Made by a program: the position numbers and the translations under genes. Under the pieces are notes generated by a model, which saw only the letters and a list, made by a program, of their open reading frames with translations, was not told the origin of the DNA and ran no database searches. This document shows positions 1 to 64,000 of a stretch of DNA of 64,000 nt, one piece after another (position 1 is the stretch's first letter; each line of letters starts with the position of its first letter). Origin of the DNA: Psychrobacter sp. AH5 (GTDB lineage Bacteria > Pseudomonadota > Gammaproteobacteria > Pseudomonadales > Moraxellaceae); assembly GCF_040371085.1 (NCBI RefSeq), contig NZ_JAMBMT010000001.1:1736001-1800000 (forward strand). The letters are read 5' to 3'.

Positions 1-294
1 GCCAAGCTAATAGATACTCAGCCAAAGGTTAGTCATGAGCTGGTGATTCGTCAGCTAAGAGCGAACACCGAGCAACTGGCGCGGAAAGTCATAGAAGTCA
101 TGGGACAAGCTTTGGGGGCTGCGCCGTTTTGTAGTAATGCGCACTTTGCCAGATTGGCAGCCGATTTGCCTGTGTTTATTCGCCAAAGTCATGGCGCTTT
201 TGATTTACAAAAGATTGGCGAGCTGGCTAGTGAGTCTATCGGCCCGTTATCAAAAAACCCTCTGATTAGGCAGGAGGATCTATGGCAGTTATAA
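1..294 (+). CDS. Acyl-CoA-dehydrogenase-like protein, C-terminal part (5' end outside window)
   Basis: The reading frame is open from base 1 to the TAA at 292-294, so this is the last ~97 codons of a longer gene. The visible tail contains GAAPFC, an ADLPVFIRQSH stretch and a DLQKIGELA helix. This resembles the C-terminus of the acyl-CoA-dehydrogenase-like proteins that sit beside PIG-L deacetylase, NodS-like methyltransferase and GT2 genes in other gammaproteobacteria. That arrangement continues here: the next gene starts 13 bases before this stop, which suggests translational coupling. The flavin-binding and catalytic regions lie outside the window, so whether it is an active dehydrogenase cannot be judged. 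The family call rests partly on context. Confidence 0.6.
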   Translation, partial: AKLIDTQPKVSHELVIRQLRANTEQLARKVIEVMGQALGAAPFCSNAHFARLAADLPVFIRQSHGAFDLQKIGELASESIGPLSKNPLIRQEDLWQL

Positions 295-1115
295 CTTTGA
301 GTAATGAGGTTTTAGATGATAAGGTGGAACAAAATAGCCACCCGATCGTTGGTGACCGTATCATTAAAGGGCAAGGCACCAGTCAAAAGGCTTGGCAGAA
401 TTGGGCAGGACTACAAAATATGGCGCGGTTAGATGTCGCTACTCGCTTCCCTGCACAGCAGCGAGTGTGTCTTTTTGCGCCGCATCCTGACGATGAAATA
501 TTAGGTTGCGGCGGTCTACTACAGCAGCTGGCGGCTAATGGTAATGATATTTTGCTGGTTCACGTCACCAACGGCACCCAAAGTCATCCCCACTCACAAA
601 TTTATTCTCAAGATAAGCTCAACATTATCCGCCCACAAGAGAGTCTAGCAGCGCTAAAGGTGCTAGGCGTGGAGCAGCAGGTCACAACTATCCACTTAGA
701 TTTGAGCGATGGCGAGGTATTCAATCAGCAGGCAAAGCTGCATAACAAACTGACCACTATCATTCAGCCGAATGATATTTTGGTGACGCCCTTTATACAC
801 GACGGTCATCCTGATCACGAAGCGACGGGGCAAGTCGTCGCTGCATTTGCTAGACAACAGCAATTGGCTTGTTATCAGGTATTGATCTGGGCATGGCACT
901 GGGCTGAGCCTGCTGACAGCCGTATTCCTTGGCAGCATGCTGTTAGAGTAACTTTAGATACGCAGCAATTACAGCGTAAAACCGCGGCGATTACTTGTTT
1001 TAAAAGCCAAATCGAGAGCGATGAGAGTACCGGCAATCCACCTATTTTATCCGCGCAAACTATCGCTAGAATCAGCCAACCTTGGGAGGTGTATCTATAT
1101 GAGCCAAATGCCTAA
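282..1115 (+). CDS. PIG-L family (LmbE-like) deacetylase
   Basis: A 277-residue protein of the PIG-L/LmbE family, zinc-dependent enzymes that remove N-acetyl groups from sugar amines such as GlcNAc derivatives. The metal-binding signature APHPDDE is at about residues 66-72, followed by ILGCGG. The second histidine motif HDGHPDHE is at about 173-180. The start is set by a strong AGGAGG at 272-277, four bases before ATG 282, inside the previous gene's end. The 3' end overlaps the methyltransferase gene by 17 bases. There is no signal peptide, so it should act in the cytoplasm. The substrate is unknown; an amino sugar that is later methylated or glycosylated is the natural inference from the neighbours. 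Confidence 0.87.
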   Translation: MAVITLSNEVLDDKVEQNSHPIVGDRIIKGQGTSQKAWQNWAGLQNMARLDVATRFPAQQRVCLFAPHPDDEILGCGGLLQQLAANGNDILLVHVTNGTQSHPHSQIYSQDKLNIIRPQESLAALKVLGVEQQVTTIHLDLSDGEVFNQQAKLHNKLTTIIQPNDILVTPFIHDGHPDHEATGQVVAAFARQQQLACYQVLIWAWHWAEPADSRIPWQHAVRVTLDTQQLQRKTAAITCFKSQIESDESTGNPPILSAQTIARISQPWEVYLYEPNA

Positions 1116-1824
1116 CTCTACTTTGCCAGTCGATGCTGGTTTCAGCGCTACTGACTTAAGCGCTTCTGATCTAACCACTTTTGATAGTCAGGCTGATGGC
1201 TATCCAGAGGCTTATTTTGATGCCTTATATCAAGGTAATGGTGATCCTTGGCAGTATCAAACGCGCTGGTATGAGAAGCGCAAGCGTGATATGTGTTTAG
1301 CAGCATTGCCGCAAGCGAATTATATTAATGGCGTTGAATTAGGCTGTGGGAATGGCGTATTTAGTGAATTGTTGGCTGGTCGCTGCCAGAGCCTCTTGAG
1401 TATAGATGGTAATCAAAAAGCGGTGCAGCTCGCCAAACAACGCTTAGTAAACCACTCCAACATCAAAGTGGTACAAGGGGTGATTCCTCAAGTTTTAGCG
1501 GAGACCCCGATCAATAATAACCAGTCTTATGACTTAATAGTTATTAGTGAGATTTTATATTATTTACCTCTAGCTGATATTGATCAAGTTATCTCTTGGA
1601 TTGAGCAAAGCCTTGCTTTAAGTGGCACCCTACTTTGCTGTCATTGGCGCTATGAGATTGAAGGCTTTGTGATGACTGGCGAAAGCGTACACCAGCATTT
1701 GCAGCAGGCGTTTAATAAAAATTCGGCTTTTACCCATCAAAGCCAACTGGTCGACAGTGATTTTTTATTAGACGTTTGGCAGCGCTCAGCGCAGACCATC
1801 GCCATGCAAGAACAACTCATATAA
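1099..1824 (+). CDS. NodS-like class I SAM-dependent methyltransferase
   Basis: A 241-residue Rossmann-fold methyltransferase. Motif I reads ELGCGNG (residues ~80-86) and is followed by the acidic SIDGN strand. The N-terminal part, with YFDALYQ and a conserved DPW, is typical of the NodS-like group, whose founding member N-methylates the deacetylated glucosamine of Nod factors. The open frame extends upstream to ATG 1021, but ATG 1099 is chosen because GGGAGGTG at 1084-1091 lies about seven bases before it and the upstream residues do not resemble the family. It overlaps the PIG-L gene by 17 bases, so the two are probably translated together. Family call is firm; substrate is inference. Confidence 0.85.
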   Translation: MSQMPNSTLPVDAGFSATDLSASDLTTFDSQADGYPEAYFDALYQGNGDPWQYQTRWYEKRKRDMCLAALPQANYINGVELGCGNGVFSELLAGRCQSLLSIDGNQKAVQLAKQRLVNHSNIKVVQGVIPQVLAETPINNNQSYDLIVISEILYYLPLADIDQVISWIEQSLALSGTLLCCHWRYEIEGFVMTGESVHQHLQQAFNKNSAFTHQSQLVDSDFLLDVWQRSAQTIAMQEQLI

Positions 1825-1837
1825 AATAGGTCAGCGT

Positions 1838-2548
1838 ATGAGAGCCAATAAACCCGGCAATGATATCGACAAGGCTACCACCATCGCCATTGTGATTCCG
1901 GCGCATAACGAGGCGTCGACTATTAGGGCTTGTCTAACGTCGGTGCAGCTCGCTATTGAGCAATTGCCCTCGACTATCAGCGCTTACCCTTTAATAGTCC
2001 TTGACAGCTGTACCGATGAGACACTGAGTTTAGTCAAGAGCGCCAAGGTTGAATATTTGAGCTGTGATTACCGCTGCGTGGGACGGGTGCGAGACTTAGG
2101 GTGTCGTCATGCTATCGCAGGCGGCGCTACTTGGCTTGCCTGCACCGATGCGGACTCGATAGTCGCTGTAGATTGGCTCACGCAGCAAATGGCTTATCTT
2201 AAGCAGCAGCCGACTGCAATGATTTGCGGGGTGGTAAACGTTGATAATTGGGCGCATTTGAGCACTCAGACCCAGCAAGCTTATGAGGCTCATTATCAAG
2301 ACACTATGGGTCATCGTCATATTCATGGCGCTAACCTTAGCTTTAGTAGTGAGGCCTATGTTGCCGTTGGCGGCTTTGTGCCGCTAGCTTGTCATGAAGA
2401 TGTTGAGCTGGTGCAAAATTTTCAAAGCCAAGGCTACCCTATCACTTGGAGTAATAAGGTGCGAGTAACCACCAGTAGCCGCTTGCAAGCAAGGGCTACA
2501 GAAGGGTTTGCAGCCTTTTTGGCAAATTTAGAAAATAACCATTTATAG
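1838..2548 (+). CDS. Family 2 glycosyltransferase
   Basis: A 236-residue GT-A fold glycosyltransferase. The nucleotide-sugar-binding start IPAHNE is at residues ~20-25, a DxD-type motif TDADS at ~103-107, and a likely catalytic HED at ~186-188. There is no transmembrane segment, so it probably works in the cytoplasm or at the inner face of the membrane. It follows the methyltransferase by 13 bases and is the last gene of the cluster, since the following region and the next gene on the opposite strand end it. The donor and acceptor sugars are not predictable. Together with PIG-L and NodS-like partners it suggests assembly of a small modified glycoside. Confidence 0.85.
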   Translation: MRANKPGNDIDKATTIAIVIPAHNEASTIRACLTSVQLAIEQLPSTISAYPLIVLDSCTDETLSLVKSAKVEYLSCDYRCVGRVRDLGCRHAIAGGATWLACTDADSIVAVDWLTQQMAYLKQQPTAMICGVVNVDNWAHLSTQTQQAYEAHYQDTMGHRHIHGANLSFSSEAYVAVGGFVPLACHEDVELVQNFQSQGYPITWSNKVRVTTSSRLQARATEGFAAFLANLENNHL

Positions 2549-2789
2549 TCGTTTTTTAATAGCTTTCAAATAGCTTTTGGTTGATATCTCATTTAATACT
2601 GATGAATAAACACTTCATCGGCATAAGTAAAAATCGCCACTTAAATCAGTGGTTGTTCATGACTTCGATAAGACTCGTACAAATAACGCGGTTTATGCGG
2701 CAAAGCTTTTGCTCAAGCAAGCCCTGACATAAAGAGCGAAAATTATCAAACGATAATAACGCCGATATTTTAGCGTCTATTATACAGTC
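2549..2789. other. Intergenic region between convergent genes
   Basis: No gene seen. A short CCACT/AGTGG inverted repeat lies near 2636-2653 but has no T-run, so it is not a convincing terminator. Confidence 0.4.
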
Positions 2790-3494
2790 CTACTCCGCCT
2801 CATCAATCCTCTGATTGAGCACATCCGCCATCTCATCATCGATAATATGATCTTCGATATAATTGACGACAGCATAAATAGTAGTCAAATCCATCTCTCT
2901 GACGCCTAATTTGACCAGCTCAGCATTGATAGTCTCTAAGCTTATGACATCGTCAGGATTGCCCAATAGGTGCTCGTCAAAACCATCATGGACGAACCAG
3001 TATAGCTTCTCAAGCACGTTAGTCTTTTCGGACAAAGTCGAATAGCCATCGCCTTGAATAAATAAATTAAAGCGATAAGGCATCTCGATATCATTGATAT
3101 AAAAAGTGCGCAAACAGTCTATGGTGTAAGCTTGGCTGTCCTCTTGCTGGTGCTCATCGCTGGTTTGCAAACTGTCCTGCTCTGACATCGGCTCTGTGAC
3201 TAAGCGGCTTAGTAGCTGATAGTCGCCTGCTGTTATTTTATGGTTATAGATGATGGCTGCATCGCCAATAGCGTCAAAAATAACGGCGCTAATATCTAAG
3301 GTATTATCATCGATATCATAAAAGGCTTTTAGGGCCGGCAAAAACTCGGTGAGCTTGTCGTCGGGCACTTCGGTCAAAAACTGCTGCTCATAGATAGTGA
3401 TCATATCTTCAGGAGCATATAGATTGACATTATCGACTTCGTTTCTGCCAGTGGCGGTCAGAGGAATCAAGTTAAAGGGATTGTTATTAGTCAT
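2790..3494 (-). CDS. Hypothetical acidic protein
   Basis: A 234-residue protein that I do not recognise. It is strongly acidic (many DD, DE and EE pairs), has no signal peptide or membrane helix, and ends in an acidic helix. A possible N-terminal extension to position 3530 is rejected: the ATG at 3492-3494 has an AAGG about nine bases upstream on the coding strand, whereas the extension is rich in bulky hydrophobic residues. The gene stands alone, converging with the glycosyltransferase and followed by ~290 bases before another small minus-strand gene. No function can be inferred. Confidence 0.6.
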   Translation of the reverse strand: MTNNNPFNLIPLTATGRNEVDNVNLYAPEDMITIYEQQFLTEVPDDKLTEFLPALKAFYDIDDNTLDISAVIFDAIGDAAIIYNHKITAGDYQLLSRLVTEPMSEQDSLQTSDEHQQEDSQAYTIDCLRTFYINDIEMPYRFNLFIQGDGYSTLSEKTNVLEKLYWFVHDGFDEHLLGNPDDVISLETINAELVKLGVREMDLTTIYAVVNYIEDHIIDDEMADVLNQRIDEAE

Positions 3495-3786
3495 GCACAG
3501 CTGCCTTATGATATAAATTTGCGGTATCAATATCTGTGGCTATTATTCTGGCGTGTATCGCCGATTATGTCGTCACAGAATCTATAGCGGGCATTATCGC
3601 TTATTCAGTTGCTTTTAGATATATGCTCTACTCTAACCGCAAGCTAAATTGGCAGATTAGCCTGTCCCTACTCACATCATAAGACCTTTTATTACTACCA
3701 AAAACTATTAGTGGCTCAAAGCTTAATGCAAGATGCAAAATATAGTTACTATTAAAGCTGATAATAAGGTTTGATAATCCTAGTTT

Positions 3787-4035
3787 TTAGGACTCCATCA
3801 ATTCTTGTTCGATAGCACTTATCTTAATAGGTACTGCAAATGCCCAAGCTCTACCATTATTACAATAGAACTGTCCGTCATAAAACGAGACAATATGAGC
3901 GGTAAAATCATTACCGTAATGATCCATCATCGCTTGCTCATCGCTCTCATCATCTACCGCGCACCATATTTGTGTTGCTCCATTCATAAGCATAACTCTA
4001 GTCAGCTCGCTTCCTGTAATTAAATGACTCATCAT
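3787..4035 (-). CDS. Small hypothetical protein
   Basis: An 82-residue protein without recognised family. It contains an ELTRVMLMNG helix, a WCAVDDESDEQAM segment and a FYDGQFYCNNGRAWAFAVP segment that looks like a beta hairpin. The start is placed at the ATG read from 4033-4035, because AAGGA lies about six bases upstream of it on the coding strand; an upstream ATG at 4050 would bury that site inside the gene. Its promoter side lies ~180 bases from the left end of the IS element. It might be accessory DNA. Confidence 0.5.
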   Translation of the reverse strand: MMSHLITGSELTRVMLMNGATQIWCAVDDESDEQAMMDHYGNDFTAHIVSFYDGQFYCNNGRAWAFAVPIKISAIEQELMES

Positions 4036-4297
4036 CAATTTCCTTGTCATTAAGTAATTAATAGTTACTATTTTTATAGTAAATGCTTTAGTAGATCTAG
4101 GCTAAACTTATTTTGGTTAAGTGGTTATTTAGACTAGCCAATGGCTCGATTTGACTTTACCGTACAGATATCAACTATAGCTAACTGACTTTATATTGAT
4201 AATAGTACAAATGTACTAGGGCGTGTCTTCAATTGGATAAGCCCTAAATAATAGTTACAATACCGCATCTATTGAGTCGATGCGAGAAATACAAGTT

Positions 4298-4528
4298 ATG
4301 GCAAGAAAAGCATTAACAGATACGCTTTGGGATCAATTGCAATCGACGATGATAAAGTACGGCTGCTATCAAACTCAAAACAGCCGAGAGATCATGGAAG
4401 CCATACTGTGGAAACTACGCACAGGGGCGCCTTGGCGAGACATACCTGAAGAATTATGTTCGTGGAAAACAGCCTATAGTCGTTTCAACCGCTGGTCGAA
4501 AACTGGCTTGTGGGCGGATTTTTTTTAG
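4298..4528 (+). pseudogene. IS5-family transposase, N-terminal part
   Basis: This reading frame gives the helix-turn-helix half of an IS5-family transposase, with the conserved segment LRTGAPWRDIPEE and the following FNRWSKTGLWADFF. ATG 4298 is the likely start. The frame stops at TAG right after a run of eight T at 4519-4526. Members of this group often shift by -1 at such runs to join two reading frames, but here a -1 shift leads into a frame without the catalytic domain. The catalytic domain lies in the third frame, so at least one further base is missing. I therefore treat the gene as broken. Confidence 0.75.
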
Positions 4529-4535
4529 CCTTTGA

Positions 4536-5048
4536 GCAGAAGTTGATACGGAATGGGTATTCACAGACGGAAGCTATGTTCGCTGTCATCAGCATGCAAG
4601 TGGAGCTCGGCGTGGTGAAGAGCGAGCAATTGGACAAAGCCGTGGCGGAGCAACTACAAAGATACACCTATCCTGTGATGCCGATGGATATCCGCTCCAT
4701 TTTAAAATCACTGGGGGTGACGTCCACGACAGTCAAATTGCAGGTGAATTGATTGAGATGATTGGACAGGCAGATTACTTTATCGCTGATAAAGGCTATG
4801 ACTCAGAGTGTATCAGAGACAAAGCTCGAAGCCATAATATGATACCTGTCGTTCCTAAAAGGAAGAATGCCAAACAGCCTAATCCAGAGTTTGATAGCTA
4901 TTTGTACAAACTGCGTCATCTTGTTGAAAATATGTTTGCAAGGCTTAAACACTTTCGTAGTATCGCCACTCGCTATGAGAAGTTAGCGCGTAATTTTAAG
5001 TCAATGCTTTATCTGGCGTGTACTATCGTTCATTGTAAGATGAATTGA
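4536..5048 (+). pseudogene. IS5-family transposase, catalytic (DDE) part, out of frame
   Basis: Reading from 4536 in the frame that ends at TGA 5046-5048 gives the catalytic half: VFTDGSYVR carries the first aspartate, ADKGYDSE the second, and HLVENMFARLKHF the glutamate, followed by a normal family C-terminus. This frame has a TGA at 4533-4535 immediately upstream and no start near its beginning, so it cannot be translated on its own from the proper place. A TTG at 4749 would give only the last third, lacking the first aspartate. All three catalytic residues are still present, so the decay is recent or limited to the frame junction. Confidence 0.75.
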
Positions 5049-5186
5049 AGACACGCCCTAATACCTATATCAATGGCATATAAAAGCTACTATTGATAGT
5101 ATGAACGGTAATCTTATGATAAAAAAGCAATTTTCTCTAAAATGATTATCCGCAAAACAACCTTATATTGAGGTAAAATAGCAGCT

Positions 5187-6275
5187 ATGACTGCAGCCTC
5201 CTCCCCCTCTCAGCGCAAAATCATTCATCTAGATATGGATGCTTTTTATGCTAGTGTCGAGCAACGTGATTTTCCTGAGCTACGAGGCAGGCCATTAGTG
5301 GTCGGCGGCGATCCTAGTGGTCGCGGGGTGGTCGCGGCGGCTAGCTACGAGGTACGCAAATTTGGTGTACGCTCAGCGATGTCTTGTTATGAGGCGCGTA
5401 AGCGTTGTCCGGATGTGTTATTTGTGCGCCCGCGCTTTGAGGTTTATCGCGCGGTTAGTGCCGATATTCGTAAGATTATGCACCGCTTGACGCCGCTAGT
5501 AGAGCCTCTATCTCTAGACGAAGCTTATCTCGATGTCACGGGACTTAACGCTCATAAGGGCTCAGCGACTTTGATGGCCAACTGGCTACGCGCGCAAATA
5601 CTGGAGCAGACGGGTCTTACCGCCTCCGCTGGGGTCTCATTTAATAAAATGCTAGCCAAAATAGCCTCTGATCTTAATAAGCCCAATGGTACTGCTATTA
5701 TCACTCCAGATGAGGCTGAGGCTTTTATTAGTAGCTTACCGATTGAGCGCTTTCATGGCATTGGTAAAGCGACGGCCAAACGTATGCATGCTTTAGGTAT
5801 CAAGAATGGTGCTGATTTGCGTCGTACCGAAGCTACGCTACTAGTAAATGAATTTGGTAAACGGGGTCAGTTTTATCATGACATCGCTCACGGCAAGGAT
5901 TTGCGTCCGGTAAAAGCGCAGCGCCAACATAAATCAGTCGGTTCTGAGACCACTTTTCGCGATAATCTAAGGGCTGATGCGCCTTTACTAGTGCAGATTT
6001 ATGAGCAAAACGATGACGCTTTTACGCAATTACAAAAAAAGCAGCTTATCGCTTATACCATTACTCTAAAAGTTAAATACGCCGACTTTAGCCAAATCAC
6101 GCGCTCACATACTTTATCCACCGCCTTTACTAGCGCTGAGTCCGCGCACTACTGGCTCGATAAACTGTTTGCTGATATCCCGCGTACTTTGCCCATCCGT
6201 CTAGTAGGCGTCACTTATTCTACTTTAGAGCCTGCCACACAACAGCTACCGCAGCTCAATTTATTTGATTTTTAA
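5187..6275 (+). CDS. dinB: DNA polymerase IV (Y family)
   Basis: A 362-residue error-prone translesion polymerase. The metal-binding DMDAFYASVE is at residues ~16-25 and the catalytic SLDEAYLD at ~109-116, with D111/E112 as the second acidic pair. A GIGKATAKRM helix-hairpin-helix type segment follows in the thumb. The C-terminus ends with QLNLFDF, which fits the beta-clamp-binding motif of Pol IV. The gene starts 128 bases after the IS right end. The upstream region contains no CTG-N10-CAG LexA box; there is not even a CTG triplet between 5059 and 5186. This fits a Moraxellaceae-type damage response without a classical LexA, though that is inference. Confidence 0.95.
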   Translation: MTAASSPSQRKIIHLDMDAFYASVEQRDFPELRGRPLVVGGDPSGRGVVAAASYEVRKFGVRSAMSCYEARKRCPDVLFVRPRFEVYRAVSADIRKIMHRLTPLVEPLSLDEAYLDVTGLNAHKGSATLMANWLRAQILEQTGLTASAGVSFNKMLAKIASDLNKPNGTAIITPDEAEAFISSLPIERFHGIGKATAKRMHALGIKNGADLRRTEATLLVNEFGKRGQFYHDIAHGKDLRPVKAQRQHKSVGSETTFRDNLRADAPLLVQIYEQNDDAFTQLQKKQLIAYTITLKVKYADFSQITRSHTLSTAFTSAESAHYWLDKLFADIPRTLPIRLVGVTYSTLEPATQQLPQLNLFDF

Positions 6276-6340
6276 TGAGTACAAGAGCCACGGCGCTTAG
6301 TGTTAGAGCGACTCTTAAGTTACTATCTTGCCAGGCTTTC

Positions 6341-6349
6341 TGCTACAAT
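6341..6349 (+). promoter_or_regulatory. Extended -10 promoter for queA
   Basis: TGCTACAAT matches an extended -10 element (TGn plus TACAAT at 6344-6349). A start of transcription near 6356 would give a leader of ~28 bases to ATG 6384 and would exclude the upstream start at 6300. Confidence 0.45.
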
Positions 6350-6383
6350 TGTGCCAAAATTTTCTCTTATAAATGATTTCATA

Positions 6384-7589
6384 ATGACTGATATAAATTC
6401 TACTATGGCTCCTAACCACGCACCTGTCGATGAGACAAATACAGACGCCTATTTAAGTGTTGATAACTATTTAAGCGTTGACGATTATGATTATGAGTTG
6501 CCTGATTCTCTTATTGCCCGTTATCCGCTTGAGGAGCGCTCAGCCTCCAAGCTACTGTACTTGCCAGCAAGCTTAAATAATAAACCATCTAAGCCTATCG
6601 ATCATTTATTTACTGATTTACCCTCGCTGCTCAATACAGGCGATTTGATTGTATTTAATGATACCAAGGTGATGAAGGCACGCTTATTTGGACAAAAAGA
6701 CACCGGCGGTAAAGTTGAGGTTTTAATCGAGCGCTTAGTGCAGCACGAGGATATGACGGCTGACAAGCTTGAGCCTTGGCGCGAGCAAGCAGCGACTTAT
6801 CCGCATCTAGCGCTATGCCATATCAAGGCCAGTAAAGCGCCAAAAATAGGACAGCAGCTCTCCTTTGCCGGCGCGCAAATGAACGCGCTGATGATAGGTC
6901 GTGAAGACAATTTATTTATATTAGCGTTTGCCGCGCCCCTCTTGCCAGACTTAGAGCGCTATGGCGAGCTGCCGATACCGCCTTATTTTGAGCGGCATGC
7001 TGATGCAACTGACAACACTCGCTATCAGACCGTTTTTCATGATCCGGCAAAACTTGCTAGCGTCGCTGCTCCTACGGCAAGTCTGCATTTCGATGAAAAA
7101 GTATTGGCTATGCTCGCGGACAAAGGCATCAATACTGCTTTTGTGACGTTGCATGTCGGCGCTGGAACCTTTGCCCCGGTTAAAGCGGACAACTTGCTTG
7201 AGCATAAGATGCATAGCGAATACGCGCATCTACCGCAAGCGACCGCCGATCTGATCAATCAAACCCATGCTAATGGCAAGCAAGTGATCGCTGTCGGCAC
7301 CACCGTGACTCGAGTGCTTGAGAGCGCTTATCAGCAGACTGCAATCGATGGACAGCCGCTAGCGAGTTGGTCTGGCGATACTGAGATTTTTATTTATCCA
7401 GGCTTTAAATTTGGGGTAATTGATCGTTTATTGACTAATTTTCATTTGCCAAAATCGACCTTATTAATGCTAGTAGCAGCCTTTGCTGGCAAGTCTACGA
7501 TTGAGCAAGCTTATCAGCACGCTATTGAGCAGCAGTATCGGTTTTTTAGTTATGGCGATGCGATGCTTTTGGATAAAGCTTATCAATAA
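6384..7589 (+). CDS. queA: S-adenosylmethionine:tRNA ribosyltransferase-isomerase
   Basis: Adds the cyclopentene-diol precursor to 7-deazaguanine in the anticodon of GUN tRNAs, the step that makes epoxyqueuosine. Family landmarks are YELPDSLIARYPLEERSAS near the N-terminus, LIVFNDTKVMKARL, ASLHFDE, FVTLHVGAGTFAPV and TNFHLPKSTLLMLV. From ATG 6384 the protein is 401 residues, about 45 longer than usual, because of an N-terminal extension that includes a short tandem repeat (YLSVDNYLSVDDYDYELP). An even longer open frame begins at 6300, but a probable promoter lies inside that stretch. Lies 108 bases after dinB with its own promoter. tgt is not in the window. Confidence 0.95.
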   Translation: MTDINSTMAPNHAPVDETNTDAYLSVDNYLSVDDYDYELPDSLIARYPLEERSASKLLYLPASLNNKPSKPIDHLFTDLPSLLNTGDLIVFNDTKVMKARLFGQKDTGGKVEVLIERLVQHEDMTADKLEPWREQAATYPHLALCHIKASKAPKIGQQLSFAGAQMNALMIGREDNLFILAFAAPLLPDLERYGELPIPPYFERHADATDNTRYQTVFHDPAKLASVAAPTASLHFDEKVLAMLADKGINTAFVTLHVGAGTFAPVKADNLLEHKMHSEYAHLPQATADLINQTHANGKQVIAVGTTVTRVLESAYQQTAIDGQPLASWSGDTEIFIYPGFKFGVIDRLLTNFHLPKSTLLMLVAAFAGKSTIEQAYQHAIEQQYRFFSYGDAMLLDKAYQ

Positions 7590-7751
7590 GGCGCTACCCT
7601 AAAACTGCAGATACTTTTTATTTATCGCTTACTATCTATATTTTATGCGCTAGGCATTACCACATTTTGCGTTTGCTTAATGCAATAATTAAGTTAATAT
7701 GACTAAACTATAGATTGCTATATATCTAAATGGCTACTTAAAGGGCAGCGC

Positions 7752-9797
7752 ATGACTTGGCACTTATCTCATCGACCTACTCAGCTGTACTACGCAGTAT
7801 CTGCAGCTATGTTATGTGCTATGGGCGCTGTAGTAACACTACCAAGCGCTGCCGCGGCGACGCTTGGTAAAACGACTATTACCTCATCGCAGCATGAGCC
7901 CCTAGTTGCTATTATCAGTGTTTCTGATATTGAGACCGCAGACTTCTCTGCAAGCTTAGCTAGTCCTGTGCTCTATCAGCAATTAGGCTTGTCGCCAACG
8001 GACTCTATGTCAGTGAGTTTTGTGCCTACCTCGGCAACTACCGGTCAAGTGGTAATCAGTACCTCGCAGCCTGTCTCCAAGCCCTTTGCCGATGTAGTGC
8101 TCGCTATCAATGATAAAGGCAAGCGTAATGTCATTCCAAAGACCTTGCTGATGCCGCTTAGTACTAGTGTGCCTATCAAACCACAAAATCGAGTAATAGC
8201 CACTGCCATCAAACCAAACTTACCGGTCATATCGTCTACTAATGCCAAACCTTTAGCGGTTAAACGCGGTACTCCGCCGCCTTTATTTGAACAAAGCTTA
8301 CCGCAAACCGCCTCTTTAGCTAGCAACCGTTTAAAGTCAAACCTTAGTCAAAATCTGCCAACTATGAGCGTAGATAGCGCTCCGAATTTGCCATTTGCAC
8401 AAACGGCTATTACTCAAACCACTACAGCGCCGCGCACTAACCAAAGTAGCAGTAGCATAAGTAATAACCGCTTAGCTACCGGTCATAATGCAGCAGCAGT
8501 CGACACTAGCACTCTGACTACTAGCACTCTAACTATAGCAGCGACTAATCGCGTTACTAGCCGGGCTGATGATGAGCGCTCAAACAACATTAACCAAAGT
8601 GCGCTAGCTACTAACGCCGCGGTTGTGCCGTCCGCGCCAGCTAATACTACTAATAAAGGTTTAGCAGACACTCCAAGTGTTGATATTGCGGCAAGCTCAG
8701 CGGCTGATAGACAACAAAGCCTGCTTAATCAAAATCAGCTGCAAAGTAGCGCCGAAAACCACAAAGCTTTAAATACGCCTCCTGCAAACAAGGACTTTTT
8801 AAATAACGCTAGCACTTTAGATAATGACACTTTAAACATAGAAGTGACTCGGCAAATCACTGTCCACAATAGCCCTATCAATAAAGTCGATAGCACAAAG
8901 AGCCCTACTCTAGCGCTAAAATTTGATGACAGTATTGCTTTATTAAGTGCTGCCAAATTAAGTGCTGCCAACAGCGAGAGAGTAAAGAGCGAAGCGGCAG
9001 CTACTCAAAAAGCTAATAGCCTAGCCAAAGAGTCAACAGCTGATTCACAGCCAGCTTTGACTAGTAGTGCAGCTAATGATGTCAAAACTACTAATCCAGC
9101 AGCTAGTAACATAGAAGCGGATGATAGTTTATTACAAAGTACCCAAGAACAAAGCGTGACTTACACCGTGCAGCGTAATGATAATTTATGGATTATCTCG
9201 CAGCAAATCGCTAAACAAAACAATCTAGATATCTCAGTAGTAATGCGGCAGATAAAGGCTCAAAATCCAGATGCTTTTATTAATCAAGACGCCGGTCAGC
9301 TCAAAGCCAATGCGCAGTTGAGTCTACCAAACTATGAAGTCGTGCCTTCACAAAGTAGTATACAGGCAGCGATAGCAGCGCAGCGTGAGCGCTCTTTACA
9401 ACGCAAAGACGCTATGGCTAAAACTAAACGCCAATCCAAATTAGAGACTTTAGATAAAGCAGAATCAGCCACAGCAAAAGCTACTACCAAACCCTCAAAG
9501 CCGGCTAATAAAGCAACAACCACCCAGACCTTACCGCAAGCGCGGTTTTCAGTTGTAGCGCCGGGTGGTAAGGGCGAAGCGGATGGCACCCAAACGAAGG
9601 CAACCACAGCGACTGGCAGTGGTTTAGATACTAATATCTTAGCATCGCTAAAGTCATCTCGTAAAAGCACTGCCACCCAAGCACAGCGAGTCATATCTAC
9701 CAGCAATACTTTGGGTAGCTATACACAAAAATTACAATTACAAAACCAAAAACTAGCTGAGCTTGAAGAACGTCTAAAAAAATTACGCAATCAATAA
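7752..9797 (+). CDS. FimV/HubP-type polar protein, periplasmic half (LysM)
   Basis: A 681-residue exported protein. A signal peptide covers about residues 1-36, ending in alanines before TLGKTTITSS. Residues ~37-140 form the FimV N-terminal domain. A long low-complexity S/T/N/A-rich region follows. A LysM peptidoglycan-binding domain (TYTVQRNDNLWIISQQI) begins near residue 470, and the last ~30 residues (QKLQLQNQKLAELEERLKKL) form a coiled coil. In FimV/HubP proteins the coiled coil is followed by a membrane helix and an acidic cytoplasmic region in the same chain. Here translation stops and those parts are encoded by the next gene in the same frame. FimV proteins organise the cell pole and type IV pili. 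Confidence 0.85.
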   Translation: MTWHLSHRPTQLYYAVSAAMLCAMGAVVTLPSAAAATLGKTTITSSQHEPLVAIISVSDIETADFSASLASPVLYQQLGLSPTDSMSVSFVPTSATTGQVVISTSQPVSKPFADVVLAINDKGKRNVIPKTLLMPLSTSVPIKPQNRVIATAIKPNLPVISSTNAKPLAVKRGTPPPLFEQSLPQTASLASNRLKSNLSQNLPTMSVDSAPNLPFAQTAITQTTTAPRTNQSSSSISNNRLATGHNAAAVDTSTLTTSTLTIAATNRVTSRADDERSNNINQSALATNAAVVPSAPANTTNKGLADTPSVDIAASSAADRQQSLLNQNQLQSSAENHKALNTPPANKDFLNNASTLDNDTLNIEVTRQITVHNSPINKVDSTKSPTLALKFDDSIALLSAAKLSAANSERVKSEAAATQKANSLAKESTADSQPALTSSAANDVKTTNPAASNIEADDSLLQSTQEQSVTYTVQRNDNLWIISQQIAKQNNLDISVVMRQIKAQNPDAFINQDAGQLKANAQLSLPNYEVVPSQSSIQAAIAAQRERSLQRKDAMAKTKRQSKLETLDKAESATAKATTKPSKPANKATTTQTLPQARFSVVAPGGKGEADGTQTKATTATGSGLDTNILASLKSSRKSTATQAQRVISTSNTLGSYTQKLQLQNQKLAELEERLKKLRNQ

Positions 9798-9804
9798 CCG
9801 CCTA

Positions 9805-9844
9805 GCTGACCGGCCAGACTTGCTATACACTCGCTCCGGTCAGC
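9805..9844 (+). repeat. Perfect 9-bp inverted repeat between the two FimV-type genes
   Basis: GCTGACCGG at 9805-9813 pairs perfectly with CCGGTCAGC at 9836-9844 across a 22-base loop. No T-run follows, so it is not a standard terminator. It may set the ratio of the two proteins or mark an RNA processing site. Confidence 0.7.
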
Positions 9845-9866
9845 ACGAATAGTTGTAGGAATTATT

Positions 9867-11510
9867 ATGGATAATATGCTATATATCGTTGCAGGATTAG
9901 TTATCATTTTACTAATAGCGGTGCTGATACTGCGTAGGCAAAAAGCGCAACCACCAGCTAGAGCTATCGGTGAGACCAGCGAAAAGCGAGTCAAGCATAC
10001 GCCTGCTCCTGAGGATACTGTTAACAGTTCTGCAGCGGCTACTAAATTTGATAGTCTAACCATAGCAGAGCGCTTCTTAGATCAGCAGCGCTATGATAAA
10101 GCTATCGAGGCATTGGAGCGTGGATTGATTAAAAAACCGCATGATGCTAGCTTATCTCTCAAGCTGCTCAATATCTATGCGCTTACTAAGCAATCAGATA
10201 ACTTTTATAGAACTTATGACGCTATTAGCGCTCATAGTGATGCCGCTACTATCGCTCAAGCTAATGAGCTAAAGTCGCTCATAGACCAAGAGCATACTCA
10301 AACTACTCAGATATTGGCCCGTACTGATAAAGAAAAGAGCGCTGATAAGCCTAATGCCAATAAAGAGGGTTATGAAGCTCTAGATTTCGATGTATCAACC
10401 TTGCCAGATGAGGTACATAGCCACCTTCAAAGTAGTGTTCATGACTCTAGTTCACAGCCAGCCATAAGCGCGGATCTTAGCTCAGTAGAGCTCGAACACT
10501 CCTTACAAGCTGACTCTGATGAGCATTCTTTTATTAATGAGTCTCTGAGCGCCGATGCCTCAGCTACGTCTCAGCCAGTAGATAATAGCTTTGATCTCAC
10601 ACTTGATGACTTAGAGAATGAGACAGCACAGAGTGAGGCTGACGATTTTGATATTTTTGCAGCTGATGGTTTTGATGAGACTATTAATCCCGGCCCTATT
10701 GATCATTCCTTAAATGAGTTGAGTCTGGACGATGTTAGCTTTGACAGCGATGACTCTTTGACGGTAAATGATGGCTTAGAAAATCAGCCCTTGGCGCTAG
10801 AGGATACTTCTTTAGCTTTTGAGCCTGATACTAACAGCTTTGTAACTACTGAAAATATTAGTGACGACTTTGCTCTGAGTTTTGATGAGCCAACCACTGC
10901 CAGCTCTCCTGTAGAGTCTAATAAACCAACCTTTGAGCAAAAACACACACCAGCTAAAAGCGCTTTTGAAAAAGACTTCGAAGAAGATTTTGTGCTCGAC
11001 TTTGATGACTTAGCGGCTCAGAGTGGTTTTGATACTCCTACCGATGATAAAGCTTTAGCTAGTGATGAGACAGCTCTGCCGAGCGACTCATCTGACTTTG
11101 ATTTTGAACTAGATTTGGAAGAGGAAGATAGCGAGCCAAGTCCTGATGTAGACCAAATCGCTGATAATGATGTTTTATTGTTCGATGACAATACGCCTAT
11201 CGATGATGACTTTGGTTTGATTGATGACATCAGCTTAGCTGACGATCTTGTAGCAGATAACACAGTGAGCGCTGATGCGCCTGTGACAGCTGACGAACCA
11301 AAGGCTACCACAGATTTTGCCAGCCAGTTTGCCGCTGATTTTGACTTCGTTAACGACTTAGATAATAATCAAGTGACGCTAGACCTAGCCGCTAAGTATT
11401 TAGAATTAGGGGAATACGATAGCGCCAAACGCTTATTGAATGAGGTAGTTCATCAAGGCAACAGTGAGCAACAATCCCAAGCGCAAGCACTGTTACAGCG
11501 TACCGCTTAG
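9867..11510 (+). CDS. FimV/HubP-type protein, membrane helix and acidic cytoplasmic half
   Basis: A 547-residue protein. Residues ~4-23 are one transmembrane helix followed by RRQKAQ, giving an N-out, C-in anchor. Residues ~57-110 look like a TPR unit (RFLDQQRYDKAIEALERG). A long, very acidic region rich in D, E and S follows. The last ~45 residues (LDLAAKYLELGEYDSAKRLL) match the conserved FimV C-terminal domain. ATG 9867 has a TAGGAAT ribosome site upstream. The gene is in the same frame as the preceding LysM gene and 69 bases away, separated by TAA and a second in-frame TGA. The pair together corresponds to one full FimV. The cytoplasmic domain would recruit pole partners. Confidence 0.85.
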   Translation: MDNMLYIVAGLVIILLIAVLILRRQKAQPPARAIGETSEKRVKHTPAPEDTVNSSAAATKFDSLTIAERFLDQQRYDKAIEALERGLIKKPHDASLSLKLLNIYALTKQSDNFYRTYDAISAHSDAATIAQANELKSLIDQEHTQTTQILARTDKEKSADKPNANKEGYEALDFDVSTLPDEVHSHLQSSVHDSSSQPAISADLSSVELEHSLQADSDEHSFINESLSADASATSQPVDNSFDLTLDDLENETAQSEADDFDIFAADGFDETINPGPIDHSLNELSLDDVSFDSDDSLTVNDGLENQPLALEDTSLAFEPDTNSFVTTENISDDFALSFDEPTTASSPVESNKPTFEQKHTPAKSAFEKDFEEDFVLDFDDLAAQSGFDTPTDDKALASDETALPSDSSDFDFELDLEEEDSEPSPDVDQIADNDVLLFDDNTPIDDDFGLIDDISLADDLVADNTVSADAPVTADEPKATTDFASQFAADFDFVNDLDNNQVTLDLAAKYLELGEYDSAKRLLNEVVHQGNSEQQSQAQALLQRTA

Positions 11511-11534
11511 GTATAGTCTAAATTAAGAAATCAC

Positions 11535-11559
11535 CGGTTAATCAGCTATAGATTAACCG
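11535..11559 (+). terminator. Hairpin after the FimV-type genes
   Basis: CGGTTAATC at 11535-11543 pairs perfectly with GATTAACCG at 11551-11559 over a 7-base loop, 24 bases after the stop. No T-run follows, so termination is uncertain. Confidence 0.4.
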
Positions 11560-11681
11560 CCGCTATCTAAAATGATCACGACTTTTATAGTGTCAATACA
11601 TAGTGTTAGTAATAGCTGTCAATACTTTAAGAGTGTTGATAGTTATTATTAATCATAATATCAATACCTTGCGAGCTTAAC

Positions 11682-12788
11682 ATGGCCTCACCTTCCTCTT
11701 TATCAGCCTCACTCTCGCAGCCTATACAGCTGATTTATGCGGGCGGTACTTTTGGTAGCTATGGACGACCCTTAGCGCCTTTAGCGGCTGATGTCTTCTT
11801 ACCTACTTTGCAGCAGCTTCTTACTGGTCATGATGACGCGGCTTTTTTGCCTGCTATTGCTTGGCTGGACAATACGCTGATCAAAGACAGTAGTCAGCTG
11901 ACGCCCAGCGACTTTGTGCACTTTTATACACTGCTGCTGTCTGCCTACGCTTCAGGTAAGCGCCAGTTTGTACTAATTACTGGTACTGATACCTTAAGCT
12001 ATTTGGGTGCGTTTTTGGCAGAAGCTTTTGCCGGCTCCGATATTTGTATTATCGTCACTGGTAGTATGCGCCCCTTACTCGATAGTGAAGATCTGCACTC
12101 TTATAAGGTCGATAGTCATAGCGATGCTTGGGATAATTTGCGCGGATCTTTGCGCTTAGCAGCAGGCGGACAGTCTGGAGTAAAGATATGTTTTGGCGGC
12201 GAGTCATGGCCGGCGCAGACGGTACAAAAAATTCACAGTCATGACTTTATGGCCTTTACTGGGCACTCTCGCGCCGCCTACCCTGATAATAGCTATATAG
12301 ATAAACTGGCAGAGACTCGCCGGCAGCACTGGCTTGATGATCAACAAAGCTTTTTATCAGCGCTGCAAGCTCGCCGTGAGCAAGCTATCGTCCATGCTTT
12401 ATATTGTCTACCTAATGATGCTGACGTGCTCAGCACACAGCTACAAGCGCTACTCTCAAAGCCTCCTTGCGGTATCATATTGTTAGGATTTGGCAGTGGC
12501 AATGTGCCTTATTCGCCACTGCTTGCCGAGACACTACAAGCCGCTTATAAGCAAGGTCATATGGTAGTTTGCGCTAGTCAATGTGCGTTTGGCGGAGTCA
12601 GCGACAGTTATGCCGCTGGTAGTTGGCAATATAATTATCAAGTCATCGCAGGTGGTCGCCTAACTATTGCTGCTATCTATGCGCGTCTTTTATGGCTACT
12701 ATTACGCTATGATACTCCCGCTCGTAGGCGTCAACGCTGGACGTATACCGTCAATCAAGCAAGCACCTCCACTAGTCGTAGCCGTTAG
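11682..12788 (+). CDS. Asparaginase/glutaminase family protein
   Basis: A 368-residue cytoplasmic member of the L-asparaginase family, which hydrolyses asparagine (some also glutamine) to aspartate and ammonia. The first nucleophile motif reads YAGGTFGSYG with Thr23, and the second reads ITGTDTLSY at ~100-108, followed by a VTGSMRPL strand. No signal peptide, so it would be a type I-like cytosolic enzyme. The C-terminal ~20 residues are basic and probably disordered. The ATG at 11682 has no clear ribosome site. It lies upstream of truA with a 74-base gap. The substrate preference cannot be read from sequence, and the divergence around the second motif lowers certainty on activity. Confidence 0.8.
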   Translation: MASPSSLSASLSQPIQLIYAGGTFGSYGRPLAPLAADVFLPTLQQLLTGHDDAAFLPAIAWLDNTLIKDSSQLTPSDFVHFYTLLLSAYASGKRQFVLITGTDTLSYLGAFLAEAFAGSDICIIVTGSMRPLLDSEDLHSYKVDSHSDAWDNLRGSLRLAAGGQSGVKICFGGESWPAQTVQKIHSHDFMAFTGHSRAAYPDNSYIDKLAETRRQHWLDDQQSFLSALQARREQAIVHALYCLPNDADVLSTQLQALLSKPPCGIILLGFGSGNVPYSPLLAETLQAAYKQGHMVVCASQCAFGGVSDSYAAGSWQYNYQVIAGGRLTIAAIYARLLWLLLRYDTPARRRQRWTYTVNQASTSTSRSR

Positions 12789-12862
12789 ATTGATAATGCT
12801 ATATTTAACTAAAAATAAAACTAAAAGCCATAACCTCTCAAAACCTAAGCGCCCTACCCAAT

Positions 12863-13714
12863 ATGACTGATTCTTTATTAGCTGCTAAGCAAAAACAATC
12901 CACCCCTAAGCCAACTTATACTTTAGCCATCGCTATTGAGTTTTTGGGAACTAATTATTACGGTTGGCAACGACAAAAAGAGGTTTTGGGTGTTCAGCAA
13001 GTGCTAGAAGACGCTATCAGCAAAGTGGCAGATGAGACGGTAGAAGTCATCGCTGCAGGGCGTACAGACTCTGGGGTACACGCTAGTAATATGATGGCGC
13101 ATTTTGTTACTCAGGCGTACCGACCGACCCTAAATTGGCTCAGAGGTATTAACAGCTTATTGCCTGATGATATCGCGCTGCGCTGGATACAACCGATGCC
13201 TGATGATTTTCATGCTCGCTTTAAGGCGATTGCTCGGCGCTATCGCTATATCACTCTTAATCAAGCTACGCGTCCGGCTATTCTCAATCATCAAGTGACT
13301 CATATTCGTGAGCCTTTGGATTTGACCGCGATGCAAAAGGCCGCCGCTCATATAGTTGGCACTCATGATTTTACGAGCTTTCGCGCCGCTGCTTGTCAGT
13401 CTAATCAGCCCATACGTAAAGTAAGCCACGCCAAGCTTTTCGCCCATGGTGCTTTTATTGTTTTTGATATCCAAGCCGATGGTTTTTTGCATCATATGGT
13501 GCGTAACTTGATGGGGACGCTATTGGCTATTGGGCGTCATGAGCGACAGCCTGATGACTTTTTGCATATTTTGGCTCAAAAAGATCGAACTATCGCGCCG
13601 CCTACCGCTTCAGGTGACGGGTTATACTTTATTAAGGCTTATTATCCTGAGGTTTACGAGTCGCTACTACCGAAAGAGCCTTTAACCCCGGTTTGGCTCA
13701 ATTTGCCGGATTAG
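12863..13714 (+). CDS. truA: tRNA pseudouridine(38-40) synthase
   Basis: A 283-residue protein that isomerises uridines 38-40 in the anticodon stem-loop of many tRNAs. The catalytic aspartate is in GRTDSGVHA (D69). Other family segments are FLGTNYYGWQRQ, FHARFKAIARRYRY, HDFTSFRAA and FLHHMVRNLMGTL. About 15 residues longer than E. coli TruA at the N-terminus. It is followed by ~160 bases and then infA with its own promoter. Confidence 0.96.
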   Translation: MTDSLLAAKQKQSTPKPTYTLAIAIEFLGTNYYGWQRQKEVLGVQQVLEDAISKVADETVEVIAAGRTDSGVHASNMMAHFVTQAYRPTLNWLRGINSLLPDDIALRWIQPMPDDFHARFKAIARRYRYITLNQATRPAILNHQVTHIREPLDLTAMQKAAAHIVGTHDFTSFRAAACQSNQPIRKVSHAKLFAHGAFIVFDIQADGFLHHMVRNLMGTLLAIGRHERQPDDFLHILAQKDRTIAPPTASGDGLYFIKAYYPEVYESLLPKEPLTPVWLNLPD

Positions 13715-13812
13715 AGATGTATAGCCTAAATTATGCACCGTTTAGTAATTAAGAATCAACGAGCTAGCATACATAACAGCTACAAGCTGTCAAGCAAAAA
13801 CCAGCTTTCATA

Positions 13813-13841
13813 TTGCTTTAATACTTAAACTTACGTATAAT
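13813..13841 (+). promoter_or_regulatory. Sigma-70 type promoter of infA
   Basis: TTGCTT at 13813-13818 and a perfect TATAAT at 13836-13841 with 17-base spacing, 33 bases before the infA start. Confidence 0.75.
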
Positions 13842-13874
13842 ATGTGCTTATTTTTCACTGATTGATATAAAATT

Positions 13875-14099
13875 ATGGCTAAAAAAGACGATATTATTGA
13901 GTTTGAAGGCGAAGTCATCGATACCTTGCCAAATACTCTATTCAAAGTTCGTTTAGAGAACGGACACGAAATCATTGCGCATATCTCAGGTAAAATGCGT
14001 AAGCATTACATTCGTATTTTGACTGGGGATAAAGTCAAGGTCGAGATGACTCCTTATGACTTAACTAAAGGTCGTATCACTTACCGCGGTAAAAACTAA
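13875..14099 (+). CDS. infA: Translation initiation factor IF-1
   Basis: A 74-residue OB-fold protein that binds the ribosomal A site during initiation. Sequence blocks [32 protein letters not shown] and [15 protein letters not shown] are nearly invariant in bacterial IF-1. Two residues longer than the E. coli protein. Transcribed alone from the strong promoter just upstream. Confidence 0.98.
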
Positions 14100-14307
14100 T
14101 CCTTTTTTGTTGAGGTAATAAGTTATTCACCTAGCAAATCATTAAATTGACAAAGTATTAACATGTTTTGGCGAGCCGTTTAGACGATTTATTTAGTGCT
14201 ACTTATCTAAGCGATATTCTAAGTCAACCGTATTGACATTTAATAGACTAAAGCCGCAGTGGTCTAAACTTTAGAATACTAATAATAAAAGCTTAAGCCT
14301 TTAATAC
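14100..14307. other. AT-rich intergenic region after infA
   Basis: No gene or structured RNA recognised. The shared terminator lies only at its far end. Confidence 0.4.
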
Positions 14308-14338
14308 AAAAATACCGCTACTTATTAGCGGTATTTTT
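14308..14338. terminator. Bidirectional terminator between infA and the L,D-transpeptidase gene
   Basis: AATACCGCTA (14311-14320) pairs with TAGCGGTATT (14326-14335) over a 5-base loop, flanked by A-run and T-run, so it can work on both strands. Confidence 0.85.
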
Positions 14339-14378
14339 ATGTCTACTAATCAGCAGTTAGCTTAGTCTCGATGGTTGA

Positions 14379-15470
14379 TTATTTAAATTCTACCGTAGCA
14401 TCATCTTCAATCGCCCCTAATAATGCTAAAGCATCCCAATTGGTTAGGCGTACACAGCCGGCTGAAGCTTGACGGCTAATGCGAGCCGGATCAGGTGAAC
14501 CATGGATACCATATGATGGTTTGGTTAGACCAATCCAAACCACGCCGACCGGATTATTAGGGCCTGGCGGAATAATTAACTTCTCACCATTATCACCGGT
14601 ATAAGTATAATTAGGCTCATTCACTTTTACTTTGACTTTATGAGTGCCGGTTGGCGAAGGCGTAGCAGTACTACCCACCGTAGTAGGATAACTGGCTATT
14701 AGCTTATTTTGATCATCATAAGCATATAAAGTCTCAGTAGCTTTATCAGCGACGACTCGGCTTACAGGCTTAGTATTAGGATTACCAGGATTATAAACGG
14801 TAATAGTCTCGCCAGCACTAAAGCTTGCTTTTGGATTTAGTGATTTTAGGTAGCTCTCACTGATATGGAATTTCTCAGCTAATGCCTCAATGACGCTCTC
14901 ATAATACATCCCTTCAAGCTTAGATTTGGCTTCAGCGCCAGCAGGAATAGTAGTGGTTTTGATATTCACATCATCAGCCGTTAACTTGTAACGAACCAAC
15001 ACCGGTTGGCGCGTTAGTTTTTCGCTTGCGGTCAAGGCATTCCAAGTCTCAGTATTCAAATTATCGGTGACTGTCAGACCTTTAGCTTTTTGAAAAGCTT
15101 GCATGGCTTTACGAGTATTTTTGCCCCAATAGCCGTCTACTGGACCCACACCATTTTGATGCCAGTTTAATAATGCTTGTAGGCGCGTTCCTACTACCCG
15201 ATCTATTTTTTTGCCCTGTTGCCACTCAGCACTATTAATCTGCTCAGCCGATTTATCTAAGCCTTCAGTGTTATATTTAATAGTGGGTAGCAGCTTATTC
15301 AAGGATTTTGCAGTCGCAGTATTATCGGTTTTGGCAGTATTTATTTTTTGACTAACGCCATTAGTTACTGGGCTTATATCATCATTAGCCGCTATAGCTG
15401 GAGTGATAACTAATAAACTACACAGCCCAGTTGCCATAATAGCACTGGATATTTTAGTTAAGGTATACAT
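14379..15470 (-). CDS. L,D-transpeptidase with peptidoglycan-binding domain
   Basis: A 363-residue exported protein. A signal peptide covers ~1-27 (cut after PAIA). A peptidoglycan-binding (PGBD) domain lies at ~90-150 with GPVDGYWGKNTRKAMQAFQ. A middle region has a LysM-like segment (EKFHISESYLKSLNP). The YkuD catalytic domain is C-terminal, with HGSPDP (H323) and SAGCVR (C339), the family's catalytic histidine and cysteine. Such enzymes make 3-3 crosslinks in peptidoglycan or attach proteins to it, in the periplasm. It is a single gene with its own terminator; the start ATG at 15468-15470 follows a GGAAAAG on the coding strand. Which of the two reactions it performs is not known. Confidence 0.92.
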   Translation of the reverse strand: MYTLTKISSAIMATGLCSLLVITPAIAANDDISPVTNGVSQKINTAKTDNTATAKSLNKLLPTIKYNTEGLDKSAEQINSAEWQQGKKIDRVVGTRLQALLNWHQNGVGPVDGYWGKNTRKAMQAFQKAKGLTVTDNLNTETWNALTASEKLTRQPVLVRYKLTADDVNIKTTTIPAGAEAKSKLEGMYYESVIEALAEKFHISESYLKSLNPKASFSAGETITVYNPGNPNTKPVSRVVADKATETLYAYDDQNKLIASYPTTVGSTATPSPTGTHKVKVKVNEPNYTYTGDNGEKLIIPPGPNNPVGVVWIGLTKPSYGIHGSPDPARISRQASAGCVRLTNWDALALLGAIEDDATVEFK

Positions 15471-15657
15471 ATCTTTTCCTCAAAGGTCATAAAGTTCTTT
15501 TTATTTATGCAATCAAACACCTTAATAATAATGCCATAGCCCCCGGTCAACATATAAGGCCATTATGTTAATAACCCGCTACTCCTGCGGTATCTATGTA
15601 AAATCCCTGTAACTATGCTATAAATTTTGCCAAACAGCGCGGACAAATATTAACCAT

Positions 15658-15693
15658 AAAAAATCCCATAAATCGTTAAACGACTTATGGGAT
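15658..15693 (-). terminator. Terminator of leuB
   Basis: A near-perfect 13-bp stem (15663-15675 with 15681-15693, one mismatch) followed on the minus strand by a run of T. Confidence 0.85.
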
Positions 15694-15716
15694 GGGTATT
15701 TATTATTAAAACCTTA

Positions 15717-16820
15717 TTACATTAGTTTGGCTAATACCGCCTCGCCCATCTGACGACAGCCCACTTGTATCAGACCAGTTTCGTTTTTATCTAAGATATC
15801 AAGGGTGCGTAGACCATCATCGAGCACTTCGCTAACCGCTTGCTCTATAGCCTGCGCGGCGGCTTCTTGTTTGAAGGTATAACGCAGCATCATAGCTACA
15901 GATAAAATGGTCGCCAGTGGATTGGCTTTATCTTGACCGGCGATATCAGGAGCAGAGCCGTGACAAGGTTCGTACATACCTTTGCCATTGGCATCTAAGC
16001 TGGCCGATGGCAACATACCGATAGAGCCTGTAAGCATAGCCGCCTCATCCGATAAAATATCACCGAACATATTGCCCGTAACCATCACATCAAACTGCTT
16101 CGGATCACGAATGAGCTGCATGCAAGCGTTATCGGCGTACATATGCGATAAATTGACATCGCTATACTCCGCCTCTTGCATTTTGATCATTGTCTGCTTC
16201 CAAAGCTCAGTGACTTCTAGCACATTAGCCTTATCTACCGAACAAACCTTGGCAGGCTGACCGGTGCTTTGCGCGCGGGTCTGTGCCATCTCAAAGGCTA
16301 CTTTGCCGATACGCTCAATCTCGCTGGTGCTATAAACCATAGTGTTATAGCCTTGCTGCTCGCCATTATCCAAAGTACGAATGCCGCGTGGCTCGCCAAA
16401 ATAGATACCGCCTGTCAGCTCACGAACGATAAGCAAATCTAGACCTGTAATGATCTCAGCTTTGATACTAGAGGCGTTTGCCAGCTGCGGATAAAGCTTT
16501 GCCACCCGCAAGTTTGCAAACAGTCCCAGCTCACTACGGATCTTTAATAGACCACGCTCAGGGCGTTTACTACGCTCAATAGCGTCCCATTTAGGGCCAC
16601 CGACTGCGCCTAGCAATACCGCATCAGCGGCGCGCGCACGACTCAAAGTCTCCTCGGGTAGAGGCTCACCAGTAGCATCGATAGCTACGCCGCCAATAAG
16701 CCCTGACTCAAGTGTCAAACCTAAGTCAAACTTATCATTAGTGGCTTTAAGTACGGCAATGGCTTGCTCCATAATCTCAGGGCCAATGCCGTCGCCTGCT
16801 AATGTCAATATAGTGGCCAT
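15717..16820 (-). CDS. leuB: 3-isopropylmalate dehydrogenase
   Basis: A 367-residue NAD-dependent enzyme that oxidises 3-isopropylmalate, after which the product decarboxylates to 2-oxoisocaproate (leucine synthesis). Markers are the N-terminal [25 protein letters not shown], the DNACMQL segment, [18 protein letters not shown], and [13 protein letters not shown]. Coding strand has AAGGAAC before the ATG. It is separated from leuD by a lipoprotein gene and ~190 bases, so it may have its own promoter as well as read-through from leuCD. Confidence 0.97.
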
Positions 16821-17010
16821 ACTGTTCCTTGTCTGTGAATAGTTTTTATAAATAAGCGCTAGTTAAAAGCTATGACTAGCTGATCGTTAATGCTAAATGC
16901 TAAAAAGAATAAATATATCAGCTCTCAGCGCAAAACTAACATAAGCTTTGCGCTTCATCATTGTCAGATTGTATTAAGGCGTGCTAGATGCGTTACGCAA
17001 TGAGCTCTAG

Positions 17011-17673
17011 TTAAGTCGTAGCGACTCTATCAAATAGTCCCGTTTCTACAAACTCGCCTTGACGCTCAACATCAACCTGCTTACAAAAACGACGCTCGAT
17101 CTTGCCATCTTGTATCAGCTCAACGCATAACGGGTTTGGCGAAGCATTAGCCAATAAACTACTATTGGCTTTTTTGGGCTGCATCCGGTAAGCACGCAGC
17201 TGATAAGTTCCAGCGACGAACTCATGAATGATGGTGAAGCGCTCAACGTAGTTTAGATTATTCTCAGGATAAAAATTGACTTGTACTTCACGCTTAATCG
17301 GCTTAACCCGTGCATAGTAGTTAGTCAACCCAGCAATACCAGACGCTGATAACGCTACTAGTTTGATGGATTTCTCATCTAGTAGCGGGGTATCTTTTTT
17401 ATTGGGCATCTTTACAACGATAGCTTTATCAACTGGTTGATGCGTTTCTGCAGAAATGACTGCTTTTTTATCAATGCGAGTAATCTCACAGTGATAAGTT
17501 CCTATACAAGCAATGTTCGTCTCACCTGCCACCGGATACATCTTTGTTGACCACTTATCAGCGCTATCAGCCTTTTGTATTTGCTGATAACCGCTAAAAA
17601 GCTGACAGCTCGATAATAATAAACTCATCGCAATAACGGAGCTTACACAACTGGCAAAAGCTATTTTTTTCAT
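17011..17673 (-). CDS. Hypothetical lipoprotein between leuD and leuB
   Basis: A 220-residue protein with a lipoprotein signal: MKKIAF, a hydrophobic stretch, then the lipobox LLSSC at about residues 19-23. The open frame extends to 17739, but the ATG at 17671-17673 gives the normal signal peptide. The mature part has paired cysteines (CIGTYHC, and another near the C-terminus) and mostly beta-like segments such as VQVNFYPENN. I do not recognise the family. Its position inside the leu gene run is odd, as nothing suggests a role in leucine synthesis. It ends ~190 bases upstream of leuB. Confidence 0.65.
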   Translation of the reverse strand: MKKIAFASCVSSVIAMSLLLSSCQLFSGYQQIQKADSADKWSTKMYPVAGETNIACIGTYHCEITRIDKKAVISAETHQPVDKAIVVKMPNKKDTPLLDEKSIKLVALSASGIAGLTNYYARVKPIKREVQVNFYPENNLNYVERFTIIHEFVAGTYQLRAYRMQPKKANSSLLANASPNPLCVELIQDGKIERRFCKQVDVERQGEFVETGLFDRVATT

Positions 17674-17792
17674 AGTAGCGACTACTTTTGTAAGGGATAA
17701 AGTTGCTTTTATAATAGCTATCTCGCTGCTATAACTCAATACGGGTTTACCAATTGTGTGGTTATTATTAATTCTTGCTTAAATTTATTAAG

Positions 17793-18455
17793 CTATGCTT
17801 GTACCTCATTGAATATCCAAGGCGTCTTTTGCATCATCTTATGCTCATAAGCTTTAATCGCCTCGCTTTGCTGTAAGGTCAAGCCTATATCATCAAGGCC
17901 ATTTAATAAGCAGTGCTTACGAAACTCATCGACTTCAAACGCGTACTCTTCTCCTGTTGGCGTGATGACCACTTGACGCTCCAAATCAGCGGTCAGCTGA
18001 TAGCCCTCATTAGCAAAAGTTGCTTGCATTAATTTATCGACAATCTCTTCATCCAAGATAATAGGCAGCATGCCGTTTTTGAAGCAGTTATTATAAAAAA
18101 TATCAGCAAAGCTTGGTGCGATTAGAGTACGAAAGCCATACTCTGATAATGCCCACGGCGCATGCTCACGACTAGAGCCGCAGCCAAAGTTCTTGCGTGC
18201 TAGCAAGATAGTCGCGCCCTCATAACGAGGCTGGTTTAATACAAAATCTGGATTAATCGGACGCTGACTATTATCTTGGCCGCCATCCAAAGAAGGCACG
18301 CCCTCATCCAAATAGCGCCAATCATCAAATAAGTTGACGCCAAAACCGGTGCGCTTAATAGATTTTAAAAACTGCTTAGGGATAATCTGATCGGTATCAA
18401 CGTTTGAGCGATCTAAAGGGCAAACAATGCCCGTTTGAATATTATAAGCTTGCAT
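17793..18455 (-). CDS. leuD: 3-isopropylmalate dehydratase, small subunit
   Basis: A 220-residue swivelling-domain subunit which with LeuC isomerises 2-isopropylmalate to 3-isopropylmalate. Typical segments are [31 protein letters not shown], and [17 protein letters not shown]. It follows leuC by 58 bases on the same strand, consistent with one leuCD transcript. Confidence 0.97.
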
Positions 18456-18513
18456 AGTGTTTCCTATTATTATTAAATTTTAGAAGATTAAGTTTGGTAC
18501 CTAAAACTCTCTT

Positions 18514-19932
18514 CTAAAAAGTACGTACATCTACAAAACGTCCGGCCAATGCCGCGGCCGCCGCCATCGCTGGGCTGACTAAATGCGTACGTCCACCATT
18601 GCCTTGACGACCCTCAAAGTTGCGGTTAGAAGTCGAGGCGCAGTGCTCTCCAGGCTCAAGCTTATCAGCGTTCATCGCCAAGCACATCGAGCAGCCAGGC
18701 TCGCGCCACTCAAAACCTGCTTCGGTAAACAGCTTATCTAAACCTTCCTCTTCGGCCTGCAATTTGACTTGACCAGAGCCTGCTACCACAATAGCTTCTT
18801 TGACCGTATCAGCGACTTTGCGACCTTTTATGACCGCCGCGGCATCACGCAAATCCTCGATACGTGAGTTGGTACAAGAGCCTATAAAGATTCGATCCAG
18901 CTGAATATCGGTAATCGGCTGACCTGCCTCTAACCCCATGTAGTTATAGGCGCGCATCCAGCCTTCTTGCTGAGTGGCGTCTACCGCTTGCTCAGGTGTT
19001 GGTACGGACTGAGTAATATCGACAACCATCTCAGGCGAGGTGCCCCAAGACACTTGCGGCGCAATCTGGCTGCCATCCATCTCAACGATGGTATCAAACA
19101 CCGCATCAGCATCAGAATAAAGAGTACGCCAGTAAGCCTCTGCTTGCTTCCATTGCTCATCAGTTGGGGCATAAGGACGGCCTTTGACATAATCAATAGT
19201 AGTGTCATCAACAGCCACCATACCGACGCGCGCGCCAGCTTCGATTGCCATATTACAGACCGTCATCCGGCCTTCCATACTCATCTCTTCAAACACTTGC
19301 CCAGCAAACTCGATAGCATGACCATTACCGCCAGCAGTACCTATCTTGGCAATGATTGCCAGCACCACATCTTTTGGCGTCACGCCCACGCCAAGCTTAC
19401 CGTTAACACGGATCTGCATATTTTTCATTTTTTTGGTAATCAAGCATTGAGTAGCTAGCACATGCTCCACCTCGGATGTGCCAATACCATGCGCTAGGCA
19501 GCCTAATGCGCCGTGAGTAGCGGTATGCGAATCACCGCAAACCACCGTCATGCCCGGCAACACTAACCCTTGCTCAGGCCCTACCACGTGCAAGATACCT
19601 TGGCGCGCATCATTGATAGTAAACTCGGCAATATCGAACTTAGCACAGTTATCATCTAAGGTGACAACCTGCAAGCGCGAGACTTTATCCTTGATGCCCT
19701 CTACGCCTTCTAGACGCTCTTTGGTCACCGTTGGCACGTTATGATCAGGGCTTGCGATGTTGGCAGACAAACGCCATGGCGCTCTATTAGCAAGCTCTAG
19801 GCCTTCAAAAGCCTGCGGACTAGTCACTTCATGTAATAGATGACGGTCGATATAGATAAGGCTTGAGCCATCATCGCGTTTGGTGACTTCGTGAGCATTC
19901 CAAAGTTTGTCATATAAAGTTTGAGCTGCCAT
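18514..19932 (-). CDS. leuC: 3-isopropylmalate dehydratase, large subunit
   Basis: A 472-residue aconitase-family subunit holding the 4Fe-4S cluster. The cluster cysteines lie in [11 protein letters not shown] and CSMCLAMN plus an earlier [11 protein letters not shown] block. A good AAGGA ribosome site lies about seven bases before the ATG on the coding strand. It heads the leuC-leuD run and is divergent from a LysR-type gene, with a 346-base control region between them. A 163-codon open frame on the opposite strand inside this gene is a shadow. Confidence 0.97.
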
Positions 19933-20023
19933 GTTGCTATCCTTTGTGGTTGCTAATCTTTGCTTACAGATTCATTTATCTTAGTAGTCGTTTTACTTTA
20001 ATCGTCATTTTATCTTAGTAATA

Positions 20024-20029
20024 ATTATA
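20024..20029 (-). promoter_or_regulatory. Candidate -10 of the leuC promoter
   Basis: Reads TATAAT on the minus strand, ~90 bases before leuC. No good -35 is visible, as would be expected for an activator-dependent promoter. Confidence 0.4.
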
Positions 20030-20044
20030 CCCTATAAGCTGAAC

Positions 20045-20058
20045 CAATAATTTTATTG
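20045..20058. promoter_or_regulatory. Candidate LysR-type operator
   Basis: CAATAA-TT-TTATTG is a perfect dyad located where the leuC -35 should be, within the region between leuC and the divergent LysR gene. It may be a binding site of that regulator. AT-rich sequence makes chance dyads common. Confidence 0.3.
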
Positions 20059-20278
20059 ACTTTATTACTAATAACTATTTATTTGCTAAAATGTAGAATT
20101 AGTCGAAATAACAAAATAAAAGTGTCAAAAAGGTCACTGACGTCTTGTGATTATAACAGCCAAATCCTATAATAATAATTGATGATTTTTATCCATTCCC
20201 AAACTTTTATTTCTAATAAATTATGATTGGGTAAGCCAACTTTTAATTATAGCTGACGATATAGCTAAGGATACCGGT

Positions 20279-21151
20279 TTGAATACCACCAATTTGACGA
20301 CGTTTGTGACCGTTATGCAAACAGGCAGTATCTCAGGGGCAGCAGAAAAGCTTTTTATTACTCAGCCTGCCGTTAGTAAGCGTATCAAAAACCTAGAAGA
20401 TGAGTTTAATATCACCTTATTTGATACCGTAGGGCGCGGTATCGTGCCCACTCAAGCGGCTAATGAGATGCTACCGCACGCTAGACGCTGGCTTGATGAT
20501 TATGATAATTTTAAGATAAACCTGCAGCACTCAGAACAAGTAGTCTCCGGTAAGCTAGTAATAGGTACCAGTCATCATATTGGTCTGCATCATTTAGCCC
20601 CAGTGCTCAAACATTTTATCCAAAATTATCCTGCGGTGCAGTTAGAAGTGCATTTTGTCGACTCAGAAGAGGCGCACAAAGCGGTGCTCGATGGCAACTT
20701 ATCTCTCGCTTTTTTGACCCTGCCGCCAGTCTACGATAAACGTCTAACGTATCATACTCTATGGTCAGATCCGCTGTACTTTATGACCGGTACTCTATCG
20801 CCTTTAGCCAAAAAGACTAACGTTACTTTGGAGCAGTTAGCCCATTATCCGGCTATCCTGCCTTCTGCTAACACCTTTACTAGCCAGATAACCTTAGCCG
20901 AATTTGCCAAGCACAATCTAAAACCTTATGCCACGATGAGCACCAATCCGCTTGAGTCTATTCGTATGCTAGTCTCGGTAGGACTTGGCTGGTCGGTACT
21001 TCCGCAGACCTTGATAAGTCAAGATTTAGAGCGTATTAATATGGCTGATAATATTGAGCTACAACGCTATCTAGGTGTGGTTATTAATCCTAAACTTACT
21101 CGCTCTAGTAGTGTCGAGGCGCTGCTTGAGCTACTGGCTCCTATCGATTAA
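20279..21151 (+). CDS. LysR-type transcriptional regulator (probable leu regulator)
   Basis: A 290-residue LysR family protein. The winged helix-turn-helix is at ~1-60 (SISGAAEKLFITQPAVSKRIKN, written here only in part: SGAAEKLFITQPAVS). The effector-binding domain fills ~90-290. The start is TTG 20279, because AAGGA at 20267-20271 lies seven bases before it and no ATG or GTG exists upstream in frame. It is divergent from leuC, the usual layout for a LysR protein controlling its neighbour, so control of leuCD is a reasonable inference. Ligand unknown; a leucine-pathway intermediate is possible. Confidence 0.85.
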   Translation: MNTTNLTTFVTVMQTGSISGAAEKLFITQPAVSKRIKNLEDEFNITLFDTVGRGIVPTQAANEMLPHARRWLDDYDNFKINLQHSEQVVSGKLVIGTSHHIGLHHLAPVLKHFIQNYPAVQLEVHFVDSEEAHKAVLDGNLSLAFLTLPPVYDKRLTYHTLWSDPLYFMTGTLSPLAKKTNVTLEQLAHYPAILPSANTFTSQITLAEFAKHNLKPYATMSTNPLESIRMLVSVGLGWSVLPQTLISQDLERINMADNIELQRYLGVVINPKLTRSSSVEALLELLAPID

Positions 21152-21183
21152 GAGCTTATTTGTAGCTAGAGTTTTTATTACAG

Positions 21184-21211
21184 AACGCGATCTTGATGGT
21201 CGCGTTTTTTT
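21184..21211 (+). terminator. Terminator of the LysR gene
   Basis: AACGCGATC pairs with GGTCGCGTT (one G-T), followed by seven T. Confidence 0.85.
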
Positions 21212-21545
21212 ATAACTCAAAAACAGCTTGACTTTTGTAGTTTCTATTTCGCTAATTTTAGTTAGCATTAGTAATTGATAAAGCGATACGTTATAATCAT
21301 CGAGTAAGAATGTTTAACGTATAGTTACTCTAGTGATATTTACAGTGACATCTATAGTAGCATTACTAATGAGAATATCTGTTTAGCCAGTTTTGATAAA
21401 TAAGCTTTATCTTTGTGGTTATAAAAGTATGGTAAAACTGACGGTTTTAAATGATTGATATCCTCCACTGAAATTATTTTTCATCTGTTAATGTTAACTA
21501 ATAATCAACTGTGATTATATCAATCCTATAAATTCAAAAGTGTTC

Positions 21546-21600
21546 ACTTGCTATAAGTGCCAAGCCATTACGATATCTCTAATGGCTTTTATTGTTTTTA
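21546..21600 (+). promoter_or_regulatory. Two hairpins in the putP leader, the second terminator-like
   Basis: CACTT/AAGTG (21546-21560) is followed by the perfect stem AAGCCATTA (21562-21570) with TAATGGCTT (21580-21588) and a TTATTGTTTTTA tract. They lie 70-120 bases before the putP start codon, so the second could be a transcription attenuator or simply the terminator of an unseen small RNA. Confidence 0.45.
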
Positions 21601-21671
21601 GATGTCACTTTTTACCGAGTTTCTATAGCGAATTATAATAACAGCCAACTTTGTTGGTTAAGGATTTTGTT

Positions 21672-23171
21672 ATGAATGGAGTTTCGAGTGGCGTCCTCAT
21701 ATCGCTTGGCGCTTATTTTTTAGTGATGATCGGCATTGGAGTTTATGCTTATTTTAAGCAGGCCAATGATACTGAAGGTTATATGCTTGGTGGTCGTAGT
21801 TTAGGCCCTGCTGTAACCGCACTGTCCGCTGGTGCCTCAGATATGTCCGGTTGGTTGCTCCTTGGTCTACCAGGTTACATGTATGCTGATGGTGTCGTTA
21901 GTATTTGGATTGCCTTGGGTCTGACATTGGGCGCTTTATTAAACTATATTATTGTCGCGCCGCGCCTTCGTGTCTATACCGAAGTGGCTGGCAACGCTAT
22001 TACGCTACCTGATTATTTCGCCAATCGTTTTGAGGATAAGTCGCATATGCTGCGGGTTTTCTCAGCGATTGTTATTATTATTTTCTTTACTGTCTATACC
22101 GCTGCAAGTTTAGTAGGTGGTGGCAAGCTGTTTGAGAGCTCACTAAACCTCTCTTATGGTACGGGTCTTTGGGTCACCGCTGGCGTGGTTGTCGCTTATA
22201 CGTTATTTGGTGGTTTTTTAGCAGTCTCTATGACTGACTTTGTGCAAGGCGTGATTATGCTTTTTGCACTAATCATTGTGCCCGTAGTTGCTTTTACCGA
22301 TCTTGGTGGCGTATCGGTCGTCGCTGATTCAGTTCGAAACATCGATCCAAGCTTACTTAATGTCTTTAGCGGTATGACTTTCCTTGGTATCGTATCCTTA
22401 ATGGCTTGGGGACTAGGTTATTTTGGTCAGCCTCATATTATCGTGCGTTTTATGGCGATACGTTCTGTTAAGGATGTCCCTACTGCCCGGAATATCGGTA
22501 TGAGCTGGATGGTGGTCAGCTTGGTGGGCTCATTGATGACTGGTTTTGCCGGTCGCGCTTATGTACAAAAGACGGCTATGACCTTGGATGACCCTGAGAC
22601 TATCTTCTTAGTATTTACTCAGTTCTTATTTACCCCACTGGTTTCAGGTTTCTTATTAGCCGCTATTTTGGCCGCTATTATGAGTACCATCTCCTCACAG
22701 CTATTGGTAGTCTCAAGTTCGCTGACCAAAGATGTGTATAAGCTGTTTTTGGATAAAGAAGCCCCAGAGTCTCGTCAAGTACTCGTAGGCCGACTCTCAG
22801 TGATACTAGTAGCTATAGTCTCTATTATGTTAGCTTCTGATCCTGATAGCTCGGTATTGACCTTAGTGTCTAATGCTTGGGCCGGTTTTGGTGCCGCCTT
22901 TGGTCCTCTAGTTATCTTTAGCTTAGTATGGCGCGGTATGAACCGAAATGGCGCAGTCGCTGGTATGGTCGTTGGTGCATTGACGGTCATCTTATGGATT
23001 TATGGTCCATTTGAGATGAACGGTATGGCACTAAATAGCTGGTTATATGCTATCGTTCCAGGCTTTGTATTAAGCACTATTGCTATCTTTGTAGTCAGTA
23101 CTATGACCGGTGGTCCTAGGCCCTCAGTCTCTGCGAAGTTTAAAGAGATGGAGCTCAACCTTCATAAGTAA
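21672..23171 (+). CDS. putP: Sodium/proline symporter
   Basis: A 499-residue member of the solute:sodium symporter family with about 13 membrane helices. The hallmark GYMLGGRSLGPAVTALSAGA is in the N-terminal part, followed by SDMSGWLLLGLPG, which in PutP contributes to sodium and proline binding, and WGLGYFGQPHIIVRFMAI in the middle. The start is ATG 21672 with TAAGGA seven bases upstream; the frame opens earlier at TTG 21651 but that would place the ribosome site inside the gene. It is monocistronic with a good terminator. Role: proline uptake as nutrient or osmoprotectant. putA is not in the window. Confidence 0.93.
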   Translation: MNGVSSGVLISLGAYFLVMIGIGVYAYFKQANDTEGYMLGGRSLGPAVTALSAGASDMSGWLLLGLPGYMYADGVVSIWIALGLTLGALLNYIIVAPRLRVYTEVAGNAITLPDYFANRFEDKSHMLRVFSAIVIIIFFTVYTAASLVGGGKLFESSLNLSYGTGLWVTAGVVVAYTLFGGFLAVSMTDFVQGVIMLFALIIVPVVAFTDLGGVSVVADSVRNIDPSLLNVFSGMTFLGIVSLMAWGLGYFGQPHIIVRFMAIRSVKDVPTARNIGMSWMVVSLVGSLMTGFAGRAYVQKTAMTLDDPETIFLVFTQFLFTPLVSGFLLAAILAAIMSTISSQLLVVSSSLTKDVYKLFLDKEAPESRQVLVGRLSVILVAIVSIMLASDPDSSVLTLVSNAWAGFGAAFGPLVIFSLVWRGMNRNGAVAGMVVGALTVILWIYGPFEMNGMALNSWLYAIVPGFVLSTIAIFVVSTMTGGPRPSVSAKFKEMELNLHK

Positions 23172-23198
23172 GCTTATCGTTTATAAGTCATAACTATA

Positions 23199-23232
23199 AA
23201 CCTCGTTACTGTCATAGTAGCGAGGTTTTTTA
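23199..23232 (+). terminator. Terminator of putP
   Basis: AACCTCGTTACT (23199-23210) pairs with AGTAGCGAGGTT (23215-23226) with one mismatch, then a T-run. Confidence 0.9.
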
Positions 23233-23417
23233 TTGACATCTAAGCCGCTTATATTGCTTGAACCATTACTACAAGGCAAGGCGTTAGAGTCTTTGAGACA
23301 GGTTATGGCTTGAGTTTAGTGCTATGTATGATAAAGAATAATCCTATATAGACTCTCGAAAAATACTCAAAGAGCTCTTTTGCTCTTCAGGCTTTCTACT
23401 CCTCAAATAATAGCCAT

Positions 23418-23446
23418 AAAAAAACGACCCCGAAGGATCGTTTTTT
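23418..23446 (-). terminator. Terminator of the first FadL-like gene
   Basis: AACGACC pairs with GGATCGTT around CCGAA, flanked by A-run and T-run, so it can act on the minus strand 30 bases after the stop. Confidence 0.8.
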
Positions 23447-23474
23447 ATGAGCAGTTAAGTTGACTCTACTATTC

Positions 23475-24950
23475 TTAGAAACCTTGTTTGGCTTGATAAG
23501 AGATCTTCGCGCCTAAGATAAAGCCGTCATTGTCTTGGAAGTCGCCAACAAGCTTACCGGTAGGCAATTGACCTTTAGCATCACCGAACCATAGGTATTT
23601 ACCACCAGCAGATACTGCCCAGTTTTCAGTAACATTATATTTAGCACCCAAGCCCACGCTATAATAGCCATCGATAGGACCTAGTGAAGTGGTTGGGTCA
23701 CCTGCACCGCTATCCCAGCCTACTGTACCACTCACGGCTAATGCAGGAGCTAAGCGTTTGGCTAGACCTAATTCTACTTGCCACTGGTCATCTTTGTAAT
23801 CTACTAAGTTTAGACCGTCAGGACCATAAGCAGGATTGAGCTTACTAGCCTCATTGTATAGAGGCGGAGTAATAGCGAAATCACCCCATGGTACCCAGCG
23901 AACTTTTGCCGTCGCTAAAGTCGTTGGATTGACACCGGTTTGGAAATCAAAGTTAACTGACTTAGGAGTAGTGACTTCATAATTACTGGTTCGATTAGCT
24001 GCTCTAAACGCTAAAGCATCTGCCTGTGCACTACTAGCTCCTGCTTCAATAGCAGCTGCTCTAGTTCTAATACCTAGAAGAGGATAAGTTTCCGCTATAG
24101 TAATGTCGTGATCAATCTCAGAGCGATAAGTTAAAGCGGCTTTTAGAGCGATTTCAGGCTTACTAAATGATAGACCAGCGATCCAACCATAATCCATATC
24201 AGGATTGCTAGTTGAAGTATATCCAGTAGCAGGCCCATAGGCTAGGCCACGTAGTTTAGTATCCGCCTCAATACGCTGAGCTACTGGACCACCATAAATT
24301 TGGAAGTTTTTATTAGCACCAAGCTTCACCCCAAGTAAGCCTGTTAAGCTTTGGCTACGTACTTCTACATTAGTGCTCTCTCCGGCATTACCAGCTTCAG
24401 CTTGTGCGATTGCTCCAATTGTACTTAATGATGTAATCGTTGCTACAGCAGCAGCTCTTTCAGCAGCTGTACTCGTAGGACTTTGTGCGATTGCAGTTTG
24501 GGCAACGATTTCATTACGCAGAGTTAAACCATTATATCGGTTATTAGTCAATTGTAAGATAGAATTATTTAAATCTCCTTTAGAGACAAAGTTGTTATCG
24601 CCTGTATATTCAGCAGCTGCGCCAAAAGGCTCATCATATAAGATACCTACACTAAAAGTATCGTTGATATCTGCTTTTACACCATAACGAAAGAAATCAT
24701 AATCTTCTGCAATATCGCCAGTATTACGGCCTTCAACATAGGTATTATTATTAGGATTCATGTTAGCACTGTCTTTACCAGTGACGTCAGCATCAATATA
24801 GGTATAGACCGTCTCAGCATACAGACCATCTTGGAAAAAAGCAGTGACATCTTGACCTGAACGATCAAGACCAGCAGCACTAGCTACGCTGGCTACTGAA
24901 AAAGCAGCGACGGCTACCGCAAGGGATTTTAAGTGAAAGGTAGGGCGCAT
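23475..24950 (-). CDS. FadL-family outer-membrane transporter, copy 1
   Basis: A 491-residue beta-barrel protein of the FadL/TodX (OMPP1) family, which carries long-chain fatty acids or other hydrophobic compounds through the outer membrane. Signal peptide ~1-25 (cut after VASA), then the plug start AGLDRSGQDVTAFFQDGLYA. A FadL-like NFDFQTGVNPTTLATAKVRW segment lies in the barrel, and a closing beta strand runs to the C-terminal phenylalanine. An alanine-rich insertion at ~145-195 replaces a surface loop and differs fully from the neighbouring copy. GGAGA precedes the ATG. A second, similar gene lies directly upstream on the same strand, but each has its own terminator. Confidence 0.9.
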   Translation of the reverse strand: MRPTFHLKSLAVAVAAFSVASVASAAGLDRSGQDVTAFFQDGLYAETVYTYIDADVTGKDSANMNPNNNTYVEGRNTGDIAEDYDFFRYGVKADINDTFSVGILYDEPFGAAAEYTGDNNFVSKGDLNNSILQLTNNRYNGLTLRNEIVAQTAIAQSPTSTAAERAAAVATITSLSTIGAIAQAEAGNAGESTNVEVRSQSLTGLLGVKLGANKNFQIYGGPVAQRIEADTKLRGLAYGPATGYTSTSNPDMDYGWIAGLSFSKPEIALKAALTYRSEIDHDITIAETYPLLGIRTRAAAIEAGASSAQADALAFRAANRTSNYEVTTPKSVNFDFQTGVNPTTLATAKVRWVPWGDFAITPPLYNEASKLNPAYGPDGLNLVDYKDDQWQVELGLAKRLAPALAVSGTVGWDSGAGDPTTSLGPIDGYYSVGLGAKYNVTENWAVSAGGKYLWFGDAKGQLPTGKLVGDFQDNDGFILGAKISYQAKQGF

Positions 24951-25170
24951 TTTGTATCTCCAAACATCCTCATTGTTTAACCATTAGCATAATTGTCGTG
25001 TTACCAAATATGTAAACGGTGTCCTAGATTGAATAGTAATGTGTTTTTGACACTAAAACAACATTTAAAGTACTTTATTTCCTAAATATGACTGAACAGT
25101 ACAAAATGTAATTCTTGCTTTGTAAGCTCTTATTTTAATTGTTTTTTTGACTTGGTTTTATTACGTTCAC
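24951..25170. other. Promoter region of FadL-like copy 1
   Basis: AT-rich spacer without a gene. GTGTC and GACAC half-sites occur about 25 bases apart near 25020-25055; no clear promoter can be called. Confidence 0.35.
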
Positions 25171-25205
25171 AAAAAAAGCGACTTATAAAAAGTCGCTTTT
25201 CTTTA
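25171..25205 (-). terminator. Terminator of the second FadL-like gene
   Basis: AAGCGACTT (25176-25184) pairs perfectly with AAGTCGCTT (25190-25198), with A-run before and T-run after, so usable on both strands. Confidence 0.85.
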
Positions 25206-25293
25206 AATATATTATGTTACAAACTATTAAATCTTAGATAAGTGTCTTCAAAAAATTAAGTTTTATAAAGAGATTCTTGATAATTGATAATTG

Positions 25294-26748
25294 TTACTGC
25301 GCTGCTTGATAAGAGAGTTTCACACCTAACACATAGCCATTATTATCTTCAAAATCAGCGACTGCTTGTTTGGTTGGTAGTTGACCTTTGGCATCGCCGA
25401 ACCATAGATACTTGCCACCAGCTGAGATAGCCCAGTTATCAGTGACGTTATACTTTGCGCCAAGACCAGCACTATAATAGCCTTCGATAGGACCCAGTGA
25501 CGTCACCGGGTTACCAGCGCCACTATCCCAACCAATATTACCAGAAACCGCTAGGGCAGGAGAAAGACGTTTGGCTAGACCTAGCTCTACTAACCATTGA
25601 TCATCGTCATAGCTCACTAACGGCAAGCCTATATCGTCTTGGGTTAAATTTTTACTAACTTGATTATAAACAGGTGGAACAATAGCAAAATCGCCCCAAG
25701 GTACCCAGCGTACTTTAGCCGTGGCTAGAGTAGTTGGATTAATACCCGTTTGGAAATCAAAGTTGACAGATTTGGGCGTAGTAATATCGATATCACCGCC
25801 TTTACTTATTCCTGCGACTGGATATTGCTCATAAATAGGAAGTGTGTGATCGATCTCAGATCGATAAGTTAAGGCAGCCTTTAAGGCAATGTCAGGTTTG
25901 CTATAAGAGAGACCAGCTAGCCAACCGATATCTTTATCAGAGCTGATATGAGCGGTATAACCATTTGCTAAACCATAAGCAAGACCTCTTAGTTTTACAT
26001 CAGCCTGTACTTGCTGAGCAACTGGACCACCATAGATTTGGAACTCTTTATTAGCGCCGAATTTGGCACCAAGAATAGCACTAATACTTTCCGTACGGAC
26101 TTCGACGTTTGTACCTTCACCTTTAGTATTAAGCTCAGAATTTACCGCATTTAAAGGGGCGCCAAGTTTTTCAGCTTCGGCTTTGAATTCTAATGCATCC
26201 GCTTCTGCAGCTTTTGCTAATGCTGCCAATCTACCTGCTTCAGCAAGGTTGCCATTTTGCTGGGCCTGACCTGCTTGCTGTGCAAAATTTTGTGCGTTTC
26301 TAGCTTCTGTCAATGCATTATTACGAGCATCAACGAAGTCGGATCTTAAATCATCAAAAGAAGTATAATTACCCTGAGTCAAATACTGCGTAGAGTTATC
26401 AACATTACCTTGAGCAACAAAATTATTATTACCAACATAATCAGCCGCTGCGCCAAATGGCTCATCATAGAGGATACCAAAACTAAAGGTATCATTAACA
26501 TCTGCTTTTACGCCATAGCGAAAGAAGTCATAAGACTCAGCAATATCGTCAATTTTGTTACCTGATCTGTCCTTACCAGTTACATCGGCGTCGATATAGG
26601 TATAAACCGCTTCGGCATATAAACCATCCTGCAAAAATGCAGTGATATCTTGTCCTGAACGATCAAGGCCCGCTGCACTAGCTACGCTAGCTACTGAAAA
26701 AGCAGCTATCGCTACGCTAATAGTCTTTAAACTAAAAGGGTTACGCAT
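25294..26748 (-). CDS. FadL-family outer-membrane transporter, copy 2
   Basis: A 484-residue paralogue of the neighbouring gene: signal peptide to VASA, the same AGLDRSGQDITAFLQDGLYA plug start, and the same barrel segments (NFDFQTGINPTTLATAKVRW, and SAGLGAKYNVTDNW near the end). The two proteins agree closely except in one loop at ~135-210. Here that loop holds a heptad-like, alanine/glutamate-rich stretch (AEAGRLAALAKAAEADALEF) likely to form a helical hairpin. GGAGAG precedes the ATG. The loop would face outside or the plug, so it may set substrate or phage interactions. Substrate not predictable. Confidence 0.9.
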   Translation of the reverse strand: MRNPFSLKTISVAIAAFSVASVASAAGLDRSGQDITAFLQDGLYAEAVYTYIDADVTGKDRSGNKIDDIAESYDFFRYGVKADVNDTFSFGILYDEPFGAAADYVGNNNFVAQGNVDNSTQYLTQGNYTSFDDLRSDFVDARNNALTEARNAQNFAQQAGQAQQNGNLAEAGRLAALAKAAEADALEFKAEAEKLGAPLNAVNSELNTKGEGTNVEVRTESISAILGAKFGANKEFQIYGGPVAQQVQADVKLRGLAYGLANGYTAHISSDKDIGWLAGLSYSKPDIALKAALTYRSEIDHTLPIYEQYPVAGISKGGDIDITTPKSVNFDFQTGINPTTLATAKVRWVPWGDFAIVPPVYNQVSKNLTQDDIGLPLVSYDDDQWLVELGLAKRLSPALAVSGNIGWDSGAGNPVTSLGPIEGYYSAGLGAKYNVTDNWAISAGGKYLWFGDAKGQLPTKQAVADFEDNNGYVLGVKLSYQAAQ

Positions 26749-26965
26749 TAAATCTCTCCAAACATCCTAACTGTTTTATTGTCTTACTCACTAACCTTAA
26801 AGGGATTAAACATCAATGAGTAAGTGGGATTGAAGCCAAGATACTAATGACTTTCAAAGAGGAAGACAACCATAAAAAACGATTATTAAGTTACTAAGCC
26901 GTCACAAATTAGTGACAAGCTTACATTCTTTAAAACAGATATGTCTATCCTTAACCCATACAAAA
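26749..26965. other. Intergenic region upstream of FadL-like copy 2
   Basis: Contains no gene. Serves as promoter region of the FadL-like gene and lies downstream of slyX; no clear terminator. Confidence 0.35.
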
Positions 26966-27238
26966 TTAGTAATGAGGAGGCTTATCAGCCATGACATCAA
27001 AGGGAGCAATGCCGTTTTCGCCCTGTTGATTTTCAACTTGATTATAGATAAGTTGCAGCTGTCGTTGCATAGTTTGCAGATCTTTATCTTGACGAGTAAT
27101 CACTTGATCAAGGCGCTCTACGGTCAGCTCCAGATGCGCCATACTCATCTGTAGCTCAATCATTTCAGCTTTTAGCTCAGCCGATGTTAGCGAGTCGTTT
27201 TCTACGCTCGCTACTGGCTGGCGCAAAGGTTTTTGCAT
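26966..27238 (-). CDS. slyX: SlyX family protein
   Basis: A 90-residue coiled-coil protein with the family's ELKAEMIELQMSMAHLELTV type heptads (shown in part), VERLDQVITRQ and the characteristic C-terminal PPHY. ATG at 27236-27238 with AGGAT upstream on the coding strand is chosen; the open frame to 27277 adds residues not found in the family. The biochemical role of SlyX is not known. Divergent from uup. Confidence 0.85.
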   Translation of the reverse strand: MQKPLRQPVASVENDSLTSAELKAEMIELQMSMAHLELTVERLDQVITRQDKDLQTMQRQLQLIYNQVENQQGENGIAPFDVMADKPPHY

Positions 27239-27320
27239 AATCAATATCCTGTAATCAAAAGTTAATAATACCCTCATAGTGATAAATAAGCGCTACAGCC
27301 ACTAAAGTTAACTAGGGTCA

Positions 27321-27329
27321 TGTTATAAT
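27321..27329 (+). promoter_or_regulatory. Extended -10 promoter for uup
   Basis: TGTTATAAT is a perfect extended -10 (TATAAT at 27324-27329). It implies a ~87-base leader to ATG 27423. Confidence 0.6.
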
Positions 27330-27422
27330 GCTGACAATTTGGCGTGGCTGGTAGATTATCAGTTCGCCAAGCTCTATTTTATCATCTATCCTACTTTACT
27401 ATATATAAGCTTAAGACACTCT

Positions 27423-29360
27423 ATGGCACTGATTCATCTAAAAAATATCCATCTCGCTTTTGGCGTAGCTCCTGTACTCGACGGTGTTGATTTCAGCATT
27501 GAGGCAGGCGAACGCGTCTGTCTGATTGGCCGTAATGGTGAGGGCAAATCCACTTTATTCAAACTGATAAATGGCTCTTTGCAGCCGGATAGTGGCGAGG
27601 TTATTATTAATAGTAGCGTCCGCGTGGCTATGCTTGAGCAAGATGTGCCAGAGACTAGCGGTCGTATACTCGATATCGTCATGGGCGGTAGCCGTCATAC
27701 TGCAGATTTGCTGATTGCTTATAATAAGCAGACCAATATGTGCGCGGATGGCGATATGGACGCTTGCGAGCGCATGGCAGCTTTGCAGCATGACATCGAT
27801 GCGGTACATGGCTGGGATTTGGAGCGTGAAGCTACCCGTTTGATTACTACTATGGGGCTTGATCCTGACGACGATTTATCTTCACTATCGGGTGGTCGTA
27901 AGCGCCGAGTGTTACTAGCTAGAGCCTTAGTGACCAAGCCTGATGTATTATTACTTGATGAGCCTACCAACCATCTAGATGTCGATAGCATTGAGTGGTT
28001 AGAGCGTTTCTTATTGGACTGGCAAGGATTAACGCTCTTGTTTGTCACCCATGATAGAGCCTTTGTAGATAAGCTGGCGACGCGTATTGTTGAGTTAGAT
28101 CGCGGGCTGTTGACCAGCTATGATGTGACCCAAGGCGCTAGGGGCTACGCGCGCTATCAAGAATTAAAAGAGCAGCAACTGCTCGCTGAAGAGAAAAACA
28201 ATGCTAACTTTGATAAAAAGCTAGCGCAGGAAGAGGTCTGGATTCGTCAAGGGATTAAAGCGCGCCGGACTCGTAATGAAGGCCGCGTGCGTGAGCTAAA
28301 AGCTTTACGTGAAGAGCGCCGTGCTCGCCGCGAACAAGTCGGCAATGTCAATATCACTATGGGTGAAGGCGAAAAAAGCGGTAAATTGGTCTGCAAAGTC
28401 AAAAACCTGCATCTGGAATACGATGGCAATGTACTAGTCGATAACTTTAGCACTACCATCATGCGTGGTGATAAGATAGGTATCATCGGCCCCAATGGTG
28501 TTGGCAAAACCACCCTTATCAAAGCCCTACTCGATATGTCCGATGATGAAGTGACCAAAACCGGCAGCGTTGAGCTAGGCACTAATTTGCAAATCGCCTT
28601 TTTTGATCAGCTACGTGATCAGTTAGATCTAGAAGCGACTGTCGCGCAAAACGTCTCGGAAGGTTCTGACTTTATTGAAGTAGGTGGCCGTAAAACACAT
28701 ATTATGAGCTACTTGCAAGATTTCTTATTTGCGCCAGAGCGTGCGCGTACGCCGGTAAAAGCCTTATCGGGCGGCGAGCGCAATCGCGTGTTGTTGGCTA
28801 AGCAACTACTAAAACCTGCCAATATATTAGTGCTTGATGAGCCTACCAACGATTTAGATATGGCCACGCTTGAATTATTAGAAGAGTCGGTTGCAAGCTT
28901 TAATGGCACGATCTTACTTATTAGCCATGATCGCTCGTTTATGGATAACGTAGTGACCTCAACTTGGGTATTTGATAAAGATGAGGACGGCAAAGGTATC
29001 GTTAATGAGTATGTCGGCGGTTATCAAGAGTATTTAATTCAAAAAAATCGCATGCAGGCGCAAGCGGCAAAAACCAATACTACTAGCGCTAATAAAGCCA
29101 ATCAAAAACCTGTACCAGCTGTTAAGCCCAATAAAGTTGCCAAAAAGCTGAGCTTTAATGAACAGCGTGAGCTTGATTTACTACCAAAACAGATTGAAGC
29201 ACTAGAAGCAGAGCAAACTCAGCTACAAGATAAGCTAGCTGATGGCACCTGGTTCAGTGAAGACGTCGAGGCCGCAACAGCCGCAAGCGAGCGCTTGTTA
29301 GTCATTGAGGATGAGATGATGGCTAAGCTTGAGCGCTGGGAAGCTCTTGAGCAAGATTAG
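27423..29360 (+). CDS. uup: ABC-F family ATPase Uup
   Basis: A 645-residue soluble protein with two ABC domains and no membrane part. The first domain has GRNGEGKST, LSGGRKRR and LLDEPTNHLD. The second has GPNGVGKTT, LSGGERNR and LDEPTNDLD. Between them is the basic, arginine-rich ABC-F linker, and the C-terminus (~570-645) is a charged coiled coil typical of Uup. ABC-F proteins act on the ribosome; Uup also affects transposon excision in E. coli. ATG 27423 is chosen over the upstream frame start at 27339 because homology begins at MALIHLKNIHLAFG. Confidence 0.93.
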   Translation: MALIHLKNIHLAFGVAPVLDGVDFSIEAGERVCLIGRNGEGKSTLFKLINGSLQPDSGEVIINSSVRVAMLEQDVPETSGRILDIVMGGSRHTADLLIAYNKQTNMCADGDMDACERMAALQHDIDAVHGWDLEREATRLITTMGLDPDDDLSSLSGGRKRRVLLARALVTKPDVLLLDEPTNHLDVDSIEWLERFLLDWQGLTLLFVTHDRAFVDKLATRIVELDRGLLTSYDVTQGARGYARYQELKEQQLLAEEKNNANFDKKLAQEEVWIRQGIKARRTRNEGRVRELKALREERRARREQVGNVNITMGEGEKSGKLVCKVKNLHLEYDGNVLVDNFSTTIMRGDKIGIIGPNGVGKTTLIKALLDMSDDEVTKTGSVELGTNLQIAFFDQLRDQLDLEATVAQNVSEGSDFIEVGGRKTHIMSYLQDFLFAPERARTPVKALSGGERNRVLLAKQLLKPANILVLDEPTNDLDMATLELLEESVASFNGTILLISHDRSFMDNVVTSTWVFDKDEDGKGIVNEYVGGYQEYLIQKNRMQAQAAKTNTTSANKANQKPVPAVKPNKVAKKLSFNEQRELDLLPKQIEALEAEQTQLQDKLADGTWFSEDVEAATAASERLLVIEDEMMAKLERWEALEQD

Positions 29361-29870
29361 CATTATTTTATAGATTACCGATTTATTTAGTAGTGAAGAG
29401 AAGTAGTTTTTGCAATGAGCTATTTTTAGGGGGCCACTGTCAACTTGTTACCGCTATTTATTGCAATCGTTTGGATAAAGTTGCTGAAAGTTAGTGAACA
29501 TTATAGTGTTTTCGAGTATCATCGCTTATGAATAAATACCCTTATAATTGATAAGGTGATCTGGTCATAATTCTGATTGAGATTACCGTCTTTGAGAGGT
29601 CAGTAGCCGCTATGTTTATTATGGTAATTTAGCACTTTCAATAGCGTATAACTAATAATAATGCCCTTATAAGGTTGCGTTATTTTTGGCGTACTAATTT
29701 ATTTTTTAACCAAAATAGCTTAGAATAGTAACAATTAGCAAAATTAGGCATAGCTGATGTGGCTTGTCTCTTGATAGTGCAAATTTTTATCAAATTCTAG
29801 ATGTTTCATATTTCTAAGTCACAAACCCAGTGTGGGATAATCCCATTTCATTCACCTGGAGGAAGTATTA
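29361..29870. other. Long intergenic region between uup and petA
   Basis: About 510 bases without a gene of useful length. It must hold the uup terminator and the petABC promoter, but no strong hairpin with T-run and no consensus promoter stands out. TAGAAT at ~29722 is a weak -10 candidate. Confidence 0.4.
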
Positions 29871-30455
29871 ATGAGCCAAGCCGAAGGCGTTAATGTACAA
29901 CGTCGTAGAGTTTTGATCGCTTCAACTGCCGTAATTGGTGCAGCTGGAGTAGCGGCGGTAGCCACCCCTTTTGTTCGCTCTTGGACCCCAAGTGCCAAAG
30001 CTGAAGCTGCTGGTGCTGCGGTTACTCAAGATATCGGTTCTATCGAAGAAGGGCAAATGATTGTCGTGAAGTATCGCGGTAAGCCTATCTTTGTGGTTAA
30101 ACGTACCGAAGAGATGGTTAGCACTTTAGAGCCTGTTGAGCCTTTATTAGCAGATCCTGATTCTAGTGCATCTCTACAACCAGAATATGCTAAAAATCAA
30201 GTTCGTTCTAGAGAGCCAAGTTTGTTAGTCGTTGAAGGCGTCTGCACTCACTTAGGCTGCGCACCAAATTATCGCCCTGATGTTGGCGCTGCTGACTTGG
30301 GTGGAAATGACTGGTATGGTGGATTTTTCTGCCCTTGCCATGGTTCTAAATATGACTTAGCAGGTCGCGTCTATAGCGGCGTCCCTGCACCGACGAATTT
30401 ACCCATCCCAGAATATAGTTTGGATGGTACCATCTTGACGGTTGGGGAGGCTTAA
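29871..30455 (+). CDS. petA: Cytochrome bc1 complex Rieske iron-sulfur subunit
   Basis: A 194-residue subunit of respiratory complex III. The N-terminus has a Tat-type QRRRVLIAS motif and one membrane helix. The 2Fe-2S cluster ligands are in CTHLGC and CPCHGS. It takes electrons from ubiquinol and passes them to cytochrome c1. A strong GGAGGA ribosome site lies before ATG 29871. It is the first gene of petABC. Confidence 0.97.
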   Translation: MSQAEGVNVQRRRVLIASTAVIGAAGVAAVATPFVRSWTPSAKAEAAGAAVTQDIGSIEEGQMIVVKYRGKPIFVVKRTEEMVSTLEPVEPLLADPDSSASLQPEYAKNQVRSREPSLLVVEGVCTHLGCAPNYRPDVGAADLGGNDWYGGFFCPCHGSKYDLAGRVYSGVPAPTNLPIPEYSLDGTILTVGEA

Positions 30456-30456
30456 T

Positions 30457-31683
30457 ATGAGTATGGGCAAAAAAATCATGCATTGGGTGGACGCGCGTTT
30501 TCCAGCGACCGAAACCTATGAATACCATATGTCTAAGTACTATGCGCCAAAAAACTTTAACTTTTGGTATTTTTTTGGTGTGTTGTCGATGGTGGTATTG
30601 GTCAACCAGTTAGTGACCGGTATTTGGCTAACCATGATGTACAACCCAAGTGCCGAAGGAGCATTTGCGTCAGTTGAATACATCATGCGCGACGTAAAAG
30701 GCGGCTGGCTCATTCGCTATATGCACTCAACAGGTGCTTCAGCGTTCTTCGTGGTCGTCTATTTGCATATGTTTAGAGCCTTATTATATGGCTCATACCA
30801 AAAACCGCGCGAGCTATTATGGCTCATCGGTATGGGTATCTACCTAGCCTTGATGGCAGAAGGGTTCTTTGGTTACTTGCTACCTTGGGGCAACATGTCA
30901 TTTTGGGGTGCTCAGGTTATCTTGAACTTACCTGCTGCTCTACCGGTCATCGGTGATGGCCTCGCAGAATGGGTACGTGGTGATTACATCATCTCAGGCA
31001 TTACCCTTAACCGCTTCTTTGCACTTCATGTCGTTGCTATTCCGCTAGTATTAGTGGGCTTAGTATTTATGCATTTAGTAGCCTTGCACCATGTGGGTTC
31101 AAACAACCCTGATGGTATCGATATTAAGAAGCTAAAAGATAAGAATGGCGTACCTTTAGATGGTATCGAATTCCATCCGTACTACACTGTGCATGATATG
31201 GTCGGTATTGTGGTGTTCTTTATTCTATTCTTTGCAGTGGTATTCTTCTTCCCAGAGGGCGGCGGTTATTTCCTTGAGCCACCAAACTTTGAAGCGGCAA
31301 ACTCACTGAAGACACCAGAACACATTGCGCCAGTATGGTATTACACTCCTTTTTATGCCATCTTACGCGCGGTACCAAATAAGCTTGGCGGTGTTATTGC
31401 TATGGGCGGTGCTATTGCGGTGCTCTTCTTGATTCCTTGGCTGGATAGATCGCCGGTACGCTCAATGCGTTACAAAGGTATCTTATCGAAGATTGCATTG
31501 ACGGTGTTTGCTATTAGTTTTGTGGTATTGGGCTATTTAGGTGCTACTCCTGCTACTCCTACCGCTACTATAATGGCTCGTATCTTTACTATTTTGTATT
31601 TCTTATTCTTCTTACTAATGCCGTTTTACACTGCTATAGAAACGTGTAAACAGCCACCAGAACGCGTTACCGGAGGTCACTAA
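30457..31683 (+). CDS. petB: Cytochrome b of the bc1 complex
   Basis: A 408-residue integral membrane protein with eight helices, carrying hemes bL and bH. Heme-ligand histidines are visible in the pairs RYMHSTGASAFFVVVYLHMF (first pair) and ALHVVAIPLVLVGLVFMH (second pair). The quinol-site segment is PEHIAPVWYYTPFYAILRA in variant form. ATG 30457 is used, with GGGAGG at 30445-30450 upstream, one base after the petA stop. The 3' end overlaps petC as TAATG. Confidence 0.97.
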   Translation: MSMGKKIMHWVDARFPATETYEYHMSKYYAPKNFNFWYFFGVLSMVVLVNQLVTGIWLTMMYNPSAEGAFASVEYIMRDVKGGWLIRYMHSTGASAFFVVVYLHMFRALLYGSYQKPRELLWLIGMGIYLALMAEGFFGYLLPWGNMSFWGAQVILNLPAALPVIGDGLAEWVRGDYIISGITLNRFFALHVVAIPLVLVGLVFMHLVALHHVGSNNPDGIDIKKLKDKNGVPLDGIEFHPYYTVHDMVGIVVFFILFFAVVFFFPEGGGYFLEPPNFEAANSLKTPEHIAPVWYYTPFYAILRAVPNKLGGVIAMGGAIAVLFLIPWLDRSPVRSMRYKGILSKIALTVFAISFVVLGYLGATPATPTATIMARIFTILYFLFFLLMPFYTAIETCKQPPERVTGGH

Positions 31684-32399
31684 TGAGAACCCTAACAAAA
31701 TCATTAACTGGTTTGAGCTTAGGTGCAGTATTGACCTTGACTGCTGGTACAGCAATGGCAGCTGGCGGCGGTGGTTGTGGCACTTTCGTCAATGCTGAAG
31801 GCGTAGAAGAACATCTAGCTTGTAGCGATGCTCCTGTCGACTTTACCAATAAAGGCTCGCTACAAAACGGGGCGAAGATGTTTATGAACTACTGCGCTGG
31901 GTGTCACTCAGCCAAGTATGTTCGTCATTCGCGTATCGCTAAAGATTTGGAGATTCCGCCAGAGCTTGTCGAGAAGTATCTGATGGTCACCACTGATCAG
32001 ATAGGTGATCATATTGATGCTGAGATTGATCCTGAATTGCAGGCTTCGTGGTTTGGTGCAGCGCCTCCTGACTTATCGCTAGTCACTCGTTTACGCGGTG
32101 ATGACTGGGTTTATACTTACCTATTGTCATTCTATGAAGATCCTAGCCGTCCTTGGGGTGCTAACAACTTAGTACTAGCCAACGCTGCTATGCCTCATGT
32201 ACTGCATAATCTACAAGAAAGCGTCAGCCAAGAAGAGTTTGAATCTGAAGTAGGCGATTTGGTCAACTTTATGGCTTGGATGGGTGAGCCGGTCCGCCAT
32301 GATCGCCGCGTCATCGGTGCTTTAGTTATCTTATTCTTACTAGTACTACTAATTCCAGTTTATTTGCTCAATAAAGAGTTCTGGAAAGACGTTAAATAA
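31683..32399 (+). CDS. petC: Cytochrome c1 of the bc1 complex
   Basis: A 238-residue periplasmic heme protein anchored by a C-terminal membrane helix (VIGALVILFLLVLLIPVYLL). Signal peptide ~1-26. The c-type heme site is CAGCHSAKY. A glycine-rich GGGGCG segment follows the signal. It passes electrons to soluble cytochromes. Start ATG overlaps the petB stop by one base. Confidence 0.97.
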   Translation: MRTLTKSLTGLSLGAVLTLTAGTAMAAGGGGCGTFVNAEGVEEHLACSDAPVDFTNKGSLQNGAKMFMNYCAGCHSAKYVRHSRIAKDLEIPPELVEKYLMVTTDQIGDHIDAEIDPELQASWFGAAPPDLSLVTRLRGDDWVYTYLLSFYEDPSRPWGANNLVLANAAMPHVLHNLQESVSQEEFESEVGDLVNFMAWMGEPVRHDRRVIGALVILFLLVLLIPVYLLNKEFWKDVK

Positions 32400-32430
32400 C
32401 TAGCAGCTAGATATAACAGATTGATATAAA

Positions 32431-32459
32431 AAGCATTACTTCGGTAGTGCTTTTTTTTA
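32431..32459 (+). terminator. Terminator of petABC
   Basis: AAGCATTAC pairs with GTAGTGCTT around TTCG (one mismatch), then eight T. Confidence 0.9.
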
Positions 32460-32540
32460 TTGAGCATTTACGTATGCTACCTTGATTAACAAGATGAGTT
32501 TGTTTACGATGACAGCCTTAATAACTAATATTAGGCTCCC

Positions 32541-33155
32541 ATGATTGATGCTAATGACATTCCAAGTAGTCAGCTAATACTCTATGCTGATGATGGCTAC
32601 GATAGTCATGTTGTCCGTCTATTATTGGAAGAAAAAAAGTTAGAGTATTATCTGTCGCGTCTGCATTCTGAGCGTCCTGAGGATCTTACGGAACTCAATC
32701 CCTATCATACTTTGCCAGTACTACAGCAGCGTGAAATTGCGCTGTATGAGATCAACGTGATTTTTGAGTATTTAGAAGAGCGTTATCATGCCAATAAACT
32801 GCTGCCAGAGACGCCGCAAGAGCGCGCGCAGTTTCGGCAATTGGCTTGGCGTATTCAGCGTGATTGGTTAGTATTAGGAAGACGTCTGCTAACTCATCCT
32901 GATAGCTTCAATAAAGCGCAGGCGGCTTTGGCCAAAAAGCAATTGGCAGATTCGCTGATTACGATATCGCCGCTATTCGCGCATAAGTCTTATTTTATGA
33001 GTGACGACTTTGGCTGGTGTGATGTACTACTAGCGCCGTTATTATGGCGATTAGAAGAGATGCAGATTGAGCTACCCCGCGCTATTAGTCGTCCTTTATT
33101 CGACTACAAAGAGCGGATTTTTGAGCGCAAAAGTTTCAAAGCCAGTGTGCGCTAA
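32541..33155 (+). CDS. sspA: Stringent starvation protein A
   Basis: A 204-residue glutathione-transferase-fold protein that binds RNA polymerase and affects acid and starvation gene expression. Recognised by LYADDGYDSHVVRLLLEEK, the ELNPYHTLPVL segment of the thioredoxin-like half, and the following YEINVIFEYLEERY. The GST catalytic residue is not conserved in this family. It sits directly before sspB, the usual gammaproteobacterial order, after petABC. Confidence 0.93.
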   Translation: MIDANDIPSSQLILYADDGYDSHVVRLLLEEKKLEYYLSRLHSERPEDLTELNPYHTLPVLQQREIALYEINVIFEYLEERYHANKLLPETPQERAQFRQLAWRIQRDWLVLGRRLLTHPDSFNKAQAALAKKQLADSLITISPLFAHKSYFMSDDFGWCDVLLAPLLWRLEEMQIELPRAISRPLFDYKERIFERKSFKASVR

Positions 33156-33215
33156 GCAAATAAGATCCTGATTTGAGCTATTTTACCAAATAAGAAAACT
33201 AGTAGAGGAATAGAC

Positions 33216-33653
33216 ATGAATGATAACCCTGTAGCTACTACCCCAACTCGTCCTTATATGATACGCGCTATTTACCAATGGATAGAGGACAATCAGCTTA
33301 CCCCTTATTTGATGGTGGATGCTACCGCTGATAATGTACAAATTCCAACTGAACATGTGCAAGATGGTCGTATCGTCCTCAATATCGCTAGCCGCGCTAC
33401 TGGCAATATGAGCATGGAGAATGACTATATTAACTTTAGTGCGCGCTTCGGCGGCGTCTCACAAGAGATTTGGGTGCCTCTAAAAGCGGTATTAGGGATT
33501 TATGCAAAAGAGAATCAGCAAGGCATGTTTTTTGATCCAAATGAATATGACAACTATACGCCTGCATCAGAGAGCAGCGCTACACCGTCTAAGCCCAAAG
33601 CGGCAGCGAGACCAAAACGCGATAATAAAGCAGGCTTAAAGGTGCTAAAGTAA
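33216..33653 (+). CDS. sspB: ClpXP adaptor SspB
   Basis: A 145-residue adaptor that delivers ssrA-tagged proteins to ClpXP. The folded domain contains RPYMIRAIYQWIEDN and the substrate-groove strands (VLNIASRATGN, ISFSARFGG-like INFSARFGG). A proline/alanine-rich linker leads to a basic C-terminal ClpX-binding tail (AGLKVLK). It follows sspA by 60 bases and ends at a strong terminator. Confidence 0.95.
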   Translation: MNDNPVATTPTRPYMIRAIYQWIEDNQLTPYLMVDATADNVQIPTEHVQDGRIVLNIASRATGNMSMENDYINFSARFGGVSQEIWVPLKAVLGIYAKENQQGMFFDPNEYDNYTPASESSATPSKPKAAARPKRDNKAGLKVLK

Positions 33654-33672
33654 TCTATATTATAATTGATAC

Positions 33673-33710
33673 AAAAAAGCTAGGCATAATGAATATGCCT
33701 AGCTTTTTTT
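33673..33710 (+). terminator. Terminator of sspAB
   Basis: A perfect 12-bp stem, AAGCTAGGCATA (33677-33688) with TATGCCTAGCTT (33694-33705), with A-run before and T-run after. Confidence 0.93.
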
Positions 33711-33873
33711 ATACTGCAAATCTCATTTACTAAATATCGCTACTTAACTATGTTGGCGTAGGCTGTTGATTTAGCCAAGCATAGTAACTTTGCAAGATAT
33801 TGAGCTGGGCTAAAGCCACAACCTACAAAAACCAAGCGAGTTAAAAACTAATCTTGTTATCTATTGAGTACCA

Positions 33874-34449
33874 TTAGGTTCTAGGCAAAGTTACGCCGCG
33901 CTGACCCTGATACTTACCGCCGCGATCTTTGTAGCTGGTCTCGCAGACATCATCGGCGTCGCTTTGGAAGAACAGCATTTGTGCTACCCCTTCACCCGCA
34001 TAAATACGCGCTGGCAGATTAGTGGTATTACTAAACTCAAGCGTTACATGCCCTTCCCACTCTGGCTCTAATGGGGTGACATTAACGATAATACCGCAGC
34101 GTGCATAAGTTGATTTACCTAAGCAAATGGTCAAGACATCACGCGGGATGCGAAAATACTCAACAGTACGTGCAAGCGCAAAAGAGTTGGGCGGGATAAT
34201 ACATTCGTCACCAATGATGTCAATAAAGCTCTTTTCATCGAAGTTTTTGGGGTCTACGACGACTGAATGCACGTTAGTAAACACTTTGAATTCAGGAGCA
34301 CAGCGCACATCATAGCCGTAGCTTGAAGTGCCATAGCTGATTAGGCGCTCGCCTGCCTCGTTGAAGCGTACTTGACCGGCCTCAAATGGCTCAATCATGC
34401 CATGGTTTCGGGCTTGTTCACGAATCCAGCGGTCGGACTTAATAGACAT
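33874..34449 (-). CDS. dcd: dCTP deaminase
   Basis: A 191-residue trimeric enzyme that converts dCTP to dUTP for dTTP synthesis. Family blocks are [37 protein letters not shown] and [19 protein letters not shown], which includes the catalytic glutamate. The C-terminal [13 protein letters not shown] is standard. Single gene, AAGGATAA upstream of the ATG. Confidence 0.96.
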
Positions 34450-34616
34450 TGTTATCCTTAATTATTGAGTACAATATGTAATTTATATATTTGTGAGAGA
34501 TTTTAATACTGGTGATTATACGGAACTCAGACGTTGATTTATAGGTTTTATAGCAGATATAAAAAATTGTTTTTATCAGGCTCATTGGTGCCTTTATCAT
34601 TTATCTGACTTGCTAA

Positions 34617-35042
34617 CTACTGATGGATCGGTTGTCCCTGATAGTGAACCTTACTACTGATTACTCTTCTTTTGGCTTTGTTTGACGCTGCCCAAAACGC
34701 TTCTCTAATGACTTTTATTTCTATTGCAGTCAAACCATCCGCTAGCTCTTCAGTCACATTGACTATTGCAAAACCGTTCAGAGCAAATGAATGCTTAGGA
34801 AATTTAAGCAATAAATCAGTTAAAGCCTCTACAGCTAATAAGAAATCAGCAATTACTAAACGTCTATTACTAAACTTAGCTTTAAGTTCATAGTTTTTAT
34901 CACTACCATCTTTATAGTAAGCCGTTGTACTCAGCTGATTATTTGATATCTCAATTTCATATACGGGCGGACGCATTATCTTCAATAATTTATACTGCTT
35001 AGGTAGTGTTTCTAAGTACTCGTTATAGGGGATTAAGCTCAC
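34617..35042 (-). CDS. Hypothetical protein, weakly like MreB-paralogue C-termini
   Basis: A 141-residue soluble protein starting at GTG (read from 35040-35042), supported by AAGGA six bases upstream. Its second half, with ADGLTAIEIKVIREAFWAASNKAKRR, resembles the 'GGxTxxExRAxxELAxGAGA' end of small rod-shape/MreB-like proteins, and its first half has two beta strands of the same type. This likeness is faint and there are no ATP-binding motifs. It lies between mrp and dcd on the same strand with 43 and 167 base gaps. Function unknown. Confidence 0.5.
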   Translation of the reverse strand: MSLIPYNEYLETLPKQYKLLKIMRPPVYEIEISNNQLSTTAYYKDGSDKNYELKAKFSNRRLVIADFLLAVEALTDLLLKFPKHSFALNGFAIVNVTEELADGLTAIEIKVIREAFWAASNKAKRRVISSKVHYQGQPIHQ

Positions 35043-35084
35043 TGGTGATCCTTACCTTTTATACTTTCAAAAACGATTATCATT

Positions 35085-36329
35085 TCAAAAAATGCGCTTG
35101 TCATCGACAGGTTTGGCAAATTTATCAATATTCGCTTCGATGTTTTTGGCAATATTTATATAATAAGAAGCAAACTCGTCATTGGCTAATACGCTAGGCT
35201 CGCCTTTATCCACTTGCGCGCGAATACCACTAGCTAACGGCAGCTGCCCTAATAGTGGCACTTGATATTGCTTAGCGATACTCTCGCCGCCTCCTGTACC
35301 AAAGATTGCTTCGGTATGCTGACAATTACTACAAGTATGTAGTGCCATATTTTCAACCACGCCCAACACGGGAATATTGGTCTTATTAAACATCTCAATG
35401 CCTTTTTGTGCATCTAGCAGTGCAATGTGCTGCGGGGTGGTGACAATGACTGCGCCAGTAACTGGGATACGCTGGGCGAGAGTCAGCTGAATATCGCCGG
35501 TACCGGGCGGCATATCAATCACTAAATAATCGAGGGGTGGCCACATAGTCTGATTAAATAGCTGCATCAGTGCGCCAGTGGCTTTAGGTCCGCGCCAAGC
35601 GACTGGGGTATTATCGCCATCGAGCAAGCTACCAATAGACAGCATCGCCAAACCACGCGCATCTACCGGCACAAACTGCTCGTTTTCAAGCTCGGGTTTG
35701 ACATCACTAACCCCTAGCATCGTTGGCATGCTAGGACCATAGATATCAGCATCGAGCACACCTACACGATTACCTAATTGCTGCAAAGCTAAGGCAATAT
35801 TGACGGTAGTCGTTGATTTACCCACACCGCCTTTACCAGAAGCTACTACAATGATATGGCGGATACGCGGATGCGGCGCTAGTGAGGCTTGAGTAGGAGC
35901 GGCCTTAGTAATAGGTGCTTCTGCCTTGGCGCTAGCGGGTTTTGAGACAGTAGGAGTACTTGATTTATTAGCCATAGCATCGATCGTTTTCGGCATTGCT
36001 TTTGGCATAGTTTTGGCAGCGGATTTAGGCAAACTAGAGCTATCGGCTTTAGTAGGAGCAGGCAAGCGCACATTCATATGGATGGTTTTGATACCGTGCA
36101 CGTGTAGCATTGAGCCAAGCTCTTGCTGAATGATCTCAGGATCACTACCATGCGGCAGGCGCAAGTCCAAAGTCAGCTCATCACCTTGTCGCTCAAGACC
36201 GGTGACCATAGTAGCAATACTAGTCTCGCCTACATGATAACCAAGCAGCACTTTATCTACCGCACTATCGCGCTCAGCTTGCTGCTGCGCTGTCTCAGGT
36301 TTATCTTTTTTCTTCATAAAATTAAACAT
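35085..36329 (-). CDS. Mrp/ApbC-type iron-sulfur cluster carrier ATPase
   Basis: A 414-residue P-loop ATPase that carries Fe-S clusters to target enzymes. An N-terminal MIP18-like domain (~20-95) is followed by an alanine/proline/lysine-rich linker (~95-155), then the deviant Walker A GKGGVGKSTT (~170) and the cluster-binding CxxC in CSNCQH. The fold continues with DIYGPSMPTMLG and DYLVIDMPPGTGD. Often called apbC or mrp. It is not next to metG, as it is in enterics; metG is ~6 kb away. Confidence 0.93.
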   Translation of the reverse strand: MFNFMKKKDKPETAQQQAERDSAVDKVLLGYHVGETSIATMVTGLERQGDELTLDLRLPHGSDPEIIQQELGSMLHVHGIKTIHMNVRLPAPTKADSSSLPKSAAKTMPKAMPKTIDAMANKSSTPTVSKPASAKAEAPITKAAPTQASLAPHPRIRHIIVVASGKGGVGKSTTTVNIALALQQLGNRVGVLDADIYGPSMPTMLGVSDVKPELENEQFVPVDARGLAMLSIGSLLDGDNTPVAWRGPKATGALMQLFNQTMWPPLDYLVIDMPPGTGDIQLTLAQRIPVTGAVIVTTPQHIALLDAQKGIEMFNKTNIPVLGVVENMALHTCSNCQHTEAIFGTGGGESIAKQYQVPLLGQLPLASGIRAQVDKGEPSVLANDEFASYYINIAKNIEANIDKFAKPVDDKRIF

Positions 36330-36491
36330 AATAGCCTTTATCTTTTTTATAAGTATCGATTTATGAGTGTCTATTTATACGTATTTATTTATAACTCTCT
36401 ATACTTATTATAACGTCATCATGGCTCTATTAATAATTTATTAGTGTTGGCTACAGTAAGGATAGGGATACTTATCAGTCAAACGTTTGGC
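36330..36491. other. Intergenic region between mgtE and mrp
   Basis: AT-rich spacer of ~160 bases without a gene or obvious terminator. Confidence 0.35.
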
Positions 36492-37832
36492 TTAGCTTAT
36501 CGCCAAAAACTTTGAGGCAATAAATAAATAAATAAGCACGCCTGAGGCATCACTTATCGAGGTTATCAAAGGCGCACTAGCGGTAGCAGGGTCAAAGCCT
36601 AGTTTATTAAGGATAAAGGGCAAGCTCATACCAATCACACTGCCAATCAGCACTACCGACACCATACTTAGCGCTAGTACTAAGGCGACTATAGCATCTC
36701 CGCGAACATAACCAATAGCAGCGACAGCTACCGCCATAGTAGCGCCTAATAGTAAGGCAACTAGGGCTTCTCGGCCTAATAGTGAGAACCAGTCGCGCAT
36801 CACGACATCGCCGGTAGCTAGTGCTCGCACCATTAAAGTTGCGGACTGCGAGCCGGCGTTACCACCACTATCAACGAGTAAAGGTAAGAAGAATACTAAA
36901 ACTAAATTGGCGGCAATCACCTCTTCAAAGTTAGCAATACTAAAGCCTGAAAGCAAATTACCAAAGATCAAAAATACTAGCCAAAACACGCGCTTACGAT
37001 AGAGCACGGTAATGCTTGCGTCTTTTAAACGCCCCACCATCGTTGAGACCCCGCCCGACTTATGAAAGTCATCGGTGGCCTCATCACTCGCCACATCCAT
37101 CGCGTCATCGTGAGTGACGATACCGACTAGAGCGCCCATCTCATCGATAATAGGTAGAGCAATCAAGTCGTAACGTGCCACCATTTTGGCAACGTCTTCT
37201 TGATCGTCATTGACATTACAAGAGACAGGATCATTGACCATCAAATCACTAATAAGCTGCTCGGGTGCGGCCAAAATCAGTACTCGCAGTGACACAACTC
37301 CTTGTAATTTACGCGCCGCATCGATGACATAAGCATGATAAATAGTCTCAGCATCAGGGGCTTCTAGTCGCAGTGCCTCTAAGGCTTGATTGACGGTCAT
37401 CTGCGCGCTTAGGGTAGCGTAGTCTGAGGTCATCAAAGCGCCTGCGGTACGCTCTTCATAAGCGGCAAGGCGACGGATATCTTCACGCTGCGCTTGTGCT
37501 AAAGCTGGCAATAAAGCATCGCGCTGCTCTTGATCTAAGCTTTTATAAAGGTCGGTGCGCTCATCGGCAGGCATCTCGCCGACTAGCTTTGCCATCTGCT
37601 CTCGCGGTAATTTGAGCGCCATAGCGACCTGGGCGTCAACATCAAAATAAGAAAATATCGTTGAGCGATTGGGCAGGCGCTGCAGTAGTTGCCATGCTAA
37701 AGTGGGATTGATGAGCGCCAAAATATCAGCGGTGTCAATGGGGCGTAGCGTTTCGATTTGACTCGCTGCTTGCTCAAAGTCTTGTTGTTCAATGGCGTTG
37801 CTTAATCTCAACGCAAAAGCTTCATTATGCAT
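36492..37832 (-). CDS. mgtE: Magnesium transporter MgtE
   Basis: A 446-residue magnesium channel. Order: N-terminal superhelical MgtE_N domain (~1-130), two CBS domains (~130-260, including VSLRVLILA and DDQEDVAKMVARYD), a connecting helix, and five C-terminal membrane helices with PLLVDSGGNAGSQSATL and PASASAPLITSISD (family pattern PATASAPL). Start ATG read from 37830-37832, with AGGAG eight bases upstream; an upstream start at 37853 lacks this. Gating by cytoplasmic Mg2+ is known for the family. Single gene. Confidence 0.93.
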   Translation of the reverse strand: MHNEAFALRLSNAIEQQDFEQAASQIETLRPIDTADILALINPTLAWQLLQRLPNRSTIFSYFDVDAQVAMALKLPREQMAKLVGEMPADERTDLYKSLDQEQRDALLPALAQAQREDIRRLAAYEERTAGALMTSDYATLSAQMTVNQALEALRLEAPDAETIYHAYVIDAARKLQGVVSLRVLILAAPEQLISDLMVNDPVSCNVNDDQEDVAKMVARYDLIALPIIDEMGALVGIVTHDDAMDVASDEATDDFHKSGGVSTMVGRLKDASITVLYRKRVFWLVFLIFGNLLSGFSIANFEEVIAANLVLVFFLPLLVDSGGNAGSQSATLMVRALATGDVVMRDWFSLLGREALVALLLGATMAVAVAAIGYVRGDAIVALVLALSMVSVVLIGSVIGMSLPFILNKLGFDPATASAPLITSISDASGVLIYLFIASKFLAIS

Positions 37833-37872
37833 AGTTTTACTCCTACCACTCAAAGCGAGACATTAAGCATCG

Positions 37873-37904
37873 AAAAAAAGCTCCTGCTATCTAGTAACAG
37901 GAGC
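37873..37904 (-). terminator. Terminator of the scoA-scoB-bdhA genes
   Basis: GCTCCTG (37880-37886) pairs with CAGGAGC (37898-37904); on the minus strand it is followed by seven T. Confidence 0.85.
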
Positions 37905-37989
37905 GGTAATTAATAGCTATTAGATGCTAATAGATTCGCTTTTTATTAGCAAGTAAACGAGTGTCAATTTATAGCTTACCTTAAGTTTA

Positions 37990-38790
37990 TTAGTTCATAA
38001 ACCAGCCGTGACTAGCAACGATAGATTGACCGGTGAATACGTTAGTTGGGAATGCCGCCAAAAATAGCGCCAACTGTGCAATGTCATCTACATCGGTAAA
38101 CTCTTTGTCCACAGTGTTGACTAGCATAATGTCATTGACCACCGACTCCTCACTAATGCCTTTTTCAGCCGCTTGCTGCGGGATTTGCTTTTCAACCAAT
38201 GGCGTTTTGACAAACCCCGGACAGATCACATGTGAGCGCACATTGTGCTCAGCGCCCTCTTTTGCTAATACTCGGCAAAGCCCTAACAAACCATGTTTGG
38301 CCGTAACATAAGGCGCTTTATAAAGAGAAGCTTCATGCGAGTGCACTGAGCCCATGTAGATAACGGTACCGCCCTTATCGTCTTGATACATATGCTTGAT
38401 AGCGGCTTTCGTCGTCAAAAACGCGCCGTCTAAATGAATGGCCAGCATTTTTTTCCAGTCTGTAAAAGCCATTTTATCTATCGGATCGATAATCTGAATA
38501 CCGGCGTTAGAGACTAAGATATCGATACCGCCAAAGCTATCGACTAGCTTTTGTATGCCTGCATTGACCGCCGCCTCTGAGGTGACATCCATCACGATAG
38601 CTAATGCCTTGCCGCCTGCTTTTTTTATGGTGTCGACGGTTTGCTGCGCGGCATCTAGATTGATATCGGCGATACCGACAGCGGCGCCCGCCTTGGCATA
38701 AGTCTCAGCGATATCTTGACCGATGCCACTAGCAGAGCCAGTCACTAGCGCGACTTTGCCGCTTAAATCCTGTTGTAATTGTGTCGCCAT
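37990..38790 (-). CDS. bdhA: 3-hydroxybutyrate dehydrogenase
   Basis: A 266-residue short-chain dehydrogenase that oxidises D-3-hydroxybutyrate to acetoacetate with NAD+. Cofactor motif TGSASGIG (~17-24), NAG motif in VSNAGIQ, and the catalytic Ser-Tyr-Lys set in GSVHSHEAS and [12 protein letters not shown]. The C-terminal [13 protein letters not shown] is close to known 3-hydroxybutyrate dehydrogenases. The adjacent CoA-transferase genes would activate its product, and the divergent permease could import its substrate, so the set forms a ketone-body catabolic unit. Confidence 0.92.
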
Positions 38791-38861
38791 AACCTATCCT
38801 TTATTGTTTTAGCTGAATTATTTATGGGCTGCTATACCGTTAGTTCATAGTCATCAGTCAT

Positions 38862-39491
38862 TTACTGAATGATAGTGACGGGAGTCTTTTTTTGTAGCTC
38901 CTCAAAGCTTATTCCTTCAGCTAATTCAACCAGTTTTAGCCCCTTATCAGTGACATCTAACACCGCAAGCTCGGTAATGATACGATCGACCACGCCTTTA
39001 CCTGTTAGGGGCAACTGACACTCTGCCAATATTTTGGGATCGCCATGCTTGTTGACTTGCTCCATCAGTACAATCACGCGCTGAACCCCAGCGACCAAAT
39101 CCATCGCCCCGCCCATACCTTTGACCATCTTTTTGGGTATCATCCAATTGGCCAAATCGCCCTGCTCTGAGACTTCCATCGCGCCTAGTATGGCAAGGTT
39201 GACATGCCCGCCGCGTATCATCGCAAATGAGTCCGAGCTACCAAAATAGCTAGCGCCGGCGCTAGCAGTAACGGTTTGCTTGCCTGCATTGATCAAGTCT
39301 GCATCGACATTATCTGCTGTAGGAAACTCGCCGATACCTAATAGACCGTTTTCGGACTGAAGCCAAACATCGATACCCTCAGGGATATAGTTGGCCACTA
39401 AAGTGGGCAAGCCAATGCCAAGATTGACGTAGTAGCCATCTTCTAGCTCTTGGGCAGCGCGCTGCGCCATTTGTTCTCTTGTCCATGCCAT
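38862..39491 (-). CDS. scoB: 3-oxoacid CoA-transferase, subunit B
   Basis: A 209-residue subunit carrying the catalytic glutamate in the SENGLLGIG motif. Other landmarks are [26 protein letters not shown] and [12 protein letters not shown]. With ScoA it transfers CoA from succinyl-CoA to acetoacetate. It lies between scoA and bdhA on the same strand (145 and 71 base gaps). Confidence 0.94.
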
Positions 39492-39636
39492 GTTGATTCT
39501 TCCTTTTTATCTGATTTAGAATCTTCGCTAAATACTCTTCGCTTAATACTGTTAGTTAAATAAAGCATCAAAGCGCCTTAGCCAATAGTTTTAATTGAGC
39601 TTGTCGCTTATTTAATTAGTTTTCTGCAAAGCCGTA

Positions 39637-40350
39637 TCAGCTTGCTGAGGTAGCTTTAGTAGTGGTTTTTTCAATCCGTTTTTCAGGATCGGCATTTAAG
39701 ATGATACGCTGCACAAAGATACCTGGCAGATGGATCTCATCGGGATCAAGCGCGCCAATCTCGACAATCTCTTCGACCTCAGCAATAGTCACTTTGCCAG
39801 CCATCGCACAGTCTGGATTGAAATTGCGCGCGGTTTTATTAAAGATCAGGTTGCCGGCTTTATCAGCCTTTTGCGCTTTAATCAGTGCTACATCAGCGGT
39901 TAACGAGTGCTCAAGGATATAGCTACGACCGTCAAAGTCGCGGGTCTCTTTGCCCTCAGCGACTAAGGTGCCGACGCCGGTTGCGGTATAAAAGGCTGGG
40001 ATACCGGCACCGCCTGCACGTAGCTTCTCCGCTAGCGTTCCTTGCGGAGTCAGCTCCACCTCAAGCTCGCCTGCTAGGTATTGACGCTCAAATTCTTTAT
40101 TTTCGCCGACATAGGAGGAGATCATTTTTTTGATTTGCCGCGTTTGTAGCAGCAGCCCTAAACCAAAATCATCGACGCCAGCATTATTACTTATACAGGT
40201 GATATCTTTGACGCCGCTATCACGTAGCGCGGCAATCAAAGCCTCAGGAATACCGCATAGACCAAAGCCGCCTATCGCAAAGGTTTGACCGTCTTGCACG
40301 ATATCTTTTAGCGCCTCATCACTACTAGCATATATTTTTGATCGACTCAT
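39637..40350 (-). CDS. scoA: 3-oxoacid CoA-transferase, subunit A
   Basis: A 237-residue subunit with the [13 protein letters not shown] nucleotide-binding loop near residue 27, a [16 protein letters not shown] segment, and [14 protein letters not shown]. It heads the scoA-scoB-bdhA run and is divergent from the GntP-type permease gene. The last residues (TTKATSAS) form a short extra tail. The 145-base spacer before scoB has no terminator, so the three are probably cotranscribed. Confidence 0.94.
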
Positions 40351-40497
40351 AACGAACTCCCTGTTTAGTATTTTCTAAAAAATATAACACACTATTATTC
40401 GCTTGTGGTAAGATTTATTGATTAAAACAATACATCTTGTATCAAGATAACTTATTTGTTATCTGTATGCTAATGGTTTTATTCTGCACTTTATCAC

Positions 40498-40518
40498 TGT
40501 GAGTCATGACAACTCACA
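40498..40518. promoter_or_regulatory. Candidate operator before the GntP-type permease gene
   Basis: TGTGAGT-N7-ACTCACA is a perfect 7-bp dyad placed 28 bases before the permease start and between it and the divergent scoA. It is not a CRP site, since the TGTGA/TCACA halves are 11 apart rather than 6. Confidence 0.4.
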
Positions 40519-40546
40519 ATCTAGTTTATGCCAAGGAGAGGCTCTT

Positions 40547-42046
40547 ATGTTTAGCACTTTTGCTATTGTTATCACGCTGCTATTACTGATGTTCTTCGCT
40601 TATCGTGGCTATTCGGTGCTAATCTTAGCGCCGATCATGGCTACTTTAGCAGTGTTATTATCCGGTGATTTTTTGAGCAGTATTCCTGCTTACACTGATG
40701 TGTTTATGGGCGCATTGAGTGGCTTTTTACTCAAATTCTTCCCGATATTTTTATTAGGAGCGCTGTTTGGCCGCTTGATGGCCGACTCTGGTGCTGCTAC
40801 CGCGATCGCTGATACGGTGGTTCGAAGGCTAGGCGCTAGCAAAGCTATCCTTGCCGTTATCTTAGTCTGCGCTATTTTGACTTATGGCGGCGTCTCGCTC
40901 TTTGTTGTGGCTTTTGCCATCTATCCTATTGCCAAAGACTTATTCAAAGCTGCTGATATTCCCAAACGCTTAATCCCTGCAGCGATTGCGTTAGGCTCCT
41001 TTACCTTTACTATGACTGCCTTGCCTGGTACGCCAGCGATTCAGAACGCTATTCCCATTCCTTATTACAATACTAACGTTTTTGCCGCGCCTATCTTAGG
41101 TATCATCGGCGGCACCATCATGTTTATGCTGGGCTGGTGGTGGCTACAGTCGCGCGCTAACAAAGCCAATGCAGCGGGCGAAGGCTATGGTCAGCATGAT
41201 GATGAAGATGTCGGCGTTGGTGGTATCGATGCCAAAAAATCAGCGAACACCGCCGTGTCAACTAACGATCCAGCAGTCGATAGCGCCCAAACTAAGGTGG
41301 CGCAAAGTAATCTAGCCACTACTGTTGAGGCGCGTAATACTCATCAGACGTCCTTTATAGTGGCGATGATTCCGTTAGTATTAGTAATTGCGCTTAACGC
41401 TTTATTGACCTATGTGATATTTCCTTCAAGGAATTTTGATGGTCTACAAACTCAGTTCCCTGATCTCAACGTGGCAGGCTCGCTAGGACTGTGGTCGATC
41501 ATCATCTCGCTAGTGATTGCTTGTTTAGTATTGATTTTATTGCGTCTAGGTCACTGGACGAATCTGCAAAAGACCATCAACCGTGGTACTTACGATTCGA
41601 TGTTACCGATTTTCAATACCGCCTCAGAGGTGGGTTATGGCGCGGTTATTGCTTTACTGGCAGGTTTTCTTATTATTCGTGATAGCATTCTTAATTTGAG
41701 CCCTAATAATCCGCTAATATCAGAAGCGGTGGCGATGACCACTTTAGCGGGTATTACCGGTTCCTCCTCTGGCGGTTTGAGTATTGCGCTATCGACACTA
41801 GGAGAGGATTATCTGCGGATGGCGGTCGAGGCTGGTATTGATCCAGAATTGATGCACCGTGTGGCCGTCATGGCGGCCGGTGGCCTTGATACGCTCCCGC
41901 ATAGCGGCGCGGTCATCACTTTGCTAGCGATTTGCGGCTTAACTCACAAACAGTCTTATTTGAATTTAGCGATGGTCACTATAATTTTTCCACTGTGTGC
42001 GGTCATCTCTATTATTATCTTAGGCACGCTATTTGGCTCTTTTTAA
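40547..42046 (+). CDS. GntP-family permease, probably for 3-hydroxybutyrate or a short-chain acid
   Basis: A 499-residue transporter of the GntP family with about 12 membrane helices. A long polar loop of ~80 residues lies near the middle (about 200-280), rich in G, D and S. Typical segments are GALFGRLMADSGAATAIAD and GITGSSSGGLSIAL. The start is ATG 40547 with AAGGAG nine bases upstream; a GTG start at 40499 would overlap the dyad. GntP members next to bdhA or sco genes in pseudomonads import D-3-hydroxybutyrate; the divergent bdhA/scoAB genes here make that the likely substrate. Gluconate remains possible. Confidence 0.85.
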   Translation: MFSTFAIVITLLLLMFFAYRGYSVLILAPIMATLAVLLSGDFLSSIPAYTDVFMGALSGFLLKFFPIFLLGALFGRLMADSGAATAIADTVVRRLGASKAILAVILVCAILTYGGVSLFVVAFAIYPIAKDLFKAADIPKRLIPAAIALGSFTFTMTALPGTPAIQNAIPIPYYNTNVFAAPILGIIGGTIMFMLGWWWLQSRANKANAAGEGYGQHDDEDVGVGGIDAKKSANTAVSTNDPAVDSAQTKVAQSNLATTVEARNTHQTSFIVAMIPLVLVIALNALLTYVIFPSRNFDGLQTQFPDLNVAGSLGLWSIIISLVIACLVLILLRLGHWTNLQKTINRGTYDSMLPIFNTASEVGYGAVIALLAGFLIIRDSILNLSPNNPLISEAVAMTTLAGITGSSSGGLSIALSTLGEDYLRMAVEAGIDPELMHRVAVMAAGGLDTLPHSGAVITLLAICGLTHKQSYLNLAMVTIIFPLCAVISIIILGTLFGSF

Positions 42047-42082
42047 CTTTAAATAAACGTTAAGAGAGCTCACCATAATCAA

Positions 42083-42115
42083 GACCCATTTAGTCCATCA
42101 CTAAGTGGGTTTTTG
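42083..42115 (+). terminator. Terminator of the GntP-type permease gene
   Basis: ACCCATTTAGT (42084-42094) pairs with ACTAAGTGGGT (42100-42110), one mismatch, then TTTTG. Confidence 0.85.
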
Positions 42116-42312
42116 TGGATTATAAAGCGCTATATAAGTAATCATTATCGAGATAATTACTAAGCACTATCACATATTTGCATAATTTGCGGTATCATAG
42201 ACACAATTTTTTAGCTTAAAGTATCTAGTTGTCTTATTTTATAAATTAGCCCTAATACAGCTTGTTTTAAAAGACAACCAATCGATTTATATTAAAAACA
42301 AAGGTGATAAGA

Positions 42313-44391
42313 GTGCGTGAGATTTTAGTAACCAGTGCCCTGCCCTATGCTAATGGCTATATCCATTTGGGGCATCTTGTAGAGTATATTCAGACCGATA
42401 TTTGGGCGCGGGCAATGAAGGCGCAAGGCCATAAAGTCACTTACGTTTGCGCTGATGATGCCCACGGCACGGCTATCATGCTAAAAGCTGAGGCTAATGG
42501 CATTACTCCTGAGGAGCAGATCGCTTCGGTTAAAGCCTCTCACGAAGCCGACTTCGCCAAATTCTTGATTGAATTTGATAATTATCACAGCACGCACTCG
42601 CCAGAAAACAAGCATTACTCAGAGCTGATTTATCGCCGTCTCAATAACGCCGGTCACATCTCAACGCGCGATGTCGAGCAATTATTTGATCCTGAAAAGC
42701 AGCTATTTTTGGCCGATAGATTTGTCAAAGGCGAGTGTCCTGAGTGCGGCTCTGCCGATCAGTACGGCGACAACTGCGAGGTTTGCGGCACTACTTATGA
42801 TGCCACAGAGCTGAAAAACCCACGCTCCACCTTATCGGACGCCGCGCCAGTACTCAAAGTCTCTAAACATTACTTTTTTGATTTACCTGAGTTTGAGCAA
42901 TTCTTAAAAGACTGGACTCGTAGCGACAATCGTTTGCAGCCTTCGGTCGCTAATAAATTGCAAGAATGGTTTGATGCCGGTCTTGCCAGCTGGGATATCT
43001 CAAGGGATGCGCCCTACTTTGGTTTTAAGATCCCAGATACCCCTGAGGGCGAGCCTGACAAGTACTTTTATGTCTGGCTAGATGCGCCTGTCGGCTATAT
43101 GGCAAGCTTTCAAAACCTTTGCGATAAGCTTGCGGGTACGGACAACGCGCTAGATTTTGATCATTATTGGGCGCAGGAGAATGAGCATAAAACCGAGGTT
43201 TATCACTTCATTGGTAAAGACATCGTTTATTTTCACGCGCTGTTTTGGCCAGCGATGCTCGCCGGTAGTGAGTTTCGCACCCCTACTGGCGTGTTTGCGC
43301 ACGGCTTTTTGATGGTCAATGGCGAGAAGATGAGTAAGTCGCGCGGTACTTTTATTAAGGCTGAAACTTACGCGGAACACTTGCATCCTGAGTATCTGCG
43401 CTATTACTTTGCTAGTAAGCTGTCGGATAAAGTTGAAGATATCAATCTTGATCTTGAAGACTTTATGCAAAAGGTCAACTCAGACTTAGTCGGTAAAGTG
43501 GTCAATATTGCCAGTCGCAGTGCTGGGTTTATCGTCAAAAAATACGATGGTATGCTGACTGAGATTTGCGCTGAGCCTAAGCTGTTAGAAGACATTACCA
43601 AAACCGGTGATGAGATTGCCGCCGCTTATGAGAACCGTGAATTTGCGCGGGCTATGCGCCTGATCATGCAGTGCGCGGACAAAGCCAATGAGTATATCGA
43701 TGAGAAAAAGCCTTGGACATTAGCAAAACTAGAGGGCACTGAGCAAGAGGTGCAAGAAGTCTGCTCCGTGGCTATTAATATCTTCCGTCAATTAATGGTT
43801 TATCTAGCGCCAGTGCTGCCTGAGCTGACGGCCAATGCCAAAGCGTTTTTGAATATTGATGATTTGAGCTTCCATAGCCGCAATGAGTGGCTATTAGGTC
43901 ATCAGATCAATAAGTTCAAACCGCTCATGCAGCGTATCGAACAAAAAGATATCGAGGCGATGGTTGAAGCCTCAAAAGCATCACTAGGCGACGCTCAAGA
44001 AGCTACGCAAAGCGAAGAAGCTACCACGACTAGTGAAGCTGACGATAGCGCTGAGCAAACCGATTATATTGGTATTGAAGACTTTGCCAAAGTTGAGATG
44101 AAAGTGGCGCATGTCCTAGCCTGTGATTATGTCGAAGGCGCGGACAAACTGCTCCAGTTCACGCTCGATGTCGGCGAAGACAAGCCGCGTAATGTCTTTA
44201 GCGGTATTCGCAAGTTTTATGAGCCTGAGCAATTAATGAACAAAAAAGTCATCTGCGTCACTAATCTTGCGCCGCGTAAAATGAAGTTTGGCCTCTCAGA
44301 AGGGATGGTACTCTCAACTGGTCATTCAAAAACGCAGCTAACGGTGGTTACCTTGCCTGATAGCTGTGTAGTGGGCGATTTGCTTGGCTAG
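42313..44391 (+). CDS. metG: Methionyl-tRNA synthetase
   Basis: A 692-residue class I synthetase. The HIGH-type motif is HLGH in [14 protein letters not shown]. The zinc-binding knuckle has CPECGS and CEVCGTT. KMSKS is in [10 protein letters not shown]. An anticodon domain, a charged linker ([16 protein letters not shown]) and a C-terminal OB-fold tRNA-binding domain ([14 protein letters not shown]) follow, the last for dimerisation and tRNA affinity. GTG 42313 is chosen, with AAGG eight bases upstream; a GTG at 42304 would overlap that site. Terminator 90 bases downstream. Confidence 0.97.
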
Positions 44392-44392
44392 G

Positions 44393-44437
44393 TTTTAGTA
44401 ACTTAGATTTTAGTAACTTAGATTTTATTAGCTTAGT
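44393..44437 (+). repeat. 15-bp direct repeat, three copies, after metG
   Basis: TTTTAGTAACTTAGA at 44393-44407 and 44408-44422 is identical; the third copy (44423-44437) has three changes. Likely slippage-derived. Confidence 0.85.
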
Positions 44438-44470
44438 GCTGTATTTAATGTCTTATAAAGGGTAGATGAT

Positions 44471-44500
44471 AAAAAGGATGCCTAGCGTGGCATCTTTTTT
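44471..44500 (+). terminator. Terminator of metG
   Basis: GATGCC (44477-44482) pairs with GGCATC (44489-44494), flanked by A-run and a six-T run. Confidence 0.85.
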
Positions 44501-44650
44501 ATGCAAGAATGGTTTACTCTCATAAGGTTTGAAAGCTTATTTGTTAGCGTGACTTATAACGTGTAATTTTTTATTGCGATTAGTTACATTACTGTCATAA
44601 TATAGAGCGTGTTGATTTATATCCCTTCTAATCTGAGAGTTAAATTTATA

Positions 44651-45694
44651 ATGACTATTGCCTCCACTTTACGCTTGAGTCTCTGTACTGCAGCTGTCAG
44701 TGCCATCAGTATGTTCGGTCTAGTAGGTTGCTCAAATTCGGCGACTGAAACCGCGACAGACGATGCTGTGGTAACCACAGATAAACCTGCAAAAACCCTC
44801 GCCATTACTCAGATTGTTGAGCACCCCTCATTAGATGAGATCAGACGAGGTCTATTAGAAGAGCTTGCGGATAACGGTTATGTGGAAGGCGAAAATCTAA
44901 CCGTTAACTTTCAAAGCGCGCAAGGTAACTTAGCTACCGCTGGACAGATTGCCAAGCAGTTCGCAGGCGACCTGCCTGATGCCATCGTGGCCATCTCTAC
45001 CCCATCTGCGCAGTCGATAGTATCCTCAACGACGACGGTGCCTGTGATTTATACGGCCATCTCAGATCCTTTAGCGGCAAAGCTTATCGATGACAAAAAC
45101 GTACCTTTTCAGTCAAATGTTACCGGCCTATCAAGTCAACTGCCTATTGAGCCGCAGCTAGATCTTATCCAAAAAATTGCGCCAAATGCTAAGACTATTG
45201 GCTATGTCTACAGCCCTGGTGAAGCCAACTCGGTTACGGTGCTCAACCAATTAAAGCAAGCGGCTCCTGCGCGTGGACTTGAGATACTAGATTTGACGGC
45301 CAATCGTCCAACCGATGTAGCGATGGCGACTCGTAGCCTTGGTGGCCGCGCCGATGTTATCTATACCTCGCTTGATAATAACGTGGTTTCTGCGTTTGAG
45401 GCGATGGCAAGCGCAGCGAACGAGCTCAAAATACCGGTGATTGCCTCTGATGAATTTAGTGTCAGACGCGGGGCAACTGCCGCACTTGGGGTTAACGATT
45501 ATGACTTTGGCCGGGTAACAGGCAAGATGGTTTATCGCGTACTCAATGATGAAGCAGTTAACACGATTAAGCCGCAAGTCATGAACGACTTGACGCTATA
45601 TGTCAGTCCTAAACACGCGCAAGCTCAAGGCGTAAGCTTATCCGCTGATCTGCTCAAGGACGCTATCAATGTCGATGATGTCGATAAGAAATAG
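44651..45694 (+). CDS. ABC importer substrate-binding lipoprotein, copy 1 (TrpX/ABC_sub_bind type)
   Basis: A 347-residue protein of the ABC_sub_bind family (the TrpX type). The signal ends in the lipobox LVGC, so the mature protein is anchored by lipid to the inner membrane facing the periplasm. Characteristic segments are IVEHPSLDEIRRGL, NFQSAQGNLATAGQIAKQF and TIGYVYSPGEANSV. ATG 44651 is used; the frame opens at TTG 44609. A second, similar gene follows 190 bases later, and the permease and ATPase genes come after. The family handles amino acids (tryptophan in streptococci) or other small molecules; the ligand here is unknown. Confidence 0.88.
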   Translation: MTIASTLRLSLCTAAVSAISMFGLVGCSNSATETATDDAVVTTDKPAKTLAITQIVEHPSLDEIRRGLLEELADNGYVEGENLTVNFQSAQGNLATAGQIAKQFAGDLPDAIVAISTPSAQSIVSSTTTVPVIYTAISDPLAAKLIDDKNVPFQSNVTGLSSQLPIEPQLDLIQKIAPNAKTIGYVYSPGEANSVTVLNQLKQAAPARGLEILDLTANRPTDVAMATRSLGGRADVIYTSLDNNVVSAFEAMASAANELKIPVIASDEFSVRRGATAALGVNDYDFGRVTGKMVYRVLNDEAVNTIKPQVMNDLTLYVSPKHAQAQGVSLSADLLKDAINVDDVDKK

Positions 45695-45883
45695 TGTTTA
45701 TAGCAAAAGCTAAAGTGCTTATTTATCTAGGCGATAAACAAGTCAGCAATTAATTTAATTAATAATATTAGTAGCAAATTAAAGCTGGAGATTAGCAGCC
45801 AATCTGCTAATGACTACCGACCTAATCCTCTATTCACCCTTAATAGTTGTATGGATACATTTATATCTTTAGGAGTAAGACCC

Positions 45884-46927
45884 ATGTTATACCAAAACCG
45901 TGCTAGCCGTTTTAATTTTACCAAAGCCTTGATGCTAGGCGGCGTTTGTACTGCTATTTTGACTGGCTGTAATCAAGCGCCAACCGATAACCCAGATACC
46001 ATTGATGGCGCGGCTGGTGGTGAAGTCGCCACAGAGATGAAAGCGGTCTCAATCACTGCTATCGTTGAGCATCCTGCGCTTGACGATGTGCGTAAAGGCG
46101 TCATCGATGAGCTAAACGATGCAGGCTTTAAAGAAGGTGAAAACTTGACGCTGAACTTCCAAAGCGCGCAAGGCAACACCGCGACCGCCGGTCAGATCGC
46201 CAAGCAATTCGTCGCTGATAATGCTGATGTAATCGTCGCTATTGGTACCCCATCAGCGCAGTCTGTCGCCGCCGCCACTAGCAGTATCCCGCTAGTATTC
46301 TCAGCGGTAACGGATCCGGTAGAAGCCAAGCTCGTCTCCAAGCTTGATGGCTCTGGTACTAACGTCACTGGGGGTTCTGACGCGCTTCCTTATGAGCCGC
46401 AAATCGAGCTGATGCGCCAAATCATCCCAAGCCTAAAGAACGTCGGTTATGTCTATAGCCCAGGCGAGGTCAACTCGACTATCACCCTCAAAAACCTCAA
46501 AGAAAAACTATCGCCAATGGGCATCAATGTCCTAGAAGCGCCAGCAGCGCGCAGTAACGATATTGCTATGGCTGCTCGTAGTCTTGAGGGTAAGGTCGAT
46601 ATGATCTATACCTCAACCGACAATAACGTCGTTTCTGCTTATGAAGCGCTTTATCAAGTGGCTAAAGAAAGCAAAATCCCATTAATCGCCTCTGATACCA
46701 GCTCAGTTGAGCGTGGTGCTATTGCTGCTTTAGGGGTTGATTATTACAGCTTAGGACGCGAGACCGGTAAAATCGTTGTGCGTATCTTAAATGGTGAAAA
46801 CCCAGGCGCTATTCCTGTATACACCCCGCAAAATCTAAACCTATACGTCAGCCCCAAAAACGCTCAAGAGCAAGGGATTACTTTGCCACAAGCGGTTATT
46901 GATAAAGCTAAAGAAGTGGTAGAATAG
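45884..46927 (+). CDS. ABC importer substrate-binding lipoprotein, copy 2
   Basis: A 347-residue paralogue of the preceding gene. Signal and lipobox ILTGC, then the same framework: IVEHPALDDVRKGV, NFQSAQGNTATAGQ, NVGYVYSPGEVNSTIT, and DNNVVSAYEAL. ATG 45884 has AGGAGT eight bases upstream; an earlier in-frame ATG at 45851 lies before this site. The two proteins differ most in the segment around the ligand cleft (for example KLDGSGTNVTGGS against KNVPFQSNVTGLS), which may mean different ligands for one transporter. Confidence 0.88.
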   Translation: MLYQNRASRFNFTKALMLGGVCTAILTGCNQAPTDNPDTIDGAAGGEVATEMKAVSITAIVEHPALDDVRKGVIDELNDAGFKEGENLTLNFQSAQGNTATAGQIAKQFVADNADVIVAIGTPSAQSVAAATSSIPLVFSAVTDPVEAKLVSKLDGSGTNVTGGSDALPYEPQIELMRQIIPSLKNVGYVYSPGEVNSTITLKNLKEKLSPMGINVLEAPAARSNDIAMAARSLEGKVDMIYTSTDNNVVSAYEALYQVAKESKIPLIASDTSSVERGAIAALGVDYYSLGRETGKIVVRILNGENPGAIPVYTPQNLNLYVSPKNAQEQGITLPQAVIDKAKEVVE

Positions 46928-47270
46928 CTTTTATTATTTATAGATACTACAGAGTATAAATTTATTATTAACTCCTCAGTATCTAGCCGCATTTTTGCTT
47001 AATTTGACGTTATAATACGCTCTAATAAATAGCCCAGCTATCTTTTTATAGACTGGGCTTGTCGTTTTAGCTTGATAAAATCTATCTTATAATCTGTAGC
47101 TGTTATTGTTTATTGAAGTTTATATCGAATTTTGCCATAGTCATTTATGATAATTGTTGGTTATAACGTCTTTTGGTTTACCCTAACTGCAGATTGCCTA
47201 ATCTGTTAAATTCACCTCTTGGCTGCTATGACTGTCTTATAGCGCTTGGTTATGACTTATTGATTTGCTT
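46928..47270. other. Intergenic region before the ABC permease gene
   Basis: About 340 bases. It holds a hairpin at 47031-47059 (AGCCCAG/CTGGGCT, extended by TAT/ATA with one bulge) and a TATAAT at 47011-47016 without a good -35. The hairpin has only a broken T-run, so termination between binding protein and permease genes is possible but may be partial. Confidence 0.5.
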
Positions 47271-48170
47271 ATGTCCTTAATTGCTTTTTTTGGTGCGCTT
47301 GAGAGTGGTCTAATCTACGGTTTAGTCGCCCTTGGGGTACTGATCTCCTTTCGAACCTTAGACTTTCCGGATCTAACCGCTGATGGTAGCTTTCCTTTAG
47401 GCGGCGCTATTGCTGGTATCTCCATTGTCGCTGGTATCAATCCTTGGTTAGCCTGCGCATTTGGTATGCTAGCAGGCTCAGTCGCTGGTATCGTCACCGC
47501 TTGGCTCCATGTCAAGCTTGGTATCTTGCAGCTGCTGGCTAGTATTTTGGTAATGGTCGCACTGTATTCGGTCAACTTGCGTATCATGGGCGCACCGAAT
47601 TTGCCGCTATTAGGCGAAACAACGGTCTTTAGCTCATTAGTTACCAATGACAATGGCTTTTGGATGCGCTGCGTCATTATTGGTGTGGTGGTGTTACTGG
47701 CGAAGCTGTTTTTGGACTGGTTTTATAGTACTGAGTCCGGTCTATCGATGCGCGCGACCGGATCTAATTTGCGCATGGCGCAAGCGCAAGGGATTAATAC
47801 CTCGAAGATGACGATCATCGGTATGGCGATCTCCAACGGTTTGATCGCTTTAGCGGGCGCGCTGTTTGTACAGACTCAGGGCGGCGCGGATATCTCTATC
47901 GGTATCGGTACTATCGTCATCGGTCTAGCGGCGGTCATCATCGGCGAGACTATCATTCCGGCTAAGCGTATTTGGCTGATCACCTTAGCAGTTATCCTCG
48001 GCGCGGTGCTCTATAAGCTATTTATTCAAGTGGCGCTATCGAGCGATACTCTCAGAAGTATCGGCTTTGGCCCGCAAGATCTCAACTTAATTACCGCGCT
48101 GCTGGTCGTGATCGCTTTAGTCCTGCCCAAAGCCAAAAATAGAATTTTGAGTCGTAAGCTTAAAGTCTAA
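47271..48170 (+). CDS. ABC importer permease (TrpY type)
   Basis: A 299-residue inner-membrane protein with eight or nine helices of the BPD_transp_2-like group used by ABC_sub_bind importers. Typical are the N-terminal GLIYGLVALGVLISFRTLDFPDLTADGS (in part: GLVALGVLISFRTLDFPD), and MRATGSNLRMAQAQGI, the loop that contacts the ATPase. ATG 47271 is the start; TTG 47265 is less likely. Followed by the ATPase gene after ~40 bases. Confidence 0.9.
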   Translation: MSLIAFFGALESGLIYGLVALGVLISFRTLDFPDLTADGSFPLGGAIAGISIVAGINPWLACAFGMLAGSVAGIVTAWLHVKLGILQLLASILVMVALYSVNLRIMGAPNLPLLGETTVFSSLVTNDNGFWMRCVIIGVVVLLAKLFLDWFYSTESGLSMRATGSNLRMAQAQGINTSKMTIIGMAISNGLIALAGALFVQTQGGADISIGIGTIVIGLAAVIIGETIIPAKRIWLITLAVILGAVLYKLFIQVALSSDTLRSIGFGPQDLNLITALLVVIALVLPKAKNRILSRKLKV

Positions 48171-48212
48171 CCGCTGGCAAATAACCGCTTATAAGCATAA
48201 GGAATAATGATT

Positions 48213-49007
48213 ATGATGCAAGCTCGAGATTTACGCTTAACTTTTAATCCGGGTACGCCTATCGAGAACCCAGCGCTGCGCGGTATCAATCTCAATATCG
48301 CTGATGGCGAGTTTGTGACGGTGATTGGTACCAATGGCGCGGGCAAATCGACTTTTTTAAATGCCGTTAGTGGCACCACTCGGGTTGATAGCGGCTCTAT
48401 TTTATTGAACGGTATCGATGTCACCAAAAAGAGCGCGCATGAGCGGGCGCATTGGGTCGCGCGCGTGTTTCAAGATCCGATGGCAGGTACTTGTGAAGCG
48501 CTGACCATCGAAGAGAACATGGCTTTGGCCTTTAAACGCGGCGGTAAACGTGGTTTGAGCTTTGCGCTAAATAATAATAATCGCGAGCTGTTTAAAGAGA
48601 AGTTAGCGGTTTTGAAACTAGGCTTAGAGAATCGTCTTACGGATAGAATGGGGCTGTTATCAGGGGGACAACGCCAAGCGGTCAGCTTGCTGATGGCTTC
48701 CTTGCAGCCTTCAAAGATTTTATTGCTCGATGAGCATACCGCTGCCCTTGATCCTAAGACCGCCGCTTTTGTCTTAGAGCTTACGGACAAAATCGTTACT
48801 GATAATCAGCTGACGACGATGATGGTGACGCACTCTATGCAGCAAGCCCTCGCCCATGGCACGCGTACGGTGATGCTGCATCAAGGTCAAGTGGTACTAG
48901 ATGTCGCAGGAGAGAAACGTCAAGGTATGACGGTGCATGATCTACTCGATATGTTTGAGCAGACGCGCGGCGAAAAGATCGATGATGATAGCTTGATTTT
49001 GAGCTAA
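48213..49007 (+). CDS. ABC importer ATPase (TrpZ type)
   Basis: A 264-residue ATP-binding subunit. Walker A GTNGAGKST, signature LLSGGQRQAVSL, Walker B ILLLDEHTAALDP; the DEHTAALDP form is characteristic of this importer group. Three in-frame ATGs cluster at the start (48207, 48213, 48216); AAGGA at 48199-48203 fits 48213 best. It completes the importer with the permease and the two binding lipoproteins. Confidence 0.9.
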   Translation: MMQARDLRLTFNPGTPIENPALRGINLNIADGEFVTVIGTNGAGKSTFLNAVSGTTRVDSGSILLNGIDVTKKSAHERAHWVARVFQDPMAGTCEALTIEENMALAFKRGGKRGLSFALNNNNRELFKEKLAVLKLGLENRLTDRMGLLSGGQRQAVSLLMASLQPSKILLLDEHTAALDPKTAAFVLELTDKIVTDNQLTTMMVTHSMQQALAHGTRTVMLHQGQVVLDVAGEKRQGMTVHDLLDMFEQTRGEKIDDDSLILS

Positions 49008-49049
49008 CTGCTTGTTTGAGTTATTTTTTATTATTGTTAACCTTATAAG

Positions 49050-49075
49050 CGCCTACTTAATAGTAGGCGTTTTTG
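49050..49075 (+). terminator. Terminator of the ABC importer genes
   Basis: CGCCTACT (49050-49057) pairs perfectly with AGTAGGCG (49062-49069) around TAAT, then five T. Confidence 0.9.
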
Positions 49076-49113
49076 CCAATTAGCCTTAACACTTTAACTG
49101 CTTTCTAATCTAG

Positions 49114-49728
49114 TTACTCTTCTAATAAAGCCAACTTTTGAATCAGCTCACTGATATGCTGAGCCTGCATTTTTTTCATAACTTGCGAGCGATGCACCTC
49201 TACGGTACGCATTGACACCTCTAAATGATCGGCTATGACTTTATTTAGCTTGCCTTGCATCAGCTCGCCAGCGACCTCCTTCTCTTTATCCGTGAGCTGC
49301 TCATATAACTTAGCAATATCATAAAGTTTAGCGCGCTTATTAGTTAGCTGCTTAGCGGAGCGGATAGCTTGTTGCAAGCGCTGACTACTAATGGGCTTTT
49401 CTAGATAATCTACCGCCCCCTGTTTTAGCATCTTAACCGCGTCGCTAATCTCGCCATTACCCGTCAAAGCAATCAGCGCTATTGGACTTTTATGCTCATT
49501 CAAATGAGCTTGTAGCGCTTGCCCTGTCATATGAGGTAAATTCAAATCACTAATCACCACCGCAGGGCGATAAATATCTACGGCTGCCAAAAAATCTACG
49601 GCGCTGGCCCAAGTTTGGCTCGATAAGCCCAAACTACTGAGTAAAAACTCACAGGAGGTGCGCACGCTTTCTTCATCATCAATGATATGGATAAGCAGTG
49701 GCTCAGTATTTATCTTGGCACAAGTCAT
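49114..49728 (-). CDS. FixJ/TtrR-type response regulator
   Basis: A 204-residue two-component regulator. Receiver domain ~10-125 with the acidic pair DDEE and phospho-acceptor D61 in VISDLNLPHMTG, plus the conserved ALTGNG and EKP. A LuxR-type helix-turn-helix fills ~140-200 (LTDKEKEVAGELMQGKLNKV, shown in full length of 20). The partner sensor kinase gene lies 76 bases upstream on the same strand. By architecture it matches TtrR, which activates tetrathionate reductase genes in Salmonella. Here it is near a thiosulfate dehydrogenase operon on the opposite strand. Confidence 0.9.
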   Translation of the reverse strand: MTCAKINTEPLLIHIIDDEESVRTSCEFLLSSLGLSSQTWASAVDFLAAVDIYRPAVVISDLNLPHMTGQALQAHLNEHKSPIALIALTGNGEISDAVKMLKQGAVDYLEKPISSQRLQQAIRSAKQLTNKRAKLYDIAKLYEQLTDKEKEVAGELMQGKLNKVIADHLEVSMRTVEVHRSQVMKKMQAQHISELIQKLALLEE

Positions 49729-49804
49729 AGGCTACCTTGCTATACTTTTTATAATTAAACCGTTATCTAAATCGCGCGGTCTCTTTTTAGCTCTTTTATT
49801 ATAG

Positions 49805-51946
49805 CTAATTTTTAGTTAACTTATCATCGGCTAAAGACAAAGGCAGATATAGAGTGACTTTTGCGCCTACTTTTTCTTTAAGAGGATAATAGCTTTGAGT
49901 TTGGATCAGCTGGTTTTTGCTATCAAGCGTATGCTTAAGCCTTAATTGATAGCTCATGGGCAAATCCTTTATGATAGCAAGCTCTTCTGGCACCTCAATA
50001 TTACTCAACTGCATCATGCCATCCAATGACTTGCATAAGCGCTGACAAATCATCAGCCCTAAGCCCATACCCTCGAGCTTAGTGGATCTCTCGCTGTATT
50101 TAGGCCCATTCGCTAAAGCGGCTTGATTAGCGCTCAAACGCTTCTGCTCAAACCCTCCCGCATCATCTATAATGCTTATTGCTAGCCAATCTTTACCTTG
50201 ATACTGCTCCTGGCTACAGCGTAAGATAATATGCTGAGCGCCCTGCTGCTGCGCGTTGAGCATGGCATTAATGAGCAGCTGATCAAGCAGCAAATTAGGC
50301 AGTTGCAGCTTTTGATAATCAGAAGCTAGCCAAAAGCTAATATCGACTGCGCGCTCCCCCATAAAGTAAATACACTGCTTATAAGTCGCCGCAATATCAA
50401 CACTGACTTCATCTGCTGCTGGACGCCCAGCCCAGCGCCGGATATTGCTAATAATAGCCGCTACTCGCTGAGTCTCATTCACAATTTGCTTGAGGGCTTT
50501 TTGGGTAGTTTGTTTATCTAGTTGTTGTTTATCCGTACGGTCCTCGTGACTGTTATCGCCACCCTGCACTAAATTTTCACTACGAATCAGCAAACCCTGC
50601 GCGTAATTTTGAATAGTGGCTAGCGGCTGATTGATCTCATGGGCAATCGCTCCACTCATCTCTCCGATTACTGCAAAACGCTCAGAATGACGCAGCTGCC
50701 GATCATAATCACGAATAAGGCGGTTTTGAATCAATAGCTGCTGTTGCCGACGCCAAGCCAGCCAGCTCATCCAAGCATAATTGATAGTCGATACCAGTAT
50801 AATCAGCACGATGATACTCATCCACCAGCGATGCGATCGTATCCACTCAATAATATAGCTGCCTAGCGTTTTTTGCGCGGGATGCTCATTCATCTCATAT
50901 AAGATACGCTCGGCGTCAACGCTCGATTCAGGGGATAACCAACTTAAGGATGAATTAGAGCTATCATTAGCATGATCTGAAAATAACTGCTGATTGATCT
51001 GATTAATAAGAGCGTTTGGCGCTTGATCAGTCGCCGCGAGCGTCCAGTTAGGATAGATCTTAGTAGAAGACTGACAGCTTGAGTCAGTAGTGATTGGATG
51101 AATAAGCCGAAACTGAGCTTGATCAATCTTACCTTGACTTGCCATCTCCTCCATCAGGCACAAAGGAGCAATGGCGGCATCGACCGCGCCGCTGGCAAGC
51201 GTACTCAAAGTCAGCTCAATGGGATAACCGACAAACTGCGTTTGATAATCGCTTGGGGTTAGCGAGTTTTGTTTGAGCAGATGGGCTATCAGCAGATAAC
51301 CGCCAAAGGCATCAGGGGCCACGGCGACTATTTTGCGCCGCTCCAAATCACCTAGCTGCTGAATATCACTGTCTTTATTGACCCATAGCGTACTAGCAAT
51401 CTGCTCCATAGCATTAGGCTGACCGATAGCCTTATTGGTTTTTTGTTGCTCTAACAGCGCCAAGTCGTTTTTGAGCTGCTTATATAACTTGTATTGCGCG
51501 GCGGTTTGAAAGTCGGATTGATTGATATCTGAGATTTGAAACTCACTAGGCTTAGCAGCGCTGACATTACTTTGTAAAGTCGCGAGCCAGCGCCAGCCTG
51601 CGGTATCCATCTTGATGACTTGTATCTGCGGCCCTAACACTAACGCAAATTGTTTGGCCTCTATCTGTTGTTGCCAATTCTCCAGCGCAAGCGGTACCAA
51701 TACAATAGTATCCTGTGGCAAAGTGCTATTTAGCTCATCTAACCACGGCTGCCAACGCTGCTGAGCTACTGCCTCGCCCTGCGGCGCCAGAACCCCTAAA
51801 TAATAAGTCTGCGCCTGAGTATTTTGCGCTATCAATACCAGCAACAAAGCAACAGCGTAAGCCAAAAGCAACTTTTGCCCTAGCGCTCTTTGCAGCACTG
51901 CTATTGAGTCAAGAATGGGCAAGATAGCACTTATCAAGGTCTGCAC
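49805..51946 (-). CDS. TtrS-type sensor histidine kinase with PhnD-like periplasmic domain
   Basis: A 713-residue membrane sensor. A signal/first membrane helix lies at ~25-42. Residues ~47-330 form a periplasmic binding domain of the PhnD type, as in TtrS (YYLGVLAPQGEAVAQQRWQP, and a cleft segment FGGYLLIAHLLK). A second helix is at ~375-396. The HisKA domain has the phospho-histidine H436 in AIAHEINQPL, and the HATPase domain has DDAGGF and GMGLGLMICQRL. TtrS senses tetrathionate. Here the divergent genes make a thiosulfate-to-tetrathionate dehydrogenase, so a sulfur oxyanion ligand is likely; this is inference from family and context. Confidence 0.88.
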   Translation of the reverse strand: MQTLISAILPILDSIAVLQRALGQKLLLAYAVALLLVLIAQNTQAQTYYLGVLAPQGEAVAQQRWQPWLDELNSTLPQDTIVLVPLALENWQQQIEAKQFALVLGPQIQVIKMDTAGWRWLATLQSNVSAAKPSEFQISDINQSDFQTAAQYKLYKQLKNDLALLEQQKTNKAIGQPNAMEQIASTLWVNKDSDIQQLGDLERRKIVAVAPDAFGGYLLIAHLLKQNSLTPSDYQTQFVGYPIELTLSTLASGAVDAAIAPLCLMEEMASQGKIDQAQFRLIHPITTDSSCQSSTKIYPNWTLAATDQAPNALINQINQQLFSDHANDSSNSSLSWLSPESSVDAERILYEMNEHPAQKTLGSYIIEWIRSHRWWMSIIVLIILVSTINYAWMSWLAWRRQQQLLIQNRLIRDYDRQLRHSERFAVIGEMSGAIAHEINQPLATIQNYAQGLLIRSENLVQGGDNSHEDRTDKQQLDKQTTQKALKQIVNETQRVAAIISNIRRWAGRPAADEVSVDIAATYKQCIYFMGERAVDISFWLASDYQKLQLPNLLLDQLLINAMLNAQQQGAQHIILRCSQEQYQGKDWLAISIIDDAGGFEQKRLSANQAALANGPKYSERSTKLEGMGLGLMICQRLCKSLDGMMQLSNIEVPEELAIIKDLPMSYQLRLKHTLDSKNQLIQTQSYYPLKEKVGAKVTLYLPLSLADDKLTKN

Positions 51947-52058
51947 TCTTCTATATAGCTAATGAATATTGCTTTGGTCATCTTAAAGCTTTCACTCTCT
52001 TAAAACAGTGGATGAAGTATAGCTTATCGCATAGCTAAAATTATAACCTTATAAATAA

Positions 52059-52072
52059 TGTGGTTTTCCACA
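52059..52072. promoter_or_regulatory. Candidate regulator-binding dyad between the kinase and cytochrome operons
   Basis: TGTGG-TTTT-CCACA is a perfect dyad centred ~160 bases before the cytochrome operon start and ~120 bases before the kinase start. It is a plausible site for the FixJ/TtrR-like regulator. Confidence 0.35.
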
Positions 52073-52225
52073 ATATCGCAAGATTAAGGCTTGCCCTATA
52101 CTTAATAGTAAGCTTGTAACTTTTTAGAGCCGCAAGCTCCTATTTATAAAAATATTAAGCGGTATGTCGATTTATGCTAGAGCATCCGCAACCGATTTAG
52201 TAACCCTATTATGGAGGATAAGCTT

Positions 52226-53626
52226 ATGAGAACTGAGCTTATGAGAAAATGGCCAGTGATTATCCTTATCGCCGCTATCATTGGATTGGCGCTGGCCTTT
52301 ATTATCGGTCAGCTACTGCCTAGTCTGCGTACTAGCGATAGCAGTCTTGAGGTCAATATCACCGATCCTGCCTTAATAAAAAAAGGCGAATATGTCGCGC
52401 GCACCGGCGACTGTGTCGCCTGTCATACTACCCTTGGTGGTGAGACTTACGCCGGTGGCCTGCCAATGCTAACCCCGCTTGGCGCGATTTATTCGACTAA
52501 TATTACTCCTGATAAAGATACCGGTATTGGTAATTATAGCTTTACTGATTTCAAAAATGTGGTAAAGCATGGCGTAGCGCCAGGAAACAAAGCTCTGTAT
52601 CCAGCGATGCCCTATCCTTCTTATCAAATCATGCCTGACGAGGATATGGCAGCGATGTACGCCTACTTTATGTCGGCGGTAGAGCCAGTCAAGCAAGCCA
52701 ACGTTAAAAGCGAGCTGCCACCCGTTGCCAATTGGCGCTGGCCGCTGGCGTATTGGCAAGCCTTATTTGCACCCAAGCGCGAGTTTGTCCCTGAGAGTGA
52801 TGATGCGGTTTTAGCTCGTGGACAATACCTAGTCGAAGGGCCTGGTCACTGCGGCTCTTGTCATACTGAGCGCGGCATTGGCTATCAAGAGATTGCGCTG
52901 ACTAACGCGGACTCTGAGGAATACTTAAGCGGTGCGGTCATCGATGGCTGGCGCGCAAAGAGTATTCGCGGTGAGCATCGCGGCCTTGGCACATGGAACG
53001 TCGCTGAGCTGAACGACTTCTTCAAAACTGGTCGTACTGATACGACTGCTGCTTTTGGCGCTATGGCAGAAGTGGTTGAGCATAGTACGCAATATATGAC
53101 TGAGGATGATATCAACGCCATGTCCTCCTATCTAAAAACCTTATCGCCTGCCCCTAATAAAGAAGTCACGCTACCGGTCAAAAAAGACGTTACTACTGAG
53201 AATTTACTAGCCGGTAATTATGATTCACGTGGCGCGCTGCTCTATGTAGAGTACTGCACCGTCTGTCACCGCACTGATGGTAAAGGCGTACCACGTATCT
53301 TCCCAGCTCTCGATGGTAATAGCGCCGTCTACGCCAAAAATGCCGACTCGGTCTTACAGATTACCTTAGGCGGCGGGCGCATGCCAGAGACTCCGCATGA
53401 TCGCATGGCCTTTACTATGCCTGAGTTTACCAACTTGGCGGATGCTGATATCGCTGAAGTGGTCAACTATGTACGTAATAGCTGGACCAACCAAGCGCCA
53501 GAGATTACCGTCAAAGATGTGGTAAAAATGCGCGCCTTCTTGGCTAAAAAACCCAAAACGGGCACTGACATCGCCCCCGATCTCAGTCTTGATAGCGATA
53601 ACCTGACAGCAAAAGGAGCAAAATAA
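52226..53626 (+). CDS. Membrane-anchored triheme cytochrome c
   Basis: A 466-residue protein with an N-terminal membrane anchor (WPVIILIAAIIGLALAFIIG) and three CxxCH heme sites: CVACH (63-67), CGSCH (209-213) and CTVCH (344-348). The arrangement resembles the cytochrome c subunit of membrane alcohol and gluconate dehydrogenases, which pass electrons to ubiquinone or to cytochromes. ATG 52226 is chosen, since GGAGG at 52213-52217 lies eight bases upstream; an ATG at 52211 overlaps it. The next gene begins in its stop codon. It may be the electron acceptor of the TsdA-like protein, placing a three-heme carrier where other bacteria use TsdB. Confidence 0.85.
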   Translation: MRTELMRKWPVIILIAAIIGLALAFIIGQLLPSLRTSDSSLEVNITDPALIKKGEYVARTGDCVACHTTLGGETYAGGLPMLTPLGAIYSTNITPDKDTGIGNYSFTDFKNVVKHGVAPGNKALYPAMPYPSYQIMPDEDMAAMYAYFMSAVEPVKQANVKSELPPVANWRWPLAYWQALFAPKREFVPESDDAVLARGQYLVEGPGHCGSCHTERGIGYQEIALTNADSEEYLSGAVIDGWRAKSIRGEHRGLGTWNVAELNDFFKTGRTDTTAAFGAMAEVVEHSTQYMTEDDINAMSSYLKTLSPAPNKEVTLPVKKDVTTENLLAGNYDSRGALLYVEYCTVCHRTDGKGVPRIFPALDGNSAVYAKNADSVLQITLGGGRMPETPHDRMAFTMPEFTNLADADIAEVVNYVRNSWTNQAPEITVKDVVKMRAFLAKKPKTGTDIAPDLSLDSDNLTAKGAK

Positions 53627-54552
53627 TGACTATATCCTCATTGAAAATGAACCCGACTCCCGCTATTGCTATCCTAACTGCAGCCGTCCTTGCCATTAGC
53701 GTTAGCGGCTGTAGTCAGCCAGAACCTGTCGATCTAAACGCAGCAGAATATAAGCTTGTGACCGCTGATGACGCTAACGAAGGTATCGGTACTTATGTCA
53801 TGCCGCAGGATACCGCTATCTTGGATGAGCCAAACGCTGAGGAGATCATCTATGGTAAGCGTTTATTAAACGAGACCAAACGGCTACTGCCTGAGCATGT
53901 CGGCGCGCAAATGAACTGTAATAGCTGTCATATCGCGCAAGGCAAAATCCCATTAGGCGATCCATATATTAACAGTTATAACTTTTATCCACGGGTAATG
54001 CCGCGAGCCGGTAAAGAAGTAGATTTAGAGGCCCGTATCAATGGCTGCTTTAAGCGCTCAATGAATGGTAAACCACTCGATCGTGAGTCTCCTGAGATGA
54101 AAGCTATGATGGCTTATATGAAGTGGCTAGCGCAAAACACCCCAAAAGATCAAAAAGTCGATATCAATAATGCCGGTGAGGTCGATACCACACTGGTGGG
54201 CGACCCTGTGCGCGGTGAGAAAATCTACTACGCACAGTGCGCGACCTGTCATGGGGACAACGGCGAAGGTATCAAAGATGCTCGCGGCGATATTGTCTTC
54301 CCGCCACTATGGGGCGATGAGTCCTTTAACATCGGCGCGGGTATGGCGCGAACTTACAAAGCAGCAGCTTTTGTGAAGTACAATATGCCCATGGGTATCC
54401 AAACTCAAGGGCTTTGGGGTCATGGCAACGTACTCTCCGATCAAGACGCAGTCGATGTGGCTGAGTTTTTCACCCATAAACCGCGCCCTGACTTTGCTGG
54501 CAAGGTTAATGATTGGCCAACCGCCAAAAAACCCAAAGATGCTCGTTACTAA
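53626..54552 (+). CDS. tsdA: Thiosulfate dehydrogenase (tetrathionate-forming), TsdA type
   Basis: A 308-residue diheme cytochrome c that joins two thiosulfates to tetrathionate. Heme 1 site CNSCH (98-102), with the unusual axial cysteine of TsdA in RINGCFKRSMNGKPL (C141). Heme 2 site CATCH (205-209) in LVGDPVRGEKIYY...C context, and NIGAGMARTYKAA plus KYNMPMG supply the remaining conserved surface and a likely methionine ligand. The signal carries a lipobox (SVSGC, C29), so this version appears to be a lipoprotein instead of soluble. It starts in the stop codon of the triheme gene (TAATG), with AAGGAG upstream. Confidence 0.9.
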   Translation: MTISSLKMNPTPAIAILTAAVLAISVSGCSQPEPVDLNAAEYKLVTADDANEGIGTYVMPQDTAILDEPNAEEIIYGKRLLNETKRLLPEHVGAQMNCNSCHIAQGKIPLGDPYINSYNFYPRVMPRAGKEVDLEARINGCFKRSMNGKPLDRESPEMKAMMAYMKWLAQNTPKDQKVDINNAGEVDTTLVGDPVRGEKIYYAQCATCHGDNGEGIKDARGDIVFPPLWGDESFNIGAGMARTYKAAAFVKYNMPMGIQTQGLWGHGNVLSDQDAVDVAEFFTHKPRPDFAGKVNDWPTAKKPKDARY

Positions 54553-54586
54553 CCATAGATAGCTTCCTCTCATAGTCTTATAAAAT

Positions 54587-54623
54587 AAAACCTCAAACGC
54601 ATCGTAGCGCTTGAGGTTTTTTA
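54587..54623. terminator. Bidirectional terminator between tsdA and the lipoprotein gene
   Basis: AAAACCTCAA pairs with TTGAGGTTTT around a 14-base loop, with T-run on both strands. Confidence 0.85.
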
Positions 54624-54670
54624 GTTAAGCATAATCATTGCTTGCACCGATAACGCAATAAATTGTTAAC

Positions 54671-55405
54671 TTATAAACTATCCAAAATCTGAATAGGTAG
54701 TGTCACGACATCGAAGGCTAAAGCAAAGGGCAGTAATACTAACTTGCCCGCCGTGCTGGTGCCGCCACTAGTGGTTTGCGTCTGCTGACTTTGACCATAG
54801 AACGTCACGGTATAAGGCTTGCTCAGCGGGCGATATTTGGACTGGATCATGCTGATATTGCTGACCTGCGGGTAGATAGCGCCTTTTACCGGTACGGTAA
54901 AGCAAAAACGCTGAGCGTTAATGCGCATGTCGCTGGCTGAGCTACACTCCACGCCGCCGTTTTGTAAAAAGAACTGATAGTCGCTACGATCAAACTCATC
55001 TTTTAGTTTGGCATAAGATAGCTTCATTTGCCCTTGAAAGTAGCCGTCGTTATTGGGCACATTGAAGCTCATATCGTTTTCGACTTGGATATTTTTGGCG
55101 GTTAGATTGGTGAGTAGGTTTATCATCTCACTACCGCCTTCGCTAAGCACGTAGCTGTTTTTATTACCGACGATGACCATGCTAGCCATCGGCATTTGCG
55201 GTAAAGTGGTAGCGGGACGACCAAAGGCGATAATCTGATCTTGCGATAACACACTTTTTACTGAGCTAGTAGTGGTCACTCTATTATCATCTAGCAGTGA
55301 GCTAGTGGCGCAGCCTGAGCTGGCTAGTAGTGCTAGCAGCGAGCCGCTGATTAAAGCGGTTTTTAAAACTAATGAATTTGAGAATATCCTTTGATTGCTA
55401 GTCAT
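54671..55405 (-). CDS. Hypothetical lipoprotein with YceK/YidQ-like tail
   Basis: A 244-residue protein with a lipoprotein signal, lipobox ASSGC near residue 32. The C-terminal LLPFALAFDVVTLPIQILDSL (in part: ALAFDVVTLPIQIL) resembles the conserved end of small YceK/YidQ lipoproteins; the longer middle part (VENDMSFNVPNNDG, YFQGQMKL) is unrecognised and contains two cysteines. AAGGAAG precedes the ATG. It is convergent with tsdA and has no evident link to it. Confidence 0.65.
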   Translation of the reverse strand: MTSNQRIFSNSLVLKTALISGSLLALLASSGCATSSLLDDNRVTTTSSVKSVLSQDQIIAFGRPATTLPQMPMASMVIVGNKNSYVLSEGGSEMINLLTNLTAKNIQVENDMSFNVPNNDGYFQGQMKLSYAKLKDEFDRSDYQFFLQNGGVECSSASDMRINAQRFCFTVPVKGAIYPQVSNISMIQSKYRPLSKPYTVTFYGQSQQTQTTSGGTSTAGKLVLLPFALAFDVVTLPIQILDSL

Positions 55406-55570
55406 TATTAAGCTTCCTTGTTTAATATTTTGCGCTAAGAGCTAAAAAAGATTTTGTAGGGCTAATTGATTTGGTAGTGCTAGTTATAGTCATCTACAAT
55501 ATCGAGTTGTAATAAAGCCTAATTATGAAGCTATTTATGCTGCTTTACCATCTCTCATTTGGGTTAAATC

Positions 55571-56035
55571 TTACTTAAGCTCCTCAACCAAAGCTTCCAT
55601 CTCGCCGATTTCACGCTTTTGCGCTTCAATAATATCGTCCGCTAATTGGCGTACTCGCGGATCTTCGATATCCGCCCGCGTACTGGTCAAAATAGCAATA
55701 GAATGATGCGGAATCATCGCTTGCATCCAGTCGACTTGATCAACGGTCGCTTGTGAGCGCACGCCCCATAGACCAAAGGCAAATAAGAACACACTAAGAC
55801 CATAAATCATTAGATTGACCTTGGTTTTTTTGTACATATTGGTCATAAAGGCTAGCATAATGATCGCCATCATTGCGCCCATATATAGCGCCATATAAGC
55901 ACGGGTTTCACTAAAATAAACGTGATCCCACTTATAGGTATTGAGATACATCATAAGGTACATGACGACAGTCGAGGTTAGAATCATCAAACCAAACTTG
56001 ACGTAAGGATTCATTTGCGACTTGTTATTATCCAT
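55571..56035 (-). CDS. DUF305 family membrane protein
   Basis: A 154-residue protein with three membrane helices in the first ~100 residues, followed by a DUF305-type helical segment carrying MIPHHSIAI and a C-terminal helix (KREIGEMEALVEEL). DUF305 proteins are often found with copper or redox genes, but the function is not established. GGAGA precedes the ATG. The neighbours are a lipoprotein gene and a peroxiredoxin gene, both on the same strand, with large gaps. Confidence 0.8.
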   Translation of the reverse strand: MDNNKSQMNPYVKFGLMILTSTVVMYLMMYLNTYKWDHVYFSETRAYMALYMGAMMAIIMLAFMTNMYKKTKVNLMIYGLSVFLFAFGLWGVRSQATVDQVDWMQAMIPHHSIAILTSTRADIEDPRVRQLADDIIEAQKREIGEMEALVEELK

Positions 56036-56261
56036 AATTATTTCTCCAAAGCTTACACCTGTACTGTAGATGCTCTCTCATGGGTTAAAGACTCAGCTTC
56101 TAACCAGTCCATTAAAGTACTATTTCTTATTAAAACTCTTTATCATGTTATTGTCAGTATCATCCTTGCTAAATAGCGTTAACTTGGTTTTGACTCTTTA
56201 AATTCAATCATAACTCTCAAAACTAACAGCGCTTAGCGATAAAAACTTTGCAATAAACCAC

Positions 56262-56305
56262 AAAAAAAACTGCGTAGCCCTTATCATTAAGAGCTACGCA
56301 GTTTT
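56262..56305 (-). terminator. Terminator of the peroxiredoxin gene
   Basis: AAAACTGCGTAGC (56266-56278) pairs perfectly with GCTACGCAGTTTT (56293-56305), with a run of T on the minus strand. Confidence 0.9.
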
Positions 56306-56359
56306 AATATATTTGAGCATCTATTAACGCCTAAAAATATCAGTCAGCAACCAATATGA

Positions 56360-56887
56360 CTAAGCATTACTTTTTAGATACTCTAACATAGTGTCGGCAT
56401 CTGAGACTTCAAAGGGGTCTATTGGGCAGTTGTCGCCAAAATCAGGTTCTTTAAATACCTTTTTGATGGCTTTATCGTCGACATACATCGAATAACGCCA
56501 TGAGCGCATACCAAAGCCAAGATTGCTTTTATCAACAAGCATACCCATTTTACGGGTGAATTCGCCATTGCCATCAGGAAGTAAGAAAACATTTTCACGG
56601 TTTTGCTTAAGACCCCACTGATACATGACGAAAGCATCGTTGACAGAAACACAAACTATCTCATCTATGCCTAACGCTTTGAACTCCTCGTACAGCTCTT
56701 CATAACGAGGCAAATGGCTGGTCGAACACGTTGGCGTAAAAGCGCCGGGTAGTGAGAACACCACCACTTTTTTATTAGCAAACAACTCATCTGTGGTTAA
56801 GTCATACCACGTAAATGGGTTATCTCCTCCAATAGATTCATCACGAACACGAGTTTTAAAAGTCACATCTGGTACATGGGTAATCAT
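56360..56887 (-). CDS. Peroxiredoxin (Prx5 type)
   Basis: A 175-residue thiol peroxidase. The active site [16 protein letters not shown] carries the peroxidatic cysteine, followed by [14 protein letters not shown] and the Prx5-type [12 protein letters not shown]. In some bacteria this domain is fused to glutaredoxin; here it is not, so reduction must be by a separate thiol partner. GGAG precedes the ATG. It has its own terminator. A cluster of GTCACC repeats lies upstream (see findings). Confidence 0.92.
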
Positions 56888-57303
56888 TGTTTACTCCGGT
56901 TTGGGTTATTGTTTTTTAGTTTCTAAAATGCTGCGTTGATATGATAATAGCTATAGCAGTCTATAAGCAAATCTTTGAGCTTATATTATATGAGATACCA
57001 AAATATCTTCGAGTACCTTCAAGTAACCTCAAGTAAAGGTCGTTTACAGTCTCAAATCTTAACTCTCTTATTCACAAAATATCATTATAAAACTGATACA
57101 GTGCTAGCGTATTGATTTTATTTCGAGCTGACTATAGTCACCGTTTGGTCACCAAGCAGTTGGTCACCGATTTCCAAAAGGCAGATTGTATAAACGCAGA
57201 CTTATAGAGAATAAATTATTAAAGAGTAGATTACTTCTTAGTGGCTAACAAAGACAGGATAACCAACCCTTACGGATAAAGGCTTTAAGAGAAACTCAGG
57301 CAC
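56888..57303. other. Intergenic region upstream of the peroxiredoxin gene
   Basis: About 415 bases without a gene. Includes three GTCACC copies at 57137, 57148 and 57163, the middle one in the near-palindrome TTGGTCACCAA. Confidence 0.5.
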
Positions 57304-57336
57304 AAAAAAACCTCAAGTAAACGAATACTTGAGGTT
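57304..57336 (-). terminator. Terminator of the tRNA pair
   Basis: AACCTCAAGTA (57309-57319) pairs perfectly with TACTTGAGGTT (57326-57336); the minus strand continues with seven T. Confidence 0.9.
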
Positions 57337-57368
57337 GAAACTTTTGCATTAAAACTAAGTTTTAAATA

Positions 57369-57445
57369 TGGCGCAGCGGACGGGACTCGAACCCGCGACC
57401 CCCGGCGTGACAGGCCGGTATTCTAACCAACTGAACTACCGCTGC
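57369..57445 (-). tRNA. tRNA-Asp (GTC)
   Basis: The minus strand folds as a tRNA with acceptor stem GCAGCGG/CCGCTGC, anticodon GTC in CTGTCAC, T-loop GTTCGAGTCC and encoded CCA at 57369-57371. Probably cotranscribed with the upstream tRNA-Val, 62 bases away. Confidence 0.97.
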
Positions 57446-57507
57446 TTAGGTCGCACTAGCATTTTGTCTTTTCTTTTATAAGAAGATAAGACCCACTTGC
57501 TGATAAG

Positions 57508-57583
57508 TGGTGGGTGATGACGGATTCGAACCGCCGACATTCTGCGTGTAAGGCAGACGCTCTACCAACTGAGCTAATCACCC
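57508..57583 (-). tRNA. tRNA-Val (TAC)
   Basis: Acceptor stem GGGTGAT/ATCACCC, anticodon TAC in the loop CTTACAC, T-loop GTTCGAATCC, encoded CCA at 57508-57510. First of two tRNA genes on the minus strand. Confidence 0.97.
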
Positions 57584-57626
57584 TGAAGAGCGTATAAAAA
57601 AAGCACTGCTTTTTTAGCTCTGCAAG

Positions 57627-57650
57627 AGAAATCCTTTAAATAGGATTTCT
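57627..57650. repeat. Perfect 8-bp inverted repeat upstream of tRNA-Val
   Basis: AGAAATCC pairs with GGATTTCT around an 8-base AT-only loop, ~45 bases upstream of the tRNA. No T-run on either strand. Confidence 0.5.
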
Positions 57651-57927
57651 AAAAGTCATAAGATCCAAAGCTGTCACACTAAAGATAAATAACCTCTAAC
57701 AACTCAGAACCAATAAAGCCCCTTGCTGTGGGTGTGTATTATATAGATTTAACGATGGCTGTCAAATACATTTTCACTCTCTTTAGCACTATTTTTTGTT
57801 TTTTATGACCACTCGCTGGCAAGCTGCTGTTTTTGTTAGCTTTATATTTTATTAATTTACTAAAATTTTTATTACTGGTAGCTGCTTTCTAACTAATACA
57901 AAGCTAAATAGTAGCTACCAAGGCATT

Positions 57928-58059
57928 TTAAATATCCGCTTTAAGGGCTTTAAGTTTAGTAGTTGGCGCATAACGGTCAAGCACTTACCCATCACGGTCA
58001 ATCAAAAACTTAGTAAAGCTCCATTTTATACCTTCAGTTAATAGACGACCCAAAAAATA
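57928..58059 (-). pseudogene. Glutathione peroxidase remnant (C-terminal fragment)
   Basis: On the minus strand, the ~44 codons ending at the TAA read from 57928-57930 give a clear glutathione peroxidase C-terminus: GRLLTEGIKWSFTKFLIDRDG, a stop, then VLDRYAPTTKLKALKADI. (The first of these is cited in part: IKWSFTKFLIDRDG.) The stop TAA replaces a residue that is usually K, N or Q, one or two base changes away. The N-terminal ~120 codons, with the active cysteine or selenocysteine, are absent. The fragment begins directly after the msrB terminator hairpin. It is not translated, to all appearances, and shows that a gpx gene was lost here. Confidence 0.8.
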
Positions 58060-58080
58060 AGGGAGCTTATATAAGCTCCC
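58053..58080 (-). terminator. Terminator of msrB
   Basis: A 20-base perfect palindrome at 58061-58080 (GGGAGCTT stem, ATAT loop, AAGCTCCC), followed on the minus strand by TTATTTTTT. Confidence 0.85.
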
Positions 58081-58138
58081 CTACTATATATCAAAATCTT
58101 ATTAATCAATTTAATCAATAGCTAGTATTGACCGCCGA

Positions 58139-58564
58139 TTAGTCTTCGGCTTTATCTAAATCGATAGAGACAGAATTGATGCAGTAGCGCATGCCTGTGG
58201 TCTCACGTGGACCATCTGGGAAAACATGACCTAAGTGAGCGTCACAATTGCTACAAGTCACTTCGGTGCGGCGCATGCCTAAAGAGTTATCGACATGCTC
58301 ATCGATAGCGGCGTTGTCGATGCCTTGATCGAAGCTTGGCCAGCCACAACCAGCATCAAACTTATTTTCTGAGTCAAACAGCTTGGCGCCGCAAGCTTTA
58401 CAGCGGTAGATACCCTTATCGTTGACATCGTTGTAGACACCTGTAAAAGGACGCTCAGTGCCTTTTTCGCGTATCACATGATACTCATCATCACTAAGAC
58501 GCTGCTTCCAATCAGCTTCGGTTAATTGAGCGACTTCTTCTTTGGTTAGTTGACTGTCTTGCAT
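58139..58564 (-). CDS. msrB: Peptide-methionine (R)-S-oxide reductase
   Basis: A 141-residue enzyme that reduces the R form of methionine sulfoxide. Zinc cysteines are in CKACGAKLF and CSNCDAHLGHVF, the catalytic cysteine in MRYCINSVSI. The GCGWPSFDQ and GPRETTGMRY blocks are standard. AAGGA precedes the ATG. Single gene; a broken peroxidase gene follows it downstream. Confidence 0.96.
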   Translation of the reverse strand: MQDSQLTKEEVAQLTEADWKQRLSDDEYHVIREKGTERPFTGVYNDVNDKGIYRCKACGAKLFDSENKFDAGCGWPSFDQGIDNAAIDEHVDNSLGMRRTEVTCSNCDAHLGHVFPDGPRETTGMRYCINSVSIDLDKAED

Positions 58565-58789
58565 AATTATTCCTTATTATGGAGATTTTTTGAGAGTGTT
58601 TTTATAGATAACCAATTTTATAAATTATTGGGTTTATAAACCATTAGGTTTAGTAAGTAATGAGCTAAAAATTTTTCTAGACCCTAAAGATATGGGAGTT
58701 ATCAGCGATTATTCAATATTTAGCCGCTAATAATTACTAAATCTACACGTTTCCCTGATTATTTTCTTAGTCATAAACACTCTAACTAA

Positions 58790-58862
58790 ATGCAAGTTAT
58801 TCTTGCATCATTACTATTTTAATAGCTTGCATTTGGCTTATTTATGCAATAAAATCTTGCAT
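58790..58862. promoter_or_regulatory. Cluster of CTTGCAT half-sites upstream of the XRE-AlaA gene
   Basis: Two dyads with the same geometry: ATGCAAG-N5-CTTGCAT at 58790-58808 and ATGCAAT-N5-CTTGCAT at 58844-58862, their starts 54 bases apart, plus a single CTTGCAT at 58826-58832. They lie ~100-170 bases before the gene start, on the same face if B-DNA turns at ~10.8 bases. Likely operators, with the XRE domain of the downstream protein as the natural candidate ligand. Confidence 0.6.
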
Positions 58863-58958
58863 TAGCTATTGATTCATCAAATTACTGTCAAATAATAAGT
58901 CATAAAGATTTGTCTTAGTTAATGATTATTTGCAACTTTTTAGGAGATGAAAAGCACT

Positions 58959-60677
58959 ATGACCGATAATCCTGATGATTATGCCCAAACCCAGCGCTTA
59001 GAGCAGGCACAAAGACTTGTGCAGCTGCGCCGTGACAAAGGTCTTACTGCTGAGCAATTAGCCCAGCAAATGACTAAAGCTGGCGCGAAAGTGAGCCGCG
59101 GCGCTATCTCTAATTGGGAGCGTGGTATCAATGGTATTGTCTCCTCCAAGCTGCCTACGCTTGCACGCCTCCTAGGCTGTACAGAAGGCTATCTACTACG
59201 AGGCAATAATGATGGCTATGCCGAAGATAAGATAGCTAGTAGTGAGCCCGCTCATCAAGTAACTACAAAGCCTATGCTAGACGCTCAAACTAAACAAAGA
59301 ACTGAACTAAAAACCACGCAACAGCTAGATACCCACTTTGATCATAAAATCAAAAACAAGGATAATACAACAGCACCGGAAGCTAAAACGCTGCAAACAA
59401 AGGAAAGCAACGCTATGAATAACCTAAAAAAATCTGATAAATTACAAAACGTTTGTTACGACATCCGTGGCCCGCTCCTAAAAACAGCCAATAAAATGGA
59501 AGCAGAAGGCCAACGTATTCTTAAGCTCAATGTCGGTAACCCAGCCCCTTTTGGCTTAGAAGCGCCACATGAGATTTTGCGTGATGTGGCGATGAACCTA
59601 CCAGAAGCGACGGGATATTCAGATTCGCAGGGTATCTTTTCGGCGCGTAAAGCGGTGTTGCAGTATTATCAATCTAAAGGCCTGCTATCAGCGGTCGATG
59701 TACGAGATGTTTATTTGGGTAATGGCGTCTCAGAGCTGATTGTGATGACGATGCAGGCGCTGATGAATGATGGAGATGAGGTGCTCATTCCAATGCCTGA
59801 CTATCCATTATGGACGGCAGCGGCTAATTTGTCTGGCGGTACAGCGGTACATTATCGCTGTAATGAAGAGGATAACTGGCAACCTGATATCGAAGATATT
59901 AAATCAAAAATCACTAGTAAGACCAAAGGCATAGTAGTTATTAATCCTAATAATCCTACTGGAGCGCTCTACTCTACTGAGAATCTAAAACAAATTATTG
60001 AAGTCGCCAAAGAGCATAATCTTGTCATTATGGCCGATGAGATTTATGATCGGGTGCTTTATGATGACGTCGTCCATCATCCTATGAGCACCTTAACTGA
60101 CGAAGTGCTGGTACTGTCTTATAATGGCCTATCTAAGTCGCATCGTATCGCAGGTTTTCGCGCAGGCTGGCTGATGGTATCAGGCAAAAAAAGCCATGCT
60201 ACTGACTTCATCGAGGGTTTAGATATGCTCGCCTCCATGCGTCTTTGCTCTAACGTACAAGGTCAGTATGCTATCCAAACGGCGATGGGCGGTTATCAAA
60301 GTATGAAAGATCTGACCTCAGAAAAAGGCCGATTATTTAAACAGCGCGAAATGGCTATCACTCGTCTCAATGCCATCCCGGGTATCTCTTGCACTATGCC
60401 GCAAGGAGCGTTTTATTGCTTCCCAAAAATGGATCCTGAGGTCTATCCTGTCAAAGACGATATGCAGTTTATGATGGATTTATTGATAGATGAGAAGGTA
60501 TTGATGGTACAAGGGACGGGCTTTAACTGGGATGCTCCCGATCATTTTCGTTTAGTATTCTTACCCAATCTTCATGATTTGGAGAATGCTATGGATCGCC
60601 TTGATCGCTTCTTTGCCAAAAAGCGTCAGCAGTACGGTACAGAAAAAGTCGCTAATAAAGAAGTATTAGAAGCCTAA
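58959..60677 (+). CDS. XRE-type HTH fused to an AlaA-like alanine aminotransferase
   Basis: About 572 residues. The N-terminal ~85 hold a Cro/CI-type helix-turn-helix (LRRDKGLTAEQLAQQM, then RGAISNWERG and LARLLGCTEGYLL). A ~70-residue disordered linker rich in T, K and D follows. From M157 of the open frame a full AlaA-like fold type I aminotransferase runs to the end: VCYDIRGPLLKTANKM, NPAPFGLEAP, NPNNPTGALYS, ADEIYDRVLYDD, and the PLP lysine in SYNGLSKSHRIAGFRAGW. E. coli AlaA has no HTH. Start: ATG 58959 with AGGAG 12 bases upstream, or ATG 58947, on top of it. An internal start at 59415 is possible (see finding). Ends at a terminator. Confidence 0.88.
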   Translation: MTDNPDDYAQTQRLEQAQRLVQLRRDKGLTAEQLAQQMTKAGAKVSRGAISNWERGINGIVSSKLPTLARLLGCTEGYLLRGNNDGYAEDKIASSEPAHQVTTKPMLDAQTKQRTELKTTQQLDTHFDHKIKNKDNTTAPEAKTLQTKESNAMNNLKKSDKLQNVCYDIRGPLLKTANKMEAEGQRILKLNVGNPAPFGLEAPHEILRDVAMNLPEATGYSDSQGIFSARKAVLQYYQSKGLLSAVDVRDVYLGNGVSELIVMTMQALMNDGDEVLIPMPDYPLWTAAANLSGGTAVHYRCNEEDNWQPDIEDIKSKITSKTKGIVVINPNNPTGALYSTENLKQIIEVAKEHNLVIMADEIYDRVLYDDVVHHPMSTLTDEVLVLSYNGLSKSHRIAGFRAGWLMVSGKKSHATDFIEGLDMLASMRLCSNVQGQYAIQTAMGGYQSMKDLTSEKGRLFKQREMAITRLNAIPGISCTMPQGAFYCFPKMDPEVYPVKDDMQFMMDLLIDEKVLMVQGTGFNWDAPDHFRLVFLPNLHDLENAMDRLDRFFAKKRQQYGTEKVANKEVLEA

Positions 60678-60693
60678 AAGTCATATGGTAAAT

Positions 60694-60736
60694 AAAAAAA
60701 GCGCTTCTCGGCATGATGTCGATAAGCGCTTTTTTG
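60694..60736. terminator. Terminator between the AlaA fusion gene and pit
   Basis: AAAAAAGCGCTT (60695-60706) pairs with AAGCGCTTTTTT (60724-60735); A and T runs on both sides make it bidirectional. Confidence 0.85.
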
Positions 60737-60835
60737 TTCGCTAATTTAGCAGCTTCAATCTAAGGCGTGTTGAACACTCACACCTGAGCACTACTAAATG
60801 TTCAGCATAGCCTGCTATAGTCAGCTATGATTCAA

Positions 60836-62443
60836 CTAAAAAATTTGGTTTAAAATTAGGAAACTAACCGCTGATAATGAAGCGGCTACTGGTAAAGTAA
60901 TCACCCAAGCAAGGCCGATCGGCTTCATCAAGGCCCAATTGGTATTTCTATTGACGATACCGATACCCAAGACTGCCCCTACCAAAGTATGCGTACTAGA
61001 AACCGGTAAGCCCAAGGTTGAAGCGCCCATCACTACCCCAGCAGCAGCAAGCTCAGCTGAGAAGCCAGAAGCAGGGTGCATTTTGGCTAAATTAGTGCCA
61101 ACGGTCTGAATTACCTCTTTACCAATGAACCATAAACCAACGATTAGCGCAACGCCAAAGGTCAACATCACAGGCGATGGTACTGCCGCTTCTGAGGCGA
61201 TGTTATTGGTACGAATTACATCCATAATAGCGGCAAACGGGCCAACTGCGTTAGCGATATCGTTAGAACCATGACTAAAAGCAAAGGCTGAGGCGGTAAA
61301 GACCTGCATCCAGCTAAACATAATAAAAGTCGCTTTGGTCAAATCCTCTTTGTGTTTACCGCGGATACTTTTAGTATAAATAAAGGTCGCCAGCCAAACC
61401 AGCGCTCCTATCATACCCATGATTAAGAAGCCTTGTAGCGTGGTCATATTACTGTTGACGTTTTTGAGGCCTTTGAACACTACCAAAGAGGTCATAACCA
61501 CACCGCCCATCGCCGCTAAGATAGGCACCCACTTCTTCAGCGCTTTTAGCGTATCGAGACTCTCGCGCTGATGCTCAACGATATATAGCTTCTTATAATA
61601 GTCAGTCTCTAAATCCTCGACATCACAATCATCATCTTTATAAATCTCTTGATCGCGTAGCATCGCTGAGGTGTAAGACAACTGCTCAGACTCAGTCATC
61701 GCATCAAAACGCTCTTTGTGCTCTTTTTTGATGCTCTTTTTATCCGCTTTTAACTCGGCAATCTGCGCTTCTGCTTTGTCATTATAGTCGATGACATTTC
61801 TTTTGATATGGCCGTATAAAAAGAAGGCTAGTATTCCGCCTAATAAAGGCGATAGCACCCAAGAGATAGCAATAGTACCAATGGTGCCCCAGTCTACCGT
61901 GGATAGCGCCGTCTCAGTCCCTCCCAAAGAGATACCTAATACGATAGAGCTGCCAACGACCCCGCCAATGATAGAGTGCGTTGTTGACACCGGTAAACCT
62001 TTTTTGGTGGCAAACAATAACCAAAAAGCGGCGGCAATCAAAGCGGATAACATCACGTAAATGAACTGATTTGGCGTAACAGCCAAACCATCCAAGTCAA
62101 CGATACCACTACGAATGGTATCAGTGACCTCTCCGCCTGCGAGCACCGCGCCTGACACCTCAAATATCGCCGCTACCCCTAAAGCTTGCGGGATAGTCAA
62201 AGTCCCCGCTCCTACTGAAGTGCCAAAGGAGTTTGCGACATCGTTGCCACCGATATTGAATGCCATAAAGACACCAAAGGCGGTCGCCACTATAAACAGT
62301 GTCGTCTGCTGACGCATAGTGTAATCAAGACCCCACCATAAAAAATAGCCGGTCATTGCAATCAGTAAAATAGCAAAAAATAGATTGATTCTCATAGAGC
62401 CAACCGACTTGGTTGATTCTGTAGAGCTGCTGCTAATACCCAT
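60836..62443 (-). CDS. pit: Inorganic phosphate transporter, Pit family
   Basis: A ~535-residue membrane protein that imports phosphate as a neutral metal complex with protons. The two halves each carry the family signature: GGNDVANSFGTSVGAGTLT-like (GNDVANSFGTSVGAG) and SHGSNDIANAVGPFAAI. A long charged cytoplasmic loop (~210-300, KSIKKEHKERFDAM and EQLSYTSAM) divides them. ATG at 62441-62443 is chosen; the frame extends to TTG 62500, which looks unlikely, and ATG 62395 is an alternative. The polyphosphate enzyme gene lies directly upstream on the same strand, so phosphate uptake and polyphosphate use are neighbours. Confidence 0.9.
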   Translation of the reverse strand: MGISSSSTESTKSVGSMRINLFFAILLIAMTGYFLWWGLDYTMRQQTTLFIVATAFGVFMAFNIGGNDVANSFGTSVGAGTLTIPQALGVAAIFEVSGAVLAGGEVTDTIRSGIVDLDGLAVTPNQFIYVMLSALIAAAFWLLFATKKGLPVSTTHSIIGGVVGSSIVLGISLGGTETALSTVDWGTIGTIAISWVLSPLLGGILAFFLYGHIKRNVIDYNDKAEAQIAELKADKKSIKKEHKERFDAMTESEQLSYTSAMLRDQEIYKDDDCDVEDLETDYYKKLYIVEHQRESLDTLKALKKWVPILAAMGGVVMTSLVVFKGLKNVNSNMTTLQGFLIMGMIGALVWLATFIYTKSIRGKHKEDLTKATFIMFSWMQVFTASAFAFSHGSNDIANAVGPFAAIMDVIRTNNIASEAAVPSPVMLTFGVALIVGLWFIGKEVIQTVGTNLAKMHPASGFSAELAAAGVVMGASTLGLPVSSTHTLVGAVLGIGIVNRNTNWALMKPIGLAWVITLPVAASLSAVSFLILNQIF

Positions 62444-62893
62444 AAATTGATACGCCCTGCGTAAGATTGAAGATATTGTTGATTGAGAATGATGCCACAA
62501 AAAACGCTATGACCAAAAGCTGGTAGCGTCTTTATGGCTTGATTTCAAATCGTCTCAAATCTGTGTTGAACTATACTATTGAAAATATCGTGACTGTTAT
62601 AAACTTGCTATGCACCTAGCAGCATTAGACATACAGTTAAGCCGCAAAAAACTGTCCCTAAAAAATTAGGCAGCTTGCGGCTTATATCTTTAGCCGTTAT
62701 CTAAATTATAAATAACGGCTAATCCGTTTAGAGACACTAATTGAAGCAAAACTTACCATAAAAACCCATACTAATTATTAGCAGTAAAAGCTCGCTTCCG
62801 TTAATGTGCGCCCATTATATTAAAAATTTAGCACTTATGCACAATGAAATTGCCAAATTTGTAACTGCTAATGTATAGCGCTTTTGTCTTGAC
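62444..62893. other. Intergenic region between pap and pit
   Basis: Holds the terminator at 62638-62684 and, presumably, the pit promoter. No gene seen. Confidence 0.5.
62638..62684 (-). terminator. Terminator of the polyphosphate:AMP phosphotransferase gene
   Basis: Outer stem TAAGCCGCAA/TTGCGGCTTA (10 bp, perfect) encloses an inner stem CTG-CCTAA/TTAGG-CAG which on the minus strand is followed by TTTTTT. Confidence 0.75.
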
Positions 62894-64000
62894 TCAGTCC
62901 GCAGGTCGTATATAACTCTCTAGTCGCTTGATAGCATGATCAAGCACATCGAGGCGAGCACGGCGCTTATCATTAGTAGCGACAATACACCAAGGAGCAT
63001 TTTTAGTATGGGTATACGCTAGCATATCCGCGGCCGCTTGCACATAGTCGGACCATTTCTCACGGTTACGCCAGTCATCATCGGTGAGTTTGAACTGCTT
63101 ATGCGGCGTCTCACGCCTAGCTTCAAAACGCTTTAACTGCTCTTTTTTGTCAATCGCTAACCAGTACTTGATGACAATAGTACCAGCGGCTTGCAAATCA
63201 GCCTCAAAGCGATTGATCTCGCCATAAGCGCGTTGCCAATCGCTTTGAGGCGCTAATTGCTCAATACGCTCAACTAAGACGCGCCCATACCAAGTTCGAT
63301 CAAAGATGGCGATACGACTAAGACGATCAGTTTGCTCATTAGGCAGCTTAGTCCAAAAGCGCCATAGATAAGGGTGTTGTAGCTCATAGAGCATCGGCGC
63401 GCCAATGTTATATATCTGGTACTCGCGTGGATCGAGCGGCGCCACCATTCTTTTGATAGAGCCGCCCTTGCCCGCGGCATCCATACCCTCAAAAGCAAAA
63501 ATCACATGACGACCCTTTCGCGCCCGAATCAGTTCTGCAAACCTTGCCTGTTTATCGGCCAGCTCCTCTTTATAATCTGACTTATCCAGATCATGATCTT
63601 TGATATCGGTTAGCACTTTGGGAATGTCGGTAGCACTAAAAGCAGTTGATGCAAAATCACTCTTCTTTTTTAAGGCTGTGCGCGAGGGTTTAGTGTCATT
63701 GTGTGCGTTTGCTTTGACGGGACTTTCGCTACTTACTAGCGCCTCTTGCATAGCGTGTAGTACTTCGTGACAAAAGCTAATAGTCGCTTGCGATTTGTCA
63801 TTGCCATCGATGATGACCCAGTCGCCTTGCTGGCGCAAAATAGTCTCAGCTATTGAATTAAACTGCGCCAATACCTTCTCATCGCTCCAGTCGATCTGAT
63901 ATAGATACTGCGGATCGGCTTCTTTATCATTGAGACGCTCTTTTAGCGTATCAGCGTCGATATGAAACCAGCATTTGAGTACTTTGGTTTGATTCGCTGC
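62894..64000 (-). CDS. Polyphosphate:AMP phosphotransferase (PPK2 class II), 5' end outside window
   Basis: The minus-strand frame is open from 64000 through to the stop at 62894-62896, giving 368 codons of a longer protein. The first ~55 visible residues (VLKCWFHIDADTLKERL and YQIDWSDEKVL) are the end of a first PPK2-like domain. After a variable linker (~85-125) comes a complete second PPK2 domain with Walker A EGMDAAGKGG, LDPREY, the lid, and Walker B IAIFDRTWYGR. Two tandem PPK2 domains define class II enzymes (Pap), which make ADP from AMP and polyphosphate; the second domain is the active one. Lies upstream of pit. Confidence 0.88.
   Translation of the reverse strand, partial: AANQTKVLKCWFHIDADTLKERLNDKEADPQYLYQIDWSDEKVLAQFNSIAETILRQQGDWVIIDGNDKSQATISFCHEVLHAMQEALVSSESPVKANAHNDTKPSRTALKKKSDFASTAFSATDIPKVLTDIKDHDLDKSDYKEELADKQARFAELIRARKGRHVIFAFEGMDAAGKGGSIKRMVAPLDPREYQIYNIGAPMLYELQHPYLWRFWTKLPNEQTDRLSRIAIFDRTWYGRVLVERIEQLAPQSDWQRAYGEINRFEADLQAAGTIVIKYWLAIDKKEQLKRFEARRETPHKQFKLTDDDWRNREKWSDYVQAAADMLAYTHTKNAPWCIVATNDKRRARLDVLDHAIKRLESYIRPAD

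Follow-up and report, generated by a model that had tools for sequence, protein, structure and literature searches.

Can a housekeeping aminotransferase control the transcription of its own gene? This question is raised by a gene of the window (the whole stretch of 64 kb of Psychrobacter DNA analysed here), in which a DNA-binding head precedes an alanine aminotransferase, AlaA. In PutA, an enzyme carries a fused DNA-binding domain and represses the pathway to which it belongs. To our knowledge, enzyme-repressor fusions are few and have usually been treated as single curiosities. In searches of one open-access library, we recognised no paper describing AlaA fused to a DNA-binding domain or an exchange of such heads. 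Databases name the architecture 'aminotransferase class I/II-fold pyridoxal phosphate-dependent enzyme', the closest named proteins are from Psychrobacter, and named records of relatives include Psychrobacter, Moraxella and Acinetobacter. For this protein, named merely as an aminotransferase, we suggest a functional reading: quite probably, the gene product is an alanine transaminase acting as repressor at the promoter of its own gene.

The fusion is encoded by an uninterrupted ORF on the plus strand (58947-60677, 576 aa). ATG 58959 is a likelier start than ATG 58947, since an AGGAG directly abuts the latter and the former lines up with the start of the relatives; the protein then has 572 aa (Table 1). 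Pfam HTH_3 passes its cut-off on the XRE head (25.3 vs. 23 bits, residues 26-83 of the fusion), and HTH_19 and HTH_31 score just under theirs. The head weakly resembles the P22 C2 repressor (PDB search, E 0.024) and has no paralogue elsewhere in the genome at E 0.001. The linker ranges from 38 to 104 aa in length. Aminotran_1_2 (Pfam) matches residues 192-552 with 202.8 bits, and the top solved-structure match is E. coli AlaA (4cvq, E 1.3e-170), homologous over the full length and sharing the catalytic lysine; unlike the fusion, the 4cvq chain has no DNA-binding head. Tyr68 and Tyr210 of E. coli AlaA (named in PMC4094517) also align with residues of the fusion, and the NPNNPTG and ADEIYD motifs of AlaA are kept. 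The best NCBIfam match, NF006230 (alanine aminotransferase), is below its cut-off (352 vs. 534). An earlier note on this DNA had read an XRE domain, a linker and a complete AlaA in one frame, with a catalytic lysine region and motifs that look active; the open ORF, the Pfam matches and the alignment to E. coli AlaA bear this out. The AlaA part looks like a working enzyme, not a decayed sensor copy. Since the second-best AlaA-like protein of the 3.24-Mb genome is merely 26% identical, the fusion is probably the genome's only AlaA.

Table 1. Features of the fusion gene and its upstream region (positions in the window).
Feature	Position	Strand	Basis
Dyad 1, ATGCAAG-N5-CTTGCAT, presumed upstream operator	58790..58808	.	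Exact match; kept in relatives
-35 box TTGCAT, within the third CTTGCAT (58826-58832)	58827..58832	+	17 nt ahead of -10
Dyad 2, ATGCAAT-N5-CTTGCAT, presumed operator over the -10 box	58844..58862	.	Exact match; kept in relatives
-10 box TAAAAT	58850..58855	+	TAATAT in 93% of 96 aligned relatives (picked for TAA[AT]AT inside dyad 2)
Shine-Dalgarno AGGAG of the fusion protein	58942..58946	+	Sequence
HTH-AlaA fusion gene, 572 aa	58959..60677	+	Longest ORF start annotated at 58947; sequence, Pfam, relatives
XRE (Cro/CI-type) helix-turn-helix domain	59010..59210	+	Pfam HTH_3, HTH_19, HTH_31
S/T/N-rich, low-complexity, poorly conserved linker	59211..59414	+	30% mean identity across the genus
Shine-Dalgarno-like AAGGA ahead of the internal start	59400..59404	+	Sequence; pairing energies
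Complete AlaA	59415..60677	+	Alignment to 4cvq; ATG 59415 at the ancestral AlaA start
YDIRGP, active-site plug of the AlaA N-terminal arm	59457..59474	+	Alignment to 4cvq; plug in PMC4094517
Catalytic lysine codon (Lys240 of E. coli AlaA)	60135..60137	+	Alignment to 4cvq; Lys240 named in PMC4094517

Regulators of the MocR group consist of a GntR-type head followed by an aminotransferase-like sensory domain (PMC5320631). The fusion shares with MocR/GabR a fold-type-I aminotransferase domain C-terminal to a DNA-binding domain, but differs in its XRE head and in an orthologous AlaA that has the catalytic residues. Membership of the MocR group was rejected, as the head shows no GntR match at E 0.001 (its Pfam matches are HTH_19, HTH_3 and HTH_31); the fusion is thus distinct from this group, as had been proposed.

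Upstream of the gene, an exact pattern search recovered what had been noticed there before, i.e. two dyads of identical geometry with starts 54 nt apart plus a further CTTGCAT. The dyads are the sole zero-mismatch matches in the window. When three mismatches are allowed, the pattern has 15 matches in the window vs. 20.9 expected, so only the exact dyads are meaningful. The relaxed form TGCAA-N7-TTGCA is found at eight places of the 3.24-Mb genome, two of them at alaA. Among its extra copies one is intergenic (L209, site at 1501), upstream of a gene which by eye resembles cas1, and five are inside genes.

The promoter appears to lie inside this array. TTG stands at the -35 position, 17 nt before the -10 hexamer, in 99-100% of 96 relatives aligned on dyad 2, the loci being picked for TAA[AT]AT inside this dyad and spacer ties being resolved to 17. 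The position of dyad 2 over the -10 box also accounts for a spacer that is almost invariant in dyad 2 and variable in dyad 1. With dyad 2 over the -10 box and the -35 box in the third CTTGCAT, the array occupies a place at which a repressor would block the promoter. The promoter inside the array goes beyond the first reading of the locus, as do the retained internal start codon and the joint exchange of head and motif described below. Two further candidates were rejected. CTTGCAT alone is common in the window (20 vs. 16 expected) and its third copy is the -35 box, which speaks against a separate operator half-site, although this copy may do both. Helical phasing of the two dyads was non-significant on distinct spacings, and their distance in relatives ranges between 44 and 92 nt, which leaves cooperative looping without support.

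Conservation of the dyads in relatives that have the fusion was a test set beforehand, with the XRE motif derived from the window alone. Of 299 genomes in the family search, 294 had a match. Within the genus 104 loci were fetched, 103 of which have at least 150 nt upstream and are testable. Duplicate loci (L206-L208, L222-L245, L117-L119) were left out of the conservation counts, and L183 and L201 were counted as XRE loci from reading of their sequences. A perfect TGCAA-N7-TTGCA is present in 102/103 testable genus loci, the exception being L012, where a contig end cuts the upstream region at 161 nt; at least two sites with no more than one mismatch are present in 99/103. Outside the genus, 16 of the 28 XRE-fusion loci have a perfect dyad. 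Overall, 118/131 XRE-fusion loci have it vs. 0/74 loci with another head or none, the loci being related, so that these co-occurrences are not independent events. The 13 XRE loci without a perfect dyad within 300 nt comprise five with one mismatch, the contig-cut L012 and seven with weaker or no sites, all seven outside the genus. The dyads are therefore conserved with the fusion, as had been predicted.

Regarding specificity, the strict pattern TGCAAG-N5-CTTGCA was found at 62 places in 53 of 60 Psychrobacter genomes, and a backward control pattern in one of the 60. By eye, 51 of these places were matched to alaA, ten lie elsewhere (one apiece in ten different genomes) and one is on an unplaceable contig. 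Six of the seven genomes without a strict site keep dyad 1 with one mismatch, and one has too little upstream sequence. With 51/62 strict dyads at alaA, the XRE head appears to be directed mainly at this one locus.

Mean identity in the genus is 87% for the HTH, 30% for the linker and 90% for the start of AlaA, and codon differences in the HTH are 13150 synonymous vs. 3854 non-synonymous (400 sampled pairs). Judged from these comparisons, the HTH is under purifying selection and translated, and no leftover; the figures contradict the idea, considered in the earlier note, of an HTH that is absent in relatives and untranslated.

The N-termini of the fetched AlaA loci reveal four head types besides XRE: StbA-like, P22-Cro-like, FGTLF and YFVNKK. 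The StbA-like head is found in Acinetobacter and a sister genus and matches the StbA structure 7pc1 (E 8.8e-5); with NCBIfam StbA_2 it reaches 22 bits, far below the cut-off of 100. The P22-Cro-like head is present in 5/5 genomes of another family of the order. For this type, 52 protein clusters (P0126-P0177) cover the whole query stretch, and of two sequences compared with Pfam P22_Cro, one scores over the cut-off. FGTLF is HTH-like by eye, and YFVNKK (L233, L234, L243) is a conserved N-terminal domain of 80-90 residues with only five database relatives, all on AlaA; both had no named match in PDB and family searches. The remaining AlaAs, from further genera of the family and from the class, are bare.

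On an AlaA tree with midpoint root and partly unresolved backbone, FGTLF, Cro and YFVNKK are each found on one branch, XRE requires four changes (at least two forced) and StbA five (at least three forced). This distribution fits gains followed by losses, and in Acinetobacter the joint loss of head and repeats appears to have happened repeatedly. Beside bare AlaA genes no remnants of lost heads were found, only weak matches at chance level. Long upstream open frames in some GC-rich genomes (e.g. L110-L113, L246) were left out of the fusion counts, since by eye no domain could be recognised in them. One locus of the Moraxella-containing genus (L230, in genome G063, which also holds L203) branches within the XRE fusions of the tree. 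Its head has been lost, and no TGCAA-N7-TTGCA lies upstream.

Which motifs accompany these heads was determined by enumerating, for each head class, the upstream repeats of five letters, both inverted and direct, with five shuffled controls per class that kept only the base composition. XRE loci gave the inverted repeat TGCAA-N7-TTGCA (113/128; shuffled maxima 4-7). StbA loci gave AGCAA direct repeats with an 11-bp period (10/12), FGTLF loci ATAGG-N6-CCTAT (5/5) and P22-Cro loci GTCAA-N6-TTGAC (3/5). YFVNKK loci have no clear motif, a weak GTTAA direct repeat (3/4) alone being found, and the best repeat of bare AlaA loci reached at most 5/47. In all classes other than XRE the shuffled maxima were two or less. 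When heads are tabulated against motifs, the cross table is nearly diagonal: RAGCAA-N5-RAGCAA occurs in 9/12 StbA loci and at least three RAGCAA in 12/12, both in none elsewhere; the FGTLF dyad occurs in 5/5 and in none elsewhere; the Cro motif occurs in 3/5 Cro loci and in 1/131 XRE loci. For StbA, FGTLF and P22-Cro, the loci that yielded the motif also served for its first count, and the motifs of StbA and FGTLF alone were rechecked on later loci. This recheck comprised 27 loci whose sequences were read once the motifs had been settled (3 of 30 genomes had no usable alaA start). At least three RAGCAA were present in 18/20 StbA loci, the remaining two having two, and in 0/5 bare Acinetobacter loci; the FGTLF dyad was present in 2/2. 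Named Acinetobacter records gave at least three RAGCAA in 8/10 StbA-headed loci, two in the other two, and 0, 1 and 0 in three bare ones.

For the StbA-type pairing there is an experimental precedent. The binding sites of StbA of plasmid R388 are 9-bp direct repeats, TTGCATCAT, at a spacing of two (PMC3098194), and the protein represses its own promoter 50-fold (PMC3937220). The Acinetobacter head matches its structure, and StbA-headed alaA has RAGCAA direct repeats, often 11 bp apart. R388 StbA, in contrast, is a plasmid maintenance protein with no enzyme, and the Acinetobacter head scores below the StbA_2 cut-off. One housekeeping enzyme with at least four different DNA-binding heads, and a matched promoter motif for most of them, offers a natural series in which to study what turns an enzyme into the repressor of its own gene, how heads evolve along with their operators and whether the state of alanine supply can reach the promoter of a transaminase directly through the enzyme.

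Promoter anatomy and the co-occurrence of dyad and XRE head support the view, already taken in the earlier note, that the enzyme controls its own transcription; such autoregulation appears well supported. From these features we infer DNA binding, repression and use of the dimer by the fusion. A fusion dimer would place two HTH heads on one TGCAA-N7-TTGCA dyad. Bound at dyad 2, which covers the -10 box, the fusion would deny RNA polymerase access, and binding at dyad 1 would make this repression stronger. The head hangs on the N-terminal arm of AlaA; in E. coli AlaA, this arm contributes to the dimer interface and closes the active site as a plug (PMC4094517). Substrate-dependent order of this arm could set the position of the dimer's two heads, and occupancy by substrate or PLP could change the grip on DNA, so that alanine supply would set the enzyme level. 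For sensing of substrate or PLP by the head through the arm we regard the chances as evenly balanced; a rigid coupling of arm and head is disfavoured by the long and variable linker.

Most likely, judged by its anatomy, the fusion works like PutA and BirA. BirA is a ligase and a repressor (PMC6391492). Like these 'trigger enzymes', the fusion joins a DNA-binding head to an intact enzyme within a single polypeptide and has conserved sites at its own promoter. It differs from them in the enzyme and the DNA-binding fold and in a head type that changes with the promoter motif, and its control by a ligand is only putative.

The old AlaA start has survived together with a Shine-Dalgarno-like site, and ATG 59415 is a candidate second translation start. 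Though the surrounding linker can vary freely, the ancestral AlaA Met is kept in 129/130 XRE loci (exception L191). The anti-Shine-Dalgarno energy at the internal ATG averages -3.57 (n 131), far from the -0.10 of randomly chosen positions in the linker (n 1320); the 78 distinct 14-mers upstream of this ATG average -3.66. Starts of bare AlaA are no stronger (mean -2.86, n 41); 'primary start' energies are the best of several candidate starts. StbA-type loci have no internal signal (-0.47 vs. -0.59 at random places) and the FGTLF type a slight one (-2.26 vs. -1.89). In the P22-Cro type a Met lies within 30 residues of the core in 9/43 scored clusters, nine further ones being unscored as their core motif differs; since the internal Met is mostly lost there, the fused form must carry the activity. 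For the gene of the window it is rather likely that ATG 59415 yields a second product, AlaA alone.

These data bear on other explanations of the locus. The main rival is plain negative feedback, in which the fusion would repress by its own concentration and substrates would be irrelevant. We hold this possible, if somewhat doubtful: the long, poorly conserved linker argues against tight mechanical coupling and unrelated head types serve on the same enzyme, but it leaves unexplained why AlaA repeatedly received heads, a metabolic enzyme being a ready sensor. Rather unlikely is a division of labour in which the head of the long form represses, its enzyme part is mainly a dimerisation handle and the short form from ATG 59415 catalyses. 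The retained internal Met of XRE loci and its pairing energies speak for such a division; both forms contain the catalytic residues, however, the energy signal is absent in the StbA type and slight in the FGTLF type, and P22-Cro-type proteins would need an active fused form.

That the fusion regulates a wider gene set, with alaA as one target among several, is improbable. Ten strict dyads away from alaA in 60 genomes and the intergenic relaxed dyad near the cas1-looking gene could be taken in its favour, but no two of these ten strict sites share a genome, and the five other extra relaxed sites sit inside genes. A separate protein could bind TGCAA-N7-TTGCA as well, with a non-functional or untranslated HTH in the fusion and with dyads and promoter belonging to this other regulator. 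We consider this highly improbable in view of the purifying selection on the HTH, the lack of the dyad in all 74 loci without XRE head, including the Moraxella-like locus that lost its head, and the different motifs that accompany different heads.

Self-repression by the fusion remains the preferred reading, and it may extend beyond the genus. Tentatively, and with slightly less than even confidence, we propose that AlaA has served time and again as a chassis for self-repression in this order. No fewer than four unrelated heads (XRE, StbA-like, P22-Cro-like and an unnamed HTH-like one), possibly a fifth, would each have their own operator at the same promoter; head and operator would change as a unit, two products would arise from two starts and the active-site plug would relay alanine status to the head.

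Further observations concern alaA and its surroundings in relatives. The gene neighbourhood before alaA differs between the P22-Cro-type family (L217-L221) and the window, where the neighbour is msrB-like (58139-58564, minus strand); the gene in L217-L221 presumably ends, by eye, like an iron-sulphur endonuclease C-terminus. In a one-contig genome of the genus Acinetobacter, alaA is in pieces and in more than one frame (L360, G209:C1:1736824-1738035). AlaA relatives about 58-65% identical to the query are present in Humibacillus, Streptomyces and Kitasatospora (L277, L312, L316, L327, L329), which may point to gene transfer.
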